Source: Dawidia soli (GTDB taxonomy: Bacteria > Bacteroidota > Bacteroidia > Cytophagales > Cyclobacteriaceae). From it: a stretch of 64,000 bases of DNA. The translations under genes and the position numbers were made by a program. Numbering within the stretch: position 1 is the first letter of the stretch; each line of letters starts with the position of its first letter. Below the pieces are notes generated by a model. It did no database searches, was not told where the DNA came from, and saw only the letters and a list, made by a program, of their open reading frames with translations. The stretch is taken from the NCBI RefSeq assembly GCF_018598185.1, contig NZ_JAHESC010000004.1:124001-188000 (forward strand), written 5' to 3'. Below are positions 1-64,000 of the stretch, in pieces.

Positions 1-569
1 ACCAGCTCGTTCTTTTGCAAGGCTTCGCCGATGGCGTACACATGCGACATGTCTTCCCGGATAACGATGATGCGAAAATTGTGCCCGCCTGTAACAGTGT
101 CCAAATATTGTTTGATCTGCTGATGCTCGCCGTCGAACATCACCACGTTGACATGTGTCTGCAGGCGCCGCAGCAAATGACCGGCAGCTTCCCAGTTGCC
201 GACGTGGGCGCTCAGCAAAATACCACCCCTGCCCTGGGCCACGATGGCCCGCAGGTTTTCCTCGCCGTCGAAATCGTAGGTGAACGTGTCGCGGTCTATG
301 CCGGCCATGACCATCACCTTGTCCAGCAAGGTCTGGCCGAACGTATAGTAATTGCGATAGATCCGGAAAAAGGAGGACAGTGGTCCGAAGCCCAGGCGGC
401 GGAAATAGCGGTATATATGACCGGACGAGGTCCAGGAAAACAAAAAGTAATAGCCGGCTACAAACCGCAGAATGAAATACGCAGGGTATATGCCCAGGTG
501 GCGACAGACAAAAACGAAGATCCTGTACCCCAGTGTGGTGCCCCGGGATTTACCCTGCCATTGCGGCAT
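1..569 (-). CDS. LpxL/HtrB-type acyltransferase (3' end cut off by window edge)
   Basis: Reading the minus strand from an ATG at 569 gives 189 residues with no stop before the window edge, so the C-terminus is missing. Residues 121-130 (AHVGNWEAAG) hold the HxxxxE motif of the lipid A lauroyl/myristoyl acyltransferase family (H122, E127), and the N-terminal part is rich in aromatic residues as in membrane-associated LpxL proteins. The family moves acyl chains from acyl carrier protein to a lipid acceptor at the inner membrane. The start lies 3 bases after the stop of the acyl carrier protein gene, so it is the last visible gene of the pigment operon. There it probably attaches the finished polyene acid to its alkylresorcinol or lipid partner, rather than acting in lipid A synthesis; that role is inferred from context. 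Confidence 0.85.
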   Translation of the reverse strand, partial: MPQWQGKSRGTTLGYRIFVFVCRHLGIYPAYFILRFVAGYYFLFSWTSSGHIYRYFRRLGFGPLSSFFRIYRNYYTFGQTLLDKVMVMAGIDRDTFTYDFDGEENLRAIVAQGRGGILLSAHVGNWEAAGHLLRRLQTHVNVVMFDGEHQQIKQYLDTVTGGHNFRIIVIREDMSHVYAIGEALQKNEL

Positions 570-572
570 CGG

Positions 573-830
573 TTACGATGTTACCTTCTGCGCCACGCGG
601 TTGGCCACGTAGTCGTAAAAGTTCTGGAATGTGACGATCGATACAAAGTCTTCGGGCTTTACCTTAAAGCCAAAGTTGCTTTCTATCACTACCACCAGGT
701 CGATGTAGTCAAGGCTGTCCAGCTCCAGGGTCTCGCGCAGGTTTGCTTCCGGCTGGATCTTTCCAGGGTCTACCTCGAATTCTTCTACCAGAAAACCGTT
801 AATCTTCTCAATAATAGCTGCCGTGTTCAT
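573..830 (-). CDS. acyl carrier protein of the flexirubin/aryl polyene cluster
   Basis: This 85-residue acyl carrier protein has the phosphopantetheine site LDSLDYIDL, with Ser39 as attachment point. It would carry the growing polyene chain as a thioester for the neighbouring ketosynthase and ketoreductase. I chose the ATG at 830: it lies 5 bases after the ketosynthase stop, with GGAAG overlapping the end of that gene as a ribosome binding site. A GTG at 845 would add five residues and overlap the ketosynthase. It differs clearly from the second carrier protein at 27086, which fits a dedicated role here. Confidence 0.9.
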   Translation of the reverse strand: MNTAAIIEKINGFLVEEFEVDPGKIQPEANLRETLELDSLDYIDLVVVIESNFGFKVKPEDFVSIVTFQNFYDYVANRVAQKVTS

Positions 831-835
831 TGCGG

Positions 836-2056
836 TTACTTCCACTTTTTAACAATCAAAGTCGAGTTTGTTCCTCCGAAGCCGAAAGAATTAGACAAAA
901 ATACGTCAATATTCTTATCCATGGTCTTCGCGATTATATTCAGACGCTCGGAATCTTCATCCGGCGTTTCAAAATTAATGTTGGGTGCGATAAACGAGTT
1001 TTCCATCATCAGCATGCAATACACGATCTCGCTGGCGCCGGCCATCCAGCATTCGTGGCCGGTCATGGACTTGGTCGAGCTCACGGGGGTGCGCTCGGCG
1101 CCGAACACGTCGAAGATCGCCTTTGCTTCACTGGCGTCGCCCGCGGGGGTCGACGTGGCATGCGCGTTGATATAATCGATCTCGGCGGCACGCAGCCCCG
1201 AGCTCTTCATCGCCATCGTCAGCGACCGCGACGGGCCTTGTACGGTAGGATTGGAAATGTGCTCGCCGTTGGACGAGAAGCCATATCCGATCACTTCCCC
1301 CAGGATCCTGGCGCCGCGTTTTTGCGCCGACTCCAGGCTCTCCAGGATGACGGTAGCGGCACCGCCGCTGGGCACGAGGCCGTCGCGGTTGCGGTCAAAC
1401 GGGCGTGACGCCGTGACCGGATTGTCTTCGCGGATCGAAAAGGCTCCCAGGGCATCGAAATTGCCCATGGAGTAAATGTTCGTTTCCTGCGCTCCTCCGC
1501 ACACAATGCAGTCCTGCATGCCGTTGCGGATAAACATGGCGGCCAGCCCGATGGCATGCGAGCCGCTGGCACAGGCCGCGCTCACCGTAAAGTTAATGCC
1601 CTTCAGGCGGAAGATGGTGGCCAGGTTCATGTTGACGGTCGAGTTCAGCGACTGGAATACCGACCCCGAGCCTACCAGCATGGTATCTTTTTTCTCGCGG
1701 ATGATGTCGGTCGCTTCGACTACCGGCTGTGCCGAGCTGTCGTTGCCGTAGATCACGCCAACTTCGTGCCGATCGATATAATCCTGTGTCAGCCCGGCGT
1801 GCTTCAATGCCTGTACGGTCGCCATATAAGCGTACTCGCCCTGCTCGGGCAGCATGATGCGCGCGCGGCGGTCAAGCACTCCTTTCAGCACCGGGCGCTC
1901 TACAAATCCGGTCAATCCCGAACGGTACCCCATCTCCTTGCGTATCGGGTCGAGCACAATGCCCGATTTGCCCTGAAACAGCGAATTCCGGACTTCGTCC
2001 AGATCTTTGCCGATACAGGAATAAACACCTAGTCCGGTTATAACGACTCTGCTCAT
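836..2056 (-). CDS. beta-ketoacyl-ACP synthase of the flexirubin/aryl polyene cluster
   Basis: This 406-residue protein is a full-length FabF/FabB-type condensing enzyme. The Cys-His-His triad is visible as C162 in SAACASGSH, H299 in NAHATSTPAGD and H334 in KSMTGHECWMAG. It would condense malonyl-ACP with the acyl or aryl starter during polyene chain extension in the cytoplasm. Its neighbours (tyrosine ammonia-lyase, ketoreductase, carrier protein, acyltransferase) point to pigment synthesis rather than housekeeping fatty acid synthesis. A 172-base gap separates it from the ketoreductase upstream. That gap has a minus-strand TATTTTTG (2137-2144) resembling a Bacteroidota -7 element, so the gene may also have its own promoter. 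Confidence 0.9.
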   Translation of the reverse strand: MSRVVITGLGVYSCIGKDLDEVRNSLFQGKSGIVLDPIRKEMGYRSGLTGFVERPVLKGVLDRRARIMLPEQGEYAYMATVQALKHAGLTQDYIDRHEVGVIYGNDSSAQPVVEATDIIREKKDTMLVGSGSVFQSLNSTVNMNLATIFRLKGINFTVSAACASGSHAIGLAAMFIRNGMQDCIVCGGAQETNIYSMGNFDALGAFSIREDNPVTASRPFDRNRDGLVPSGGAATVILESLESAQKRGARILGEVIGYGFSSNGEHISNPTVQGPSRSLTMAMKSSGLRAAEIDYINAHATSTPAGDASEAKAIFDVFGAERTPVSSTKSMTGHECWMAGASEIVYCMLMMENSFIAPNINFETPDEDSERLNIIAKTMDKNIDVFLSNSFGFGGTNSTLIVKKWK

Positions 2057-2136
2057 GTTATATTAAAATTGGGCGGTTCCGCCAGTGGTCGGACGCAGCT
2101 GGCACCATTCGTCGTCGCCGCGCACCAATCAATCCG

Positions 2137-2144
2137 CAAAAATA
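2137..2144 (-). promoter_or_regulatory. candidate -7 promoter element before the ketosynthase gene
   Basis: The minus strand reads TATTTTTG, an exact match to the Bacteroidota TAnnTTTG element, 80 bases before the ketosynthase start in an otherwise empty 172-base gap. I found no TTG at the proper -33 spacing, so this is weak support for an internal promoter. Confidence 0.3.
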
Positions 2145-2228
2145 AGGTTTTAATCGTGAATAGCACGGACCGTAACCCATGCACGTAAGATTTCGAAACG
2201 AACAGTTCTTTTCGCAGGAATACAGTCG

Positions 2229-2978
2229 TTAGGAATACAGGCCTCCGTTGATGGACAGCACCGTGCCGGTGATGTACGAAGCGCCCGGAGACGCCAGGAA
2301 CGCTACGGCGTGGGCGACCTCTTCGGGCTCACCGAACCGCTGCATGGGGATAAGCTTTTTCAATTCCGCTTCGGGCAGGTCCTGCGTCATATCGGTTTTG
2401 ATAAAACCGGGCGCGACGGCGTTGACGGTCACGTTGCGCCGCGCGGTTTCCTGCGCCAGCGCTTTGGTGGCGCCGATCACACCGGCTTTGGCGGCCGAGT
2501 AGTTGGTCTGCCCCGGCATGCCTTTGATGCCCGACAGCGATACGACGTTTACGATACGCCCGTACCGTTTGGCGAGCATGCTCGTCAGCACCTGGCGTGT
2601 TACCTGGAAAAAACCGCCGAGGCTCGAGCCCAGCACACCGTCCCACTGCTCCTGCGTCATCCAGATCATCATGGCGTCCTGGCGGATGCCCGCATTGTTG
2701 ACCAGTACCTCTACGGCCTTGTCGGGGTTCTTTTCAATCCAGCCGCCAAACACCTGCTCGACAGCGGCCTTGTCCGACACATCGAACTTCATCAGCTCGG
2801 CGCGTACGTTCTTTGCTTCCACCAGGGCGCGTGTATTTTCGGCTTCGGTGTCGTTGCTTTTATAGTTGATCAGGATATTATATCCTTGTTCGGCCAGTCG
2901 TACGCAGATCGCCCGGCCGATGCCGCGCGAGCCGCCGGTCACCATGGCGTACCGGGATGTAGAGGGAGTGGTAGACAT
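2229..2978 (-). CDS. 3-oxoacyl-ACP reductase (FabG-type SDR)
   Basis: This 249-residue short-chain dehydrogenase has the NADPH-binding TGGSRGIG near the N-terminus, NNAG, and the catalytic Ser with YSAAK. It would reduce the ketoacyl-ACP intermediate made by the neighbouring ketosynthase. I start it at the ATG at 2978 (MSTTPSTSRYAMVTGG), which puts the Rossmann motif at the usual distance; an upstream in-frame ATG at 3053 would run into the lyase gene. The start lies 13 bases after the lyase stop, so the two are probably one transcript. In this context it serves polyene pigment synthesis. Confidence 0.9.
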   Translation of the reverse strand: MSTTPSTSRYAMVTGGSRGIGRAICVRLAEQGYNILINYKSNDTEAENTRALVEAKNVRAELMKFDVSDKAAVEQVFGGWIEKNPDKAVEVLVNNAGIRQDAMMIWMTQEQWDGVLGSSLGGFFQVTRQVLTSMLAKRYGRIVNVVSLSGIKGMPGQTNYSAAKAGVIGATKALAQETARRNVTVNAVAPGFIKTDMTQDLPEAELKKLIPMQRFGEPEEVAHAVAFLASPGASYITGTVLSINGGLYS

Positions 2979-2991
2979 ACTGTGAATGCGA

Positions 2992-4533
2992 TTATAGGTT
3001 AAACGATGCGCCAAGCCCCAGCAGGTAACGACGCACCGCGCGGATATCTTCATAGCGCGGCTTGTCTTCCAGAATGGCCGGTACCAGCGCCCGGAGCTCG
3101 GTATATAATTTCAGCGTAAACGACGACATCCGCGGCTGGCACTGTAAGTAATCCACCGCTTGCGCCAACGCCAGCGCCTGCACGACGAGCACATCGGCGC
3201 TGTTGTCGAGCACGCGCCGGGTCATGAGCGCAGCGTTGCAGCCCATGCTGACAATGTCCTGGTTGTCGTTGTTGTTGGAGATGCTGTGCAGATACATGGG
3301 GAACGACAGCGTCTGGTTCTCGGCCGTGGTCGAGGTCGCCATAAACTGCATGCCCTGCAAGCCGAAGTTCAGCCCCAGCGTGCCGAGGTTGATGAACGGC
3401 GGCAGCTTTTGGTTGAGTTTGTCGTTGAGCAGATAGTTCAGCTGACGCTCCGCCAGCATCGTCAGCTTGGCGGTAACGATCTTGAGCTTGTCCATGGCCA
3501 GCGACACATAGTCGCCGTGGAAGTTGCCGCCGTGGTATACCATCTCGCGGTGGTGATCCACCACGGGGTTATCGTTGGCCGAGTTCACTTCGTCTTCCAG
3601 CACACGCTGTACTTCCAGGAACGTGTCGTATACCGGCCCCAGGATCTGGGGCACGCAGCGCAGCGAGTAATATTCCTGCACCTTGTCGGTAAAGACGGCT
3701 TCTTCGATCTTGCGGTGGTATAAATGCTCGGGGCGCTTGCGGATCAGCTTGCTGTCACTTAATACGTGACGCATGCGCTCGGCGACGCGTGCCTGGCCGG
3801 GGTGATGTTTAACGTGGTTCAGCTCGAGCGAAAAGTGGTCGTCAAACGACTTCATCAGCTCGTTGGTCATGGCCGACAGGATGATGGACACCGACAGGAT
3901 CTGCCGTGCCTGCACCAGGTTGGCCATCCCTACGCCGGTCATGGCCGACGTTCCGTTCATCAGTCCCAACCCCTCACGCAAGTGGATGGAAATCGGCGTC
4001 AATCCACGTGAACCCAATACCACCCTCGTCGGGCGCCACGCCTGGTCTGCATACATTTCGCCCTCACCGATCAGGTTCAGTGCCAGGTGCGCCAGTTGCA
4101 CCAGGTCGCCGCTGGCGCCTACGCCGCCACGTTCCGGGATATAGGGGCTTATCCCTGCATTGAGCACGTCGCGCAGCAGCTCCACCACCGACGGGTGGAT
4201 GCCCGAGGTGGCCTGCATCAGGCTGTTGAGGCGCGCCAGCATGGTGGCGCGGGCCACGTCCTCGGCAAACGGCTGCCCCGCGCCCGCGCTGTGGCTGCGG
4301 ATGAGGTTGTACTGCAGCTGGCGCTGATCGTCTTCGCTGATCTTATACTGCGCCATCGGGCCCAGGCCGGTGTTGATGCCGTAGATCACCTTGTGCTGCG
4401 CATAGGCCTGCAGGAAAGTATAGTTGGCATTGACGTTTTGCAGCGCACTTTCCTCCAATCCTACCCGCTCGCCCTGGTAGAGGACTTTCTCAAAATCCGA
4501 TACGGTCAATCTGCGGCTCCCGACGTTGATCAT
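2992..4533 (-). CDS. aromatic amino acid ammonia-lyase, probably tyrosine ammonia-lyase
   Basis: This 513-residue enzyme belongs to the histidine/phenylalanine/tyrosine ammonia-lyase family. Ala140-Ser141-Gly142 in GGVGASGDL would cyclise to the MIO cofactor, and Tyr51 in YGINTG is the usual catalytic Tyr. The selectivity position reads Ser-His (80-81, IRSHSAG). Alone this resembles histidine lyases, but from memory the whole sequence closely resembles the Flavobacterium tyrosine ammonia-lyase, which has the same residues there. With a polyene synthase next door, the likely job is making 4-coumarate as the aryl starter of flexirubin. The ATG at 4533 starts just before the family's conserved N-terminus. 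It heads the operon and is divergent from the patatin gene. Confidence 0.88.
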   Translation of the reverse strand: MINVGSRRLTVSDFEKVLYQGERVGLEESALQNVNANYTFLQAYAQHKVIYGINTGLGPMAQYKISEDDQRQLQYNLIRSHSAGAGQPFAEDVARATMLARLNSLMQATSGIHPSVVELLRDVLNAGISPYIPERGGVGASGDLVQLAHLALNLIGEGEMYADQAWRPTRVVLGSRGLTPISIHLREGLGLMNGTSAMTGVGMANLVQARQILSVSIILSAMTNELMKSFDDHFSLELNHVKHHPGQARVAERMRHVLSDSKLIRKRPEHLYHRKIEEAVFTDKVQEYYSLRCVPQILGPVYDTFLEVQRVLEDEVNSANDNPVVDHHREMVYHGGNFHGDYVSLAMDKLKIVTAKLTMLAERQLNYLLNDKLNQKLPPFINLGTLGLNFGLQGMQFMATSTTAENQTLSFPMYLHSISNNNDNQDIVSMGCNAALMTRRVLDNSADVLVVQALALAQAVDYLQCQPRMSSFTLKLYTELRALVPAILEDKPRYEDIRAVRRYLLGLGASFNL

Positions 4534-4630
4534 ACTAGCGATGTTATTTCTATGTGGCTCTGAAACAAGCGCGCAAATTAACAACGTTTTTTTTAACAAT
4601 ACGACAACATCTTGCCGCGCCATCATACAA

Positions 4631-4663
4631 GGCTCAAAACAGCGAATTTGTGTATTTTGAGCC
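4631..4663. promoter_or_regulatory. inverted repeat between the pigment operon and the patatin gene
   Basis: GGCTCAAAA at 4631-4639 is repeated in reverse complement as TTTTGAGCC at 4655-4663, with 15 bases between. It sits in the divergent intergenic region, 98 bases from the lyase start and 20 bases from the patatin start. A TATTTTG close to the -7 consensus lies inside the right arm. It could be an operator for one or both genes; no regulator gene is adjacent. Confidence 0.4.
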
Positions 4664-4682
4664 CGGAATGATAGAGGCCAGA

Positions 4683-6914
4683 ATGATATCCCGGATGTTA
4701 TGTGTATGGGTGCTGCTGCTGGCGGCATTTGCCACGGCAGCCCAGCCGCCGAAGGTCGGTCTGACCCTGAGTGGCGGCGGCGCGAAGGGGCTGGCCCACA
4801 TCGGCATCCTCGAAGCGATCGACAGCGCCGGCCTGCGCATCGACTGCATCACCGGCACCAGCATGGGCAGCATCATCGGGTCGCTCTATGCAGCCGGCTA
4901 TTCGGGCAAGGAAATTGAAAAGATCGCCCTCGATATCGACTGGAACGTGCTTTTTTCGGGCAAACCCTCCATGCGCAATGTGAACATCGACGAGAAAACC
5001 GAGTTCGACAACTATGCGCTGGAAGTGCCCTTTGAAAAAGGCCGGTTCCGCATCAACGCCGGCATTATCGAAGGCCAGGAGCTGTGGCTCAAGTTCCAGG
5101 AGCTGTTCCTGCCGATCTACGACATCAAGGACTTTTCGAAGTTCAGCATCCCGTTTAAGTGTATCGCCACCGACGTCAGCACGGGTAAGGCCGTGGTGCT
5201 GGACCAGGGCGAGCTCGTCACGGCCATCCGCGCCAGCATGGCCATCCCCTCTGTGTTCACTCCCATCGACTACGAAAACACCAAGCTGGTGGACGGCGGC
5301 GTGGTGCGCAACTTCCCGGTGCGCGACGTCAAGGCCATGGGCGCCGACTACATCATCGGCGTAAACCTTTCGCAGGGGCTACTGGCCGCCAGCGAGCTGA
5401 CCTCGCCCCTGGACATTCTGTACCAGATCGGTTTTTACAAAGACGCCGACGACTTCCAGTCCGAGCGTAAGTTGTGTAACGTGCTGATCGAGCCGCCGGT
5501 GCGCAAGTATACCGCCGCCAGCTTTACCAGCGTAGACAGCATCATCGCCGTGGGCAAACGCACGGGCGATCAATATTACCCCATCTTCAAAAAGCTGGCC
5601 GACTCCTTGCGGCAGCGCTACCCCGACTACGCCCCAATCCGCAACCGCCTGCCGCAGACCCGGTCGGTGACGGTCGACAGCATTTATATCCAGGGGCTGC
5701 ACCACACCACGCGCACGTCCTTCCGCAACCGTCTCAATTTACCGACGGGCAAAACGTACGACGGCACGCACGTAGCGGAAGCCATCCGCCGCGTGTATGG
5801 CTCCCGTAACTACAGCCGCATCGCCTACATCTGGCAGCCTACCCGCGAGCGTGGCCATGCCAACCTGCGCTTCAACGTGGTGGAAAGCCCCCTGACCTAC
5901 GTCAAGGCCGGCCTGCATTACCATACCTTCAGCAACATCGCCCTCCTTTTGGGCGCCGAGAGCCGCAACCTGCTCTTCGACCGGTCGAAGTCGATGATAA
6001 AAATAAACGTCAGCGAAAACTTCCGGTTCCTGGCCGAGCACAACCAGGCCTTTGGTACCAACGCCGACAACAACAACCTGATCCTGTCTTTTTATTACGA
6101 GAACTTCCAGCTGCCGTTCTACGAAAACTTCGAGCAGGTGTACCTGTACCGGGGCCACAACTATCAAAACGACATTCGCCTGCAGCGCGCATTCGGCTTT
6201 GGCTCTGCCCTCGGCGTGGGAACGACCTTTGAAAGCTTTGGCCTGCGCCCCAAGATCGCCGCGGACACCTCGTTCAAAGGCGGCAACTCGTTTGTCCAGA
6301 CGTATCTATACTATAAATTCAACACCCTCAACAAACGCACCTTCACTACCCGCGGCTGGCGCATCGATGCCCGCGGGGGGATTGTATATGCGCAAAATCC
6401 CACGGCGGTGACCGTACGGGCGAACGGGCAGGCGGTGCGGCGCGATACCGCCGACGTGGGCCACTACCTTCGCTTCCTGCTGAAGACCGAGAACTTTACG
6501 CCGCTTTCGTCGCGGCTTACGCTGCTGACACAGTTCAACACGGCCATCAACTTCAGTACGGAGGCACCGTATCTGAACTACTTCAACGTCGGCGGCATCA
6601 ACGACTTCGTCCGGAACCAAGTGCCGTTTACGGGGCTGCACGAGTATTCGCTCAACACCAACAGCGTGAGCGTACTGATGCTTGGACTGCAGTATCAGTT
6701 CACCCGGCGACTCTATACCACACTGCGCGTCAACGGTGCGGTATACGACTACCTGAACGACGACAATGAGCTTACCTTTGACAAATACCTCTCAGGCATC
6801 GGCCTCTCCGCCGGATACGATTCCGGCATCGGGCCGATCAGCCTGACGTTTATGTACAGCGGCGAGGCCGACCGCATTTCAGGATACGTCAACATTGGTT
6901 TCCCTTTCCGGTAA
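4683..6914 (+). CDS. patatin-like phospholipase with outer-membrane beta-barrel
   Basis: This 743-residue secreted protein starts with a signal peptide (residues 1-20, ending ATAAQ). A patatin domain follows: oxyanion SGGGAKG (30-36), nucleophile Ser60 in GTSMG, and catalytic Asp204 in DGG. A short POTRA-like segment (about residues 320-390) precedes a C-terminal half made of alternating amphipathic strands and ending in FPFR, as in Omp85-type barrels. The predicted activity is lipid ester hydrolysis, with the barrel anchoring the enzyme in the outer membrane, as in the FplA/PlpD group. I chose the ATG at 4683, preceded by GAGG; an ATG at 4668 is possible. It is transcribed away from the pigment operon. 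Confidence 0.88.
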   Translation: MISRMLCVWVLLLAAFATAAQPPKVGLTLSGGGAKGLAHIGILEAIDSAGLRIDCITGTSMGSIIGSLYAAGYSGKEIEKIALDIDWNVLFSGKPSMRNVNIDEKTEFDNYALEVPFEKGRFRINAGIIEGQELWLKFQELFLPIYDIKDFSKFSIPFKCIATDVSTGKAVVLDQGELVTAIRASMAIPSVFTPIDYENTKLVDGGVVRNFPVRDVKAMGADYIIGVNLSQGLLAASELTSPLDILYQIGFYKDADDFQSERKLCNVLIEPPVRKYTAASFTSVDSIIAVGKRTGDQYYPIFKKLADSLRQRYPDYAPIRNRLPQTRSVTVDSIYIQGLHHTTRTSFRNRLNLPTGKTYDGTHVAEAIRRVYGSRNYSRIAYIWQPTRERGHANLRFNVVESPLTYVKAGLHYHTFSNIALLLGAESRNLLFDRSKSMIKINVSENFRFLAEHNQAFGTNADNNNLILSFYYENFQLPFYENFEQVYLYRGHNYQNDIRLQRAFGFGSALGVGTTFESFGLRPKIAADTSFKGGNSFVQTYLYYKFNTLNKRTFTTRGWRIDARGGIVYAQNPTAVTVRANGQAVRRDTADVGHYLRFLLKTENFTPLSSRLTLLTQFNTAINFSTEAPYLNYFNVGGINDFVRNQVPFTGLHEYSLNTNSVSVLMLGLQYQFTRRLYTTLRVNGAVYDYLNDDNELTFDKYLSGIGLSAGYDSGIGPISLTFMYSGEADRISGYVNIGFPFR

Positions 6915-6951
6915 CGACCGGCATTCCATTAAAACAACAAACACGCTCCAT

Positions 6952-7332
6952 ATGATCTCCGCACAATCCATCGAAATACTGGCCGACCTCACGCGGCCGG
7001 AATACCAGGGCCAGCTGTACGACCTGCACGGCATGCTGCACTTCGGGAAGATCTCCTTTGACAACGGCGTGCTGACCATGACCTTCCAGGATAACCCCGC
7101 CGCGAATAAACTTTCGCTCATCTTCCATACCGTAACACTCCATCGCTTCACATTCATGAATACAACCGACGAGTTCACCTGGACGCTCGACCTGCTCTAC
7201 CGCGGCCGCGTGGAAGTAGGCGGCAAGCTCATCGAGCTGTCGGAAGACGGACGGGGGTATTTTTATTGCGATTTTCTGGAAGGACAGACCGTGGAGTTCT
7301 GGGCAGCAGGGATGGAAGTAAAGGTTGGCTAA
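6952..7332 (+). CDS. hypothetical protein, 126 residues
   Basis: I do not recognise this protein. It is predicted to be soluble and mostly beta-strand, with no signal peptide, membrane segment or metal motif. The ATG at 6952 is 37 bases after the patatin stop on the same strand, so the two may share a transcript. Codon use resembles that of the neighbours, and the reading frame opens and closes cleanly between real genes. No function is assigned. Confidence 0.65.
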   Translation: MISAQSIEILADLTRPEYQGQLYDLHGMLHFGKISFDNGVLTMTFQDNPAANKLSLIFHTVTLHRFTFMNTTDEFTWTLDLLYRGRVEVGGKLIELSEDGRGYFYCDFLEGQTVEFWAAGMEVKVG

Positions 7333-7425
7333 TGTCTTAATCGCCCCCGCACATTGGCGTATTTCCCCCACCATTGCTCCCCATAATGTTCGTAGGTTCG
7401 TCATGAAAAACAACCCATCAACACT

Positions 7426-7713
7426 ATGATTATCGTACAAGACACATTTGTTTGCAAGCCGGGCAATGCATCGAAGCTTGCAAAATTATTCAAGGAAGTT
7501 ATGGGCGGGCGCCCCGAGCTGGTGAACATCCTGAGCGACATGACCGGCTCTTTTAACCGCGTGGTGGTCGTAACGCGCCACGATAGCCTGACGGCGTACG
7601 AAAAGAGCTGGGAAAGCATGAGCCAGGAAGAGTCGCAAAAGATGCAGGAGAAAATGAAGGGCTACACCGAAATGTATCAAAGCGGATCACGGGAGATCTT
7701 CCAGGTTTGGTAG
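7426..7713 (+). CDS. small NIPSNAP/ABM-like hypothetical protein
   Basis: This 95-residue protein has the pattern of a ferredoxin-like alpha/beta fold, as in NIPSNAP or antibiotic-biosynthesis-monooxygenase-like proteins: a first strand (IVQDTFVCKPG), a helix (ASKLAKLFKEVM), a strand pair (RVVVVTRHDS) and a C-terminal helix and strand. Such proteins usually dimerise; many have no known reaction. No catalytic residue can be named. Its TAG stop (7711-7713) directly abuts the stop of the convergent gene at 7714, with no room for a separate terminator. Confidence 0.7.
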   Translation: MIIVQDTFVCKPGNASKLAKLFKEVMGGRPELVNILSDMTGSFNRVVVVTRHDSLTAYEKSWESMSQEESQKMQEKMKGYTEMYQSGSREIFQVW

Positions 7714-8352
7714 TCATGGCGCGGACGCAGGTGGCACCGTGGCCGCCTCGTACCGCTCTTTTAGTTTCAACAGCTCCGGCCGCGGCAGAAAAGTGCCCGG
7801 CTTAAAAACTTTGCGTTGCTGTACGGCCGTATCGATGGCTTTAATCGCCAGCCATTCCTGTTTGGACCACAATGTCCTGAACCATTTATTCTCTACCAGG
7901 CACAGCGACTTCCACTCCGCGATCCAGGAATCGTTGAACCAGGGATTTCCGGATGGATGAATCCGATCGATGATGGACCCGATCCTGGACTTCAACATCT
8001 GAGCGGCTTTTTTTCGTGCGCTGTCACCGGGTGCCAGGTTGCCAATCAGCTCGATCGTTATGCGCCTGAACGCAACCGGCCAGCTCATTGAGTTCTTCCG
8101 CGCATACCGCTCGATCTGACCGGGCCAGCCATCGTTGGAATAGGGGGTCTTGTATTTCCCGCGCATCAACAGCTTTACATTCAATCCAAAGCCTAACCGG
8201 TTGCCGCGGCCAGCCTCGTAGCCGGAGATCCAACTGATGATCTGGTTTTTGTCGTCCGGGCCATTGATATACATGCCTGTCAGCGCAACAAAATGTGACA
8301 GGCGCCCAACATCAGACGCTGTCCAATGTGTCTTTTCCGTGCTTCGTTCCAT
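7714..8352 (-). CDS. hypothetical protein, 212 residues
   Basis: I do not recognise this gene. The product is basic, rich in Trp and Lys, and has no signal peptide or clear membrane segment. It reads as largely helical (for example residues 90-140), and the C-terminus ends in an Ala/Pro-rich tail. It is convergent with the small gene on its 3' side; the two stop codons touch. On its 5' side lies a 296-base region leading to the TetR gene. No domain is assigned. Confidence 0.6.
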   Translation of the reverse strand: MERSTEKTHWTASDVGRLSHFVALTGMYINGPDDKNQIISWISGYEAGRGNRLGFGLNVKLLMRGKYKTPYSNDGWPGQIERYARKNSMSWPVAFRRITIELIGNLAPGDSARKKAAQMLKSRIGSIIDRIHPSGNPWFNDSWIAEWKSLCLVENKWFRTLWSKQEWLAIKAIDTAVQQRKVFKPGTFLPRPELLKLKERYEAATVPPASAP

Positions 8353-8591
8353 CGTTGCGTAAGATACCGAAAGAGGGTCAGAACGGTCTCCTTTTATGGC
8401 TTACAAACAGCCACAATTGTCGGAATAAAATGTCTGATGCGAAAGAAAATATTATCCATGCGGGTTCCATAAGAAGGATCACCGGCAACGAAAGGAATCG
8501 AAGGAATTAAATTCCGAAACGCCAATAGCCATGCCGTGATTTAAGCGCCATGCATCCTAAAACGTTTTCGGACGCCGTTTAAAAATAAAAA

Positions 8592-8609
8592 ACAGACAGA
8601 CTTGTCTGT
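8592..8609. promoter_or_regulatory. palindromic operator overlapping the tetR promoter
   Basis: ACAGAC at 8596-8601 and GTCTGT at 8604-8609 form a palindrome with a TT centre; a further ACAGAC copy begins at 8592. This is the type of site bound by TetR-family dimers, and it lies 40 bases before the TetR start. The TTG at 8602-8604 falls inside it and is spaced 20 bases from the -7 element, so a bound repressor would block the promoter. Autoregulation is inferred. Confidence 0.7.
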
Positions 8610-8632
8610 ACACAACCCTTCCTCTACTTTTG
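8602..8632 (+). promoter_or_regulatory. promoter of the tetR-HPP transcript
   Basis: TTG at 8602-8604 and TACTTTTG at 8625-8632 are separated by 20 bases. The second matches the Bacteroidota -7 consensus TAnnTTTG and the first the -33 core. The TetR start codon is 16 bases downstream. Confidence 0.65.
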
Positions 8633-8648
8633 CCGCCCTATTCTTTTT

Positions 8649-9203
8649 ATGACCACGTACGACGTCACTGCCTTGTCGCCCCGCGACAGGATCTTAAAAA
8701 CTACTTTTCGTCTCTTCCACGGGCAGGGATACAACGCTACCGGCATCAACCAGATCATCGCGGAAGCCGATGTGTCGAAGGCGAGCCTGTATCAGCACTT
8801 CCGTTCCAAGGAAGAGTTGTGTGTCGAGTTCCTGAACCAACGCCACGACTTTTGGTTCGCGGCGTTGCGCGGGTTTACCGACAAAGCAAAGACCCCAAAA
8901 AGCAAAGTCTCTGCGGCGTTCCGGTTCCTCCACGATATGAACACACGCGAGAACTTTCGCGGGTGCGCCTTTCTCAACATCGTGTCCGAAATAACGGAAG
9001 ACGCCATTTCCATTCGACGAGTCATTCAACAGCACAAAGAGGATCTGCGCGTATTTTTCCAGGACATCCTGCGCGCCGAGCATCCTGCGCTGACCGATCA
9101 CGTATATCTCTTATTTGAAAGCGCCCTGGTAGAAAGCCAGGTCTTTCGCGATCCGTGGCCCGTAGACAAAGCCAACAGTATCGCTACGCGCCTCTTCGCC
9201 TGA
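8649..9203 (+). CDS. TetR/AcrR-family transcriptional regulator
   Basis: This 184-residue protein has the TetR N-terminal helix-turn-helix at about residues 10-55; GYNATGINQIIAEADVSKAS is followed by LYQHFRSKEEL, the typical recognition-helix pattern. The C-terminal ligand domain resembles the group with a conserved GCAFLN segment. It probably represses its own promoter through the palindrome at 8596-8609, and with it the HPP gene 33 bases downstream. The inducer is unknown. Confidence 0.9.
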   Translation: MTTYDVTALSPRDRILKTTFRLFHGQGYNATGINQIIAEADVSKASLYQHFRSKEELCVEFLNQRHDFWFAALRGFTDKAKTPKSKVSAAFRFLHDMNTRENFRGCAFLNIVSEITEDAISIRRVIQQHKEDLRVFFQDILRAEHPALTDHVYLLFESALVESQVFRDPWPVDKANSIATRLFA

Positions 9204-9236
9204 TTCCTTTGACGCCAATTTTTTTACTATACAACC

Positions 9237-9746
9237 ATGAAACGCTACATTGTCAAATTCCGAACACGGGAGCAAGTACCCGGCTCTCCACCACCCTCAC
9301 ACATTGTCTCCTCGGCCCTGGGCGCGCTCATCGCCATTTCGGCCGTAACACTGCTGACACAGACCACCGAAATTCCCTTCATGATGGCCCCGTTCGGCGC
9401 CACGTGCGTGCTGGCCTTCGGTGTGATCGACAGTCCGTTGGCTCAACCGCGCAATATCATCGGCGGTCACCTGATCGCGGCCTGTATTGCCGTGCTCTGC
9501 GCCTACCTGTTGGGTAATACCTGGTATTCACACGCTATCGGTGTAAGCGCTTCCATCGCGGCCATGCAACTGACCAAAACAGTGCATCCGCCCGCGGGCG
9601 CAACCCCCCTGGTAATAATTTTTGCACAGCCGCACTGGACATTCATTTTCTACCCGGTGCTCACGGGTTCGCTGGTGATTGTGATCATTGCGCTGCTGTT
9701 TAATAACATTTTCAGGACGCGGAGGTATCCGCGGTATTGGAGATAG
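9237..9746 (+). CDS. HPP-family integral membrane protein
   Basis: This 169-residue protein has four to five hydrophobic segments and the family signature TVHPPAGATPL near residue 120. HPP proteins sit in the inner membrane. A plastid/cyanobacterial member transports nitrite, but most bacterial members have no proven substrate. It follows the TetR gene by 33 bases and probably shares its promoter, so its level would respond to the TetR ligand. The ATG at 9237 gives a short basic N-terminus before the first membrane segment. Transport function is an inference from the family. Confidence 0.85.
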   Translation: MKRYIVKFRTREQVPGSPPPSHIVSSALGALIAISAVTLLTQTTEIPFMMAPFGATCVLAFGVIDSPLAQPRNIIGGHLIAACIAVLCAYLLGNTWYSHAIGVSASIAAMQLTKTVHPPAGATPLVIIFAQPHWTFIFYPVLTGSLVIVIIALLFNNIFRTRRYPRYWR

Positions 9747-9897
9747 CTCATTGCTGTTTGTTGCATGCCTGATTCGCAATTCACTATGATTCAGGCTTGC
9801 ACAAGCATGCCGGCGGGATCAGGTGCCCGCCCCGTCAACCAACTTCACAAATGTTGATACTTTGCGTATATTTAAGCCGTTAAAACCTGAGTTGCCG

Positions 9898-10317
9898 ATG
9901 CTGGGGATATCTTGTTCCAGGAACATTACATGTATGATTGCGTTTTTATGGATGCTTTTGGGAGCGTGCAGTAACGATGACGCAGGACCATCGTACAGTG
10001 AACTGTTGGCAGGAACCGACAAAAAAACGTGGCGCATATACTCCTCCACCTTATATGGCAATGATGTGCTGGACGAGTGTTTCCGGGACGACGACTGGAT
10101 CTTCGAACGAAACAGCAACGTCACCTGGCGAAATACAACAACACTTTGCACGAATCAGCCGGAAACGCAAAAATCCACATGGAAGATTTCTGACGACGGC
10201 CAGTCGTTGCGTTTCTTCAGCGGTACATACAGGGTCCTGTCGCTCACAGAGGACAAAATGGAACTTCAGTTCCCGCGGCGCGGAGAAAACTATGTCGACG
10301 TTTTTCTGAAACAGTGA
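9898..10317 (+). CDS. small secreted lipoprotein, hypothetical
   Basis: This 139-residue protein has a lipoprotein signal ending in LLGAC (Cys24) followed by SNDDA, an acidic stretch that favours export to the outer membrane in Bacteroidota. The mature part looks like a small lipocalin-like beta barrel (TWRIYSS, WIFERNSNVTW, STWKISDDGQSLRF), similar in pattern to the many secreted lipocalin-like lipoproteins of this phylum. I start at the ATG at 9898; an ATG at 9934 also leaves a usable signal. No partner gene is apparent. Confidence 0.75.
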   Translation: MLGISCSRNITCMIAFLWMLLGACSNDDAGPSYSELLAGTDKKTWRIYSSTLYGNDVLDECFRDDDWIFERNSNVTWRNTTTLCTNQPETQKSTWKISDDGQSLRFFSGTYRVLSLTEDKMELQFPRRGENYVDVFLKQ

Positions 10318-10335
10318 CACTCCTCCCCCCGGATC

Positions 10336-10401
10336 ACCCGTATCATTCCCGCAGATTACCCGTATCAAAGCCGTACGTAAAGCATACCAAAGCCGTACAA
10401 A
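10336..10401. repeat. three degenerate 22-bp tandem repeats
   Basis: Units begin at 10336, 10358 and 10380. ACCCGTATCA occurs at 10336 and again at 10358; AAAGCCGTAC occurs at 10367 and again at 10389. Both pairs are offset by exactly 22 bases. They lie in the 240-base gap after the lipoprotein gene. No known function. Confidence 0.55.
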
Positions 10402-10557
10402 AGGTATAGAAACGCCCACCCCGCACACCATTTAATGGTGCCACCTGCCATTCATGGATAATCGAGAGCAATACCAAATCCCCTAATGGCAGCTCACAGG
10501 ATTCCACTGGCTTTCCCGCCACGGTAGATCGATCTTGTATTATACTTCATCATTAGT

Positions 10558-11592
10558 ATGGCAAAACAAAAAGGCATTATCAAGCTGATTGGTAAGATCG
10601 GCGATATAGTATACTACTACGACCGGATCCACGGGTACCTGGCGCGAAAGGTTACGTCTGTCGATGCTGAACGCATCCGCAACGACCCCGCCTTTGCCCG
10701 CGTGCGGGAGAATAACGCCGAATTCGGCCATTGCGCCTGGATGGTCAGGCTGCTGCGCGCAGCTTTTAAACCGCTCTTCGCCGGTATAGCCGACACCCGC
10801 ATGACCTCCCGGCTGACACAAGCCACGATCGCCGTCATGCGATCGGACGTCACCCGCCCGTCAGGCCAACGGAGGCCTGAGCATGGTGATACCTCGTTGC
10901 TCCAGGGATTCAGCTTCAATAAATACGCTTCCCTGGAAACCATACTCCAGGCCGATTATCACGCAGGCTTCGACAAAAAGGAAGGGAAGTACGTCCTCGC
11001 CATTACGCCTCAACCCGGTAGAAAAATGGTGAAGGCCCCGAAAGGCGCCACACATTTCCGCCTGGTTACCGGCATGGCCACCATCGATTTTAAGACGGGC
11101 AAGTATATACTCGACACCATCCAGTCGGAAGAGCTGTCGGTACGAAAAGTTACCGAAGCACCGGTCACGCTCACCAGCCCATTGACCCCAGCGGCTGGAG
11201 GGGGCGTTTTTATAACGCTGGGCATCGAGTTTTTACAATGTGTGAATGGGGTATACTGCCCGCTGCAAAGCAGTGCGTACAATGCCATGACCCTGGTGCA
11301 CGCAGAAACGATCTTACAAGCCGTCGAACCACCGGCGTGTTTCGGCTGCCAGGATGCTGATGACATCCTTCTTTCCCGCGGCAAAAGCGTGGTCCGCGCC
11401 TTCGATCTTTACGAGCGTGGCCGCAGGCAACGTCTTGCACACCGCTTCGATCAACGGCCACTCCGCCAGCGTATCGCGCGTGCCTTGCAGGAACAGCATC
11501 GGCAACGTGACCGCGGGCAGGTGGTCTGCCCGGCTCGTATCAGGCTTCTTGGGCGGGTGGAGCGGAAAGCCATAGAACACAATACCACGTAG
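10558..11592 (+). CDS. conserved Bacteroidota hypothetical protein with an apparent stop-loss extension
   Basis: The frame starts at ATG 10558 (MAKQKGIIKLIGKIGDIVYYY) and encodes 344 residues. From memory the first 250 or so residues match a family of Cytophagales hypotheticals that begin in the same way and end shortly after a segment like VNGVYCPLQSSAYNAMTLV. Here the frame does not stop there (about 11310). It runs 279 bases further, antisense to the hydrolase gene at 11314-11979. The last 92 residues (Arg/Gln-rich) therefore look like read-through of a lost stop rather than a domain. The protein is basic, without signal peptide, and its role is unknown. Confidence 0.6.
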   Translation: MAKQKGIIKLIGKIGDIVYYYDRIHGYLARKVTSVDAERIRNDPAFARVRENNAEFGHCAWMVRLLRAAFKPLFAGIADTRMTSRLTQATIAVMRSDVTRPSGQRRPEHGDTSLLQGFSFNKYASLETILQADYHAGFDKKEGKYVLAITPQPGRKMVKAPKGATHFRLVTGMATIDFKTGKYILDTIQSEELSVRKVTEAPVTLTSPLTPAAGGGVFITLGIEFLQCVNGVYCPLQSSAYNAMTLVHAETILQAVEPPACFGCQDADDILLSRGKSVVRAFDLYERGRRQRLAHRFDQRPLRQRIARALQEQHRQRDRGQVVCPARIRLLGRVERKAIEHNTT

Positions 11593-11979
11593 GAACGCTG
11601 GCGCTTCTGCCGCCGCGTAGTGCGACGTCATGCGGCCGCCAAAGGATTTACCACCGGCCAGCAACGGTACGCCGGGGTGCTGCGCATGCGCATAGTCTAC
11701 GACGCGGGCTACCGTTTCAGCGGCCAGCGGCGCTTTGTCCGGCAGCTTGCGGCCCTGCTCCATATACAGAAAGTTATACCGCACGGTACCGATACCGTGG
11801 TCTGCCAGGGCGTGTGCAAGCGACTCCATAAAGCCGTGCAGCATGCCTGCCCCGGCGCCGTGGCCGAGTACCAATAACGCTGCCATGTCGGGGGGGATGA
11901 TGGTCCGCACCGAAACAGAACCGGCACCAGGTGAGATCACCACGGTGCCGGCAACTGGCGTGTACACGCGTGAGGCCAT
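11314..11979 (-). CDS. alpha/beta-hydrolase of the dienelactone hydrolase/KANL3-Tex30 type
   Basis: This 221-residue protein has the alpha/beta-hydrolase plan: a GHGAGAGM oxyanion loop at residues 39-46, nucleophile Ser112 in GGKSFGGR, an Asp in LQGTRDTL and a His in EGADHAF. That set matches small predicted hydrolases of the KANL3/Tex30 group, whose substrates are mostly unknown. It begins 4 bases after the OsmC stop, so the two are one operon. Its 3' part is overlapped on the other strand by the extended hypothetical gene at 10558. Confidence 0.85.
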   Translation of the reverse strand: MASRVYTPVAGTVVISPGAGSVSVRTIIPPDMAALLVLGHGAGAGMLHGFMESLAHALADHGIGTVRYNFLYMEQGRKLPDKAPLAAETVARVVDYAHAQHPGVPLLAGGKSFGGRMTSHYAAAEAPAFLRGIVFYGFPLHPPKKPDTSRADHLPAVTLPMLFLQGTRDTLAEWPLIEAVCKTLPAATLVKIEGADHAFAAGKKDVISILAAETRRWFDGL

Positions 11980-11983
11980 GGGG

Positions 11984-12394
11984 TTATGCCAGTGAGGCCT
12001 CGAGGGTGATGTTGGTCTTCAGCAGTTGCGAAATGGGGCAGTTCGCTTTGGCATCCGCGGCAGCGGCGTCGAATTTCTCTTTGCTGATGCCGGGCACCTT
12101 GGCTTTCAGCACGAGGTGCGACTCGGTAATAGAGCCGTTCTCGAAGGTGATGACACACTCGGTGGTGAGCTCTTCGGGCGTAAAGCCTGCTTCGCCCAAC
12201 ACAAAGCTCAGTTTCATGGTGAAGCAGCCGGCGTGTGCCGCGGCCACCAGTTCTTCGGGGTTGGTGCCGACGCCTTCCGCAAAGCGGGAGTTAAACGAGT
12301 ATTGTGTCTTGTTCAACACAGTGCTCTGCGTGGACAGGTGGCCATTGCCCTCTTTTCCGGAGCCATTCCAAACGGCTGTTGCTCTTCTTTTCAT
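11984..12394 (-). CDS. OsmC-family peroxiredoxin
   Basis: This 136-residue protein has the OsmC fold signature with both redox cysteines: C57 in HAAGCFTMKLS, here AAAHAGCFTM, and C119 in ANCPISQLL. Such proteins reduce organic hydroperoxides in the cytoplasm using reduced lipoyl proteins. Its length fits OsmC rather than Ohr, as does the start MKRRATAVWNGSGKEG. It lies 37 bases downstream of the secreted CxxC protein gene and 4 bases before the hydrolase gene, suggesting one transcript with the ABC genes. Confidence 0.9.
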   Translation of the reverse strand: MKRRATAVWNGSGKEGNGHLSTQSTVLNKTQYSFNSRFAEGVGTNPEELVAAAHAGCFTMKLSFVLGEAGFTPEELTTECVITFENGSITESHLVLKAKVPGISKEKFDAAAADAKANCPISQLLKTNITLEASLA

Positions 12395-12431
12395 AGTATA
12401 TATAGGGGTTGATTTGAAAATAACGTCACGT

Positions 12432-12875
12432 CTATTTATTCACCACGACGGCCTCTTTTAAGATAAAGTTGACATGGTCCATGTCGTCGGGGTTCAGCAC
12501 CAGCTTGCCCTTGACGGTGATCACATCGTCTACCTGGAACCGTGACGGCGATTTGGTGAAGTTCACCTCCACCACCGACTCGGGCCCGCCGCCTCCACAG
12601 AAGAAACACTGGCTCTGCGGATACTTGGACAGGATGATGTACTGGCTGTCTTCCGGCGCAAAGGGAACATAATACCCCTCTACCGTAATTTCCTTTCCTG
12701 CCAGGGCCTTAAGCTCGGCAGGAAAGTTCGGGAAGAAAATGTATTCGCCCAGCTTTTCGTTGTATTTAGGCTCGAATTTCGTTTTTGCGAATTCATGCCA
12801 GGCATCAAATTTCGCCTGCGCCAGGACGCTGCCCGCCAGCAGCAACAGTACACCGAACATACTCCACTTTTTCAT
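12432..12875 (-). CDS. secreted DUF3299-like protein with CFFC motif
   Basis: This 147-residue protein has a signal peptide ending at Ala19-Gln20. The mature part is beta-rich and contains CFFCGGGGPES with C90 and C93, a possible metal or disulfide site, between strands (EITVEGYYVPF, DVITVKGKLVL). The layout resembles DUF3299 periplasmic proteins, which often sit beside an ABC permease/ATPase pair, as here: the permease gene ends 37 bases upstream. It is probably a periplasmic partner of that transporter. Metal binding is inferred from the cysteines and the His-rich permease loop. Confidence 0.7.
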   Translation of the reverse strand: MKKWSMFGVLLLLAGSVLAQAKFDAWHEFAKTKFEPKYNEKLGEYIFFPNFPAELKALAGKEITVEGYYVPFAPEDSQYIILSKYPQSQCFFCGGGGPESVVEVNFTKSPSRFQVDDVITVKGKLVLNPDDMDHVNFILKEAVVVNK

Positions 12876-12912
12876 ATCTCTGAATTTACATTTTTCGATT
12901 GAACATTCATCC

Positions 12913-14184
12913 CTAGTGCCCCGCCAATACCTTCGATATATCGGTACGATAGGCCTGTATCGCCGGGATCATGGCACACACCAACCCCAACAACAAACTT
13001 CCGACCAGAATGATCCACTCCTGCGGATAAAACACCCAGCCGCTGATGCCCGTGCGCTGCGCTTGCTCGGCCATGCCGGCCAGCAACATGACCGCTCCGT
13101 GCCCCGCCAGCAGCCCCAGCACGCTGCCCGCCAGCGTCAGGAAACCTCCTTCCAGGAGAATGGAGATAAACACTTTGGTGCGTGTGGCTCCCATCGAGCG
13201 CATAATGGCCAGGTCGTAACGTCGCTCTTTGAGCGAGTTGTATAATGCTATAAAAATACTGAGGCCCGAGATGATGATCAGCACATACGCAAAGCCCATG
13301 AGGATGTCCACCCCTACCCCGAGGATCGAGAACAGACGCGCCGTCTCGAAGGCGGGAGAGGCTGCCTGCAAGCTGCTTTGCGCATTGACGATGCGTGGCA
13401 GCTGGATCGCGCCCATCGGCGAACGATACTGCAACAGCATGGCCGTGATCTCTTTTGTCGAGTCGCCCTTTGCCACGGTGGGGATAAGCGGCGACGGTAT
13501 AAACGTCGTGCCGTGTGCATGCTCTTCTTCGCCATGCGTTTCATGCCCGTCTTCTTCCTCTTCGCCATGCTCTTCGTGTACTTTCCACACGCTCTCGATG
13601 TTGGTCAGGATCACATTGTCCAGCACGCTGTTGGATGGTTTGAGGATGCCCACCACTACATATTGATGCTCCTCGTGTGCGTGGCCGCCTTCGGATAACC
13701 CGTGCGCGCTGGCAAAGTGGTCACCCAGCTTCAGCCTGGTGAGCTCGGCAACCTTAGCGCCCAGCGTTACCTGCAGGTCTTCGTTCCACCATGCGCCGGC
13801 GGCCAGCTCGCCGTGGTACAGCTCGGCATAGGCACGGTTGGTTCCGATGATGCGGTAGGTGTTATAGCTGTCGCCCAGGGCGAGCGGTATCGCTTTCTTT
13901 ACAAGGCGGTTTTTGGCAATACGCTCGGCTTCGAAGAGCTTGATGTTGCCGGTCGGGAAGTCGATGTGAAAGATGTTGCAGAGAATGATCTGTAGCGGAC
14001 TGCCCTTCGCACCGACGACCAGGTCGATGCCCTTGGCGTTCTCGGTGATCTTCTTTTCCAGCTGCTGGCTGAAGAGCAGCAGGATGGTGATGACGGCAAT
14101 GCCCAGCGACAGCAACAGGATATTGATGGCGGTGTTCAGCGGCCGGGCTTTGAGGTAATTCCAGACAAGTGTCAATAAGCTCAT
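12913..14184 (-). CDS. FtsX/MacB-type ABC transporter permease with His/Glu-rich loop
   Basis: This 423-residue protein has the layout of MacB/LolC-type permeases: one N-terminal membrane helix (about 18-38), a long periplasmic domain, then three C-terminal helices in an FtsX domain (about 290-410). Such permeases transmit force for lipoprotein or substrate handling rather than forming a channel. Residues 203-224 form a loop of nearly only His and Glu, and a second small His cluster lies at 168-173; both would be periplasmic and suit metal binding. The ATPase gene lies 17 bases upstream and the secreted CxxC protein gene downstream. The substrate is unknown; a metal-related role is inferred. 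Confidence 0.85.
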   Translation of the reverse strand: MSLLTLVWNYLKARPLNTAINILLLSLGIAVITILLLFSQQLEKKITENAKGIDLVVGAKGSPLQIILCNIFHIDFPTGNIKLFEAERIAKNRLVKKAIPLALGDSYNTYRIIGTNRAYAELYHGELAAGAWWNEDLQVTLGAKVAELTRLKLGDHFASAHGLSEGGHAHEEHQYVVVGILKPSNSVLDNVILTNIESVWKVHEEHGEEEEDGHETHGEEEHAHGTTFIPSPLIPTVAKGDSTKEITAMLLQYRSPMGAIQLPRIVNAQSSLQAASPAFETARLFSILGVGVDILMGFAYVLIIISGLSIFIALYNSLKERRYDLAIMRSMGATRTKVFISILLEGGFLTLAGSVLGLLAGHGAVMLLAGMAEQAQRTGISGWVFYPQEWIILVGSLLLGLVCAMIPAIQAYRTDISKVLAGH

Positions 14185-14201
14185 GGGTGTGGGATCGCGG
14201 G

Positions 14202-14843
14202 TTACGGAGCTGTGGTAAGGTCTATGCGGTTGCTGATGCGGTCTTTGAGGCGCTGGTCGTGTGTGGCGACTAAAAGCGTGGCGCCGTTCTGGCGGGCAAC
14301 GTCGGTGAGCAGCGAGATGACGCGCTCGCAGTTCTTATCGTCCAGTGCCGACGTGGGCTCGTCGGCCAGGATGATGGAGGGCTTGTTCAGCACCGCCCGC
14401 GCGATGGCTACCCGCTGGGCCTGGCCGTGGCTGAGCTCGCTTATGCGGCTTTTCTTTTTCTCTTGCAGCCCCAGGCTCGCCAGCACCTGGTCGATGCGCG
14501 CGGCGTCGATGGGCAGGCCCGCCAGGTAGGGCGAAAGCGCCAGGTTCTTTTCTACGGTCAACGCGCTGATGAGGTGATTACGCTGGAAGATGAAACCGAT
14601 CTGGCGACCACGAAAGTTATCGAGGGCTGCCTCCGACAACGCGCTCAGCGCCGTGTCCTGGATGGAGACCGTGCCGTGATACTGGCGCAGCAGGCCGCCG
14701 ATGATATGCAGCAGCGTGGTCTTGCCGCTGCCCGATTCGCCCAGCAGCAGACCGTGCTCGCCCTGGGGGATGGAAAAATCCTGGAATTGTATGGCCCGGG
14801 ACGTACCGTCATACTGGTAAGAAAGGTTGCGCACGGAGATCAT
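14202..14843 (-). CDS. ABC transporter ATP-binding protein (LolD/MacB type)
   Basis: This 213-residue ATPase has Walker A GESGSGKT (35-42), Walker B IILADE (157-162) with the following PTSALDD, and a signature reading LSHGQ (137-141) where most have LSGGQ. Size and sequence fit the LolD/MacB/FtsE branch. It would power the FtsX-type permease encoded just downstream. A 114-base gap separates it from the methyltransferase gene upstream. The His in the signature is a known natural variant and need not impair activity. Confidence 0.9.
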   Translation of the reverse strand: MISVRNLSYQYDGTSRAIQFQDFSIPQGEHGLLLGESGSGKTTLLHIIGGLLRQYHGTVSIQDTALSALSEAALDNFRGRQIGFIFQRNHLISALTVEKNLALSPYLAGLPIDAARIDQVLASLGLQEKKKSRISELSHGQAQRVAIARAVLNKPSIILADEPTSALDDKNCERVISLLTDVARQNGATLLVATHDQRLKDRISNRIDLTTAP

Positions 14844-14957
14844 ACCGACGTGTTTGTTAAGACCCGTAAGGTAAACGGGGCCGGCAAAATAAAAAAACCA
14901 CCCGGGATAAGCGGAAAGAATTTGTTAAGCTTTCACCCCGGATCGCTATCGGGTCAC

Positions 14958-16172
14958 TCAGTTTTCCGGGTTTCTCATTTCTCCCTCGCGCTCGCTCTCA
15001 CGTTCACTCTTTTTTTGCTTGGTGCCTGCATACAGCTCGTATTCCAGCAACCGGCAGTCGAGCTTGGCGGTGTAGAACTCGATGCGGCGGCTGGCGCGCA
15101 GGCCGATCTTTTTGGCCAGGTCCAGGTTGCCGGTAAAGATGTAGCCTGTATAGCCCTTGCACTGCTGCTTGAGAAAGTCGCCGACACGGGCATACGTTTC
15201 TTCCAGCGCCTGTACCTCCCCCAATCGCTCGCCGTACTCGGGGTTGAAGTATACTACGCCGGGCTGCTCTTGCGGTACGGTCGTTTTCGCGAAGTCACCG
15301 CGCTCGAAGCGGATGAGGTTGGCGACACCGGCCAGGCCGGCATTGGACTGCGCTACATTTACGGCGTCGTCGCTGATGTCGCTGGCGATGATCTGCAGGC
15401 CCGGCACATCGTGCACACGCGCGTCGAGCTGTTCGCGCTCTTCGCGATAGTATTTTTCGTCATACCCCAGCAAATGCATGAACGCATAGTTGTCGCGGTA
15501 CAGACCCGGTCGACGATCGGTCGCTAACAAGGCCGCCTCGATGGCGAGGGTGCCCGAGCCACACATGGGGTTTACGAACGGCGACTGACGATCCCACTTG
15601 CCGGCCAGCAACGTCGCCGCCGCCAGCGCTTCGAGCATAGGCGCCTTGCCGGGCACCTTGCGATAGCCGTGTTTGGCCAGCGTATACCCCGAGGTATCGG
15701 CAAAGAGCTCGCCGCGGTCGTCCTTCCAGTACAGGTGCACCACGGTCTTGTCGAGGTCTGGTCCGGAGTTGGGGCGACGCGCGGTGTTGCGCCGGAAGCG
15801 ATCGACGATGGCGTCTTTTACCTTGACGTTGGCAAAGAGCGGTGTATTGATGGTGAAGTGATCGACGTTGCTGGTGACGGTGAAATAACCGTCGGGTGTC
15901 ATGATGTCTTCCCAGGGGAATTTAAAGACGGCATCGTACAGCTCTTGCGGGCTGTCGACACGAAACTCTTTCAAGGAATAGTGCACTTGGCTGGCGCAAC
16001 GCAGATTCAGGTTCAGGCGGATACAATCGCGTACGGTGCCTATTAGCTCCAGGCCGGTTTGAAAGACCCGCTCGGGTTCGTAGCCAAGGTCGCGCACTTC
16101 CTTTTCGAGATAGGGCGACAGGCGCTTGTTGCAGGTGATGACGATGCGGCGGGATTCCTGGAATACGTTCAT
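14958..16172 (-). CDS. rlmL: THUMP-domain 23S rRNA methyltransferase, RlmL-like
   Basis: This 404-residue protein has an N-terminal THUMP RNA-binding region (about 50-150) and a C-terminal SAM-dependent methyltransferase domain with NPMCGSGTLAIEA (201-213). The catalytic motif reads NPEY (310-313) in NPEYGERLG, where the E. coli RlmL N-terminal half has NPPY. The family makes N2-methylguanosine in 23S rRNA (position 2445 in E. coli). The RlmK half present in E. coli is absent, as is usual outside gammaproteobacteria. The C-terminal 20 residues are a Lys/Arg/Glu/Ser tail of low complexity. The gene symbol is by homology to the RlmL half. Confidence 0.8.
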   Translation of the reverse strand: MNVFQESRRIVITCNKRLSPYLEKEVRDLGYEPERVFQTGLELIGTVRDCIRLNLNLRCASQVHYSLKEFRVDSPQELYDAVFKFPWEDIMTPDGYFTVTSNVDHFTINTPLFANVKVKDAIVDRFRRNTARRPNSGPDLDKTVVHLYWKDDRGELFADTSGYTLAKHGYRKVPGKAPMLEALAAATLLAGKWDRQSPFVNPMCGSGTLAIEAALLATDRRPGLYRDNYAFMHLLGYDEKYYREEREQLDARVHDVPGLQIIASDISDDAVNVAQSNAGLAGVANLIRFERGDFAKTTVPQEQPGVVYFNPEYGERLGEVQALEETYARVGDFLKQQCKGYTGYIFTGNLDLAKKIGLRASRRIEFYTAKLDCRLLEYELYAGTKQKKSERESEREGEMRNPEN

Positions 16173-16236
16173 AGGCCCGCAAACTTACGGGAATTAATTG
16201 AGTTCAAGGTGCTGGGTATGGGGCCTGGGTGTGGAA

Positions 16237-16254
16237 GGCGGTCAGGAGACCGCC
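16237..16254. repeat. GC-rich hairpin downstream of birA
   Basis: GGCGGTC (16237-16243) and GACCGCC (16248-16254) form a perfect 7-bp stem with an AGGA loop. It lies between the BirA stop and the methyltransferase start. There is no T-run, so it may be a rho-type stop, an mRNA structure or a dispersed repeat. Confidence 0.4.
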
Positions 16255-16372
16255 ACCATACGCGGCACCGGTGACACACCTCCGCTTCGCTCGGTGTTTA
16301 ACACCGGCGCCAGAGTCTTCGTCTTCGCTAACGTCGCGCGCATGGCACCACTTTCATTCACTAACCATTCCA

Positions 16373-17131
16373 TCAATAGACAAACTCAATCTCCTTCAGC
16401 GCAAACGCCCGCATCCCTGCAGCCGTCTCCAGCAACAATCTTCCCGCCTCGTCGATCCCTTTCACGGTTCCCTCAAACTCCTCGCCCCCAGCTTTGAACG
16501 GCCGCACTTCGTCCAAACCAAAAAGCGCCCGTTCATAATCTTTTTTGAGTTGCGCCGTTTTGCCCTGGCGCAGCGCCAGGTACCGTTGTTCGAGTGCGAC
16601 CAGGAGTGTATCCAGAACATCCTGCAGGGCATATGCCTGGCCGCTTACGGTACGCAACGACCCGGCCCGGGGGGAACTGAAGTTGGCCTGGTTTACGTTT
16701 AACCCAATGCCTACGACAGCATGGGCAAGTGTGGAGCCCTGAATGCTGTTTTCGATGAGAATCCCGCACACTTTACGGTCGTCGGCCAGCAGATCGTTGG
16801 GCCATTTGATGTGGACCGGTTGTTGCAGAAAAGCAGATAGGAAATCGTATAAACCCAGCGAAATTGCCATATTGAGGGAATATTGCTCGTGGGGGCGTAA
16901 AAACGCAGGTTTCAGAATGAACGAAAAGGTAAGGTTCTGCCCCGCATGTGCCTCCCAGCTATTACCCATCTGACCGCGGCCGGCGGTTTGGTTATCCGTG
17001 ATCACCAGTGTACCTTCCGGGGTTGACGGCTCCTGGCAGAGTTGCAGGGCGTGCGTGTTGGTAGAGTGACATTCCGGCATAAAAACAAGGTTCTTGCCGA
17101 TGAAAAGCGTATTGGCAGGGATTTTATACAA
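16373..17131 (-). CDS. birA: biotin-[acetyl-CoA-carboxylase] ligase (monofunctional)
   Basis: This 252-residue enzyme has the biotinyl-AMP loop GRGQMGNSW (51-59) and KWPND (109-113) followed by K120 in RKVCGIL, the core of biotin protein ligases. It attaches biotin to the carrier domain of acetyl-CoA carboxylase in the cytoplasm. The N-terminal DNA-binding domain of E. coli BirA is missing, so this is a ligase only and not a repressor. It is divergent from rsfS, with 48 bases between the two starts. Confidence 0.92.
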   Translation of the reverse strand: MYKIPANTLFIGKNLVFMPECHSTNTHALQLCQEPSTPEGTLVITDNQTAGRGQMGNSWEAHAGQNLTFSFILKPAFLRPHEQYSLNMAISLGLYDFLSAFLQQPVHIKWPNDLLADDRKVCGILIENSIQGSTLAHAVVGIGLNVNQANFSSPRAGSLRTVSGQAYALQDVLDTLLVALEQRYLALRQGKTAQLKKDYERALFGLDEVRPFKAGGEEFEGTVKGIDEAGRLLLETAAGMRAFALKEIEFVY

Positions 17132-17142
17132 GGTATTTTGTT

Positions 17143-17150
17143 TAGTTTTG
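17143..17150 (+). promoter_or_regulatory. candidate -7 element for rsfS
   Basis: TAGTTTTG matches the TAnnTTTG consensus 29 bases before the rsfS start, inside the 48-base divergent gap with birA. No TTG at the standard -33 spacing was found, so this is weak. Confidence 0.35.
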
Positions 17151-17179
17151 AGGGTTAATCCAAAAACGAAGATAGTTTA

Positions 17180-17551
17180 ATGGCAAAAAAACGGAAGGGG
17201 GCCAGTGCGGAAAAGCTGAGTGAGGTGATCGTAAAAGGCATGCAGGAAAAAAAGGCGGTAGACATCGTCGTGATGGACCTCCGCAAAGTAAAGAATGCAG
17301 TCGCAGATTTCTTCATCGTTTGTTCCGGTAACTCCGATAAACAGATAGATGCCATTGCTGACTCCATTGATGAAGAAGTCTTCAAAGCTCTGAAGGAAAA
17401 TCCCTGGCACGTCGAAGGAAAAAACAATAAAGAGTGGATGCTACTCGACTATATTGATGTGGTAGCCCACGTCTTCCGCAAGGACCGGCGCGACTTCTAT
17501 GCCCTGGAGCGCTTATGGGGCGATGCCGACATTACGGAAATCGAGGACTAA
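17180..17551 (+). CDS. rsfS: ribosome silencing factor RsfS
   Basis: This 123-residue protein is a member of the RsfS/Iojap family. The core is typical: DIVVMDLRKVKNAVADFFIV, then CSGNS, then a helix and NPWHVEG followed by WMLLDYIDVVAHVF. RsfS binds ribosomal protein L14 (uL14) and keeps the subunits apart when nutrients are scarce. It is followed 65 bases later by ftsH on the same strand, an order common in Bacteroidota. Confidence 0.95.
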   Translation: MAKKRKGASAEKLSEVIVKGMQEKKAVDIVVMDLRKVKNAVADFFIVCSGNSDKQIDAIADSIDEEVFKALKENPWHVEGKNNKEWMLLDYIDVVAHVFRKDRRDFYALERLWGDADITEIED

Positions 17552-17616
17552 AGAACTAAATGTCCTGCGCCACGTTATTGAGTAGATATTTTGAAAAAAA
17601 CTGATCGTAAATAGAA

Positions 17617-19680
17617 ATGGCCGACAAACAAAAAGAGAATAAACCGCTGTTACCTACTAAACCACCGCGTGGCAATTACCAGATCTGGGTGATCCTGGCG
17701 ACGATCGCCGTCATCTTCGGGGTAATGTACTTCAACTCCACGAATGGTCTGAAGGAGATCGACCTTGACGGGCTCAAACAGATGGTGAAAGCGGGCGACG
17801 TTAAAAGAGTCGTTCTGGTAAATAAAAAATTCGTAGAAGTAACGCTGACGTCGGACGCGTTGGAAAACGCGAAATACAAAAGCATGCTGAATGAAAATCC
17901 CATCGGCGGCTCAAACTCGTCGGGACCTCATTTTGTCATTCAAATTGTAGATGCGGGCAACTTCGACCAGGAGTTCCGCGCCTTCAAAGATAAATTACCG
18001 GACAGCGCCAAACCGGAGTACAAGTCGGACGAACGTGGCGACTATGTAGGCCAGCTCTTCCAGTGGGGACTGTTGTTCCTCCTCCTCTTCGGTTTCTGGA
18101 TGCTGATGCGCCGCATGACAGGCGGTGCCGGCCCCGGGGGTCAGATCTTTAACATCGGCAAGTCGAAGGCTGCGCTGTTCGACGCCGAAAACAAAGTAAA
18201 GATCACCTTCTCGGACGTCGCCGGCCTGGACGAAGCCAAAGAAGAAGTAAAAGAAATCGTCGACTTCCTGAAGACGCCCAGCAAGTTCACCAAGCTGGGT
18301 GGTAAAATTCCCAAAGGCGCGTTGCTGGTAGGCCCTCCGGGTACCGGCAAGACCTTGCTCGCGAAAGCCGTCGCCGGCGAAGCCGGTGTGCCCTTCTTCT
18401 CGCTGTCGGGTTCCGACTTCGTAGAAATGTTCGTGGGTGTCGGTGCGGCCCGTGTACGCGACCTGTTCAAGCAGGCAAAAGAAAAAGCACCGTGTATCGT
18501 ATTCATCGATGAGATCGACGCCATCGGTCGTTCACGCGGCCGCGGCCAGCTGCCCGGTGCCAACGACGAGCGTGAGAATACCCTCAACTCGCTGCTGGTG
18601 GAGATGGATGGTTTTGCTACCGACTCGGGTGTGATCATCCTGGCGGCCACCAACCGTCCCGACGTGCTCGACTCTGCGCTGTTGCGTCCGGGTCGTTTCG
18701 ACCGCCAGATCAGCATCGACAAACCCGATATCGTAGGCCGCGAGGCGATCTTTAAAGTACACCTCAAGCCGATCAAACTGGATCCTACGGTCGATCCGAA
18801 AAAACTCTCAGCACAGACCCCGGGCTTTGCCGGCGCGGAGATCGCCAACGTGTGTAACGAAGCGGCGCTCATCGCCGCGCGTCGCGATAAGAAAGCCGTC
18901 GACATGCAAGACTTCCAGGACGCCATTGACCGCGTGATCGGTGGCCTCGAAAAGAAGAACAAGATCATTTCGCCGGAAGAGAAAAAGATCGTGGCGTTCC
19001 ACGAAGCGGGCCACGCGGTGGCAGGCTGGTTCCTCGAGCATGCCGATCCGCTGGTGAAGGTCAGCATCGTACCGCGCGGGGTTGCCGCGCTGGGCTATGC
19101 GCAGTACCTGCCCAAAGAGCAGTTCCTGTACCAGACCGAGCAGATGATGGATGAAATGTGCATGGCCTTCGGTGGTCGTGCCGCAGAAGATATTGTATTC
19201 GGCAAGATCTCCACGGGCGCCCTGAGCGACCTGGAGCGCATCACCAAAATGGCCTACAGCATCGTGACCATTTACGGGATGAACAAAGAGATCGGTAACA
19301 TGTCGTTCTACGACTCGAAAGCCAACGACTATTCCTTCCAGAAGCCATACTCGGAAGCTACTTCGGAGAAGATCGACCAGGAAGTAAAAAGCATCATCGA
19401 CGGAGCGTACGAGCGTACAAAAGCCCTGCTGAACCAGCACCGCAATCACCTGGATGTGATCGCGAAGGAGCTGCTGGAAAAAGAGATCCTCTTCCAGGCC
19501 GACCTGGAAAGACTGATCGGCAAGCGACCGTTTGAAAAGCTGACGACGTACCAGCAGTTCACCAACGGCCAGGGTAAGTATGAGAAACAGGCTCAGGAAA
19601 ACCAGCAACCGGGCGTAGACCCTACCCCGACACTGGAAGGCGACAAGCCCGATGAGCTGCGCACCGCGCCGCTGGCGTAA
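17617..19680 (+). CDS. ftsH: ATP-dependent zinc metalloprotease FtsH
   Basis: This 687-residue protein has two membrane helices (about 22-40 and 147-165) flanking a periplasmic segment. The AAA+ domain has Walker A GPPGTGKT (239-246), Walker [12 protein letters not shown] and the second region of homology ([19 protein letters not shown]). The C-terminal zinc protease has HEAGH at about 462-466. FtsH forms a membrane hexamer that degrades misfolded membrane proteins and regulatory substrates such as LpxC. The Gln/Pro-rich C-terminal tail is usual. A strong terminator follows the stop. Confidence 0.97.
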
Positions 19681-19721
19681 CACAGCATAAACAAGAAACT
19701 AAAATAATCCGCTTATTTTTG

Positions 19722-19752
19722 AACTCAGGATCGACAGGTCCTGAGTTTTTTA
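19722..19752 (+). terminator. rho-independent terminator of ftsH
   Basis: AACTCAGGA (19722-19730) pairs with TCCTGAGTT (19739-19747) around an 8-base loop and is followed by a T-rich run. It lies 41 bases after the ftsH stop. Confidence 0.9.
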
Positions 19753-19788
19753 TTTATTGTAGCGGAAAGTATCCCCCTATTCCAACAG

Positions 19789-20574
19789 ATGCCCGAGAAC
19801 ATTTCGTCGCTCCACCACAAGAAGATCTTCTTCGCCTCCGACTTTCACCTGGGTGTGCCCACCCGGGAAGATAGCCTGCAGCGCGAGCGGCGCATCGTCC
19901 GCTGGCTGGACTCGATCAAGGACGAGGCCCACAGCATCTACCTGCTCGGCGACATCTTCGACTTCTGGTTCGAGTACCGCCACGCCATCCCCAAGGGCTT
20001 CATCCGCCTGCAAGGCAAGCTGGCCGAGCTGCGCGACGCCGGCATCCCCATCATCTTCTTCACCGGCAACCACGACATGTGGATGTTCGATTATTTTACC
20101 GAAGAGCTCGGCATCCCCATCTACCGCGCCCCGCAGGTACTGACGGTCGGCACGCAACGGCTGATGATCGGCCACGGCGATGGCCTCGGCCCCGGCGACC
20201 ATACCTATAAATTCATCAAGAAGTTCTTCAACAGCCGCATATGCCAATGGTTGTTTGCCCGCATCCACCCCAACTTCGGCATCGGCATTGCCAACTACTG
20301 GTCGCGCAAGAGCCGCATCAGCAATATCAAAAAGCAGGAAGACCGCTTTGAAAAAGCAGAGAACGAATACCTGTGGGTATATTGCACGGAGGTGGAACAG
20401 AAAGTACACCACGACTTCTATATCTTCGGCCACCGGCACCTGCCGCTCGACCTTCCGATCGGCGAGCACGCGCGGTATATCAATATCGGCGAGTGGGTGA
20501 ACTTCAATACGTATGGGGTGTATGACGGGGAGGCGGTGGTGCTGAAGACGTTCCCAAAAGATTACGAGCATTAG
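19789..20574 (+). CDS. lpxH: UDP-2,3-diacylglucosamine diphosphatase (LpxH type)
   Basis: This 261-residue metallophosphoesterase has D18 and H20 (SDFH), GDIFD (D55, D58), GNHD (N94-D96), a GHGDG block and GHRH near the C-terminus, which together form the two-metal site. In lipid A synthesis LpxH cleaves UDP-2,3-diacylglucosamine to lipid X and UMP at the inner membrane face. Length and the long helical insertion (about 140-195) fit LpxH and its Bacteroidota relatives. It is a single gene between two terminators. Confidence 0.88.
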   Translation: MPENISSLHHKKIFFASDFHLGVPTREDSLQRERRIVRWLDSIKDEAHSIYLLGDIFDFWFEYRHAIPKGFIRLQGKLAELRDAGIPIIFFTGNHDMWMFDYFTEELGIPIYRAPQVLTVGTQRLMIGHGDGLGPGDHTYKFIKKFFNSRICQWLFARIHPNFGIGIANYWSRKSRISNIKKQEDRFEKAENEYLWVYCTEVEQKVHHDFYIFGHRHLPLDLPIGEHARYINIGEWVNFNTYGVYDGEAVVLKTFPKDYEH

Positions 20575-20585
20575 CTTCTTAACGA

Positions 20586-20614
20586 ATAAGGCTCCGATTT
20601 TATCGGAGCCTTAT
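20586..20614. terminator. bidirectional terminator between convergent genes
   Basis: A perfect 13-bp stem (ATAAGGCTCCGAT at 20586-20598 with its complement at 20602-20614) with a TTT loop lies between the lpxH stop and the convergent secreted-protein gene. It can serve both. Confidence 0.85.
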
Positions 20615-20627
20615 CGCCGACCACCTA

Positions 20628-21497
20628 CTATAGCAGTTTATTATCCACCAAATACTGCGCGATCTCCAGCTCCGCCTTATTCGGCACAGCCACCTTGATC
20701 TCAAAATCTTTCACCGCCAGGTTTGAATGGATCGTTACCGGAAAACTGTTCCCCACCGGGTAGCTGAACACCGATGACGCTACCAACCCCACCGCTACAG
20801 GTGTTTCTTCCAATTTCTCGTCGCCGTATGTGAACGGTTTGTCATTCTTACGCTGCAATGTATAGACCGCCTCGCCTGTCAGGCGTGTGACGATCGTCAC
20901 CAGGTATACATCGCTTTGATACGCGTCCTGCGTACGGGTGATCGAGCCGTCTTTCTCTTTGACTTCCTTTACATTCTTCAGCGTTACTTTTGCTTCCGTC
21001 GTGCGGGGGACCGGGTAATACGCCTTGAGGTATTCGGCCATGCTCTTCTCATATTCAGCAGCCTTCTCGATAGTGGCCGCGCCGTCGAGCTTGAGGAACG
21101 CTGCTTCTGCCGCGGGATCGACGGCATTGTTCACCACCAGGTCTTGCGTAAAGCCTTTTGTTACCAGGTTATAGATCTTGTCTTTGCGCGTGGGCGGATA
21201 GGCCTCGTCGTGCAAACGAACGATGGACTTACCGCTGCCGATGAACCGCACGGTATATCCGAACAGGTTCCTGAACTTCGGGTTGGCGTTCGGGTATTTC
21301 CAGGTCCTGATGGTAAACAGCGAGTCGCCGTTAAGAGAGCTTACCGTCAGCCGGGCGGGCTCCATAAATTTGGATGTGCCCGTGATCTGTGCATACGGTT
21401 GCTTGTCCTTGAGCAGGACGTCTTTTTTGATGTCGAACTGGCCAAAGCCTTTTATACCGGCTGCCAGCACGAACGATAGGGTCAGAATTTTTCGCAT
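20628..21497 (-). CDS. secreted hypothetical protein, 289 residues
   Basis: The protein has a signal peptide (residues 1-19, AAGIKGFGQ) and a soluble mature part rich in beta-strands and Lys. No catalytic motif or lipobox is visible. A central helix (ATIEKAAEYEKSMAEYLKAYY) divides two beta-rich halves. I do not recognise a family; many Bacteroidota secreted proteins of this type are lineage-specific. It is monocistronic: a terminator lies at its 3' end and a 209-base gap at its 5' end. Confidence 0.7.
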   Translation of the reverse strand: MRKILTLSFVLAAGIKGFGQFDIKKDVLLKDKQPYAQITGTSKFMEPARLTVSSLNGDSLFTIRTWKYPNANPKFRNLFGYTVRFIGSGKSIVRLHDEAYPPTRKDKIYNLVTKGFTQDLVVNNAVDPAAEAAFLKLDGAATIEKAAEYEKSMAEYLKAYYPVPRTTEAKVTLKNVKEVKEKDGSITRTQDAYQSDVYLVTIVTRLTGEAVYTLQRKNDKPFTYGDEKLEETPVAVGLVASSVFSYPVGNSFPVTIHSNLAVKDFEIKVAVPNKAELEIAQYLVDNKLL

Positions 21498-21678
21498 GAT
21501 TGTGTGAAGTTAGCGTACTTCAAAATAACGCACTTTCCTTTAATAGTACTCCGGGAAAAAGGTTGAAGTCATGTAAGAAACCTGGGGTTATTGCCGGATC
21601 TGTCCTTTGTGTATAAGATGCACTATAAATTTTCCGCTGAATTGTACAATTCTATATACCCCGGCGCACGTCGCAGTC

Positions 21679-21686
21679 TATTTTTG
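21679..21686 (+). promoter_or_regulatory. candidate -7 element of the secreted beta-propeller gene
   Basis: TATTTTTG matches TAnnTTTG and lies 36 bases before the chosen start at 21722. No clear -33 TTG at the expected spacing is seen. Confidence 0.4.
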
Positions 21687-21721
21687 CGTAGGTTTGTCCG
21701 GACCTGATGATCGTGAAAATA

Positions 21722-22516
21722 ATGCGCCTTTCGACACTTCCTATCATGCTGCTGCTGGTGAGCACTTCCCTCCTGGCGCAGAACCCTAAGCTGGTAGCAG
21801 TAACGTTACCGGACAGCGTCACGGCCGCGTTCATCGACCGCCCCGGCGAGCTTTACGTGCAGCTCCACAGCGGCCGGCTGCTGCGTTACGACAAGGACGG
21901 CAACCTGCGTGCCAGCGCACAGGCCACTACACCGCCCACACTCTTTGACCCGCGCGACGGCGCGCGCCTGTTTGCGTATTACCGCGCCGGCCAGCAGTAT
22001 ACATACCTCAACCCCGCGTTCGAAGCGGGCATCCTGAACCCCATCGATGCGGCCTTCGCCGGGGACCCCTGGCTGGTCTGCGCCTCCGGCGACTACAACG
22101 TATGGATACTGGACGCCGCCGACTGGAGCCTGAAGAAGATCGACACACAGAAAGGCATCGTATCGGTAGAAACACCTGTAGCCGGCGTTGCCGCCGACAA
22201 ACGCGAAGCGATCACCTATATGCGCGAATATCAGGGCTTCCTTTTCCTGCTCGAGTACGGCAAAGCGCTGCACATGTACAGCAGCATGGGCAAACACCTG
22301 CGCACACTGGCAGCACCGGGCATCCGGTATTTTAACTTCCTGGGCGAAGAGGTGTATTTCGACACCCACGGCCGGCGTCAGCTGTTCAACCTGTTCGGTG
22401 CCAAATACTACTACGCCGAAGGCCTGGTGCCCCAGGATTTTGTTCTCCAGAGCGATGAACGCATGTACATCATCGACGGCAAGATCCTGGAAGTTCATCC
22501 GCTGCAAAAGCCCTGA
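21722..22516 (+). CDS. secreted beta-propeller-like hypothetical protein
   Basis: This 264-residue protein has a signal peptide ending LLAQ. The mature part reads as repeated short beta-blades (GELYVQLHSGRLLRYDKDG, GDYNVWILDAADWSLKKID, SDERMYIIDGKILEV), suggesting a propeller of about five blades. No catalytic residues are evident. I chose the ATG at 21722 (MRLSTLP) because A-rich sequence precedes it; the ATG at 21707 adds five residues. The following NHL-repeat lipoprotein is also a propeller, but has its own possible promoter. Confidence 0.7.
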   Translation: MRLSTLPIMLLLVSTSLLAQNPKLVAVTLPDSVTAAFIDRPGELYVQLHSGRLLRYDKDGNLRASAQATTPPTLFDPRDGARLFAYYRAGQQYTYLNPAFEAGILNPIDAAFAGDPWLVCASGDYNVWILDAADWSLKKIDTQKGIVSVETPVAGVAADKREAITYMREYQGFLFLLEYGKALHMYSSMGKHLRTLAAPGIRYFNFLGEEVYFDTHGRRQLFNLFGAKYYYAEGLVPQDFVLQSDERMYIIDGKILEVHPLQKP

Positions 22517-22617
22517 TCGGGTTCGCACCCACCGTCTGCGGCGACCGAATCCGAACGGTATCGCATTCACGTAAGATTACCCTCCCTTTTTGTCCGCACT
22601 GCCTGCTGCGGGTGCGT

Positions 22618-22625
22618 TAGCTTTG
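22618..22625 (+). promoter_or_regulatory. candidate -7 element of the NHL lipoprotein gene
   Basis: TAGCTTTG matches TAnnTTTG and is 18 bases before the start at 22644. A TTG at 22590-22592 is 25 bases upstream, slightly far for the usual -33 element. Confidence 0.45.
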
Positions 22626-22643
22626 CAACAATTCAAAACCCTT

Positions 22644-24035
22644 ATGAAACACTATCTGAAGATTACCTTCTATGCAGCATGGCTGGCCTTTGTGTTGATC
22701 GCATGCTCGGAAGATGAGAATGACAAAGACGATAACAACCCGGTACCCGGCCAGGTCTCGTTTGTAACGACCGAGACGGTCTACGGCGGTGCGAACGACT
22801 ATATTACCGTTACCATCGACGGATACCAGGACGTGATCATTGACAACCGCTTGTTCCACACCCTTTATATCAATGGCAAGAATGTTCCCGCCACGGTGGT
22901 GCCAGGCTCGCAATCGGGCACGGTAGTAGACGTTACCCTACAGGTACCATTCGCGGTAGGCTCCGGGCGGATCGAGCTGCAGGAAGGCACGGAAAAGATC
23001 CAGGGGCCGATGTTCGAGTATACACCGCGGTATGTACGGTTCTCCTTTCCGCAAAGCATCGGCGCATCCCTCACCCGCTTCACAGACAGCACGGTGATCG
23101 CCTGGGATCCGCTGTTTTTCGACCGGTTCAACATCATTGAATTCGCCGGCGTGGTCGATGATCCGAATAATGGCAGCTATCCGGCCGCAAAACTTCTCCG
23201 GCAAAGCCGGCCGCTGACCATTCCGGATCAAAGCGAAGGGATGTATAAGATGATCCCCAACATCGGCATGGCCACGGCGCCTAACCAGGACGTATTTTTT
23301 GCACAGCGATATTCAATCCCGGGCAGCGCGAACATCCGCAATGAGCTGATCTCCACCGCAAGCGACTTCGAGCATGCCCTGTATGTCGAAGGCTATGGAA
23401 CCGCAGACTTCAATACTATCATCGATGTAGAGATCGACAGCAAAGGAATCATGTATACAGTTGAATCCGGGAAGACGTTTATCCGCAAGAACGATACCGG
23501 CAGCATCAGCACGTTTGCCGGTTCCACTGCTACCGGGCACGTAGACGGCACGGGCGCCGCCGCGCAATTCACCCAGGTCTCGGCGCTGGCGATCGACAAA
23601 GCCGATAACCTGTACGTGGCAGACGGTTCATACATCCGGAAAATCACGCCCGGCGGTGTCGTGACCACGCTCGCCGGCAGTGCTCAGGCCGGCAACGTCG
23701 ATGGCAAGGTGTCGGAGGCGCGTTTCAGCAACGTAACAGGACTGTTCATGGCGGCCGACGGCAAGCTTTATATTGCCGATACCGGAAACGGAAAGATCCG
23801 CGTGCTCGACACGGCCGGTAATGTCAGAACGCTGCGTGGAACCGTTGCGCTCCTGGAAGAGACCGCAGAAACATTTCACGTCTTCGCAGACGCCAAAGGC
23901 AATATCTACACCATATCACCCAACAAAACCTACGAAATGACGGTGTTCGTTCCCGAAAATAATATGTCGCAAACGCAGTTCGGAAGGACGCACGAAAACG
24001 GCACGTACGCATTTACATTGGAAGAGCAGGACTAA
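22644..24035 (+). CDS. NHL-repeat outer-membrane lipoprotein with IPT-like domain
   Basis: This 463-residue protein has a lipoprotein signal ending LIAC (Cys21), then an acidic SEDENDKDD export signal. An IPT/TIG-like immunoglobulin domain follows (about 35-125). The C-terminal half has NHL repeats, seen in paired motifs such as TFAGSTATGHVDGTG/AQFTQVSALAIDKADNLYVAD and TLAGSAQAGNVDGK/ARFSNVTGLFMAADGKLYIAD. In Bacteroidota this architecture is common in surface lipoproteins near carbohydrate loci, where it probably binds ligand or protein. Here no SusC/SusD gene is adjacent. The ligand is unknown. Confidence 0.85.
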   Translation: MKHYLKITFYAAWLAFVLIACSEDENDKDDNNPVPGQVSFVTTETVYGGANDYITVTIDGYQDVIIDNRLFHTLYINGKNVPATVVPGSQSGTVVDVTLQVPFAVGSGRIELQEGTEKIQGPMFEYTPRYVRFSFPQSIGASLTRFTDSTVIAWDPLFFDRFNIIEFAGVVDDPNNGSYPAAKLLRQSRPLTIPDQSEGMYKMIPNIGMATAPNQDVFFAQRYSIPGSANIRNELISTASDFEHALYVEGYGTADFNTIIDVEIDSKGIMYTVESGKTFIRKNDTGSISTFAGSTATGHVDGTGAAAQFTQVSALAIDKADNLYVADGSYIRKITPGGVVTTLAGSAQAGNVDGKVSEARFSNVTGLFMAADGKLYIADTGNGKIRVLDTAGNVRTLRGTVALLEETAETFHVFADAKGNIYTISPNKTYEMTVFVPENNMSQTQFGRTHENGTYAFTLEEQD

Positions 24036-24059
24036 CCGAACCGGCGTCCGCCGCTTTAT

Positions 24060-24097
24060 CCGGCCTCTGCAGCGTGTTCCAGCGTTGCAGAGGCCGG
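24060..24097 (+). terminator. hairpin terminator after the NHL lipoprotein gene
   Basis: CCGGCCTCTGCA (24060-24071) and its exact complement (24086-24097) form a 12-bp stem with a 14-base loop, 24 bases after the stop. The following sequence is only moderately T-rich. Confidence 0.7.
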
Positions 24098-24280
24098 TCT
24101 GTTACAGGACGTTCAATTCCGATCGGAGTGCCCGGAACGGCTTTTTTAACTGTTCATTTTTGAACATATTTGTGCAGAGCAGGACACCTGTACCAGCGTA
24201 AACGGGCCTGAATGACCGTTTTTGTTACTGGCATAGATTTTCCTGCAAGCATTATCCACACCTAAATCATCCTTACTCAC

Positions 24281-25651
24281 GTGAATTCTGAAGGCGGCAA
24301 AATTTTAATGATCGATGACGATGAAGATGTACTCCTGGCGGCGAAGATGTTGCTCAAAAAGCAGGGGCATCATGTGATCATCGAAAAGAACCCGAAGAAG
24401 ATCCCTTTTCTGCTCAACAACGATACGTATGATGTCATTCTGCTGGACATGAACTTCAGCAAGGACATTACCAGCGGTAAGGAAGGTTTTTACTGGCTCG
24501 AGCAGATCCTGGCGCACGACCCCGCGTCGGTGGTGATCATGATCACTGCTTTTGGCGATGTGGAGATGGCGGTACGCGCGCTGAAAGCCGGCGCCACCGA
24601 CTTCATCCTGAAGCCGTGGCAGAATGAAAAGCTCATTGCCACGATCTCGACGGCCATCCGCCTGAAACAGTCTTATAAGGAAGTAGACAAGCTGAAGAAA
24701 GCCAAGGAGATGCTGGAAGAGCAGATCAGCCGCCCCTTCGCGGAGATCATCGGCCAGAGCAAGGCCATACAGGACGTGTTCCAGCTCATCGACAAGGTGG
24801 CCAAGACCGACGCCAACGTGCTCATCCTGGGCGAGAACGGTACGGGCAAGGAGCTGATCGCCCGCGCCATCCACCAACGCTCCCTGCGCAAAGACAACAG
24901 CTTTGTGTCCGTAGACATGGGCGCGATCACGGAGACGCTATTCGAAAGTGAGCTGTTCGGACATAAAAAGGGCGCCTTTACCGACGCCCGCGAAGACCGC
25001 CCCGGCCGCTTTGAGCTGGCCAACGGGGGGACGCTGTTCCTGGACGAGATCGGTAACCTCAGCATGGCGTTGCAAAGCAAGCTGCTCAGCGCGCTGCAGT
25101 CGCGGCAGGTAACGCGCGTGGGGGCCAACCAGGCGATACCCGTAGACATCCGGTTGATCTGCGCCACCAACATGCCGCTGCACAAGATGGTGCAGGAAGG
25201 CACGTTCCGGCAGGACCTGCTGTACCGCATCAACACCGTAGAGGTGCAAGTGCCGCCGCTGGCCGAGCGCGTGGAAGACATCCCGATGCTGGCCCAACAC
25301 TATTTGAACTATTACGCCAAGAAATATCACAAGCTCGTGAACACCATCGCCCCCGAAGCTCTCGACAAACTCAAGCGCTATGCGTGGCCGGGGAATATCC
25401 GCGAGCTGCAGCACGCCATCGAGCGGGCCGTGATCATGACCGACCTGACCAGTTTACAAGACAGTGACTTCCTGCTGAGCCGGGCGCTGTCTTCCGGTCC
25501 GTCTAACAATACCCTCAACCTGGACGAGGTGGAAAAGACGGCGATTGTAAAGGCCCTCAACATGCACAATGGAAACATTTCCAAAGCGGCAGACGAGCTG
25601 GGGCTGACGCGCGCCTCGCTATACCGCAGAATGGAGAAGTATGGAATTTAA
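24281..25651 (+). CDS. sigma-54-type response regulator (NtrC family)
   Basis: This 456-residue regulator has a receiver domain with phospho-acceptor D56 in VILLDMNF, an AAA+ domain with Walker A GENGTGKE, a sigma-54 contact loop reading GAFTDA in place of GAFTGA, and a C-terminal Fis-type helix-turn-helix (AADELGLTRASLYRRM). It would activate sigma-54 promoters after phosphorylation by the kinase whose gene overlaps its last 11 bases. The start is GTG at 24281, which places the receiver strand KILMIDDDEDV at the usual position. The ATP-binding and receiver residues are intact. No clear -24/-12 promoter is seen in the upstream 245 bases. Confidence 0.93.
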   Translation: MNSEGGKILMIDDDEDVLLAAKMLLKKQGHHVIIEKNPKKIPFLLNNDTYDVILLDMNFSKDITSGKEGFYWLEQILAHDPASVVIMITAFGDVEMAVRALKAGATDFILKPWQNEKLIATISTAIRLKQSYKEVDKLKKAKEMLEEQISRPFAEIIGQSKAIQDVFQLIDKVAKTDANVLILGENGTGKELIARAIHQRSLRKDNSFVSVDMGAITETLFESELFGHKKGAFTDAREDRPGRFELANGGTLFLDEIGNLSMALQSKLLSALQSRQVTRVGANQAIPVDIRLICATNMPLHKMVQEGTFRQDLLYRINTVEVQVPPLAERVEDIPMLAQHYLNYYAKKYHKLVNTIAPEALDKLKRYAWPGNIRELQHAIERAVIMTDLTSLQDSDFLLSRALSSGPSNNTLNLDEVEKTAIVKALNMHNGNISKAADELGLTRASLYRRMEKYGI

Positions 25652-26996
25652 CTGGCGATCGGCGGTAATTCCCCGGGTAGCCTTTCTGGCGGCCTCGCTC
25701 TTCCTGAGTTGTGTATTTATACTCAACGACACCAACTGGCTGTACGCCGTAGTGTTTATCGGGCTGAGCCTGCTGCAGATCAAGCTGCTGGTAGAATACC
25801 TCGATCGCACGCGTACGAGCATGGCGTCGTTCTTCGACTCTATCCAGTTCGACGACCTCTCCTACTCATTCAAGACCACCAGCACCGACCCCGACGTACG
25901 GCGCCTGCACCAGGAGCTGAACGAAGCGATGCTGCGCATGCGCAGCGCCCGCCGCGAAAAGGACTCGGAGTTCCTCTTCTTTAAGAACATCGTGATGCAC
26001 GTCGGCATCGGCCTGATGGTGTTCCGCGAAGACGGCACCGTGGAGATCTTCAACAGCGCCGCCCGCAAGCTGCTGCGCGTAAACCGCATTACGCACCTGC
26101 GCGACCTCAACAGCGTCAGCGAAGTGCTGGTCAATGTCTTTACCCGCCTCAAGACCGGCGGCCGCGAGCTGACCCGCCTCAAGATCGGCGAAGAGATCGT
26201 ACAGCTTTCCATTTACGCCATCGAGCTGACCCTGCGCGGCGAGAACGTCAAGCTCATCTCCCTCCAGAACATCCAGAGCGAACTGGAAGAAAAGGAAATG
26301 GAGGCCTGGCAAAACCTGGTGCGGGTGCTGACACACGAGATCATGAACTCGGTCACGCCGATCTCGTCCCTGGCCGGTGTTGTAGAGGAAGAGCTGAAGC
26401 CGTATATCAAAGAAGACGACGAGAACCCCGCGGCACTCTCCAAAGATCAGCTCAGCGACATTCACCTCTCCCTGCAGACCATCAGCAAGCGCAGCGAAGG
26501 CCTGATCCACTTCGTAAAAGAATTTCGCAGCCTGACGTCCATACCCAAGCCGCGCCCTTCGCAGATCGAAGTCCACAACATGCTGGAAGAGCTCACCATG
26601 CTCCACCGCAAGGAGCTGAGCGAGCGTGGCATCCAGCTGAGCATTTCCGTCTACCCCGACGACCTTACCATTACCGCCGACAAGAACATGATCGAGCAGG
26701 TGGCCATCAACCTGCTGAAGAATGCCATCCAGGCCTTTGAAGACCAGGAGCATAAGACGATCACCCTGCGCGCGTACCTCAACGAAAAGTCCAGGGCCGT
26801 CATCGCCATCAAAGACAACGGCACGGGCATAGACCCGGAGGCGTTGGAGAAGATCTTCATACCGTTCTTTACCACGAAGAAGACCGGCTCGGGCATCGGC
26901 CTCAGCCTGTCCCGCCAGATCATGCGCCAGCACCAGGGCACGTTAAGTGTAAAATCGACCGTGGGCCAGGGCACCGAGTTCTTTATGCGTTTCTGA
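25641..26996 (+). CDS. membrane sensor histidine kinase (partner of the sigma-54 regulator)
   Basis: This 451-residue kinase has two N-terminal membrane helices (about 10-50), a PAS-like sensing region (about 110-215), the H-box with H232 in VLTHEIMNSVTPI, and an intact ATPase domain (N-box in MIEQVAINLLKNAIQAF, G-boxes DNGTGID and GSGIGLSLS). It resembles NtrY-like kinases. It starts 11 bases before the end of the regulator gene, which couples translation of the pair. The periplasmic loop between the helices is almost absent, so the signal is likely sensed in the membrane or cytoplasm. Confidence 0.93.
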   Translation: MEFNWRSAVIPRVAFLAASLFLSCVFILNDTNWLYAVVFIGLSLLQIKLLVEYLDRTRTSMASFFDSIQFDDLSYSFKTTSTDPDVRRLHQELNEAMLRMRSARREKDSEFLFFKNIVMHVGIGLMVFREDGTVEIFNSAARKLLRVNRITHLRDLNSVSEVLVNVFTRLKTGGRELTRLKIGEEIVQLSIYAIELTLRGENVKLISLQNIQSELEEKEMEAWQNLVRVLTHEIMNSVTPISSLAGVVEEELKPYIKEDDENPAALSKDQLSDIHLSLQTISKRSEGLIHFVKEFRSLTSIPKPRPSQIEVHNMLEELTMLHRKELSERGIQLSISVYPDDLTITADKNMIEQVAINLLKNAIQAFEDQEHKTITLRAYLNEKSRAVIAIKDNGTGIDPEALEKIFIPFFTTKKTGSGIGLSLSRQIMRQHQGTLSVKSTVGQGTEFFMRF

Positions 26997-27033
26997 CCCG
27001 CCATGCCGGCCCCCTGGGGGGCTCCCATAAAGA

Positions 27034-27065
27034 TTTGTAGGCAAAATTCGTATTTAATACATTTA
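27034..27065 (+). promoter_or_regulatory. candidate promoter of the acyl carrier protein gene
   Basis: TTTG at 27034-27037 and TACATTTA at 27058-27065 are 20 bases apart; the second differs from TAnnTTTG at one position. The start codon follows 20 bases later. Confidence 0.45.
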
Positions 27066-27085
27066 CGAAACATTTGGAACGCGCT

Positions 27086-27328
27086 ATGCAAGATATCCCC
27101 CAGAAGGTCACCAAGATATTGACGGAAAAACTCGGCATTGCAGAGTCGGAGATCACCCCCGAAGCAAACTTTGTAAAAGACCTGGGCATCGACTCCCTGG
27201 ACTATGCCGAGATCGTGATGGAGTTCGAGCAATCGTTCGACATCCGCATTCCGGACGACGACGCCGAGAAGCTCCAGACCTATGGACAGGCTGTCAAGTA
27301 CATCCAGGACAAGGTCAGCAAAAAATAA
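27086..27328 (+). CDS. acyl carrier protein, stand-alone
   Basis: This 80-residue carrier protein has the phosphopantetheine site GIDSLDYAEI and acidic helices. It resembles the primary AcpP more than the pigment carrier at 573-830, but no fab gene flanks it. Many Cytophagales have several carrier proteins, so it may serve fatty acid synthesis or a special lipid. The ATG at 27086 is preferred; a TTG at 27074 would add four residues. A lipid kinase gene begins 25 bases after its stop, which suggests a lipid-related role for the pair. Confidence 0.85.
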   Translation: MQDIPQKVTKILTEKLGIAESEITPEANFVKDLGIDSLDYAEIVMEFEQSFDIRIPDDDAEKLQTYGQAVKYIQDKVSKK

Positions 27329-27353
27329 ATCCCGCTCGTTCCCGTCACCGGGA

Positions 27354-28292
27354 ATGCAGGCAACGGTCCTACCCTGCTGCGCCGTGAACACTCCAGGAAA
27401 GAAGGTACTCTTCATCGTCAACAAGTACGCCGGCACGGGCTACCAGCCCGCGGTGGAAGGGCGTATCATCGACGCCTGCGAGCAGGCCGATGCCGAATGT
27501 ACCATCGAGTTCACCCGCGCCGCCGGTCATGCCGTGGAGCTGGCCGAGCAGGCTCCCCAACAAGGTTTTGACTTCGTCGTGGCCGTAGGCGGCGATGGCA
27601 CCATCAACGAGGTAGCCCGCGGCGCCCTGAAGGCCAACATCCCCATGGGCCTGATCCCCCGCGGCTCCGGCAACGGCCTCTCCCGCCACCTGGGCATACC
27701 GTTAGGCGTAGCCGATGCCGCGAAGGCCCTTTTCCAGAGCACCATCGTGCCGATGGATGCTTTTACCGTCAACGGCAAGCTCTCCCTGAATGTATCGGGC
27801 ATCGGCTTCGACGGTCATATTGCCAATCTCTTTGGCGGCACGAGCAAACGCGGATTGGCGGGGTATGCGAAGCTGACGATGCAGGAGTTCTTTGCTTTTC
27901 GGGAGTTTGAGGCGGAGATCACCATCGGTGCGCAAAAAAGTACGGTTAAGGCTTTTATTATTGCTATCGCTAATTCTTCTCAATATGGTAACAATGCGCG
28001 CATCGCGCCACGCGCGTCTGTGACGGATGGGTTACTGCACGTTAATACCATGAAGAAGGTGCCCGTATACCGCGTGGATTTTATCTATAATATGTTCGCC
28101 GGGGATGTTGGTAGGACTTCGTTCTGCGAGGTGCAGGAGGCTGCGTCGCTGGTTATTCGTACGTCGAAACCCGTGGCCTATCATGTGGATGGCGAGCCGA
28201 GTGGGCACAATACGGAGTTTAAGATTGATGTGCTGCCGGGGGCGATTCAGATTCTGGCGCCTGTCGTTGGCAAGCGAGTAAATAAACGGTAA
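27354..28292 (+). CDS. YegS/DagK-like lipid kinase
   Basis: The protein of about 312 residues has the diacylglycerol kinase catalytic-domain motifs: a nucleotide strand KKVLFIVNKYAGTG, GGDGTINEVARG, and PRGSGNGLSRHLGIP. Family members phosphorylate diacylglycerol, sphingolipids or phosphatidylglycerol at the membrane. I use the ATG at 27354; a GTG at 27384 fits the conserved start of the domain equally well. It follows the carrier protein gene closely, so the two are likely co-transcribed. Substrate is not predictable from sequence; sphingolipids occur in this phylum and are a candidate. Confidence 0.88.
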   Translation: MQATVLPCCAVNTPGKKVLFIVNKYAGTGYQPAVEGRIIDACEQADAECTIEFTRAAGHAVELAEQAPQQGFDFVVAVGGDGTINEVARGALKANIPMGLIPRGSGNGLSRHLGIPLGVADAAKALFQSTIVPMDAFTVNGKLSLNVSGIGFDGHIANLFGGTSKRGLAGYAKLTMQEFFAFREFEAEITIGAQKSTVKAFIIAIANSSQYGNNARIAPRASVTDGLLHVNTMKKVPVYRVDFIYNMFAGDVGRTSFCEVQEAASLVIRTSKPVAYHVDGEPSGHNTEFKIDVLPGAIQILAPVVGKRVNKR

Positions 28293-28396
28293 TTACAGGA
28301 TGTCGAATATGGGACCAATGGACGACGGCCCATAGCTGCTTAACCCCTCGTTATTCTTTTTAAAATTATCTACACTAATTATACACTGAAAAAAGC

Positions 28397-28417
28397 CACG
28401 GATATTGGCTATCCGTG
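28397..28417 (-). terminator. terminator of the small membrane protein gene
   Basis: CACGGATA (28397-28404) pairs with TATCCGTG (28410-28417) around a 5-base loop. On the minus strand a run of Ts follows, as expected for the gene that ends at 28459; the plus strand is also T-rich, so it may act both ways. Confidence 0.75.
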
Positions 28418-28458
28418 ACTTCTTTATATATTTTCTTCGCGTCACAATTTCCACCACC

Positions 28459-28788
28459 TTACCTAAGAGCAGAAACCGTTATCAAATAGAGTATTACCAA
28501 AAGGCCGCAAAACAGCAACGACAGTTTAAAACCAATAGCAAATTCAAGTTTGCCCATAGATCTTGACACCAAAAATCCAATAACCGCCGTTGTTATCAAA
28601 ACTACCAAGTATATTGCCATCGATTCAATCAAAACGTCGATCACATCGGTGAATTGGCCGACCAAATCGTTACTAATGTCAGAGACATAGACAATCCCAG
28701 CAAAATATCTTATAATCAAAAACAGAAAGACTGAGAAAAGGACAAATAATAGAAAAACCTTGTATCTATTCATTGTTTTTTTTTGCAT
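28459..28788 (-). CDS. small membrane protein coupled to an RHS remnant
   Basis: This 109-residue protein has three to four predicted membrane helices (about 10-28, 55-75 and 85-105) and no other motif. Its ATG overlaps the stop of the upstream gene as TAATG, so it is probably translated by reinitiation; a second ATG lies at 28773. A run of nine A bases follows the first codon. Small membrane proteins beside RHS-type genes are sometimes immunity proteins, and that is a possibility here, but nothing in the sequence proves it. Local base composition is AT-richer than the window, which may indicate transfer. Confidence 0.6.
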   Translation of the reverse strand: MQKKTMNRYKVFLLFVLFSVFLFLIIRYFAGIVYVSDISNDLVGQFTDVIDVLIESMAIYLVVLITTAVIGFLVSRSMGKLEFAIGFKLSLLFCGLLVILYLITVSALR

Positions 28789-29027
28789 TATTCACAGCTA
28801 TTTTTTTCATTCGCCTCCTTATGACCGACCCACTCACCGGTTGTGCCTATCGGGATCGCTTGCCCGACATATGTAAGCGCCAACGGAATTTTAAGATCAC
28901 CATCCCCAATTGTATACAATGGGATGTTCAACATCGCTGTACCCGAAGCCAGATTCACCTGGGGTTCAACTTGCGCCCATGTTTTGCAACATATGCACAG
29001 CAGAAGCACGAGGATAGTCTTATTCAT
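28788..29027 (-). pseudogene. N-terminal remnant of a Bacteroidota RHS/YD-repeat protein
   Basis: This 79-residue product has a signal peptide (MNKTILVLLLCICCKTWAQ). The mature start VNLASGTAMLNIPLYTIGDGD is followed by LKIPLALTYVG and GEWVG. This is the conserved opening of the giant secreted RHS-like proteins of Bacteroidota, which continue with LGW and many YD repeats. Here the frame leaves the family right after WVG and stops 12 codons later. The gene is therefore a truncated stub, either decayed or reduced to a secreted peptide. The ATG at 29027 is chosen because it begins the signal peptide. Confidence 0.65.
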
Positions 29028-29378
29028 ATGAATTATTATCGGTAGCGTTGACAGAGCAATTACAATGCAGACATCAAACAATTAATATAACCTGATTTGT
29101 CGCAATCTAACGGCAACGTTGCATCGCCATAAAAGATTACACACATCTGCGTGTCAATATTACATAATATCCGATTCGCTTCGGTGGCTAAATAGTGTAA
29201 AAAAGTAGTCGATCGTTTGCGAGCAGAATGATCTTTGTCCGTTTTCCGTTTGCAGACGGACTTTTTCCACAGGTTGCCATTTACGGTTTCTCACCTGATC
29301 AGATGACGGTTTTTCAACAAAAAAACCACGAGGGTTAACTCGTGGCTTTAAAAAATGGGACACCGCAAACTGCCTTGC
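29028..29378. other. intergenic region, AT-rich, without a convincing gene
   Basis: This 351-base region separates the RHS stub from the next secreted-protein gene. It holds the terminator at 29326-29345. A 67-codon open frame on the minus strand (29160-29363) spans that terminator and is not accepted as a gene. The rest is AT-rich and shows no RNA gene or clear promoter that I can support. Confidence 0.6.
29326..29345 (-). terminator. terminator of the 29379-30053 gene
   Basis: CCACGAG (29326-29332) pairs with CTCGTGG (29339-29345) around GGTTAA. The minus strand continues into a run of seven Ts, right after the stop of the leftward gene. Confidence 0.85.
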
Positions 29379-30053
29379 CTAATTTTCGTTAGCAAAACGT
29401 ACAATCTTCGCGAGGTCTTCTTTCTTTTTATACGAAAGACGATTGTCCTTAGCATATTTTTCGATCTGGTCTTCGCGTCCTTGAAAATTATCTACAACCT
29501 TCTTTCCGGCCCTGGTCACATTCGTCGCCTGGCCATCTCTCACTAAAAACAAATCTTCTTTCTTCACGGCTTTGTCACCACGGCTACCAACGTCCAGCGC
29601 TGCATTGTAATTACCTGCGATAATGTCTACCGAAGGCTTTGCATAGAGTGACGTTTTACCTGTAGCCAACACTTCGACCAGGCCGGTGAGGCCTGGTACC
29701 TGCTGGCGATTGGCATTTAAAAAGAGCTGTTTGCGAGGCACCACGGCAAGCTCGAAACCTTTGATCTTGGAAAGACTGGCAACCTTGATTCCGGCGTCGG
29801 TGTTGATCTCGAGCAAGCTATTTTTAACGTCGTATTTCAGTGATAGGTCTTTGAGGGTATCACCTGACAGCAGCATGAGGGTACCATAGGTCCAATCATC
29901 CTGCAGGTAGACGCTTTCGATCTTTTCGGGTTTGGGTTGGAATTCGTTATAACCACCGGAAGTGCGGTCTACGACGCGATCGGCGCGCATGTCGCCCTGG
30001 GCAAACGTTGTCAGGACGGGAATAGTAAAGAGAAAAGCTGCTATAAACCGCAT
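29379..30053 (-). CDS. secreted hypothetical protein, 224 residues
   Basis: This protein has a signal peptide ending at TTFAQ (about residue 19). Its mature part contains beta-rich repeats and the segment GTLMLLSGDTLKDLSLKYDVKNSLLEI, a pattern I associate with secreted Bacteroidota proteins of unknown role. The C-terminal 70 residues are Lys-rich and helical. It is monocistronic, with hairpin terminators on both sides. No function is assigned. Confidence 0.7.
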   Translation of the reverse strand: MRFIAAFLFTIPVLTTFAQGDMRADRVVDRTSGGYNEFQPKPEKIESVYLQDDWTYGTLMLLSGDTLKDLSLKYDVKNSLLEINTDAGIKVASLSKIKGFELAVVPRKQLFLNANRQQVPGLTGLVEVLATGKTSLYAKPSVDIIAGNYNAALDVGSRGDKAVKKEDLFLVRDGQATNVTRAGKKVVDNFQGREDQIEKYAKDNRLSYKKKEDLAKIVRFANEN

Positions 30054-30067
30054 ATGTTAGGTATTAA

Positions 30068-30094
30068 AAAAGGGGCCGAAATATAGCCCCTTTT
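30068..30094 (-). terminator. terminator of the SusC/SusD operon
   Basis: AAAAGGGGC (30068-30076) pairs with GCCCCTTTT (30086-30094). On the minus strand the stem runs into Ts, 35 bases after the last gene of the operon (stop at 30129). Confidence 0.85.
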
Positions 30095-30128
30095 ATGTTA
30101 AAACAATCAAATGGTTTATGTCGATTGA

Positions 30129-30662
30129 CTAAAAATCGTCTTCTGTGAAGCCGGTGCGTCGATGACCTTGCACGACAAAGGTTGTAGCGAACGGCGTTGT
30201 ATCATCTTCGAACTGGATCTCGAAATAGATGCTGTCCGTTTTTACACCAGTTCTGGATTTACCGCCATCGATAAAGATTTGACCGTTGAGGACGTTGACT
30301 TTGATGTCGTACAGCTCGCCACCCGGAGTAGCCGTGCTGGTCACCTCGTCAGCCGAAAACTTCTTCGACGTAGGGTCGATCTGAGTCTTAATTTTATACG
30401 TCCAGAAATTCCCCCCGGCGGCGGTCGGATTGACAAAGTCAGAAAGAAGCATTTCGGTGTTGACGTTAGCCGCGGTGTTCGAGGTAATGATCTCGGAATA
30501 GCCACCCCCTGCATCTTCGCCGTCCACCGAGTAGGTTACCCACCACTCCCCGGCTATTTCTTGTCCTGCGGTGCGTCCGATGCTCGGATCATCAGAATCA
30601 CAGCTCAACAGAACCATGCCCGAAAACGCTGCCAGGAACGTTCCTATTAGTATCTTTTTCAT
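30129..30662 (-). CDS. Lipid_bd-like surface lipoprotein of the SusC/SusD operon
   Basis: This 177-residue protein has a lipoprotein signal (VLLSC, Cys21) and acidic residues after the Cys (DSDDPS). The mature part resembles the putative lipid-binding family that often follows SusD genes: GEWWVTYSVDG near the start, ITSNTAANVNTEML, and paired beta strands. Assignment is by pattern memory only. It is the last gene of the operon, 20 bases after the previous stop. The ATG at 30662 is chosen; upstream in-frame TTG is less likely. Confidence 0.75.
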   Translation of the reverse strand: MKKILIGTFLAAFSGMVLLSCDSDDPSIGRTAGQEIAGEWWVTYSVDGEDAGGGYSEIITSNTAANVNTEMLLSDFVNPTAAGGNFWTYKIKTQIDPTSKKFSADEVTSTATPGGELYDIKVNVLNGQIFIDGGKSRTGVKTDSIYFEIQFEDDTTPFATTFVVQGHRRTGFTEDDF

Positions 30663-30682
30663 ATTGCGATTCAATTGAAAGT

Positions 30683-31333
30683 CTATTTTTGTTTATTAAA
30701 GTTTCTAAGCGCAGTGCCGTAACCGGGGTTGATCACAACCCAGTGATAGGCCGAACCATCTGCCTCTACGGTAGCATTCTGTGCATAGAACGGATTGCCC
30801 GCTACTAACTGATACGGTACACCTAACACGCCGGGCGCATAGTGATAAAAGTTAACCGTAGTTGCAGGACCCGGCTCTTTTACACCACCGATGTTATCGG
30901 TTTGATACAAGTTCGCCTTGCCTGCTACCTTTGTCACCGTCGAAATGCCCTGGTCACCCGCATCGCGCTTATACTTACCGGTCAGGTCGCTGCCGGCGAC
31001 GTCCGGCGAGATCACGCCTACATACCGATATTGCGTAGCCGGAAAACCGTCTCTGTTCACAGCGGTATATTCGATGACATACACACCGGGTACATTGGGA
31101 TTCACTACGTCTCCACCGGTTGTAACTTCGATCTCCGCACCTTCTTCGGTTGCTTTCACGCCGGGTTCTGTCCAGGTTCCTCCTTGCGGAATGCTGTTCC
31201 ACTGATCACCGGTCAATGTTATCTCGGCATAGTATGTTATTTTCGATACTCCTCCTGTCGATTCTTCGTCGCATCCGTACAGGAGCGCCACCGCCAGGAA
31301 TAAGGCCGAAACTATATAGAATCTATGTTTCAT
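30683..31333 (-). CDS. DUF5011/BT_2262-like surface lipoprotein
   Basis: This 216-residue lipoprotein has a signal ending LLYGC (Cys21) and an acidic DEES tail. An immunoglobulin-like domain follows (about 40-110: WTEPGVKATEEG, NVNPN-like turns, GVYVIEYTAVNRDGFPA), typical of DUF5011 modules. A separate C-terminal domain contains VNFYHYAPGVLG. Such lipoproteins lie next to SusD in many Bacteroidota loci and sit on the cell surface. Its gene starts 26 bases after the SusD stop. Ligand unknown. Confidence 0.75.
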   Translation of the reverse strand: MKHRFYIVSALFLAVALLYGCDEESTGGVSKITYYAEITLTGDQWNSIPQGGTWTEPGVKATEEGAEIEVTTGGDVVNPNVPGVYVIEYTAVNRDGFPATQYRYVGVISPDVAGSDLTGKYKRDAGDQGISTVTKVAGKANLYQTDNIGGVKEPGPATTVNFYHYAPGVLGVPYQLVAGNPFYAQNATVEADGSAYHWVVINPGYGTALRNFNKQK

Positions 31334-31359
31334 TGTTGTTGTCGTTAATTGTGATTACG

Positions 31360-32835
31360 CTACTTCTTATCCCACCAAACTTTGGTTGTAATCGGCACCT
31401 GCGGCGGCGTATTGGGGTTTCTGTTGCGTTCCGTCTCGGGGAACAACAGGCGTTTCGGATAGTTCCCTACGCCGGTCACACCACCAATGGGGTATACCAG
31501 GTCGCCCGGCTCGTAGCCTTCGTCATCATAGTTAAGACCTTTGAACTCCGGGTAACCCAGACGGTTGCGTTCGAAGAACGCTTCCAGGCCTTCGATGCCG
31601 GCCAGGGCCGCCCACTTCTGTACGGCAATGGCTTTCAGGTTCTCTTCCAGGGTGCCGTTGGGATAGTCGTAAGGACCTCCGTCATAATAATCTTCTGCAC
31701 CTGTCGCAATACCCAGTCGCTCGAAGGCTACTTGAATACCGGTTTCATACAATCCCTGGGCAGCGCCCGTGCCGGGGCCCATGCCGCGAGCCGCTACTTC
31801 GGCCTGCAGGAAGAGTACCTCCGACAACGACATGAAATACAGGGTATCGGTGGGACCGATCATCGCTGTAGAGATATCGTTCGGAACGATCTGAACCGTA
31901 GAGGCTCCGAAGTTACCCTGCTCAATGCCTCTGAAACCTTTAGCGCCTTCGTTGAACAGTTTCTCTCTGCGCAGCGTATCGTCATTGATCGTCAAAAAGT
32001 CCATGAAGGTCTTGCTGGCTTTGATATTTTCACCGGTATTCAATTTGCGTCGGTCAGCTTCGTAGAGCGGATTGCTCTTGTTCTCTACATTGTCGAATTG
32101 CGACATGGTCGCGCTCGTCGTAAGGAAATTCGCGCCCCCGGTATACAGCGCTTCGATGCCGCTCTGCGCTACCGCAGGACGGGCATAAATCTGGCGCAGG
32201 TAGATTTTCAGCTTCAGGGTATTGGCAAATTGAATCCACCGATCTACATCTCCACTAAACAGCAGGTCTTGCTTGCCGGGATCGGTATTGGTGCTTGCGT
32301 CAAAGTCCCTGCCCAGCGCGTCATCGATGCGCACAATAAGCGAATCGTATACCTGCTGTCCAGGCCGGAAATGCGGGTGTTGAACAACATTTCCCTGGAG
32401 GGCTTCGTCGAACGGAATTTCATCATAAATATCGGCCAGCATCTGGTATACATAGCTCTGCATCACCGTGCTCATGAGGTATATGTTCCAGTCGCCAGTC
32501 TTTTTAGACTCTGTCCGGGCATATTCCAGATCCCGCAGGGAGCCGCTATAGAGCTCGTTGAAATCCGGGTTCAGCGTAGACTGCTGAACGATGTAGGCAT
32601 CGAAGTTCTTATATTGGTTCGAGCCGTTGTTCTGCGCCCAATACTGAACCCACATGCCACCCATGATGTTGTAGTTGCTGCCCAGCCGTGCACCGGCTGA
32701 CGCGATCCCTGCCGGCAAAGCCAATGCAGGGGTATTGGTAGGTGCGTTGTTCGGATCTTCATTCACGTCCAGAAAATCGCTGCAGGACGCGAGCGCGGCA
32801 GTACATGCCGTTAAGAATATCGCTATCTTTTTCAT
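31360..32835 (-). CDS. SusD/RagB-family nutrient-binding lipoprotein
   Basis: This 491-residue outer-membrane lipoprotein has a signal ending ALASC (Cys18) and the opening SDFLDVNEDPNNAPT typical of the SusD-like_2 group. Helical TPR-like segments follow (LRDLEYARTE, STVMQSYVYQMLADIYDEIPFDEAL). SusD proteins form a lid over the SusC channel and bind substrate at the surface. The SusC gene ends 20 bases upstream, so the two form the standard pair. No glycosidase is nearby, so a peptide or other non-glycan substrate is as likely as a sugar. Confidence 0.92.
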   Translation of the reverse strand: MKKIAIFLTACTAALASCSDFLDVNEDPNNAPTNTPALALPAGIASAGARLGSNYNIMGGMWVQYWAQNNGSNQYKNFDAYIVQQSTLNPDFNELYSGSLRDLEYARTESKKTGDWNIYLMSTVMQSYVYQMLADIYDEIPFDEALQGNVVQHPHFRPGQQVYDSLIVRIDDALGRDFDASTNTDPGKQDLLFSGDVDRWIQFANTLKLKIYLRQIYARPAVAQSGIEALYTGGANFLTTSATMSQFDNVENKSNPLYEADRRKLNTGENIKASKTFMDFLTINDDTLRREKLFNEGAKGFRGIEQGNFGASTVQIVPNDISTAMIGPTDTLYFMSLSEVLFLQAEVAARGMGPGTGAAQGLYETGIQVAFERLGIATGAEDYYDGGPYDYPNGTLEENLKAIAVQKWAALAGIEGLEAFFERNRLGYPEFKGLNYDDEGYEPGDLVYPIGGVTGVGNYPKRLLFPETERNRNPNTPPQVPITTKVWWDKK

Positions 32836-32855
32836 GATCGTAATCTGTCTAATGT

Positions 32856-35800
32856 TTAGAATCCGGCTTTCAGGCTGATACCATAGCTTCTCACAGTAGG
32901 GCCTACGGCGAACTCACCCGAGAACGCGCTCACTTGCGAGCCGTTGTAACCGGTGATCTCCGGATCGACGATGTTGTTGGACGAAGGAGTCCACAGGAAC
33001 AGGTTTCTGCCCACCAGGCTCACGTTGAGGCTGGTGATCGGCGTGCTTTGCAGCAACGACGACGGCAGGTTGTAGCTCAACACGACTTCGCGCAATTTAA
33101 CAAAGGTTCTGTCCAGCACATGACCACGTTCCTGGTACAGGTTCGTAGAGGAGTTCATGTACTCCGAGAAATTGTTGACGTTGACCGGAATATCGTTTTC
33201 TACATATACCGGGGCGTCGTCCGTACCAACCTGCTTCACCGAGTTCGGCACGATAAACGGCTTGCGGTCATTGTACAGGGTGTTGGTCGAGTTACCCACG
33301 AATTCCATCAGGCGCTTCGTGTAGGAGTACATGTCGCCACCGCGACGGTAGTCGAAGGTGAACGCCAGGCTCAGGCCTTTGTAGATGAACTGGTTGCTCA
33401 GACCGGTCACGAAGTCGGGCTGCATGTTACCGATGAATCCTTTTTCGGCGGACGCCGTCGGAATACCTTGTGCGTTTACGATGATGTGTCCGTTCGGATC
33501 ACGGGCGTAATCAACGGCTTTATAGGCACCCACGGGACGGCCTTTTGCCGCTACGAAGTCGATACCATAGATGCTGTTGATCAGGAACTCATCCAGACCA
33601 TCCGCGAGGGCAATAACCTTGTTGCGGTTAAATGTCCAGTTGCTTGTCACTGTCCAGCTGAAGTCACCGATTTCGACCGGTGTTACGCTTACCAACAACT
33701 CGAGGCCCTTGTTTTGTACTTTACCCAGGTTGTTGAAGTATGTGGTATAGCCCGTCGAGTTGGCTACCTGCACAGGCAGGATCTGGTCTTTGGTGTTTTT
33801 GTTATACAGCGTCAGGTCGATGCCGAGACGGTTCTGGAAGAACTTCAACTCGGTACCTACTTCCACTTCCGTGGTGATCTCAGGCTTCAGGTTGGGGTTA
33901 CCCAACTGGTTCGATACTTCGAACGCATTGATACCCTTCAACGGGAAGCGAAGCTCGCCAAACGACAGCTGTACCGTGCTCGGTACAAAGACGTTATAAA
34001 CCCCGTACGGGTCGGCATCACGACCTGTTTGCCCCACGGCTACACGCACCTTACCAAAAGAAAGCGGACCACCGCCGAGCGACGCAAAGGCGTCTGAGAA
34101 CACCAGGCTGGCGTTGGCACCGCCGTAGAAGTACGAGTTGTTGCCTTTGGGCAATGTAGACGACCAGTCGTTACGGGCCGAGGCGCTGAAGTACAGGTAA
34201 TCTTTATACGACAGTGAAGCTTGTGCATATACACCTACCAACCGGCGCAGTGTGGTGTTTGTGATAATGGTCGGCGGGTTGGCACTGTTGGCCAGCACAT
34301 AAAAGCGCGGAACGCTCAGGTTGCTGGCGTAGGCATCATAATCATCCTGACCACGCTGGTTTACGTTGTGACCAACGAAGCCGTCGAAGTTGAGATCGGA
34401 AGAGATCTTCTTATTGAACGAAAGAATGAGATCGCTGTTTACCTCGCGCGAGTAGCGCGAACGGTTAAACACTGTACCCGGCACGTCGATCTCGCTGGCG
34501 TTATAGCCTTCGTTGTTGAATGTTGCAATAGCGATCCAGTCTTTTACCTGCGAGTTGGCTACGTCGGTACCGATGCGCCATTTTGCGCTGAACCAATCGG
34601 TAAAGTGATAATCGAAATTGAGGTTACCCTGAATACGGTTTTCGACAAAGTCGTTACCATTTTCTTTCAGTACGAACCAGGGATTCTGGTTATATGGCGT
34701 ATAGAAGTTGTCCAGGTTGTAGAACTTGTTGTTGTAATCCTTCATGTCCACCACGCTGAGATCGTTGGGGATCTGGATCATTTCCTGGAACAACGTCGCA
34801 CCGTTTGCCCCCTGCCCTACCGTTACGGCTTTGGCATTTTTGAGGAAGTAGTTGATCGACGACGATACGCTCAGCTTCTTGCCGGTGTAAGAACCGCGGA
34901 AGGAAAACGTATTGCGTTTGTACGAATCGGCATCCGTGGGAATGATACCGTCTTCCGACGTATTACCATACGAGAAGTAGTACGTCAGCTTGTCTGTACC
35001 ACCGCTCACCGAGACGGTGTTCATGAAGGCTGTACCGACATCGTAGAAATCGCGGATGTTGTCTTCCAACGCCACATAGGGTTTGATCAACTGAGAGTTG
35101 TCGACCACGTTACCCCAAATGCGGGTGCGGCCGTCGAATTTCGGCCCCCAGCTTCCGTTTTGTGTCAGGTCGTTGATACCGTTCCAGCCCTGACCAAACT
35201 CCTGCTGTACTTCCGGCAGGCGCAGCGGCGTGCTGAAGGTAGCCGAGCTGCTCACGTTTACACGCAGGCGGTCGCCGGTCTTACCTTTTTTGGTGGTGAT
35301 CACGATCACACCGTTGGCGGCACGCGAACCGTAGAGGGCGGTAGCCGAGGCGCTTTTCAGCACCGTAACAGACTCAATATCGTCGGGGTTGATATCGTTG
35401 GCACGGTTACCAAAGTCCTGCTGGCGGTTGGCGTTGTTGTTGTCGGAAGTGAAGTTGTTAAAACCGTTGTTGATCGGCACACCGTCAATAACGTACAGTG
35501 GGTTGTTGTTACCCCCGATGGAGTTTACACCGCGAATGGTGACAAACGTCGCAGCACCGGGCTGACCCGAAGAAGAGTTTACGATCACACCGGCAACTTT
35601 ACCTTGCAGCGCGTTGATGGGGCTGAAGGAACGTCCTTGTGATACTTCTTTGCTGCTGACCGTGGATGCCGAATACCCCAGGGCGGCCTGGCTGCGTTCC
35701 ACGCCGAGGGCGGTAACAACCACTTCGCTGAGTTGCGTCATGTCCTGGTTCATGGCTACGTCGATCACAGAACGCTGGCCGACTTCGATCTCTTGTGTGA

Positions 35801-36035
35801 TCAAGCCGATGAAAGAGAATGTCAGCGTGCCACCGGTAGCGGGGATGGTGAGTGTATAGACCCCGTTTACGTCAGTTGTGGTACCGTTTGTAGTACCCTT
35901 CAGCAAGACGTTCACGCCGGGAAGCGTTGAACCGTCTTCTGCTCCTGTTACCTTGCCGGTAACGGTTCGTTCCTGTGCCCACACTACACTTACATGCAGC
36001 AGACAAAGGAACCCAATTAGTAAAGATTTCCTCAT
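32856..36035 (-). CDS. SusC/RagA-family TonB-dependent receptor
   Basis: This 1059-residue outer-membrane receptor has a signal peptide (about 1-20, ending VVWAQ). A carboxypeptidase-like beta domain follows (TVTGKVTGAEDGSTLPGVNV), then the TonB box region, the plug (ALQGKVAGV, VTIRGVNSIGGNNNPLYVIDGVPINNG) and a 22-strand barrel ending RSYGISLKAGF. It imports large ligands with energy from TonB. The ATG at 36035 begins the signal peptide; an upstream ATG would add 18 residues. It heads a four-gene operon with SusD and two lipoproteins. Confidence 0.95.
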   Translation of the reverse strand: MRKSLLIGFLCLLHVSVVWAQERTVTGKVTGAEDGSTLPGVNVLLKGTTNGTTTDVNGVYTLTIPATGGTLTFSFIGLITQEIEVGQRSVIDVAMNQDMTQLSEVVVTALGVERSQAALGYSASTVSSKEVSQGRSFSPINALQGKVAGVIVNSSSGQPGAATFVTIRGVNSIGGNNNPLYVIDGVPINNGFNNFTSDNNNANRQQDFGNRANDINPDDIESVTVLKSASATALYGSRAANGVIVITTKKGKTGDRLRVNVSSSATFSTPLRLPEVQQEFGQGWNGINDLTQNGSWGPKFDGRTRIWGNVVDNSQLIKPYVALEDNIRDFYDVGTAFMNTVSVSGGTDKLTYYFSYGNTSEDGIIPTDADSYKRNTFSFRGSYTGKKLSVSSSINYFLKNAKAVTVGQGANGATLFQEMIQIPNDLSVVDMKDYNNKFYNLDNFYTPYNQNPWFVLKENGNDFVENRIQGNLNFDYHFTDWFSAKWRIGTDVANSQVKDWIAIATFNNEGYNASEIDVPGTVFNRSRYSREVNSDLILSFNKKISSDLNFDGFVGHNVNQRGQDDYDAYASNLSVPRFYVLANSANPPTIITNTTLRRLVGVYAQASLSYKDYLYFSASARNDWSSTLPKGNNSYFYGGANASLVFSDAFASLGGGPLSFGKVRVAVGQTGRDADPYGVYNVFVPSTVQLSFGELRFPLKGINAFEVSNQLGNPNLKPEITTEVEVGTELKFFQNRLGIDLTLYNKNTKDQILPVQVANSTGYTTYFNNLGKVQNKGLELLVSVTPVEIGDFSWTVTSNWTFNRNKVIALADGLDEFLINSIYGIDFVAAKGRPVGAYKAVDYARDPNGHIIVNAQGIPTASAEKGFIGNMQPDFVTGLSNQFIYKGLSLAFTFDYRRGGDMYSYTKRLMEFVGNSTNTLYNDRKPFIVPNSVKQVGTDDAPVYVENDIPVNVNNFSEYMNSSTNLYQERGHVLDRTFVKLREVVLSYNLPSSLLQSTPITSLNVSLVGRNLFLWTPSSNNIVDPEITGYNGSQVSAFSGEFAVGPTVRSYGISLKAGF

Positions 36036-36470
36036 ACTTGTTAGGTTAATGAATTTAATTGACCCCATACCGGTAAAATCGTTATGCAAGGATTACCGGT
36101 ATGTTACTCTTTCAAAACTCCCAAAAGCACGAGGGAAAAGAATGACGAAGGAAAGGGTATATTATTGATGCAGCTATACCACCATTTGGGGTAAGTATTT
36201 AACGGCTTATTCTATGGGCAAAAAAAAGCCCCTCCATCTGAGGGGCGGATCCTGCCGAAATTTTCTCCATTAACCTAAACTTATGAATAAATTTCTCTTT
36301 CGTGACGAGGTAGGATCGTGTGGTAAAATTGGTGTGCTGCGCACAAAATTCCATCCCCCGGAAAGGTTGATTTTAGAAAGCGCGCTGTGTTCCCACATAA
36401 ACCGGTAGGCGTCATAATTTTTATGACAATGCCGTTTGGAAACGTTGACGACGAAAAAAATTTTATTTGG
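36036..36470. other. intergenic region before susC
   Basis: This 435-base region has no credible gene. It contains the terminator at 36220-36246 belonging to the response regulator gene upstream. The remaining 190 bases must hold the susC promoter, but I find no exact TAnnTTTG on the minus strand there. Confidence 0.6.
36220..36246 (-). terminator. terminator of the LuxR-type regulator operon
   Basis: GCCCCTC (36228-36234) pairs with GAGGGGC (36240-36246) around CATCT. The minus strand continues into eight Ts (36220-36227). It ends the kinase-regulator transcript and isolates it from susC. Confidence 0.92.
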
Positions 36471-37103
36471 CTAAATCAGTTTTTCCAGGTTTGCTTTGGC
36501 GATCGCCTCCGACTTGCTGTTCACCTGCAGCTTGGAGTAGATGTTCTTTATGTGTGTCTTTGCCGTTTCCTTCGAGATGAACAGCTCTTCGGAGATCTGC
36601 GTGTAGGTCTTGCCTTCGGAGATCAATTGTAAAATTTCGGTCTCGCGACGGGTGAGCGGCGAGTTGGGATTTACGTGAAAGTTATCGATCACCATGCGCG
36701 CAATGCGGCTGCTCATCGGCGCACCGCCCTTGACGATCTCCTCCAGTGCCGCCAGCAGCTCCATGTAGTTCGCGCTCTTCGTGATGTAGCCGGAAGCCCC
36801 TGCCTTCAGCGCTTCAAAGACCAGCTCGCTGTCTTCGTACACCGTTACCATGACGATATCGATGTGCGGGTACTTTTCCTTAATGATCTTGGCCCCCTGT
36901 ATGCCGTTGATGCCGGGCAGCTCGATGTCCATGAGGACAATCTCGGGCTTGTCGCGGTTGATATTTTCGATGGCGTCTTCGCAGCTGCCATAGGCATTGA
37001 CTACCATAAACTTCTGCGAGCTGTTCACGATCAGGTTGAAGCTGTTTCGGATCTCCTGATCATCTTCGATCAGCAGAACGCGTTTTTTAAAGGGTAATGC
37101 CAT
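36471..37103 (-). CDS. LuxR/NarL-family response regulator
   Basis: This 210-residue regulator has a receiver domain (acidic pair ED in LLIEDDQEI, phospho-acceptor Asp in EIVLMDIELPG, Lys in SGYITKSANY) and a C-terminal LuxR helix-turn-helix (SPLTRRETEILQLISEGKTY, ISKETAKTHIKNIY). It overlaps the end of the propeller kinase gene by 17 bases, and that kinase has a HisKA_3 domain, the usual partner of NarL-type regulators. Target genes are unknown; the susC operon directly downstream is a candidate. Confidence 0.94.
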   Translation of the reverse strand: MALPFKKRVLLIEDDQEIRNSFNLIVNSSQKFMVVNAYGSCEDAIENINRDKPEIVLMDIELPGINGIQGAKIIKEKYPHIDIVMVTVYEDSELVFEALKAGASGYITKSANYMELLAALEEIVKGGAPMSSRIARMVIDNFHVNPNSPLTRRETEILQLISEGKTYTQISEELFISKETAKTHIKNIYSKLQVNSKSEAIAKANLEKLI

Positions 37104-40083
37104 AATGCGGTTTTTTGGTGATTTTGAAGGTTAGCGCGATGCGGGTGCCTTGGCCCGGTTCGCTGTTTATACGTAAAACAGACCCGATCTTGTCGGCCCT
37201 ATCGCGAATATTTTGAAGACCATTCGTTTTTTGTGCTTCCCCGATCGTAAAGCCGATGCCGTCGTCCTCTACAAAGAGCTCGAACCGGTCGTCGCCGGCA
37301 CGTGTGAGCGACAGCGTGACGTTGTTAGCCTGCGAGTATTTGAAGGCGTTGGTCATGACCTCTTTGAAAATGAGGTTGGCGTCGCGGCTGAAGCCGTAGG
37401 GCAGCTTGATCTTTTCGCGTACCTCGTTGAACGCCCGGAACTGAATCGACTTTTCCTCAAACAGCTTTTCGCCAAAGTCGCGGATGTGAATGAACAGCTT
37501 GGACAGCTCGTCGTTGACGGGGTCAATAGACCAGATGAAGTCGCGCGTACCCGTATATAGATACTTGGCCGAGTTTTCTACTTTGGTGTACAGGTCATTG
37601 GTATTGCCCGTGCCGTTGCCATTGCTGTTGAGTTTGAGCAGGCTTACATAGTTGATGATGCGTGTAAGCTGGTTGCCCATCTCGTCGTGAAAGTCGCGGG
37701 CGATCTCCTTCCGGAGGTTCTCCTGCTCACGGATGCGGATGCGCTCCAGCATGATCATTTTGTTGACACGTTGTTTTACACGCAGGTACAATACCAGCGT
37801 GACGACACCCGCCAGCAAGATGAATGCACCGACGATAAACGCCGCAGTCTGGTAGAAGGGAGCCTTGACGGAGAACGGATAGTTGATGCGCACCTGGCCC
37901 CAGCTGCCGTGCTTATCGGTGCTCATGACGTGCAGCACGTAGTTGCCGGGCGGCAGGTTGCTGTATGTTACCTGGCCGATGGACGAAGGTCGCGACCACT
38001 TCTTGTCGAAGTTCTCGAGATAGTATTGAAACTTTACCGACTTGGGGTAACGCTTGTCCACACGGTTGAATGTAAACGTAAGGTGATTGCGGTCTGGCGG
38101 AAACTGCGGATTGACCGGTATGTTAAAAAACCCTTCGCTGGAGGCGGCATATTGCAACGGCGAGTATTCGCCGTAAAAGACCTGTACCGACGTGAGGTGC
38201 AGATCGAATGAGCGCCAGGGCTTGTCGCTCATGTCGTTATATTGATACAGGCCGTCTACCAGACCGAAATACTTTCCCTGCGGTGTGAGGTCGAAAGCGT
38301 TCGAGTTTGTCTCAACACCGAGCAGTCCGTTGTCATAGCCGTAGTACAGGTTTTGCACCATTTCAAACTGCGCGTTGAGCTTCACCCGGTTGATACCTTT
38401 TTCGCTACCGACCCAGATATTCCTGTGCTCGTCTTCGGTAACAAAATAAATGAAGTCCGATGCGAGCCCCTCTTCCATGGAAAGAAAGTGTGACTGACCA
38501 TGGACGGGGTCTGCGATCACCACACCGGCGCCACCCGAGGCGAGTATCAGCAGCGAGTCGCGGTAAGGCTGTATGCCAAAGGCGGCGGTGTGACGAAAGC
38601 CCGGGATGGACACGGGCTCGAAACGGTCGTTGTCGCGAAGCCGCTGCAAACCGTTTACATCGTTGCTGACAAAAACCGACTTGTGATAGCGTGAATAATA
38701 TACATAACGGACCGAATTGGAGGCCAGTCCGTCGGCCACGGTATAGTTCCGGAACTTTTTGCCGTCGTAGTAGGACAACCCGTTGGTGGTGGCAACCCAC
38801 ATTCCGCCCGCTTCGTCGAAGTCGAGCGACATAATGCTGTACCCCGCCAAACCCTCCTTGCGTCCGTACCAGGTAAAGTCATCTGTCGCTTCGTTGTAGC
38901 GTCCCAGACCGTAGCCCGTACCCACCCACACCGTGCCGTCGCTTGCCTGTTTGATCGTTCGGATGTCGTTGCGATAATGTTCTTTCGGATCGGCAAAGGA
39001 TTTAACGACACCGCGGCGGATGCGCGACAAGCCTTTGTACATCGAGCCAAACCATTGCGTGCCGTCACGCGTGTTGAGGATCGCCATGACGCCGCCAAAC
39101 TCACCGTTCGTGCGCTGGAAGTCCTGCATGGAGTATCGGTACAAACCGTTGCCATTAGAGGCCAGCCAGGTGTTGCCCTCCGAGTCGACGATCACTTCGT
39201 TGATGATGATGTCGTGCAGAATGGTGTCGCCGCGTGTCGCACCCGCGATCAGCTTTTCGCGCACGAGGTTCATCCCGCTGGAGGTCCAGAAGATATCATC
39301 CTTTTCATCGTATAACAACACGTAATTGGCAAGGTCCCACGGGAGCTTGTCGACAGTCCGGTCGCGGTAGTTCAATTTATACAGACCGCGCTCGCTTTTG
39401 AACAATACCTGCCCTTTGTATTGAAAAACGTTATAGATCTTGCCGGTAGGCTCCTGGGAAACAAACGTATACGACTGCTGCCCATGCTGGACCAGGAACG
39501 AATTGTCGTCGAGGAAAAAACAGTGCGTGCCGTCGGATGCCTTGATGTATTTCCAGACCGACTTGCCGGGCACTGCGGGTTTATCCCAATACACTACGGT
39601 GTCGCGGTAGATCTTGGCGAGCGTGCCCGTGGCGTTGATGGCAAAGAGCGTGTCGCCGCGTTCCAGCAGGTAGCGCATGTAGTGTTTGTTGCGCTGGCGG
39701 CTGTCGGGGTTATAAAAGCGTTTAAAGGTGGTGCCTTCGAATTTCGAGATGCCCGTGGGGTGCACGATCCAGAGGTGCTGGCGGCGGTCGATGTGCAGGG
39801 TGAGGATGTCGTTGGACAACAGGCCGTCGCGGGTGGTGTAGACTTTAAACTCGCGACCGTCGAAGCGGGCCAGACCACCACCCTGCGTGGCGATCCAGAG
39901 GTAGCCGTACTGGTCTTCACGCATGGCCATGACCTGCGACTGGGGCAGACCGTCTATGGCCGTGTAATTTCGCGTGGAATACCTGGCATGCTGCGCCTGT
40001 GCCCCCCAGGAGACCAGGAAAAGCAACAAACCAGGCAGATATCCCTTTGCACGGACCTTCACCTTACAAATAACGCATTTCAT
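37087..40083 (-). CDS. two-component propeller sensor histidine kinase (HisKA_3)
   Basis: This 998-residue kinase has a signal peptide or anchor (about 8-31) and a long periplasmic region of two-component propeller repeats, recognisable by repeated patterns such as DQYGYLWIATQGGGLARFDG. A Y_Y_Y domain follows (about 690-760), then one membrane helix (about 772-795), a HisKA_3 domain with the phospho-acceptor in REEIARDFHDEMG, here IARDFHDEMGNQL, and an ATPase domain with GIGFTIGEAQ and RDRADKIGS. It resembles the hybrid propeller systems of Bacteroides but lacks the receiver and AraC domains, which are replaced by the separate LuxR regulator. ATG at 40083. Confidence 0.93.
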   Translation of the reverse strand: MKCVICKVKVRAKGYLPGLLLFLVSWGAQAQHARYSTRNYTAIDGLPQSQVMAMREDQYGYLWIATQGGGLARFDGREFKVYTTRDGLLSNDILTLHIDRRQHLWIVHPTGISKFEGTTFKRFYNPDSRQRNKHYMRYLLERGDTLFAINATGTLAKIYRDTVVYWDKPAVPGKSVWKYIKASDGTHCFFLDDNSFLVQHGQQSYTFVSQEPTGKIYNVFQYKGQVLFKSERGLYKLNYRDRTVDKLPWDLANYVLLYDEKDDIFWTSSGMNLVREKLIAGATRGDTILHDIIINEVIVDSEGNTWLASNGNGLYRYSMQDFQRTNGEFGGVMAILNTRDGTQWFGSMYKGLSRIRRGVVKSFADPKEHYRNDIRTIKQASDGTVWVGTGYGLGRYNEATDDFTWYGRKEGLAGYSIMSLDFDEAGGMWVATTNGLSYYDGKKFRNYTVADGLASNSVRYVYYSRYHKSVFVSNDVNGLQRLRDNDRFEPVSIPGFRHTAAFGIQPYRDSLLILASGGAGVVIADPVHGQSHFLSMEEGLASDFIYFVTEDEHRNIWVGSEKGINRVKLNAQFEMVQNLYYGYDNGLLGVETNSNAFDLTPQGKYFGLVDGLYQYNDMSDKPWRSFDLHLTSVQVFYGEYSPLQYAASSEGFFNIPVNPQFPPDRNHLTFTFNRVDKRYPKSVKFQYYLENFDKKWSRPSSIGQVTYSNLPPGNYVLHVMSTDKHGSWGQVRINYPFSVKAPFYQTAAFIVGAFILLAGVVTLVLYLRVKQRVNKMIMLERIRIREQENLRKEIARDFHDEMGNQLTRIINYVSLLKLNSNGNGTGNTNDLYTKVENSAKYLYTGTRDFIWSIDPVNDELSKLFIHIRDFGEKLFEEKSIQFRAFNEVREKIKLPYGFSRDANLIFKEVMTNAFKYSQANNVTLSLTRAGDDRFELFVEDDGIGFTIGEAQKTNGLQNIRDRADKIGSVLRINSEPGQGTRIALTFKITKKPHYGITL

Positions 40084-40213
40084 ATTCACTCCGTTATCCC
40101 TAATATTACGGTATTTGGCACCATTCCCATGCAACCTCCGGGCGCTTGTGCGCATCTATAACTCACTTTACGGAATGATAATTTAACCTAATTCCCCCTA
40201 ACCCCGGAAGATC

Positions 40214-42610
40214 ATGATCAGGAATTACTTCGTCATTGCCCTGCGGTCCATTCGCAAGCACCTCTCCTACGCGGCCATCAACATCCTGGGCCTGAGCCTG
40301 GGGCTGGCCACGTGCATGTTGCTGATGATGTGGATCGGGCACGAGCTGCGGTACGACCGGTTCTACCCACGCGCATCGGCGATCCACCGGGTGTCGCTGG
40401 AATACGCGGCGGGGGGACAGGTTTCAAAGATCGCCTTGTCGCCTACGGCGCTGCTGCCCACGCTCGTGCGGGAATTTCCGGAGGTCGAGGCAGGCGTCCG
40501 CCTCTCGAATCCATCGGACGACAATGCGTTTGTGCTGCAGCATGGCGACAAGCTTTTTGAAGAACAGCATTTCTACTACGCCGACAGCACTTTCTTTAAA
40601 GTCTTCGGCCTGGAGCTGGCGGCGGGCAATCCCGACAAGGCGCTGACCCAGCCGCAGTCTGTGGTATTTACACAGTCGATGGCGAAGAAATATTTCGGCA
40701 CCGACGATGTGATGGGCAAAACACTGCAGGTGAACGGCAAGGAATACCAGGTGACGGGCCTCCTCCGCGACCAGCCCGGATACACCATGCTGCCGTTCGA
40801 TTTTATCGCGTCGTTCGTTTCGCTGCGGCAGGCGCATGAGCCTCCGATCTGGTGGAGCGCCAACTATACCACGTATGTACTGCTGCGCGACCAGGCCGAC
40901 GTAGCCGCCCTGTCGGACAAACTCAACAGGCTGGTGGCAAAAGAAGTGGCGGGCGACATACAGGGAGAGGGCAACTATGTACGGTATAACTTCCTGCCGC
41001 TGCCCGACATCCGCCTGCGCTCGGACATGGACAACGAAGAGGTACCCGTCGGCAATTTGCAGTATGTATACATCTTTGGTTTTGTGGCCTTGCTGGTGTT
41101 GATCATTGCCTGCATCAACTATATAAACCTGGCGACGGCCCGTGCTACCGACCGGGCCCGCGAAGTGGGTGTGCGCAAGGTTGCCGGTGCCATGCGCACT
41201 CAACTGTTCCTTCAATTCATCTGCGAGTCGCTGGTCATTACCTGGATCGCGCTGGCCCTGGCCTTCATCCTGGCGCGGCTGGCGCTGCCGCTGTTTAACT
41301 ACATGACGGGCGTTCCGTTTGATGCGTCGATGTTCCTGCGCCCGGCGGCCCTGGGCATGGCCGTTGTTTTTACCACCTTGCTGGCCTGTCTGGCGGGTGC
41401 CTACCCGGCGCTGGTCATTACGGGCTTCTCGCCGGTAAAAGTACTGAAGGGCAACTTCAAGACTTCAGGCAAGGGGCTGTGGTTGCGGCAGGGACTGGTG
41501 GTGTTTCAGTTCTGCGCGTCGATCGTGTTGATCGTGGGCACGTTGGTTGTGCTTCACCAACTGTCATACATTCGTGATAAGAAGCTGGGCTTTGACAAAG
41601 AGCGTGTGGTCGTCCTAACGGCAGACGCGCGCACGCAGCAAGTCTTTTCGGCCCTGAAGACCGAAATAGAACGACAGGGCATTTCGCAACAGGTAGGCCG
41701 GGCGATGGAGTCGCCTACATTGATCGGCGGCGGCTATTCGCTGAACAAACACACCGACAGCGACCGTGAAGGCATGAATGTGACCGCCATGGCGATCGAC
41801 CCGGGTTTTATCCCGACGCTCGGCATGGAGCTGGTCGCCGGCCGCAATATTACCGAAGGCGATTTTGAGCAACTGGCGCACGACACCACCTACGCGTTCA
41901 TCCTGAATGAAAACGCCTTACAGCAATGGGGCCTCGACCCCGAAAAGGCCATCGGCACGCCGGTACACCTGAACGGCCGCCGCGGAACGGTAACGGGCGT
42001 AGTACGCGACTTTCATTTCGCCTCGCTGCAACACCAGATCGGGCCGCTGGTCTTGTTCACGGAAGAGATCTATCATGGCAACGTGTTTGTAAAACTAAAG
42101 GGTCGCGACATACAGCAGGAAGTGGCGGCGCTACGAACGATCTGCCAACGCCTGCTGCCGCACCGGCCGTTTGAATATCACTTCCTGGACCAGGAGTATG
42201 ATGCCTTGTATCAGAACGAGCAACGCATGGGCACCGTGAGCACGGCGTTTGCCGTACTGGCGATCGCCATTGCATGCATGGGACTGTTCGGCCTGGTAGC
42301 CTTCTCGGCAGCGCAGAAGACGAAGGAGATCGGCATCCGCAAGGTGATGGGCGCCACCGTGCCGGGCATCGTCCTGCTGATCACCAAAGATTTTACACGC
42401 CTGGTGCTGATCGCCGTCGTGGTGGGGTTACCGTTGGCCTACTGGCTGATGAGCTCCTGGCTGCAGGGATTTGCGTACCGCACCGCCGTGGGCACCGGGC
42501 CTATCGTGCTGGCTTTCCTGGTAGTAACGCTGATCGCGTTCGTGACGGCGGGCGTGCAGGCGTTGCAGGCAGCGCTGGTCAACCCGGTGAAGACCTTGCG
42601 GAATGAATAA
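40214..42610 (+). CDS. MacB/FtsX-type ABC transporter permease (duplicated core)
   Basis: This 798-residue inner-membrane protein has two MacB-type periplasmic domains and two FtsX blocks, with eight membrane helices in all. The first FtsX block includes NYINLATARATDRAREVGVRKVAGA and the second AAQKTKEIGIRKVMGATV. No ATPase gene is adjacent, so it must use one encoded elsewhere. Bacteroidota carry many such permeases, often thought to export peptides, toxins or lipids. It stands alone between the kinase operon and the ECF sigma gene. Confidence 0.9.
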   Translation: MIRNYFVIALRSIRKHLSYAAINILGLSLGLATCMLLMMWIGHELRYDRFYPRASAIHRVSLEYAAGGQVSKIALSPTALLPTLVREFPEVEAGVRLSNPSDDNAFVLQHGDKLFEEQHFYYADSTFFKVFGLELAAGNPDKALTQPQSVVFTQSMAKKYFGTDDVMGKTLQVNGKEYQVTGLLRDQPGYTMLPFDFIASFVSLRQAHEPPIWWSANYTTYVLLRDQADVAALSDKLNRLVAKEVAGDIQGEGNYVRYNFLPLPDIRLRSDMDNEEVPVGNLQYVYIFGFVALLVLIIACINYINLATARATDRAREVGVRKVAGAMRTQLFLQFICESLVITWIALALAFILARLALPLFNYMTGVPFDASMFLRPAALGMAVVFTTLLACLAGAYPALVITGFSPVKVLKGNFKTSGKGLWLRQGLVVFQFCASIVLIVGTLVVLHQLSYIRDKKLGFDKERVVVLTADARTQQVFSALKTEIERQGISQQVGRAMESPTLIGGGYSLNKHTDSDREGMNVTAMAIDPGFIPTLGMELVAGRNITEGDFEQLAHDTTYAFILNENALQQWGLDPEKAIGTPVHLNGRRGTVTGVVRDFHFASLQHQIGPLVLFTEEIYHGNVFVKLKGRDIQQEVAALRTICQRLLPHRPFEYHFLDQEYDALYQNEQRMGTVSTAFAVLAIAIACMGLFGLVAFSAAQKTKEIGIRKVMGATVPGIVLLITKDFTRLVLIAVVVGLPLAYWLMSSWLQGFAYRTAVGTGPIVLAFLVVTLIAFVTAGVQALQAALVNPVKTLRNE

Positions 42611-42659
42611 TTTGTGACTTCCGGTCCTTCTTTGCATTATAGGGGTGTATTTGCACCGT

Positions 42660-43226
42660 ATGTCAGAAGCCGAAATACAACAAGAGTATGCGATCCTCGA
42701 ACGATCCAAGCGCAATCCGCGGGCTTTTGGAGAGCTTTACGAACGCTATTTTGATCGGATCTTCAACTTCATCTACCGACAGATCGACGACGAGGACGTA
42801 ACGGCCGATCTCTGTTCCCAAACCTTTCTCAGCGCGCTGCGCAACGTAACCCGGTATGAGTTCCGGGGGGTGCCTTTTTCGGCCTGGTTGTATCGCATTG
42901 CGAGCAACGAGGTGAACAAGTACTACCGCAAGAAAAAACGCGACAACGTCTTCAGTTTGGAAGAAGTGCGCGTGCGCGAGCTCATCGAGCAGGCGCACGA
43001 GTCGTGGGACGAAGAGATCTTGCAGAAGCTGCTGGTTTATCTCAAGAGCCTTCCCACCGACATGCTGCAAGTACTGGAGCTGCGTTTTTTCGAGGATAAG
43101 GACTTTAAGGAGATTGCCTTCATTCTCGACATCACCGAGAGCGGCGCCAAGATGCGTACCTACCGGGCGCTGGACAGATTAAGAAAGAATTTTAACCTAC
43201 GGATCAAGTACGATGTCAAGGAATGA
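42660..43226 (+). CDS. ECF-type RNA polymerase sigma factor
   Basis: This 188-residue protein has the sigma-70 region 2 (FGELYERYFDRIFNFIYRQI, then DLCSQTFLSALRN and PFSAWLYRIASNEVNKYYRK) and region 4 (LEVLRFFEDKDFKEIAFILDITESGAKMRTYRAL). It would direct polymerase to a small regulon. The usual anti-sigma partner gene is not obvious; the next gene encodes a small one-helix membrane protein and overlaps this one by 14 bases. The ATG at 42660 is preferred over GTG at 42645. Confidence 0.92.
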   Translation: MSEAEIQQEYAILERSKRNPRAFGELYERYFDRIFNFIYRQIDDEDVTADLCSQTFLSALRNVTRYEFRGVPFSAWLYRIASNEVNKYYRKKKRDNVFSLEEVRVRELIEQAHESWDEEILQKLLVYLKSLPTDMLQVLELRFFEDKDFKEIAFILDITESGAKMRTYRALDRLRKNFNLRIKYDVKE

Positions 43227-43497
43227 AATACGGCTCAGGAAGAACAGGATCAGTCCCGGTGACATAGCACGTCACCGGAACTATGGGAAGCTTATGCGCC
43301 GTCATGACCGCTATTTGAAAATGAAGCGGTCGATCATTGCGTTGGTGTATGTTCTGATCATCAGCCTGATGATCCTTCTTTATATGCTTACGAAACGAGC
43401 GGAACAGAAAAAGGCAACACCTGCACCGGCAGAGAAGGCTGTGCAAACCGTGCACTGCGCTCCTCCATCGCGCACAGGTGTCGCCACCCTCAAATGA
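43213..43497 (+). CDS. small single-helix membrane protein, possible sigma partner
   Basis: This 94-residue protein has a basic N-terminal half (residues 1-38, many Arg and Lys), one membrane helix (about 39-59: SIIALVYVLIISLMILLYML), and a short Lys/Pro/Ala tail outside. It overlaps the sigma gene by 14 bases, so translation is coupled. The position and topology (cytoplasmic N-terminus, one helix) are those of anti-sigma factors, but the cytoplasmic part is shorter than a normal anti-sigma domain. Function is inferred from position only. Confidence 0.65.
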   Translation: MSRNEIRLRKNRISPGDIARHRNYGKLMRRHDRYLKMKRSIIALVYVLIISLMILLYMLTKRAEQKKATPAPAEKAVQTVHCAPPSRTGVATLK

Positions 43498-43504
43498 CGT
43501 GCTC

Positions 43505-44140
43505 TCAGAAGCGGCCGAACTTCAGTGTCGCGTTATACGATATATTGCTCAGGTCGCTGTCGTCAAGACCAAGGCCCTCGCTGCCAAACGTGGTGCGGTA
43601 GGAAATGCCCGGGCTGAGGCGAGCCCAGCGAAACAGGTTGATCTCTACCTGGATTGCCGGCTCGGCCACGACAAACCAGTTCTCGTCGTTGTGATCATCG
43701 AAGTCGTCAAAGTATTCATCCGACCAATCATGGTAGCGATCGTATTGCACGGTAAAGCCGGCACCCGTAAATAAGTGCGCCACCAGGTGTACAGCGCGAT
43801 TGGAACCGATCACATATTCCGTCACCAGACCGCATTGACCATATTCATAGCTTAGCTTGGCGCCGGGTATGGCGCTATAGCGCTCCGGCACGGGCAGGTT
43901 ATTGGTGGTCGCACCCCCGCCTATGCCGATCAGGAAGCGATGGTTCAGGTATACACCGCCGTAGGCTTCCACGAAGTTGGCATATTCGCCACGGATCTTT
44001 GTAAACTTGTTCGACAGGGCTCCATACCCGCCGATGCTGACGCCATTGCCACCGCGAAAAACGGTTTCGATATCTTGTGCACGAACGCTACCAGTCCATA
44101 CCAGGAGCCCGACGAGAATTGCTGTAAATTTCGTTTTCAT
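43505..44140 (-). CDS. secreted outer-membrane beta-barrel-like protein
   Basis: This 211-residue protein has a signal peptide ending SVRAQ. Its mature part has alternating hydrophobic strands and aromatic ends (GVYLNHRFLIGIGGG, LVAHLFTGAGFTVQYD, AIQVEINLFRWARLSPGISY) and finishes with LKFGRF, a typical barrel C-terminus. It is probably an eight-stranded outer-membrane protein. An Asp-rich loop (DEYFDDFDDHNDEN) may face outside or bind a cation. It converges on the sigma/membrane gene pair with 7 bases between stops. Confidence 0.75.
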   Translation of the reverse strand: MKTKFTAILVGLLVWTGSVRAQDIETVFRGGNGVSIGGYGALSNKFTKIRGEYANFVEAYGGVYLNHRFLIGIGGGATTNNLPVPERYSAIPGAKLSYEYGQCGLVTEYVIGSNRAVHLVAHLFTGAGFTVQYDRYHDWSDEYFDDFDDHNDENWFVVAEPAIQVEINLFRWARLSPGISYRTTFGSEGLGLDDSDLSNISYNATLKFGRF

Positions 44141-44256
44141 ACGCTATAGAAGATTATTTTTTTTGTTTCGTTTATGTCGTTGTGCCCCTATGACACCCCA
44201 TGTACACAATCCCCCTATGGCATTGAAAAAAATTCAATTATTTCACATTTTTGTCC

Positions 44257-44859
44257 ATGTCCATTTCCGAGAAGCTTTCCCAGGCCTTCGCAGCCTTTGA
44301 TGCGTACAATGCCAACGACCCGACACGCGAGGTGTTTGACGGCACCCCGTATCCCAAAGAATTATTATACGCGCAGCGCATGACGGCACGCCTGAACGAT
44401 TTCCAGCCCGATGCATCCGCTGCCGTGCGACTGGCGGCGCGAAGCCAGCACATCGGCCGGTGGGAAATACCGCGCAACACGTATGCCATGGATAAGAAAG
44501 GCTACCTGCAATGGCGGAATGCCGAGAAGAGCCACCACGCAAAGATTGCCGACGAGATCCTGACACGGCAGGGCTTTGACGCTGCTACGATCGAGCAGGT
44601 ACAATTTCTGTTGTTAAAAAAAGAATTGCGCACCAACACCGACACACAACTGCTGGAGGACGTCATCTGTCTTGTTTTTATTGAATATTACCTGGAAGAG
44701 TTCGCGTCACACCACGAAGACGAGAAGGTTGTCGACATCCTCTTCAAGACCATGAAAAAGATGTCGCCACGTGGCCTGCAGGAAGCCGGCAAGATACCGG
44801 TGTCGGCCCATATGCAGGAACTGATCAGACAGGCTGCCGCGCGCCTGACGGCTTCGTAG
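44257..44859 (+). CDS. DUF4202 domain protein
   Basis: This 200-residue protein matches the DUF4202 pattern: PYPKELLYAQRMT, then LAARSQHIGRWEIPR, GYLQWRNAEKSHHAKIADEIL and LEDVICLVFIEYYLEEFA. The conserved His residues and the helical nature resemble HD-domain-like folds, but no biochemical role is established that I know of. The ATG at 44257 is used in place of a TTG two codons earlier. Its 3' end overlaps the convergent transporter gene by 35 bases. Confidence 0.85.
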   Translation: MSISEKLSQAFAAFDAYNANDPTREVFDGTPYPKELLYAQRMTARLNDFQPDASAAVRLAARSQHIGRWEIPRNTYAMDKKGYLQWRNAEKSHHAKIADEILTRQGFDAATIEQVQFLLLKKELRTNTDTQLLEDVICLVFIEYYLEEFASHHEDEKVVDILFKTMKKMSPRGLQEAGKIPVSAHMQELIRQAAARLTAS

Positions 44860-45850
44860 TGGTACGCGTGGCCATGCGTTTGGCGATCACGCTGGAGAGA
44901 ATAAGCTGGATAGCATGGTAGACCATGATGGGTAGCAGTACCAGGCCCGCGGCCGGTATACCGGCAAAGAGGATCTTGGACATGACGGTGCCGTGCACCA
45001 GGGATTTTTTAGTACCGCAGAATACCGCGGTAATGCGGTCCTGATCGGAAAAGCCCATCCACCGGCTGATAGAACCGGTCAGCATAAATATAACGGCAAA
45101 GAGCGTGGCCATGCCCGTGAGCAACAACAGCAGCGCCGGCAGGTGCAGGGTGCCGAACATGCGGCCGGCAAAGGATTCGCAAAACGATATATAGACGATC
45201 AGCAGGATCACGCTCTGATCCATGATGCGCAGGGAAGCGCTCTTGCGCACCGCCCAGGCACCGATCCGCGTGGGGTGCAGCAAGATTCCCAGGAACACGG
45301 GTGCCAACACCTGTATGCCTAACGTGACGATGACGTCGCCGGCATCAAAGCTGTGCACCTGGTTTTCCAATACCGGGCTCATCAACACCGGTGTGATGAT
45401 CACACCGAGCAAGCCGGAGATACTGGCGTTGAAGATCGCCGCGGGAATATTACCACCCGCCATCGACACCATCACAACAGACGATGATACGGTAGAAGGC
45501 AGTACAGTGACGTATAATATTCCGAGCCATAGCAGCGGCTCGCCCCACGTGCCCCCGGCAAAGTATATCGCAAAGCCCACCAGTGGAAAAAGTATAAAGG
45601 TAGACGCCTGTACGACAGTGTGTAGCCGCCAGTTGCCAAGGCTTGCTTTCAGTGTGCCCGGGCTCAGCTTCAGCCCGTAGAAAAAGAAGATCAGCGTGAC
45701 GCCGTAGTTGGCTATCGTCGCCAGCGATATGGGATGCTTCATAATGCCCGGGGCGGGCCACAGGTACGCCAGGAGGATGACGCTGCCCAACGCCAGGATA
45801 AAACCATCGAGTCCGATACGTTTCAGGAAGGCAAAAGGCGCTTTTATCAT
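44825..45850 (-). CDS. SBF-like (bile acid:sodium symporter fold) transporter
   Basis: This 341-residue membrane protein has about ten hydrophobic helices. The sequence around [43 protein letters not shown] and [11 protein letters not shown] is that of the YfeH/SLC10A7-like branch, which holds the crossover helices of the bile-acid symporter fold. Likely a sodium-coupled organic anion transporter; substrate unknown. The ATG at 45850 is chosen because it begins just before the first helix. Its last 35 bases overlap the DUF4202 gene. Confidence 0.85.
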
Positions 45851-45881
45851 GCTCAAAATTAATTGCAGCAGGGCATTGCTT

Positions 45882-46139
45882 TCACTTTCGTTTGAGCTTA
45901 TCCAGCCATTGGTTGGCTTCTTTCTGACGGCGGATGGTGCCATTGGCCAGGTATTGGGCCAGGCGCTCGCTCATGGGGCCGCGCGAGGTGAGGTGGAAAT
46001 AACCGCAGTCTTCACACTGGTAGACGGCAATGGGGCCGGTGCCGGCCGCATACTCGTAGGTGGTTTGTGCTTCGATGAGCACATCCTCCGCAAACTCCCG
46101 GGTAGGAAAACACTTCTTATGGGTTACGCACTGCGCCAT
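45882..46139 (-). CDS. small protein with a C2-type zinc-ribbon-like segment
   Basis: This 85-residue protein has Cys4, Cys10 and a CEDCGYFHL segment, together a possible zinc-binding set, and a helical basic C-terminus ([28 protein letters not shown]). It may bind nucleic acid or protein. It is transcribed toward the transporter gene and may be its operon partner (31 bases between). No family is recognised. Confidence 0.65.
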
Positions 46140-46190
46140 ACCGAAATCCCTCTTATTCTATTAACTTGCGCGCCAATAAAAAAATTCACC

Positions 46191-46637
46191 ATGAAGGTAG
46201 CAGAAATTCACACAAAAAAGGGTGTTATGAAGATCCGGTTCTTCGAGAAGGACGCCCCCAATACCGTAAAAAACTTTGTTACGCTGGCCGAGAAAGGCTT
46301 TTATAATGGTCTGATGTTTCACCGCGTGATTCCCAACTTCGTCATCCAGGGTGGCTGCCCCGATGGCACCGGCCGTGGTGGTCCGGGCTATAAAATCGAT
46401 TGCGAGCTGACCGGCGACAATCAATATCACGACCGCGGTGTGCTGTCCATGGCCCATGCCGGCCGCAATACCGGGGGCTCTCAGTTCTTTATTTGCCACT
46501 CACGCCAGAACACTTCCCACCTCGACCGCAATCACACGGTATTTGGTAAAGTGTACGAGGGCCTTGACGTGATCGACGCCATCCGCCAGGGTGACGTCAT
46601 GGAGCAAGTGATCATCAAAGAAGAAGCTGACGCGTAA
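46191..46637 (+). CDS. cyclophilin-type peptidyl-prolyl cis-trans isomerase
   Basis: This 148-residue protein is a cytoplasmic cyclophilin: [13 protein letters not shown] carries the catalytic Arg, followed by [27 protein letters not shown] and [15 protein letters not shown]. It speeds proline isomerisation during folding. No signal peptide is present, since the ATG at 46191 ([11 protein letters not shown]) directly begins the fold; upstream frame extension has no proper start. A bidirectional terminator follows. Confidence 0.95.
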
Positions 46638-46663
46638 TCCTTCCGGTACGATCTTTTTCCTTC

Positions 46664-46684
46664 GGGCCACCTCTACGGTGGCCC
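46664..46684. terminator. bidirectional terminator between cyclophilin and GH9 genes
   Basis: GGGCCACC (46664-46671) pairs with GGTGGCCC (46677-46684) around TCTAC. T-runs lie on both sides (ATTTTTT to the right, and on the minus strand to the left), between the stops of convergent genes. Confidence 0.88.
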
Positions 46685-46685
46685 G

Positions 46686-48497
46686 TTATTTTTTCTCGCC
46701 GGCGTAATACGCTTCCAGGGCTACCGCCAGGTACGCCAGGGGCGCATTCCAGTTGATGGCAATTTCGTTAGAGGCATAGGAGCAGTCGTGATCCAGGTAT
46801 GCTTTGTCGGGCGCCTCCGTGCCGGGGCCGTACGTGCAGCCATCCGCTTTGTCTTGCTTGCCGGGATTGGGGCCGCCGGCCAGCAGCCCGGGTACCGGCG
46901 GTCTTATCCCATCGGCGATCGACGGTCGATGATGCGGATGTTGTGTGGAATGCGAACCGAAACCCGTCACAAAACAGTAGCCGGTGCTGTTCCTGCCCAA
47001 CAGGTAATCCAGGTTTGACAAGGCCGCTGCGATATATTTCTGGTCCTGGGTGAGCCGGTACGCCTGTATCAAGGCTATGCCCTGATTCGCCGCCACGGAC
47101 GAGCTACCCCAAATGTAGTCTTTAGCCGTAGCGCCCATCACCATACGGTACGATCGATGATCATAATTGCGCAGCAATTCGTCGGCGAGCTTGATGATAC
47201 GTGCGTTGACATTCTCCTTACCGGGATAGGCCGGCAGTCTTTGCGCATGACGGGCCAATGTATAGTAGCCCAGCAGCCGCACCTGGCCCCAGCTTGGCAA
47301 GGGATTCTTTCGATCGGGAAACAGCCGGGTCAGCTGTATATATTCCAGCTGCTGTGTGGTGGTATATAGTTCCGCCGCGGCCCAGATAAACTCGTCTGTA
47401 AGATCACGGTCGCCATAGCCGCCGGTCGTGATATCCGGATCGAACCGGTTGTTGATGGCGGCCTGATCGTATATTTCCCGTGGATGTTGTTGTGCCCATT
47501 GCCAGGCCTGCTCGGCCGCCTGCAGACAGGAGTCGGCCAGCCCGGGCAGTTGTTTGAACGGACGTAGTACGCGACTGGCCTGGGCCATGACCGCGGCAAA
47601 GTCGAGTGTGGCGGCGGTGCCTTTTTGCACGACATACCGTGGGGCGTGGGCCGCCCCGGGCATGATCATGCCGTCAAACTTTGCATTGGTGAGTTTATGG
47701 TATACGCCGCCGTCGCCGGGATCTTGCATCGTGAGCATCCACCGAAGGTTCCAGAGGATCTCATCGAGGGCGTCGGGCAGGGTGTTGGCTTGTTCGGGAA
47801 TGTCGAGCGCGAGTATGTCGAGCAAAGCTGCATAGTCTTCATACGCCGAAAGCAACGTGCCCATCGTGATGCCACTGTTGACAATATATTTATTATAGTC
47901 GCCCGCGTCGTACCAGCCGCGTGGGGATCGGATGACGGTGCCCGCGGGGCGGGCAGGTGATGCCGCCGATGGATGTACCACGACGCTGTCGTCGGGATGG
48001 CCTGCAGGGCGGTGCCAGGCTTTTGCATAACGCTCGGGCAATGCGATCGATGCGCGTTGGTAATAGAAGCCTTTCCAGACGGCTCTGGTTAAGCTGCGGT
48101 GGACATCGGCGGCAATGGTGAAGGCGTAGGATGTGCCGACGCCGGGTACTATCAGGCGGTACGTGCCCGGGGTTTGGAAGGTGGTGAAGTCTGCGGCGCG
48201 CGTAGGTTCTTTGGAGAGCTCGGTAGGACGTGTCGCGGCCAGGCTCGATTCGAAGACCTTTGCTTCATCGCGAAGGCGAACGATATAAAAACTCGCGACG
48301 GGCTTCGACGTTACGACAATCGCGACTTTTGGGGCGGCAGGGTAAAAACCCATCTGGTTGAGACGGATGTTCTGGTCGCCGGTGTCGGGGAGCCCGATCG
48401 CCGGGGAGACGGTGTACCCCGGGTCTTCGCTCGTTTGGGCGAGGATGGGGGTAGCGAAAAGTAACAGTAGCTTGAAAATTACGTTCATCCGAATCAT
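46686..48497 (-). CDS. glycoside hydrolase family 9 enzyme (endoglucanase-like)
   Basis: This 603-residue secreted enzyme has a signal peptide ending PILAQ and an N-terminal immunoglobulin-like CelD_N domain (about 35-125: IRLNQMGFYPAAPKVAIV). The GH9 catalytic domain follows, with the catalytic Asp block GWYDAGDYNKYIVNSG, the FVTGFGSHSTQHPHHRPS block and the acid Glu in SYASNEIAINWNAPLAYL. GH9 enzymes act on beta-1,4-glucans. It lies beside uronate genes but is separated by a terminator. Start at 48497; an ATG at 48488 is equally possible. Confidence 0.92.
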   Translation of the reverse strand: MIRMNVIFKLLLLFATPILAQTSEDPGYTVSPAIGLPDTGDQNIRLNQMGFYPAAPKVAIVVTSKPVASFYIVRLRDEAKVFESSLAATRPTELSKEPTRAADFTTFQTPGTYRLIVPGVGTSYAFTIAADVHRSLTRAVWKGFYYQRASIALPERYAKAWHRPAGHPDDSVVVHPSAASPARPAGTVIRSPRGWYDAGDYNKYIVNSGITMGTLLSAYEDYAALLDILALDIPEQANTLPDALDEILWNLRWMLTMQDPGDGGVYHKLTNAKFDGMIMPGAAHAPRYVVQKGTAATLDFAAVMAQASRVLRPFKQLPGLADSCLQAAEQAWQWAQQHPREIYDQAAINNRFDPDITTGGYGDRDLTDEFIWAAAELYTTTQQLEYIQLTRLFPDRKNPLPSWGQVRLLGYYTLARHAQRLPAYPGKENVNARIIKLADELLRNYDHRSYRMVMGATAKDYIWGSSSVAANQGIALIQAYRLTQDQKYIAAALSNLDYLLGRNSTGYCFVTGFGSHSTQHPHHRPSIADGIRPPVPGLLAGGPNPGKQDKADGCTYGPGTEAPDKAYLDHDCSYASNEIAINWNAPLAYLAVALEAYYAGEKK

Positions 48498-48539
48498 ACA
48501 CAGTGGGTATGAGGATGAAATTAGTAGTTGTAGGGTAAT

Positions 48540-48577
48540 AAAGAAAACGCGGCCGTTTTATCTGCCGCGTTTTCTTT
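48540..48577 (-). terminator. terminator of the uronate operon
   Basis: AAAGAAAACGCGG (48540-48552) is perfectly complementary to 48565-48577, with a 12-base loop. It lies 11 bases beyond the transporter stop and isolates the GH9 gene. Confidence 0.9.
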
Positions 48578-48588
48578 GATGTTTGATC

Positions 48589-49962
48589 TTATACTTTGAT
48601 CCGCTCCATGCGCGGCACCAACAAATGCATGATCAGCCATGCCAGCAAGTATGTAGTGCCACAAATGGCAAACATGATATAATACGCCGTTTCAATTTGC
48701 CCGATCCCACGATAGTATACGAACATATCTTTCTGAACGAACAGCGTCAGAAAAATCCCGCCAATACCACCACACATGCCACCGATACCCGTCACAGAGC
48801 CCACGGCCCGCTTCGGAAACATATCGGATACGGTCGTAAAAATATTCGCGCTCCAGGCCTGGTGTGCCGATGTAGCAAGCCCTATGATAAGCACAGCAAA
48901 CCACATATTCATCGAGCCCAGCAGCTGCGCAAAAACAATGGGCATGACCAGGAAAGCATAGATCAGCATCGACGTCTTACGAGCTTTGAAGGTAGCCATT
49001 CCCCCACGAATGAAGCGCAGTGGCAGCCATCCGCCCCAAACGCTACCCACGGTGGAGATCATATATACCACGGCTACCGGTACGGCGACATCCGTACCCG
49101 TAAGGCCGTACTCGCTGTTGAGGAAGTCGGGCAGCCAGAAGAGGTAGAACCACCAGATGGGATCGGTCAGGAACTTGCCGATCACGAAGGCCCACGTCTG
49201 ACGGTATTGCAATAATTTAAACCAGGATATGCGCGGCGCGTTATCATCGGAGGCTTCTACGACGCCGGCTTCTTCGTCGGTCTGGATATACGTACGCTCG
49301 GCTTCTGTCAGTTTCTTGTTGCGTGCCGGCACCTCGTATAACAGAAACCAGGCGACCACCCAGATAAACCCGAAGGAGCCTGTGATCACAAAGGCCCATT
49401 CCCAGCCCCACGCGGCGGCGATGAACGGCACGGTGAGCGGCGCAACGATCGCCCCGATGTTGGCCCCCGAGTTGAAGATACCGGTGGCGAGGGCCCGCTC
49501 TTTCCTGGGGAACCACTCTGCCACGGTTTTGATCGCCGCTGGAAAGTTGCCGGATTCTGTCACACCCAGCGCGGCGCGGGCGACCATAAATCCAAACGTG
49601 CTTTGTACAATGGCGTGTCCAACGGCGGCAAGGCTCCACAGGAAGGTCGCCAGGAGGTAGCCGATCTTGGTGCCGAGCTTGTCGATGACGCGGCCGGCGC
49701 CGAGCATACCCAGCGCATAGGCAACCTTGAAGGCGATCTCGATATCGGCGTAGTCGCCGTCGTTCCAATGAAACTCGCTGGCCAACTCCATCTTCAGCAG
49801 GCTTATCACCGACCGGTCGAGGTAGTTGATGGTAGTAGCAAAAAATACCAGGGAGCAGATCGTCCATCGGTATTTCCCTACGGTTTGGTTTAGGTTTTCC
49901 ACGGGGTTAAAGGGATTTGGTTGTTCAGTATTTTTTATGATAACGAGAGGGTATCTGTGCAT
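48589..49962 (-). CDS. exuT: MFS hexuronate transporter (ExuT-like)
   Basis: This 457-residue major facilitator has 12 predicted helices. The opening of helix 1 (FFATTINYLDRSVISLL), the GRVIDKLGTKIGY loop and RAALGVTESGNFPAAIKTVAEWFP are those of the ACS family, which includes hexuronate and glucarate carriers. It would import galacturonate or glucuronate through the inner membrane with protons. It is the last gene of the operon, 4 bases after the eda stop. The N-terminal 30 residues before helix 1 are longer than usual. Confidence 0.9.
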   Translation of the reverse strand: MHRYPLVIIKNTEQPNPFNPVENLNQTVGKYRWTICSLVFFATTINYLDRSVISLLKMELASEFHWNDGDYADIEIAFKVAYALGMLGAGRVIDKLGTKIGYLLATFLWSLAAVGHAIVQSTFGFMVARAALGVTESGNFPAAIKTVAEWFPRKERALATGIFNSGANIGAIVAPLTVPFIAAAWGWEWAFVITGSFGFIWVVAWFLLYEVPARNKKLTEAERTYIQTDEEAGVVEASDDNAPRISWFKLLQYRQTWAFVIGKFLTDPIWWFYLFWLPDFLNSEYGLTGTDVAVPVAVVYMISTVGSVWGGWLPLRFIRGGMATFKARKTSMLIYAFLVMPIVFAQLLGSMNMWFAVLIIGLATSAHQAWSANIFTTVSDMFPKRAVGSVTGIGGMCGGIGGIFLTLFVQKDMFVYYRGIGQIETAYYIMFAICGTTYLLAWLIMHLLVPRMERIKV

Positions 49963-49966
49963 TGCG

Positions 49967-50635
49967 TCATCGCTGCCGGATCTTCCGGATGATGCCTAAC
50001 GCAGCCGCTACCTGTTGTTCGAGCTGCGCCCAGTTCCTTCCGGCGATGATGTCTTTGGTGAAGAGCTGTGACCCCAGCCCTACACACATGGCTCCGGCCT
50101 GGAGCCAGGCCGACATGTTTGCTTCCGTGGGCTCCACCCCACCTGTGATCATGAGCTTCAGGTCGGGCACCACCGGGGTGATGGCCGATACAAAACCCGG
50201 GCCGAGCACCGAGCCGGGAAATACTTTGATCACCCCCGCGCCCAGCTCTTTGGCCGTAACGATCTCGGTCAGCGTCGCGCAGCCGGGGATCCACAGCATG
50301 TTGTGCTCGCGGCATACGGCGGCCATCTCGGGTTTGAGAATGGGCGATATGATGAAGTGCGCACCCGCGTCGATAAACTTACGCGTGGTGGCGGCATCCA
50401 TGACGGTGCCGATCCCCAGCATCAGGTCGGGGTATTTTTCAAAATACTTCAGCGCGGACTGGAAGACCTCAAACGAGTTGGGACGGCGGTTGGTAAATTC
50501 AAATACGCGTACACCTCCTTTATAGGCGGCTTCGATCACTTCCTGCGCGAGGGTGGCGTCGTCATGCGTAAACAAGGGCACCAGGCCGGATTGGCCCATG
50601 GCGTCTATGATCTGTTGTTGGGTGAATTTCTTCAT
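49967..50635 (-). CDS. eda: KDPG/KHG aldolase
   Basis: This 222-residue class I aldolase has the Schiff-base lysine K137 in VIKVFPGSVLGP, the glutamate E46 in VFEFTNR and the phosphate-binding GTVMDA and GGVEPT blocks. It splits 2-keto-3-deoxy-6-phosphogluconate into pyruvate and glyceraldehyde 3-phosphate, the last step of uronate breakdown. The start is 4 bases after the kdgK stop and its stop 4 bases before exuT, a tight operon. The enzyme is trimeric in the known family. Confidence 0.93.
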   Translation of the reverse strand: MKKFTQQQIIDAMGQSGLVPLFTHDDATLAQEVIEAAYKGGVRVFEFTNRRPNSFEVFQSALKYFEKYPDLMLGIGTVMDAATTRKFIDAGAHFIISPILKPEMAAVCREHNMLWIPGCATLTEIVTAKELGAGVIKVFPGSVLGPGFVSAITPVVPDLKLMITGGVEPTEANMSAWLQAGAMCVGLGSQLFTKDIIAGRNWAQLEQQVAAALGIIRKIRQR

Positions 50636-50639
50636 GCGC

Positions 50640-51638
50640 TTAGCGTAATAGTTTTCCTACATTCTCGCCCTTGACGAGGGCCTCTACTTCTTCTGCCGTT
50701 ACCAGGTTCACATCACCTTCGATGCTATGCTTGAGCGCGCTGGCGGCGGTGGCGAACTCCACCGTGTCGGCATCACTCTTCTGCGTCAGCATGCCGTAGA
50801 TCAGTCCCGCCATATAGGCATCGCCGCCGCCGACGCGGTCGACAATGTGCGTGAGCTCGTACGGCTGCGACGACACGAGGGTCTGTCCGTTCCACACGAT
50901 CCCCGTGAGGCGGTTATGCGATGAGCTGACGGAGTCACGGATCGTGGTGGTGATTTTTTTTACCTGCGGAAATGCCTGCATGAACGCGCGGCATGCATCT
51001 TCGAATGTCGCACCGGTAACACCGGCGCAGTTCTCCATATCGGCGATGCCGGCCACCACGATGTCCGTGCCGGCAATGAGCGCGGGCATAATGTCTTGTG
51101 CCGTTTTACCATACTGCCAGAGATTGCGGCGGTAGTTGATGTCGCCCGATACGGTCAGGCCTTTACGGCGCGCGACGGAGATGGCATCCCAGCACACGTC
51201 GGCAGCGCCTTGTGAGAGGGCCGGGGTGATGCCTGTCCAGTGAAACCAGGTGGCACCGGCAAAGACGTTGTCCCAATCGATCATACCGCGCTCGATGTGC
51301 GCGAAGGCCGAGTCGAAACGATCGTATATCACCCGCGAGGCGCGTTGCATCGATCCGTTTTCGAGAAAGTATATCGCCATGCGGCCGGGACCGAAGACGA
51401 TGTGCTGCGTGTCGACGCCGTAACGGCGCAGCGTTTGTACAGCGGCCTTGCCCAGATCGTTGTCGGGGAAGCGGGTGACGTGCGCCGACGGTATCCCAAA
51501 GTGGCTGAGCGATGCCGCCACGTTGGCCTCCGAGCCGGCATAGAGCGCCTGAAAGCTGCCGGCTTGCGTAAACCGGGCAAATCCCGGCGTGGACAGCCGC
51601 AACAGGATCTCACCGAGTGTAATGACTTTGTTCTTCAT
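50640..51638 (-). CDS. kdgK: 2-keto-3-deoxygluconate kinase (PfkB family)
   Basis: This 332-residue kinase of the ribokinase/PfkB group has the N-terminal GEILLRLSTPG, the GSEANVAASLSHFG block and the C-terminal signature DRVGGGDAYMAGLIYG with the catalytic Asp. It phosphorylates KDG to KDPG. Context confirms the substrate: eda follows, and uxaA, which makes KDG from altronate, is divergently encoded. The gene lies 26 bases after the oxidoreductase stop. A sugar kinase of related type is unlikely given this neighbourhood. Confidence 0.92.
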   Translation of the reverse strand: MKNKVITLGEILLRLSTPGFARFTQAGSFQALYAGSEANVAASLSHFGIPSAHVTRFPDNDLGKAAVQTLRRYGVDTQHIVFGPGRMAIYFLENGSMQRASRVIYDRFDSAFAHIERGMIDWDNVFAGATWFHWTGITPALSQGAADVCWDAISVARRKGLTVSGDINYRRNLWQYGKTAQDIMPALIAGTDIVVAGIADMENCAGVTGATFEDACRAFMQAFPQVKKITTTIRDSVSSSHNRLTGIVWNGQTLVSSQPYELTHIVDRVGGGDAYMAGLIYGMLTQKSDADTVEFATAASALKHSIEGDVNLVTAEEVEALVKGENVGKLLR

Positions 51639-51664
51639 GTATCTGTATGCTTTGCGAAGTGATG

Positions 51665-52720
51665 TTATGACAGGCGCACCGCCTGGCGCAGCCTGTTACT
51701 CTCATAGCACGCTTCGATCAATTTTATCCCTTCGAGCGATTCCTGCGGCAACACCGGCGGTTCTTTGCCTTCGCGGATCGCGTTGTATACACCGTGATAG
51801 AACTGCAGGTAGTTGCCGGGCTGCGTTTCCACCTGGCCGGTGATGTGCAGCCCCTGCAGCGTCGTGTTCAGTTTACCCCACTGGCCGGCGTCTTCGACGC
51901 CCCACCCCGCGCTGCCCGGTGTCTTGCCGTCCTTGAGGGCTTGCTCCTGCGGGTCGAGGCCATATTTTATGTACGAGCCTTCCGTGCCATGCACGCTATA
52001 GCGCGGGCCCCCCTCCCGCACGAGGTAGCTCGACTTGACAATAGCCTGGTGGCCGTCGTACTGCAGCCGGATGTCATAAAAATCTTCTACCCGGCCGCCG
52101 GGGCGCTGTATGCCGAGCCGCGCGTCTACCGCGCGGGGCATGCCAAAGAGGGTAGTGACCTGGTCCAGCATGTGCGAGCCCAGGTTGTACAGTATACCCG
52201 TGCCGGGGCCGCTCTCTTCCTTCCAGGTGTTAGCCTCGATGTAATTGCGGAAGCGGTCATAATGTGCTTCCAGCTCGACGACGGTGCCAACGGCCCGGCT
52301 GTTGACGATCTGTTGCAGCGTGAGAAAGTCGCCGTCCCAGCGGCGGTTCTGGAATACGGTCAGCATGCGCTGGTGTTTTTGCGCCAGGGCGATCAGCTGG
52401 CCGGCTTCGCCCGAGGTAACGGTAAAGGGTTTTTCGACTACCACATGTTTGCCTGCTTCGAGGGCAGCGGTAACAAATTCGGCGTGCGTAGCATTGGGTG
52501 TATTGACAATGACCAGCTCGACGGCAGAATCCTGCAACACCTCGGCTACACTGCCGGCGATCCGTACCTGCGGATAGCGCCGCTGCGCCGTGCGTGCACG
52601 ACGTTGCACGATGGCCTGCAAGGCAAAGCCGGGATGCGCTTCCAGCAACGGCGCATGAAACACCTCGCCCGACATACCGTAGGACAGGATTGCAGTTGCG
52701 ATGGGTGTTGTAGAGGCCAT
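51665..52720 (-). CDS. Gfo/Idh/MocA-family oxidoreductase
   Basis: This 351-residue protein has the NAD(P)-binding start (AILSYGMSGEVFHAPLLEAH), the VVEKPFTVTSGEA block with the conserved Lys of EKP, and a C-terminal alpha/beta domain. The family oxidises or reduces sugars and inositols. As first gene of the uronate operon it may interconvert a uronate-derived keto sugar, but tagaturonate reductase normally belongs to a different family, so the reaction is open. A related group (YjhC-like) exists. Confidence 0.9.
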   Translation of the reverse strand: MASTTPIATAILSYGMSGEVFHAPLLEAHPGFALQAIVQRRARTAQRRYPQVRIAGSVAEVLQDSAVELVIVNTPNATHAEFVTAALEAGKHVVVEKPFTVTSGEAGQLIALAQKHQRMLTVFQNRRWDGDFLTLQQIVNSRAVGTVVELEAHYDRFRNYIEANTWKEESGPGTGILYNLGSHMLDQVTTLFGMPRAVDARLGIQRPGGRVEDFYDIRLQYDGHQAIVKSSYLVREGGPRYSVHGTEGSYIKYGLDPQEQALKDGKTPGSAGWGVEDAGQWGKLNTTLQGLHITGQVETQPGNYLQFYHGVYNAIREGKEPPVLPQESLEGIKLIEACYESNRLRQAVRLS

Positions 52721-52870
52721 AATGGTGTTTCTTTTTTTTAACCTACCAGTTTTTTTCCAGTATCATACAGGTACAGGACGAAAAATAGTAGTCCATGCCC
52801 TGAAACGACGGTATGAAAAAGGTATGGCGAGGTAAGTGGAAAAGCATCCTGGATTTGTCGTTATTTGTAA

Positions 52871-52877
52871 TGCGCAA
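52871..52877. promoter_or_regulatory. half-site of the uronate operator
   Basis: TGCGCAA matches one arm of the palindrome at 52912-52931, 35 bases away. It may be a second weak binding site nearer to the leftward operon. Confidence 0.35.
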
Positions 52878-52911
52878 CATTAAATTTTGTTGTTATTGAA
52901 AAGTATGTAAA

Positions 52912-52931
52912 TTGCGCAATCGATTGCGCAA
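52912..52931. promoter_or_regulatory. perfect 20-bp palindrome, likely LacI-type operator
   Basis: TTGCGCAATCGATTGCGCAA equals its own reverse complement. The centred TCGA with symmetrical arms is typical of LacI-family operators. It lies 18 bases before uxaA and 191 bases from the divergent oxidoreductase operon. The regulator gene is not in this window. Confidence 0.8.
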
Positions 52932-52949
52932 GATACGTGAATAATTAAT

Positions 52950-54599
52950 ATGTCAAACAGATTTCTGAAAATTCATCCCGCCGACAATGTTTATGTGGCG
53001 TTGACAGACCTGAAGGCCGGTGAAACACTTACGGTAGACGGCGGCAGGCCGCTGACACTCGTAGACGATGTTCCTGCCAAACACAAATTTACCGAGACGG
53101 CCCTGCAGCCCGATGACGAAGTGCTGATGTACGGCACGCTCGTAGGCAAGGCGGTGCAGCCCATTCGCCAGGGTGGCGTGATCGGCACGCATAACCTCAA
53201 ACACAAAGCCGCCCCCTACTCGGGTCGCACCAAGGCGTATAGCTGGGCGCCACCCGACGTATCGGCCTTTAAAGACAAAACATTTATGGGCTACCACCGC
53301 GCCGATGGGCAGGTGGGCACCGCCAATTACTGGCTTATCGTGCCGCTGGTGTTTTGTGAGAACCGGAACGTGGAAGTGGTTACAGAAGCATTTACGACCG
53401 AGCTGGGCTTTGGCAAACCGGAAGCCTATAAGGACTATGTTCACGAGCTTGTGCAGGCATACCGCAACGGTGGTACCGCCACGCTCGACACCGTGCCGTT
53501 CCAACCGGCGGGCGCGGCGACAGACAACCGCCTTTTCAAAAATATTGACGGTGTAAAATTCCTCACGCACCAGGGCGGCTGTGGCGGCACGAGGCAGGAT
53601 GCACAAACCCTGTGCAAGCTCCTCGCAGGCTATATTCACCATCCGAACGTGGCCGGCGCTACCGTGCTGAGCCTCGGGTGTCAGAACGCCGAGATCAAAA
53701 CATTGCAAGAGCGTTTGAAAGAGCTGGACCCGAAGGGTGCCAAACCGGTATTCATCCTCGACCAGCAACAAAGCGGAACCGAGCAAGAGCTGTTGACACA
53801 AGCCATTCGCCAGACCTTTGCGGCACTGGTGGAAGCCAATAAGATCGAGCGCAAGCCTGCTCCTCTCAGCAAGCTGGTGGTAGGCCTGAAGTGCGGTGGA
53901 TCTGATGGATTCTCGGGGATCTCTGCTAACCCGGCCATCGGTCATACATCCGACCTGCTGGTGACGCTGGGCGGCAGCACGATCCTGTCCGAGTTTCCCG
54001 AGCTGTGCGGTGTGGAGCAAGAGCTCATCAACCGCTGCGAAGAAGATTCTGCCGGCGAGCTGTTCATTAAACTGATGCGTACGTACTCCAACGCTGCCGA
54101 AGCCGTGGGCTCGGGCTTTGATATGAACCCCTCTCCGGGCAACATCAAAGACGGTTTGATCACGGACGCGATCAAATCGGCAGGAGCGGCCAAGAAAGGC
54201 GGCACCGCGCCGGTAGCCGATGTGTTGCAATACGCCGAGTATATCAAAAAGCCCGGCCTCAACCTGCTGTGTACGCCTGGTAACGACGTAGAAAGCACCA
54301 CCGGCACAACCGGCTCGGGCGCACAGATCATTCTGTTTACCACCGGCCTGGGCACGCCTACGGGCAACCCCGTATCGCAGGTCGTAAAGCTCTCGACCAA
54401 CACCAAGCTGGCCGAGCGCATGCCCGACATCATCGACTTCAACACCGGTTCGATTATATCAGGCGAAAAAACCATCGACCAGGTCGGCGAGGAGATTCTC
54501 GACTTCATCATCGAAGTGGCCAGCGGCCGCGTTACCGCCAAATCGGTAGCCCTCGGCCAGGACGACTTCATCCCCTGGAAACGGGGTGTTTCGCTGTAA
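52950..54599 (+). CDS. uxaA: altronate dehydratase, full-length
   Basis: This 549-residue enzyme has an N-terminal SAF domain (about 10-85) and a long C-terminal UxaA domain (GYHRADGQVGTANYWLIVP, then LTHQGGCGGTRQDAQTLC, LGCQNAEI, GLKCGGSDGFSGISANPA, CTPGNDVESTTG). It removes water from D-altronate to give 2-keto-3-deoxygluconate, feeding KdgK and Eda. The conserved Cys residues fit its iron-dependent mechanism. The ATG at 52950 directly follows the operator region. It is monocistronic. Confidence 0.94.
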   Translation: MSNRFLKIHPADNVYVALTDLKAGETLTVDGGRPLTLVDDVPAKHKFTETALQPDDEVLMYGTLVGKAVQPIRQGGVIGTHNLKHKAAPYSGRTKAYSWAPPDVSAFKDKTFMGYHRADGQVGTANYWLIVPLVFCENRNVEVVTEAFTTELGFGKPEAYKDYVHELVQAYRNGGTATLDTVPFQPAGAATDNRLFKNIDGVKFLTHQGGCGGTRQDAQTLCKLLAGYIHHPNVAGATVLSLGCQNAEIKTLQERLKELDPKGAKPVFILDQQQSGTEQELLTQAIRQTFAALVEANKIERKPAPLSKLVVGLKCGGSDGFSGISANPAIGHTSDLLVTLGGSTILSEFPELCGVEQELINRCEEDSAGELFIKLMRTYSNAAEAVGSGFDMNPSPGNIKDGLITDAIKSAGAAKKGGTAPVADVLQYAEYIKKPGLNLLCTPGNDVESTTGTTGSGAQIILFTTGLGTPTGNPVSQVVKLSTNTKLAERMPDIIDFNTGSIISGEKTIDQVGEEILDFIIEVASGRVTAKSVALGQDDFIPWKRGVSL

Positions 54600-54617
54600 C
54601 CTCCTGCCCTAGTATCT

Positions 54618-54656
54618 GGCGCCGGTCTTCGCCCGTTTCGGGTGGCGACCGGTGCC
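54618..54656 (+). terminator. hairpin after uxaA
   Basis: GGCGCCGGTC (54618-54627) pairs with GACCGGTGCC (54647-54656) with one mismatch, and a shorter inner stem lies between. It starts 19 bases after the stop but lacks a T-run, so it is a possible rho-dependent end or mRNA-protecting hairpin. Confidence 0.55.
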
Positions 54657-54796
54657 CGGTATGATGGCTGTCTCCCGACCGCCGTGAAGCTACAGTTCAC
54701 TACACCCGTTCAACACTTCACGACACATCTCTTTAATAGCCTGAATCTTCTTACCATCCTTGTACCGTTAATCACGGCATAAACTCATTCAGGCAT

Positions 54797-56245
54797 ATGA
54801 AAACGCGCATCCTGTTGTCATCCTTTATCCTGGCGGTGCTCATTCCGCTGCTGCACCCGGTATCCGGTCAGACCGTATCTGCCAATACCAAAACACAAAC
54901 CTCTGTCCACATCGACAACGATCGTTACCGCTGGTCGCAGAAAACCAACGGCAGCGAGTTCAACGTGGAGCTGCGCGGCCGCGTGGAAGTGACCGACGAC
55001 GATCGCGATATCAAGTCGCTGTCAGACGGCGGCTACCTCGAGATCAGCAAGACCGTCTTTGGCAGCAAGCGCTCGGTGGTGATCGAATCGCAGGGCGGCG
55101 GCAAGCTGAAACGTTCCTATTACGAGGGCCGCACGCTGGCGTCGTGGGAGGATGGCGGCAAAGCCTGGCTGGCAGACATTCTGCCCACCGTGGTACGCAC
55201 CACGGGAATCTCCGCCGAGGCCCGCGTGGAGCGCTTCTTCCGGAAGGGCGGCGCAACGGCCGTGCTAAACGAAATCAACCGGTTGGAGGGCGACGGTGTG
55301 CGGGCGCAATATGCGGCGCTGCTCATGAAGCAGCCGGTGCCGGTGGCGGAATATGCCGGCATCATCCGCTCCGTTAGCAGCAAGATCGACTCCGATCATT
55401 ATAAGGCCGAGTTCCTCCGCAACAACATCGGCAAATTCATTCAGACGAAGGAAGCTTCGGCGGCGGTATTCAGCGCCACGTTGCAGATCGAATCAGACCA
55501 CTACCGTGCCGGGGTGATCAAAGAGGCGCTGCGGGGCGATAACGTTACACAAGAAAATATTACCACCGCATTGCAAGCCGCATCCGAGATCGAGTCGGAC
55601 CATTATATTACCGAAGTGCTGACAGCGCTCTTACAAAAACCTAACCTGAGCGACGTCGCCATGGAAAAGCTGATCGAAACGACGACGGCCATCGAGTCCG
55701 ATCACTACAAAACGGAAATTCTCAAACGTGCGCTGAACAAGCCCAACCTGTCGAAGCGTTCGTACGAAAACCTGATCGAGTCGACACGCCACGTGGAGTC
55801 GGATCACTACCTGTCGGAGATCATCAAGGAAATGCTGTCGAAGAAGCTGACACCGGAGGTCATCGCCAGCACGGCGCAGATCCTGGGGTCGATCGAGTCG
55901 GATCACTACCGGTCGGAAGTGTTGGGTCGGTTGTTAAAACAGGAGTCGCTGAACGACGATCTGCTGGCCACGACACTAGACCTCTGCAAGGCGATGGATA
56001 GCGACCACTACAAATCACAGGTACTGCAACAGGCCGTGGCCGAAGTCAAAACCGACGGGCAGCTGGCCTCGGTGTTGCAGGTGGTGCATAGCATGGACTC
56101 CGATCACTATAAGACCGAGGTCATGACACGTGCCGCCAACCGGGTGAAGGCCGGTGGTACGCCGCTGAAAGATACCTATCGCGAGGTGGCGCGTTCGATC
56201 TCGTCGGAGACCTACTACGGACGGGTTTTACGGGCGCTCGATTGA
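54797..56245 (+). CDS. secreted protein with nine 34-residue SDHY repeats
   Basis: This 482-residue protein has a signal peptide (1-24, ending VSGQ), a beta-rich N-terminal domain (about 38-125) and then nine tandem repeats. Each repeat centres on an Ile/Val/Met-Glu/Asp-Ser-Asp-His-Tyr core followed by (K/R)(T/S)E(V/I)L. Core serines lie at residues 199, 233, 267, 301, 335, 368, 402 and 435; a degenerate ninth core is near 470 (SSETYY). Spacing is 33-35 residues, so an alpha-hairpin solenoid of TPR or HEAT character is likely. From memory, related repeats and the N-terminal domain occur at the ends of some M56 peptidases. The kinase gene starts 30 bases downstream, so it is probably the periplasmic part of that signalling unit. 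Confidence 0.8.
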   Translation: MKTRILLSSFILAVLIPLLHPVSGQTVSANTKTQTSVHIDNDRYRWSQKTNGSEFNVELRGRVEVTDDDRDIKSLSDGGYLEISKTVFGSKRSVVIESQGGGKLKRSYYEGRTLASWEDGGKAWLADILPTVVRTTGISAEARVERFFRKGGATAVLNEINRLEGDGVRAQYAALLMKQPVPVAEYAGIIRSVSSKIDSDHYKAEFLRNNIGKFIQTKEASAAVFSATLQIESDHYRAGVIKEALRGDNVTQENITTALQAASEIESDHYITEVLTALLQKPNLSDVAMEKLIETTTAIESDHYKTEILKRALNKPNLSKRSYENLIESTRHVESDHYLSEIIKEMLSKKLTPEVIASTAQILGSIESDHYRSEVLGRLLKQESLNDDLLATTLDLCKAMDSDHYKSQVLQQAVAEVKTDGQLASVLQVVHSMDSDHYKTEVMTRAANRVKAGGTPLKDTYREVARSISSETYYGRVLRALD

Positions 56246-56275
56246 TTTGACCACGCGATTTCGTAATTTACCCCT

Positions 56276-57358
56276 ATGCGCCATCCGCTCCGCCGATTTA
56301 CCTGGATCATCCTGCTGGCCGTTGTGTTTTTCTTCATGCTCTTCGTGTACCTGCACGTGAGCGAGACGGGAACGTTTCCCGACCTGCAGCGCAGCGGCTC
56401 CGGTATACTTTTCAGCATCCTGACCGGAAGTATACTGGCCGTGACCCTATACTTCGCCAACAGCGCGCTGGACCGGTGGATCCCCTGGCGCACGTACTTC
56501 ACCTCGCGGCTGCTGGTCGGCTATGGCACCGATGTGCTGCTGGCGCTGGGCGTGACCGTTGCTGCCGGTGCGGCATTCCTTTCGGTGGCCGGTGGCAATG
56601 TGCTGTGGCCGGGCTTCTCGGCGCGCGATGCGGATCTGTACTGGAAGCTGACGATCCTCTACCTGGCCGCGTTGTTCATGTACAATGTCATCTACGCGCT
56701 GCTCTTTTCGTACCAGCACTACACGGTCACGCAGATCGAAAAGCTGCAACGGGAGCGCCGCCAGCTGGAGCTGCAGTTCGAGGCGCTCAAAAGCCAGATC
56801 AGCCCGCACTACCTTTTTAACAGCCTGAACACCATCTCGTCGTTGTTGTATAAAGACCTACCGTCGGCCGAACAATTTATCCGCCGCCTGGCGCAGACAT
56901 ACCAGTTTATCCTGACGACGCGCAGCAAACCGTATGTATCGTTGCAAGAAGAGATCAGCTTTGTCGAGTCGTATTATTACCTGCTCCGTATCCGCTTTCA
57001 GCAACAGCTGCACGTGGAGATCAACCTGCCGCCCAACATCATGAACAGCAAGATCCCCCCGCTCACCCTGCAGATGCTGATCGAGAACGCGGTGAAGCAT
57101 AATCCCATGCATACCGACAAGAAGCTGTTCATTTACATTACCGCGCAAGACAACACCCGGCTGAAAGTCATCAACACCAAAACCGGCACAGCCAACGGTG
57201 TTACGTCGTTCCAGATCGGCCTGGACAATATCCAAAAGCGCTACCGTTTCTTTACCGACAAGAAGATCGAGATCCGTGACGATGAGAAATTCACCGTATC
57301 GCTTCCGCTCATACTCTTTCCGCCCAAGCTGAAACCTCAACTGAACGGCCACGCATGA
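56276..57358 (+). CDS. LytS-type membrane sensor histidine kinase
   Basis: This 360-residue kinase has four membrane helices (about 8-28, 45-62, 85-105, 125-148), a linker coiled coil (about 152-172) and a His_kinase domain with phospho-acceptor H178 in SQISPHYLFNSLN. The N-box LIENAVKHNP (N271, H275) and GLDNIQKRY are intact, so it should be an active kinase of the LytS/YehU type. It overlaps the next gene by the ATGA at 57355-57358. Its partner is the LytTR regulator two genes downstream. Confidence 0.92.
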   Translation: MRHPLRRFTWIILLAVVFFFMLFVYLHVSETGTFPDLQRSGSGILFSILTGSILAVTLYFANSALDRWIPWRTYFTSRLLVGYGTDVLLALGVTVAAGAAFLSVAGGNVLWPGFSARDADLYWKLTILYLAALFMYNVIYALLFSYQHYTVTQIEKLQRERRQLELQFEALKSQISPHYLFNSLNTISSLLYKDLPSAEQFIRRLAQTYQFILTTRSKPYVSLQEEISFVESYYYLLRIRFQQQLHVEINLPPNIMNSKIPPLTLQMLIENAVKHNPMHTDKKLFIYITAQDNTRLKVINTKTGTANGVTSFQIGLDNIQKRYRFFTDKKIEIRDDEKFTVSLPLILFPPKLKPQLNGHA

Positions 57359-58410
57359 AACGGTATTTTATTCATCACCCCGTCTTCCGCATCCTGGCGC
57401 CCGCTTTTTATGGCGCGTTGGTCTACTTGTTGGTCCTGATGATCAACGACACCGTGGCCCAGATCAACGACCTGTTCAACAGCCAGGAGCTGTACCTGTG
57501 CATCGGGCTTACGTACCTGGCCTTTGAATCGTGTCGCTTAGTGATCGTGCTGCAGCATCGCTTTCAACGCGATAAACGTACCGCGCGGCTGATCATGACG
57601 CAGGCGCTGGCTACGCTGATCTTGTCCACAGGCCTTGTCATGGTCGGACTGCACTTGTATTTTCAATACGTGATCGGCTTTGGCATGACGAACGAGCAGT
57701 TCGCGGTCTTCTTTTCCATCTTTGCCGTAACGGCGGCGCTATACAACCTGCTTTACATCAGCGACTATTATCTCCACCAGGAAAATACGCTCAAGCTACA
57801 AGCAGAAATGCAAAACAAAGCAACCCTGGAAGTAGAGATGCAGGAGTTCCAGCACGACATCAATCCGGAGCTTTTGTACGAGAGCCTCGAAAGCCTGATC
57901 GGCATTATGTACCGCGACGTAGAGAAGGCGGAAGCATACATCGACTCGCTGGCCACCGCCTACCGGTATGTGCTGACGAACCGGCACCACGAGCTGATCG
58001 CGGCAGAAACTGAAATTGACGCGGCACGAAACCTGGTGCGGCTGTTGAATGAGCGGTACTTCGGCCAGCTCACACTCGAAGTAACCGACGACGAAGGCCT
58101 GACAGACGCGATGCTGATACCCGGGTCGCTGCCCATCCTGGTAGAGTACATCGTGCGCAACACGATCGTGACGCGTTTCGAGCCGTTGTCCATTACCTGC
58201 TACACAGAAGACAACTACCTGGTGCTACAAAGCAAGCTGAACGACCGGTTGATACCGTACGCAGACAGCGAGGTGGCTTTCATGCGGTTACAACGCTCGT
58301 ACTCGCTCTACAGCGACCTGCCGCTGATCAAGGTAAAGGCGTACCAGGAAAATTATATTAAATTACCGCTGCTTCGTGTAGAGGAAGCTACCCCTTTGGA
58401 GGCCCTATGA
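57355..58410 (+). CDS. degenerate LytS-like protein (predicted pseudokinase)
   Basis: This 351-residue protein repeats the layout of its upstream neighbour: about four membrane helices (20-35, 48-66, 78-105, 118-138), a coiled linker and a kinase-like domain. Aligned with the active paralogue, the acceptor block ISPHYLFNSL becomes INPELLYESL, so the His is Glu172. The N-box MLIENAVKHN becomes ILVEYIVRNT, so Asn is Tyr265 and the second His is Asn269. ATP binding and autophosphorylation are therefore not expected. Retention of helices, coupling by ATGA at both ends and an uninterrupted frame argue for selection as a regulator of the first kinase or the response regulator, perhaps as heterodimer partner. 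Confidence 0.85.
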   Translation: MKRYFIHHPVFRILAPAFYGALVYLLVLMINDTVAQINDLFNSQELYLCIGLTYLAFESCRLVIVLQHRFQRDKRTARLIMTQALATLILSTGLVMVGLHLYFQYVIGFGMTNEQFAVFFSIFAVTAALYNLLYISDYYLHQENTLKLQAEMQNKATLEVEMQEFQHDINPELLYESLESLIGIMYRDVEKAEAYIDSLATAYRYVLTNRHHELIAAETEIDAARNLVRLLNERYFGQLTLEVTDDEGLTDAMLIPGSLPILVEYIVRNTIVTRFEPLSITCYTEDNYLVLQSKLNDRLIPYADSEVAFMRLQRSYSLYSDLPLIKVKAYQENYIKLPLLRVEEATPLEAL

Positions 58411-59180
58411 AAGTTGCAATCATTGAAGATGAACTGCCGGCGGCGGAGAAACTGGAACGCTATCTCGCGAAGTACGATCCATCTATCGTCGTAACGGCCC
58501 GGCTGGATTCGGTGGCTGCAGCCGTACCGTGGCTGCAACAGCACCAGGATGAGGTCGACCTGATCTTTGTGGACATTCAACTGATCGACGGCCTGAGCTT
58601 CCAGATCTTTCAAGCCGTGCAGGTGCGCAAACCGGTGATCTTTACGACCGCCTATAACGAATTTGCACTCGATGCCTTTAAGGTGAACAGCATCGACTAC
58701 CTGCTGAAGCCCGTGACGTTTACAGACCTGGCTGCCAGCTTAAAGAAAATGGAATCCCTGCGGCAACAGCTGCAATTTCCGGCCGTGCAGGCACAACGCA
58801 TCAGCCAGGTGGCGACGGCATCGCCGGGCACGATACACAAGCGCCGGTTTATGGTGAAGGTCGGCGAGCATATCCGCTCCATTACCGCCGACCAGATCAG
58901 CCTACTCTACGCCGACGGCCGCGACGTATACCTGGTTACCGGGCAGAACAAAAAGTTCATCATCGACTATACGCTGGAAGCGCTGGAAGACATGCTCGAC
59001 CCCCAGGTATTCTTCCGGATCAACCGCACCTATATCATCAACATCAACGCGATCAAAGACGTGCTGATCTATTCCAACAGCCGACTAAAGATCACCATGA
59101 TCCAGGAATTCGACAAAGAGATCATCGTCAGCCGCGAGAAAGTGGGCGATTTCAAGACCTGGTTTGACGGCGCCCAGTAG
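58407..59180 (+). CDS. LytTR-family response regulator
   Basis: This 257-residue regulator has a receiver domain (IIEDE pair, phospho-acceptor D56 in DLIFVDIQLIDG, Lys in YLLKPV) and a C-terminal LytTR DNA-binding domain (about 145-250: FMVKVGEHIRSI, LLYADGRDVYLVTG, FFRINRTYIININAI). LytTR proteins bind pairs of short direct repeats. It is the last gene of the four-gene unit and overlaps the pseudokinase gene by ATGA. Its targets may include the SDHY-repeat gene itself, but I could not confirm a repeat pair upstream. Confidence 0.94.
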   Translation: MKVAIIEDELPAAEKLERYLAKYDPSIVVTARLDSVAAAVPWLQQHQDEVDLIFVDIQLIDGLSFQIFQAVQVRKPVIFTTAYNEFALDAFKVNSIDYLLKPVTFTDLAASLKKMESLRQQLQFPAVQAQRISQVATASPGTIHKRRFMVKVGEHIRSITADQISLLYADGRDVYLVTGQNKKFIIDYTLEALEDMLDPQVFFRINRTYIININAIKDVLIYSNSRLKITMIQEFDKEIIVSREKVGDFKTWFDGAQ

Positions 59181-59280
59181 ACAGTGGAGTGTGAATTGTG
59201 AGCGCGAACACACCTCAGCTGGCATAAGTGCGCCGCACAAGGAGTGCAGTTGCCGCAAGCGTCAACAACATTCCAGTCGG

Positions 59281-59324
59281 AGTTGAAGCATAGATAAAGC
59301 AGCGCCTATAGAGCTGCTTCAACT
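59281..59324. repeat. overlapping inverted repeats between convergent genes
   Basis: AGTTGAAGCA (59281-59290) pairs with TGCTTCAACT (59315-59324). The nested AAGCAGC (59297-59303) pairs with GCTGCTT (59313-59319), which shares bases with the first arm, so the two stems exclude each other. It lies in the 256-base gap between the LytTR gene and the cupin gene and may act as a bidirectional terminator. Confidence 0.4.
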
Positions 59325-59436
59325 GTGCCGCAACCCTGCCGTAACAGTGCCACATCTCTGCTGCAACCCCGACGTTGCCCCGGGATTGCTGGGCGCCAGG
59401 AATCCTCCTATGGGCTAGCATGCACCGTACCCTCCT

Positions 59437-59772
59437 TTAAAGAAAATCGGCACGCAACGGCGTAAAGCTATCAATCAACCGCACATGCTTCGTCAATACC
59501 TGAATAGTATGCGGCTTGTTTGACGGAACGCAAAACATGTCGCCGGCCTTCAAGTATGCATCCGGCTCGCCTTCACAAAAGAATATAATTTCACCGGCGG
59601 CGACATACGTCGTCTGTTCATGTACATGACTATGCGGCGGGTCGGGCGCCGCCCACGGGCCGTTGTTAAAGTCGATGACGACCGTCATCAATTGTTGTTC
59701 GTGAATGAGGTAACGGGTTACTCCCTCCTTTACCTGCGCTACCGCGGCCTTGTCAGCATGAATGACGGGCAT
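59437..59772 (-). CDS. kdgF: KdgF-like cupin (pectin degradation)
   Basis: This 111-residue single-domain cupin has the metal motif HSHVHEQTTYVAAGE (three His and a Glu) and a second motif (GDMFCVPSNKPHTIQV). In pectin-degrading bacteria KdgF speeds linearisation of unsaturated galacturonate to DKI. Length and the flanking pectinase genes support this assignment, though other small cupins look alike. It is the last gene of the pectin operon, 24 bases after the methylesterase. Confidence 0.8.
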   Translation of the reverse strand: MPVIHADKAAVAQVKEGVTRYLIHEQQLMTVVIDFNNGPWAAPDPPHSHVHEQTTYVAAGEIIFFCEGEPDAYLKAGDMFCVPSNKPHTIQVLTKHVRLIDSFTPLRADFL

Positions 59773-59796
59773 AAATATCGTGTATTAAATTCTGCC

Positions 59797-60783
59797 TCAA
59801 GGTACGCTTATCTTCCAATCTCCTAAAATCGCTTCGACCGTGTAGGCAGCCGCTTCGGCGGCCGTGAGCACATGCGCCCACGGTGCGCGTGTATTGCTAT
59901 CGGCCCCCGGACCGGTAGATGCGTACTCGGCATAATAAGCGGTCTTCTCGGCATCAGGCTTATCCCAATTGTGCCAGCCTTCCTTCTTAACCTGTTTGTC
60001 GAGATAACAACGGATAAAAACCGTCTTGGCCCAGGGGCGCCAGGGCCGGCCCAGGTAGAACGATCCTTCGGGCGCGTCGCCCGTAATCTTGCAGTCGAGG
60101 AAAACAAAGCCGTGCGCGGTGGTTTCCAGCGTAGATGCTGCGGTGACATAGCCACCGGGCTTTTTGCAAAAGATCGTACAATGATCAAAGACAGCGGTGG
60201 ACCAGCCAAAGATAAAATCGACCGTGCCTTCGATATAGCAGTCTTTGTAATATTGCCGGCTTTTCTCTCCGAAGGGATAGAGCGTATCCTGATGGCCAAG
60301 GAAACGGCAATGCTGAAACATCACGCGATCGCCGGCTATCCGCATGGCTACCGCCTGCCCTACCGGCCCGGCGCTGTTTTCGAAGGTGATGTTCTCGGCA
60401 TGGAAGTCGTCGGCAAATACAAAGAAGGAGGATGAACCGGTTGTGCCCATTTCTTCGCCGAAGCGATTTTTCTTCGAAGCATAGTCGTCGTAGGTCACGA
60501 CGGTCCTGGTCACGCCTTCGCCTGTAAGGCGGACGTTGGTTTTGGACGTTGCCAGCGTGAGCTTCTCTTTATAGACTCCCTTTCGGAGCAGGATCCGTGT
60601 TTGTTTCTTGCGGAAATCAGGCACGGCGTTGAAGGCATCCTGAAGCGTGCGAAAATCGCCGGAACCATCCTGCGCTACTATAAAATCATAGGACACTGTT
60701 TCCGGTGCCAGTGTGGACTGCGCACGGACGTGCAGCGTGAATATCGCCAGCACGATCGTCCAGGTTATACGACGATTCTTCAT
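59797..60783 (-). CDS. pectinesterase (CE8), secreted
   Basis: This 328-residue secreted enzyme has a signal peptide ending HVRAQ and the CE8 beta-helix motifs: GQAVAMRIAG with Q143, GHQDTLYP with Q165-D166, GTVDFIFG with D189, and LGRPWRPW with R246. It removes methyl groups from homogalacturonan, preparing it for lyases or hydrolases. The gene starts 3 bases after the GH43 stop. All catalytic residues are intact. Confidence 0.95.
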   Translation of the reverse strand: MKNRRITWTIVLAIFTLHVRAQSTLAPETVSYDFIVAQDGSGDFRTLQDAFNAVPDFRKKQTRILLRKGVYKEKLTLATSKTNVRLTGEGVTRTVVTYDDYASKKNRFGEEMGTTGSSSFFVFADDFHAENITFENSAGPVGQAVAMRIAGDRVMFQHCRFLGHQDTLYPFGEKSRQYYKDCYIEGTVDFIFGWSTAVFDHCTIFCKKPGGYVTAASTLETTAHGFVFLDCKITGDAPEGSFYLGRPWRPWAKTVFIRCYLDKQVKKEGWHNWDKPDAEKTAYYAEYASTGPGADSNTRAPWAHVLTAAEAAAYTVEAILGDWKISVP

Positions 60784-60786
60784 GTG

Positions 60787-62400
60787 TCAGGGCTTTACGG
60801 GCGTGACAGTGAACCAATCGAAATCTGCGTAACCGGCGTCGTTCGTCTTACCGGTGCGGGTACAGAAGATCCCGGTCTTGGCGCCAATCCAGCGGCCGGG
60901 CTCGGCCTGAAACATTTCGCCGGCGGGTGTATAGGTTGTGCCGTCGGTACTATAGCTGAATTGACAACGGGCTTCTTTGGTAACGGTCACGCGCAGATAT
61001 ACTGTGCTGTCTTTCATTTTTGCTATTGACCTCTCCGTATCCGGCTTGCCGCCGGGAGCGTCCGCGCAACGCGCGTGTACCAGGTGTACTCCTTCCGGGG
61101 TATTGCGTAGCGCGAGCATGGCATAGGCCTGTCCGTAAACGATCAGGCCGGCGGCCTCGCCGGGTAGCGTTGAGTGTGGATAAAAAGCGAGCTTGGTGGT
61201 GACCGTAAATTCTTCCGCGGGGAATTTCTGTAACAGGATGTTGGGTATATCCCAATAGTTCTTCGCGTCGACGGGTATCGGCGCCGCATAAAGGCGCAGT
61301 ACGCCTTTTGCGGGATACAAGAACGACCACATGGCCGCAGGGTTTGCTTGCCATTGCCATTGCAGGCCCAGGATGCCACTGTTGAAGTCGTCGCTTTCAG
61401 GCGGTGCTGCGATAGATGCCTTAGTCTTTCCGATGTTGGGCTTTTTATGGGTTGCCACAGGTTCTCCCTTGCCATCGCCGTCTTGATCCATCCCGATGAC
61501 GGGCCAGTCGCCGCGCCACTGCATGGGCTGCAGGTGTACAATGCGGCCGTAGGCGCCCTTATCCTGGAAGTGCAGAAACCAGTCTTCGCCGGTGGGTGTG
61601 TTGACCCACGCTCCCTGGTGCGGGCCATTGATCGCGGTAGTGCCCTGGTCCATCACCACACGACGCTCATAGGGACCGTAGATGTTGCGCGACCGCAACA
61701 CCAACTGCCAGCCGGTAGAGACTCCGCCGGCGGGTGCGAAGATATAATAGTAGCCGTTACGCTTGTACAGCTTCGGGCCTTCGATGGTAGGATCTATGCC
61801 GTGGCCGTCATATATCAATGTACCGGCGTCGAGCGTGCGGGTGCCCTCGGGGTTGAGGCGTTTTATCGCGAGTACGCTTTTTATACCGGCGCGGCTCCCG
61901 GCGTAGGCATAGACCAAATATACTTTCCCGTTGTCATCCCACAAGGGACAGGGGTCGATCAGTCCTTTGCCGGCTTCTACCAGCACAGGTTCGCTCCAGG
62001 GACCGGTAATCTGCGGGGCAGTAGTGACGTATATGCCAAAGTCCGGGTCGGGATAATAAATGTAGAACAGGCCACCGTGGTGCCGAATGGCAGGCGCCCA
62101 TACACCGTTGCCGTGCTGTGTTTTGGCAAAGTGATCGTAGGGCGGCTGACGCGGCAACGCATGGCCCACGAGCGACCAGTTGACCAGGTCCCTGGAATGC
62201 AGCAGCGGCAACCCGGGAACGGCGTCGAAGCTGGAGGCGGTCATGTAGTAGTCGTCGCCGACGCGGATGGCGTCAGGGTCGGAGTAGTCCGCATGTAGTA
62301 TGGGGTTGCGGTACGTGCCGTTGTTCTGGTCGGAGGTGTAGACCTGGGCCATTGTGGTGATGCTGGCCCCAACGATCTTGCAGATCAGTATAAATCTCAT
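60787..62400 (-). CDS. glycoside hydrolase family 43 enzyme with C-terminal lectin-like domain
   Basis: This 537-residue secreted enzyme has a signal peptide (about 1-18) and the five-bladed GH43 domain: catalytic base Asp41 in ADYSDPDAIRVGDDYY, the LIDPCPLWDDNGK block and the acid Glu in TIEGPKLYKRNGYYYIF. The C-terminal 190 residues form a concanavalin-like domain (from about 335), as in GH43 subfamily 12. Members cleave arabinose, xylose or galactose side chains, here probably from rhamnogalacturonan. ATG at 62400 is chosen; it lies 14 bases after the DUF4861 stop. Confidence 0.93.
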   Translation of the reverse strand: MRFILICKIVGASITTMAQVYTSDQNNGTYRNPILHADYSDPDAIRVGDDYYMTASSFDAVPGLPLLHSRDLVNWSLVGHALPRQPPYDHFAKTQHGNGVWAPAIRHHGGLFYIYYPDPDFGIYVTTAPQITGPWSEPVLVEAGKGLIDPCPLWDDNGKVYLVYAYAGSRAGIKSVLAIKRLNPEGTRTLDAGTLIYDGHGIDPTIEGPKLYKRNGYYYIFAPAGGVSTGWQLVLRSRNIYGPYERRVVMDQGTTAINGPHQGAWVNTPTGEDWFLHFQDKGAYGRIVHLQPMQWRGDWPVIGMDQDGDGKGEPVATHKKPNIGKTKASIAAPPESDDFNSGILGLQWQWQANPAAMWSFLYPAKGVLRLYAAPIPVDAKNYWDIPNILLQKFPAEEFTVTTKLAFYPHSTLPGEAAGLIVYGQAYAMLALRNTPEGVHLVHARCADAPGGKPDTERSIAKMKDSTVYLRVTVTKEARCQFSYSTDGTTYTPAGEMFQAEPGRWIGAKTGIFCTRTGKTNDAGYADFDWFTVTPVKP

Positions 62401-62414
62401 ATCGATCATTTGTC

Positions 62415-63662
62415 TCACTTCACCACCTCGACCTTCACCGGCACTGCCAACGCTGCAGCAACACCGTCCAGATAAGCATAGAATTGCTGCTCCGTCCCGA
62501 TTCCGCCCGGCTCCCCTACCCAGGCCGCCAGGAAATAATACTCCACCAGCTTGTCTGCCGGTGTTAGCTGCACAAGGTGACTATAGGCATCCGCCGTAAA
62601 GCCCGTTCCTTCTCTGGGCTTGAAGAATACGGCAAGCCCGAGGTTATCATCATTCAAACTCTGTTTACCAAATGTCGCCAGATACCCCCAATGTTTGTCA
62701 TCTCCATTCTTCGTCACCAGCGGGGCCGCTTTATCTTTTACAATGCCGGTACAAAAATGCTCCGGCTTCTGCGAGAACATCAACCGCAGATGACTTATCC
62801 GCGTACCCGCATGGATAGACAGTTCCGACTGCACGTCGTACTTCTTGCCCTCCACCTGCCAACCTGCATAGTGCGTTTCAATAGCCGAGTACACCACACC
62901 ATTTTCCGAGATCCGGCAACGTACGCTATCCGTCTTTTCAATCCGTACAGCCTGCCCATTCGAAAGTATCGCCGGCGACCCGAGCCCCACGGCCTTGCCG
63001 ACCTTCATCACGTCCATGCCCCACGGCTGCATGTGATGATAGGATTCGAAGCCGTCGAGGCCGATTTGCTGGAGTACCATGTCGGTGGTCTTTTTGCCGA
63101 ATACGTCTGTGGCGTTGCGTTGATCCAGGTAAAAACGATAGCCGACCTTGTCCGACTCCCAGCCGGGCCCTTCATAACGGATGAACCACGAGTGGTCCTT
63201 ATGCTCCGGCGGCACATGCAGGGATGTGACGGGTTGGAATCTTCCGCCCATATACTCCCGGCCTTGCCAGGCACCCTCTACTTTATGGGATAGCTCCGCT
63301 TGCGTGCGCTTAGGATAGTTGCGCGCGATAGCAGCGGTGGGATGGAACCGGATGGTCAGCGTGCGGGCAACGGAGGGCGCGAGTGTATCGAGAACGAAAG
63401 CCACCCCGGCATCAGCGCCACCATGGTTATACTGACTCGGAATTTCGGTCGTGCCGTCCAGGACGGCAAACGCCCTGGGATTGAACTGGGGAATTGACTT
63501 TTTTAGTTGCGCAGTTGTAACTAACACCAGGGCATCGGCCCGGCCCGTGGGGCCGGCGTTCGTCACCTTTATGGTGAATGCCTGGGGGAAGTTTTTTTTC
63601 AGGTCCTGGGCACTTAGTGCCGATGTTGTCAGGACCGTCAGCAGTATAAATAATTTTTTCAT
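62415..63662 (-). CDS. DUF4861-family secreted protein
   Basis: This 415-residue protein has a signal peptide ending ALSAQ and the DUF4861 pattern: GAWQGREYMGGRFQPVTSL, SWFIRYEGPGWESDKVGYRFYLDQRNATDVFGKK in pieces, and MGMDVMKVG-like WGMDVMKVGKAVG. The fold is probably all-beta and related to pectin utilisation proteins; no activity is known to me. It lies between GH105 and GH43 with 1 base after the GH105 stop, so it acts in pectin breakdown at the cell surface or periplasm. Confidence 0.85.
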   Translation of the reverse strand: MKKLFILLTVLTTSALSAQDLKKNFPQAFTIKVTNAGPTGRADALVLVTTAQLKKSIPQFNPRAFAVLDGTTEIPSQYNHGGADAGVAFVLDTLAPSVARTLTIRFHPTAAIARNYPKRTQAELSHKVEGAWQGREYMGGRFQPVTSLHVPPEHKDHSWFIRYEGPGWESDKVGYRFYLDQRNATDVFGKKTTDMVLQQIGLDGFESYHHMQPWGMDVMKVGKAVGLGSPAILSNGQAVRIEKTDSVRCRISENGVVYSAIETHYAGWQVEGKKYDVQSELSIHAGTRISHLRLMFSQKPEHFCTGIVKDKAAPLVTKNGDDKHWGYLATFGKQSLNDDNLGLAVFFKPREGTGFTADAYSHLVQLTPADKLVEYYFLAAWVGEPGGIGTEQQFYAYLDGVAAALAVPVKVEVVK

Positions 63663-63663
63663 C

Positions 63664-64000
63664 TTATGGCGTCATGCGTTCCAATTCGATTGAAGCTTGT
63701 ATAAACGGTCCCACGCCCTTCAAATCATCGACGCGCAAGGGCTCACCGATATAATACGCAAACGAGCCGTCTCTATAGGGACTACCGCCAAGGCCCGCGC
63801 CACTGCACGTTTTTGTAAGGTGGATCAGACCATCAGCGTCCTTCTCAATAAAGTTCTTCAACAGTCCGTCATACCCCTTCCGTGCCACAGCGTTGAAGCG
63901 TTTGTCGAGGTAACCCAGGCGTGTGCCTTTGGCGATGGCATAGACAAACATGCAACTCGCCGAGGCCTCCCGGTAGTTCCCGGCAACGGTGGGTTTATCG
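63664..64000 (-). CDS. GH105/GH88 unsaturated rhamnogalacturonyl hydrolase (5' end beyond the window)
   Basis: The minus strand is open from the window edge to a stop at 63664-63666, giving the last 111 residues. They read VAGNYREASASCMFVYAIAK, then KGYDGLLKNFI and SPYRDGSFAYYIGEP with DLKGVGPFIQASIE, the C-terminal half of the alpha/alpha-barrel of unsaturated rhamnogalacturonyl/glucuronyl hydrolases. They remove the terminal unsaturated uronate left by lyases. An internal Met at 63951 is not the start. It is first visible gene of the pectin operon. Confidence 0.9.
   Translation of the reverse strand, partial: DKPTVAGNYREASASCMFVYAIAKGTRLGYLDKRFNAVARKGYDGLLKNFIEKDADGLIHLTKTCSGAGLGGSPYRDGSFAYYIGEPLRVDDLKGVGPFIQASIELERMTP

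Follow-up and report, generated by a model that had tools for sequence, protein, structure and literature searches.

Few natural bacterial pseudo-histidine kinases seem to have been studied. DivL of Caulobacter has a HisKA-type core, and its gene presumably does not lie beside those of a LytS kinase and a LytTR regulator; RetS and GacS are encoded as separate systems, and the regulator of the Fas system belongs to the LytTR class. Termed a pseudo-histidine kinase in the literature, DivL is described in passages of one account as a natural kinase-like protein without kinase activity, which carries PAS sensor domains and reads a phosphorylated receiver (PMC4211667). Control of one kinase-like protein by another through a heterodimer is described in part of a further account for RetS and GacS, both of which are also able to homodimerise (PMC12675982). 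In Corynebacterium, a pseudokinase variant of ChrS acting with HrrS is reported, in the relevant passages, to have an effect beyond that of deletion, with heterodimers of both kinases seen (PMC9491836). The Fas locus of group A Streptococcus houses two kinase-like membrane proteins, FasB and FasC, and one ComE-like regulator, FasA; according to passages on the system, a FasB-FasC heterodimer was shown by two-hybrid, one of the two kinase-like proteins is a proposed pseudokinase, to whose N-terminal half the authors assign sensing, and a putative binding site lies upstream of the target (PMC12675982).

The module considered here lies in a window of 64,000 nucleotides from Dawidia soli, the whole stretch of DNA analysed, and consists of four genes and an operator-like repeat (Table 1). 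A unit of three genes had been proposed in a sequence-only reading, of which the order stands but the extent does not. The pseudokinase is joined to both the histidine kinase (HK) and the response regulator (RR) by 4-base overlaps (ATGA), and these, together with its intact frame, are borne out by the coordinates. The gene for the secreted repeat protein (P4) ends 30 nt before that of the HK in the window, with a median spacing of 81 nt across loci. Flanking the module (52950-54599 and 59797-62418) are genes which, by look, we take to be altronate-dehydratase-like, pectinesterase-like and family-43-glycosidase-like.

Table 1. Features of the module, with positions counted from the first letter of the window.
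Feature	Position	Strand	Characteristics
Putative LytTR operator	54692-54725	+	ACA[A/G]TTCANTACA in two copies, 21-bp period
P4, secreted repeat protein	54797-56245	+	Signal-like N-terminus, eight SDHY repeats; leading gene of the module
HK, active-looking LytS-type histidine kinase, 360 aa	56276-57358	+	His178, N-box Asn271, G-box Gly315
LytS-type pseudokinase, 351 aa	57355-58410	+	Glu172, Tyr265, Ala308; acidic Glu179
RR, response regulator, 257 aa	58407-59180	+	Receiver (Asp56, Thr81, Lys101) and LytTR DNA-binding domain

A conserved pseudokinase lacking catalytic residues

Global alignment of the HK and the pseudokinase gives 21% identity over a layout common to both, in line with the membrane helices, linker and domain length that the two had been said to share. 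Both match PF06580 (His_kinase) in Pfam, with 75.4 and 39.4 bits respectively against a cut-off of 25.2. PF06580 is the sole Pfam match of the pseudokinase at E <= 1, and the RR is composed of PF00072 and PF04397. At the phospho-acceptor site, His178 of the HK (SPHYLFNSLN) corresponds to Glu172 of the pseudokinase (NPELLYESLE), and in the N-box Asn271 (IENAVKHN) corresponds to Tyr265 (VEYIVRNT), both as first described; Gly315 of the G-box corresponds to Ala308, a point absent from the earlier description. The N-box Asn and the G-box Gly serve ATP/Mg. Within the organism's own genome, the His is kept in 24 of 25 PF06580 domains (22 by pattern, with L349 and L350 read by eye) and the sole exception is the pseudokinase, so that its loss exceeds chance.

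At 14 loci in 59 related genomes, a protein search found HK, pseudokinase and RR in this order, all without the His. The orthologue counts below derive from 390 genomes of the window's own family, searched with a profile; matches to the pseudokinase at E <= 1e-60 occur in 125 of these genomes and are mostly full-length. These are separated by a gap from ordinary kinases, which start at about 5e-54, and none of six comparators from below the gap (L246-L251) was classed as a pseudokinase. With one genome of another family (G040), the search provides 126 distinct orthologues. A separate contig scan demanded Asp or Glu at position 172; its 79 motif-biased loci are excluded from the 126-orthologue counts and were used for the models, neighbour clustering and the work on P4, the operator and DCA.

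What the pseudokinase conserves is the loss of catalytic residues together with an acidic position 179, and not Glu172 or Tyr265 themselves. None of the 126 orthologues has the phospho-acceptor His. Position 172 is acidic in 96 (Asp in 74, Glu in 22) and another residue in 30 (Asn 6; Gln and Gly 4 each; Lys, Arg, Ser and Thr 3 each; Phe, Val, Leu and Met one each). The N-box Asn at position 265 is kept in five and lost in 120, with one gap, the position being mostly Ser, Ala or Cys, and the G-box Gly is absent from all 125 readable sequences. His, Asn and Gly are all three gone in 121 of 126. Position 179, which corresponds to Asn185 of the HK, is Glu in 122 and Asp in 4. Glu172 and Tyr265 as conserved substitutes, the conservation of which had been proposed as a check, are thus rejected, and a fixed catalytic replacement at position 172 is disfavoured by its non-acidic residues.

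The open reading frame is a conserved pseudokinase, not a product of decay. Frames of 330-383 aa are found in 124 of the 126 orthologues, and purifying selection acts on the pseudokinase in close pairs: over three such pairs, two of them with high dS, its dN/dS is 0.049-0.051 (NG86) or 0.079-0.109 (YN00), near the 0.030-0.077 (NG86) or 0.039-0.111 (YN00) of the HK. A decaying duplicate kinase could be read from the catalytic domain being less conserved than that of the HK, from the two interrupted copies, both in draft genomes (G366/L193, 258 aa, where the HK is in two pieces and the RR is also short, and G381/L232, 259 aa), and from G015, where remnants of P4 and of the LytTR part persist in the absence of HK and pseudokinase (L324). 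For the family it is nevertheless rejected and hardly credible, given the absence of His from every orthologue, the full-length frames, dN/dS values of about 0.05-0.11 and a spread over 125 of 390 family genomes as well as other families. Homologues with His and Asn, or with frameshifts, had been named as what would point to decay; they amount to none with His, five with Asn and two interrupted copies, and the early judgement that decay is unlikely holds. Unorthodox catalysis, in which the acidic residue at 172 or 179 would itself be phosphorylated or act as a fixed phospho-mimic, would suit the Asp or Glu found at 172 in 96 and at 179 in all 126 sequences, but it is very improbable in view of the Gly, Asn, Gln, Lys, Arg, Ser, Thr, Phe, Val, Leu or Met at 172 in the other 30 and of the loss of the N-box Asn in 120 and of the G-box Gly in every readable case.

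A quick maximum-likelihood tree was built from 88 chosen rows, made up of 30 pseudokinases, the 30 HKs paired with them and 28 other LytS kinases. Its branches are long; the pseudokinases group as a single clade (SH-aLRT 100) and the partner HKs as another (SH-aLRT 99), and many sub-clades match between the two.

Gene neighbourhood and the secreted repeat protein

The HK lies directly upstream of the pseudokinase in 126 of 126 cases, with its His present in all 124 readable sequences (one gap, one unaligned), and the RR lies downstream in 124. The gene order, retention of which had been put forward as a check, is therefore kept, and a chance neighbourhood is rejected on the same counts. The two cases without RR are L232, which is cut off by a contig edge, and a second locus (L168 2031-3518, G114:C553). 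The latter holds a complete-looking pair of HK and pseudokinase, with no RR-like frame in the remaining 1.5 kb of the contig. HK orthologues at E <= 6e-86 occur in 115 of the 390 genomes, 114 of which have the pseudokinase; in G390 the contig ends inside it.

The pseudokinase family extends to other Cytophagales families and to Bacteroidales. In an order-level sample, 31 of 291 genomes have matches at E <= 1e-58, and none of the 30 examined (G829 was left out) has a His at position 172; L299 has one two places before it in the alignment. A phylum sample gave matches at E <= 3e-80 in six of 395 genomes, three of them from other families of the class. Carriers named in the motif-biased scan include Parachryseolinea silvisoli (92% identity), Ohtaekwangia koreensis, Chryseolinea, Fulvivirga and Imperialibacter, along with Marinifilum, Labilibaculum and Ancylomarina. 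Of 22 loci labelled as Bacteroidales or as a family of that order, 21 have the HK upstream and all 22 have the RR downstream.

Neighbour clustering covered 186 loci, equal to 141 distinct pseudokinases as the collections share genomes. In 178 of these loci the HK is immediately preceded by a P4 homologue, always on the same strand, and the next-commonest additional neighbour cluster occurs in 22. Counted by distinct pseudokinase, P4 is present at 135 of 141 loci; at five of the remaining six the contig ends too early to hold it, which leaves 135 of 136 with room. The true exception is L102 from a Bacteroidales MAG, where the other three genes occur without P4 and part of the HK is masked; P4 may hence not be an absolute requirement. 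Within a set of 39 genomes, P4 and the pseudokinase are found in the same 11, and a further one (G015) has weak P4 pieces only; across 198 phylum genomes P4 occurs in five, four of which also have a pseudokinase match.

The fifth, G589, has no pseudokinase match listed, and its P4 relative adjoins BlaI/BlaR1 genes. At this locus (L323 3583-6988, G589:C1) a BlaI repressor, an M56/BlaR1 protein with P4-type repeats at its own C-terminus and a separate P4 relative stand in a row, so that a P4-like secreted repeat protein accompanies a second membrane-signalling system. P4 itself belongs to no family above cut-off in Pfam or NCBIfam, two Pfam names appearing in one each of 37 members, and a PDB profile search returned weak matches only, designed helical repeats among them. 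The module of G015 (L324 2479-6020, G015:C299) is decayed: P4 is reduced to a fragment and the regulator to its LytTR half, with a 770-aa ORF between them; HK and pseudokinase are absent, and an operator-like repeat still precedes the P4 fragment.

The operator-like direct repeat

A LytTR site consists of two 9-mers, [TA][AC][CA]GTTN[AG][TG], about 12 bp apart, with which we take the direct repeat upstream of P4 to agree. In the window it ends 71 nt before P4 and its second copy has mismatches; among relatives it is conserved about 100 nt upstream of the module's first gene. A score of at least 16 out of 22 is reached by 114 of 129 distinct upstream regions, to which the relatives that the motif was first read off belong, against 1 of 645 Markov-resampled sequences; the other 15 regions score below 16. 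Half-site pairs are 21 bp apart in 99 of 165 cases. In its own genome, the scan pattern has one exact match, the module's repeat, plus two with 2 mismatches.

With at most one mismatch allowed, the pattern was found at 30 sites in 30 of 196 family genomes, and the reversed pattern in none. By eye, 25 of the sites are upstream of the module, one is upstream of the decayed module of G015 and four are elsewhere, the one in G081 being inside an ORF. The same scan matched 26 of the 47 pseudokinase-positive genomes in the sample, one of them elsewhere. From the conservation of the repeat and its predominant placement before the module, the operon is probably under the control of its own regulator. 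Further targets of the regulator may exist with weaker sites.

Away from the module, an operator-like repeat at L384 3898-3931 (G008:C501) stands about 70 nt before the gene of an 811-aa protein, by look presumably a MacB/FtsX-type permease, and marks a possible second target. Another, at L385 3348-3381 (G152:C36), precedes a protein gene, whose product we take to have a fasciclin-like end, in a genome without a pseudokinase match; here a different LytTR system may use the same type of site. Between the operator and the start of P4, a conserved ATCCTTGTACCGTTAAT at 54756-54772 of the window, present in several relatives, is perhaps a core promoter. A scan for sigma-70-type promoters gave 4 sites where shuffled sequence gave 3.2, and one for terminators gave 7 where shuffled sequence gave 5.3.

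Domain constraint, proposed mechanism and known systems

Mean pairwise identity over 120 complete sets was compared by domain. For the HK it amounts to 25% in the membrane part, 56% in linker and DHp and 47% in the catalytic domain; for the pseudokinase, the respective values are 37%, 44% and 34%. Columns conserved to at least 90% number 3 of 145 (membrane) and 23 of 106 (catalytic) in the HK, and 10 of 140 (membrane), 15 of 94 (linker and DHp) and 4 of 106 (catalytic) in the pseudokinase. Linker and DHp are thus the best conserved part of both proteins. Of the two other parts, the catalytic one is under the tighter constraint in the HK and the membrane one in the pseudokinase. Conspicuous residues in the membrane part of the pseudokinase are R12, G20, Y24, E45, E58, R61 and Y102, and its DHp leucines and Tyr203 are kept. 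The three receiver residues of the RR are 100% conserved over the same sets.

AlphaFold2 models of the HK and the pseudokinase (pLDDT 83.6 and 81.3, pTM 0.59 and 0.58) both begin with four helices, continue with a DHp-like helical pair and end in an alpha/beta domain. The fold matches listed for the pseudokinase are headed by GanS and include the histidine kinases DesK, RetS and DivL, phytochromes and pyruvate dehydrogenase kinases; the kinase domain of GanS (PDB 6SWJ/6SWK) is also the sole PDB sequence-profile match at E <= 0.1 (8.4e-9, residues 168-292). Mean-field DCA on 159 pairs of HK and pseudokinase (Meff 69) gave no convincing interface, with a weak intra-protein control too. At this depth and with this control, the best diagonal offset was -10, offsets 0 and -1 ranked third and fourth, and near-diagonal pairs numbered 2 in the top 30 and 10 in the top 100 (8.8 expected in 100).

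We infer that the pseudokinase tunes its neighbouring HK. The main reading, with a probability of roughly 0.5, is a self-regulated, four-part heteromeric receptor in which the pseudokinase would be the sensing or allosteric half and the kinase the enzyme. P4 would act outside the cytoplasmic membrane as a ligand-binding or reporting partner, and its input would be received by the pseudokinase, in which the membrane domain is under stronger constraint than the catalytic one. Through heteromer formation, the signal could pass by way of the signalling helix and DHp bundle to the active HK, which, judging by its kept catalytic residues, would alone bind ATP, carry the phospho-His and phosphorylate Asp56 of the RR. 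The RR is predicted to bind the 21-bp-phased repeat upstream of P4, a site marked by its conservation, and so to control the operon. Support comes from the conserved catalytic loss, the constant neighbourhood, the joint occurrence of the pseudokinase with HK and P4, the single clade, selection, the inverted constraint, the kept DHp residues and the operator, with the FasB-FasC heterodimer, as described in passages on it, counted as a precedent. More tentatively, and at somewhat less than even odds, the module may be an old Bacteroidia receptor in which sensing and catalysis, as a rule united in a single polypeptide, are split over two LytS paralogues. The catalytically dead paralogue would then be the sensor; a secreted repeat protein, whose kind also occurs next to BlaR1/M56, would drive the receptor, and its own operon would be controlled via one dedicated operator.

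Counted against a split receptor are the DCA outcome, L102 without P4, L168 without an RR in the rest of its contig, and the upstream regions and pseudokinase-positive genomes that lack a good operator match. Adjacency and matching trees are also expected of separate parts in one operon, and the DHp of the pseudokinase is better conserved than its membrane part (44% vs 37%). The latter point would fit a readout resembling that of DivL, where the pseudokinase would bind the RR, perhaps only in its phosphorylated form, through the DHp docking face and not the HK, serving as a sink or feedback sensor. The DHp scaffold is kept as the best conserved domain while catalysis is lost, a kinase-like protein repurposed for reading a phosphorylated receiver is published, in the passages concerned, for DivL (PMC4211667), and DivL (4q20) is among the fold matches, alongside many other kinases. 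By itself, however, such a readout leaves unexplained both the constant place directly after the HK and a membrane half more constrained than that of the HK, and we regard it as unlikely, albeit worth weighing. Those constrained membrane residues, with the polar E45, E58, R61 and Y102 among them, and the linked P4 gene would be accommodated by a separate membrane receptor or P4 partner, serving for example in export, anchoring or as a membrane chaperone of the HK, with no signalling at the level of the DHp. This is rather improbable, as the linker and DHp (44%; 15 of 94 columns at 90% or above) are conserved beyond the needs of a bare anchor.

The widespread, kept pair, nearly always with P4 and usually with the operator, suggests that the kinase look-alike acts as the half that senses or controls in a two-part receptor. 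One sampling provides 126 distinct orthologues, all of them adjacent to their partner kinases in compact units, and the predicted operator is usable as a reporter. The family thereby opens three matters to experiment: the way in which a dead kinase may control a live one, the reason for the tighter constraint on the membrane half of the dead partner, and the role of a P4-type protein, without a Pfam family in the searches, in two different membrane-signalling settings.

The paired arrangement had been called unusual. This stands in so far as the literature searched (LytS, LytTR, pseudo-histidine kinases, Bacteroidetes) holds no report of a conserved LytS-type pseudokinase; it is not, however, without precedent, given FasBCA as described in passages of PMC12675982. 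GanS (6SWJ/6SWK) is titled a histidine kinase, the title making no mention of catalytic loss. DivL, by the passages describing it, has PAS domains, whereas the pseudokinase has PF06580 only in Pfam and four membrane-type helices in its model. The ChrS variant is, in the passages concerned, a laboratory frameshift in the CA domain (PMC9491836), whereas the pseudokinase here is an old family. In the account of Fas, FasC retains the phospho-acceptor, His246, and can dispense with its kinase domain only, while the pseudokinase of the module has lost His, Asn and Gly alike; the Fas proteins have six predicted membrane helices, compared with four in the kinase-like proteins of the module (PMC12675982). 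No P4-like gene is named in the passages of PMC12675982, and the phylum differs from that of Dawidia soli. FasB/FasC/FasA nonetheless appears to be the closest precedent and the nearest in logic, likened here by description: an adjacent pair of kinase-like membrane proteins with one LytTR-class regulator, an order kept in 124 of the 126 loci of the present family.
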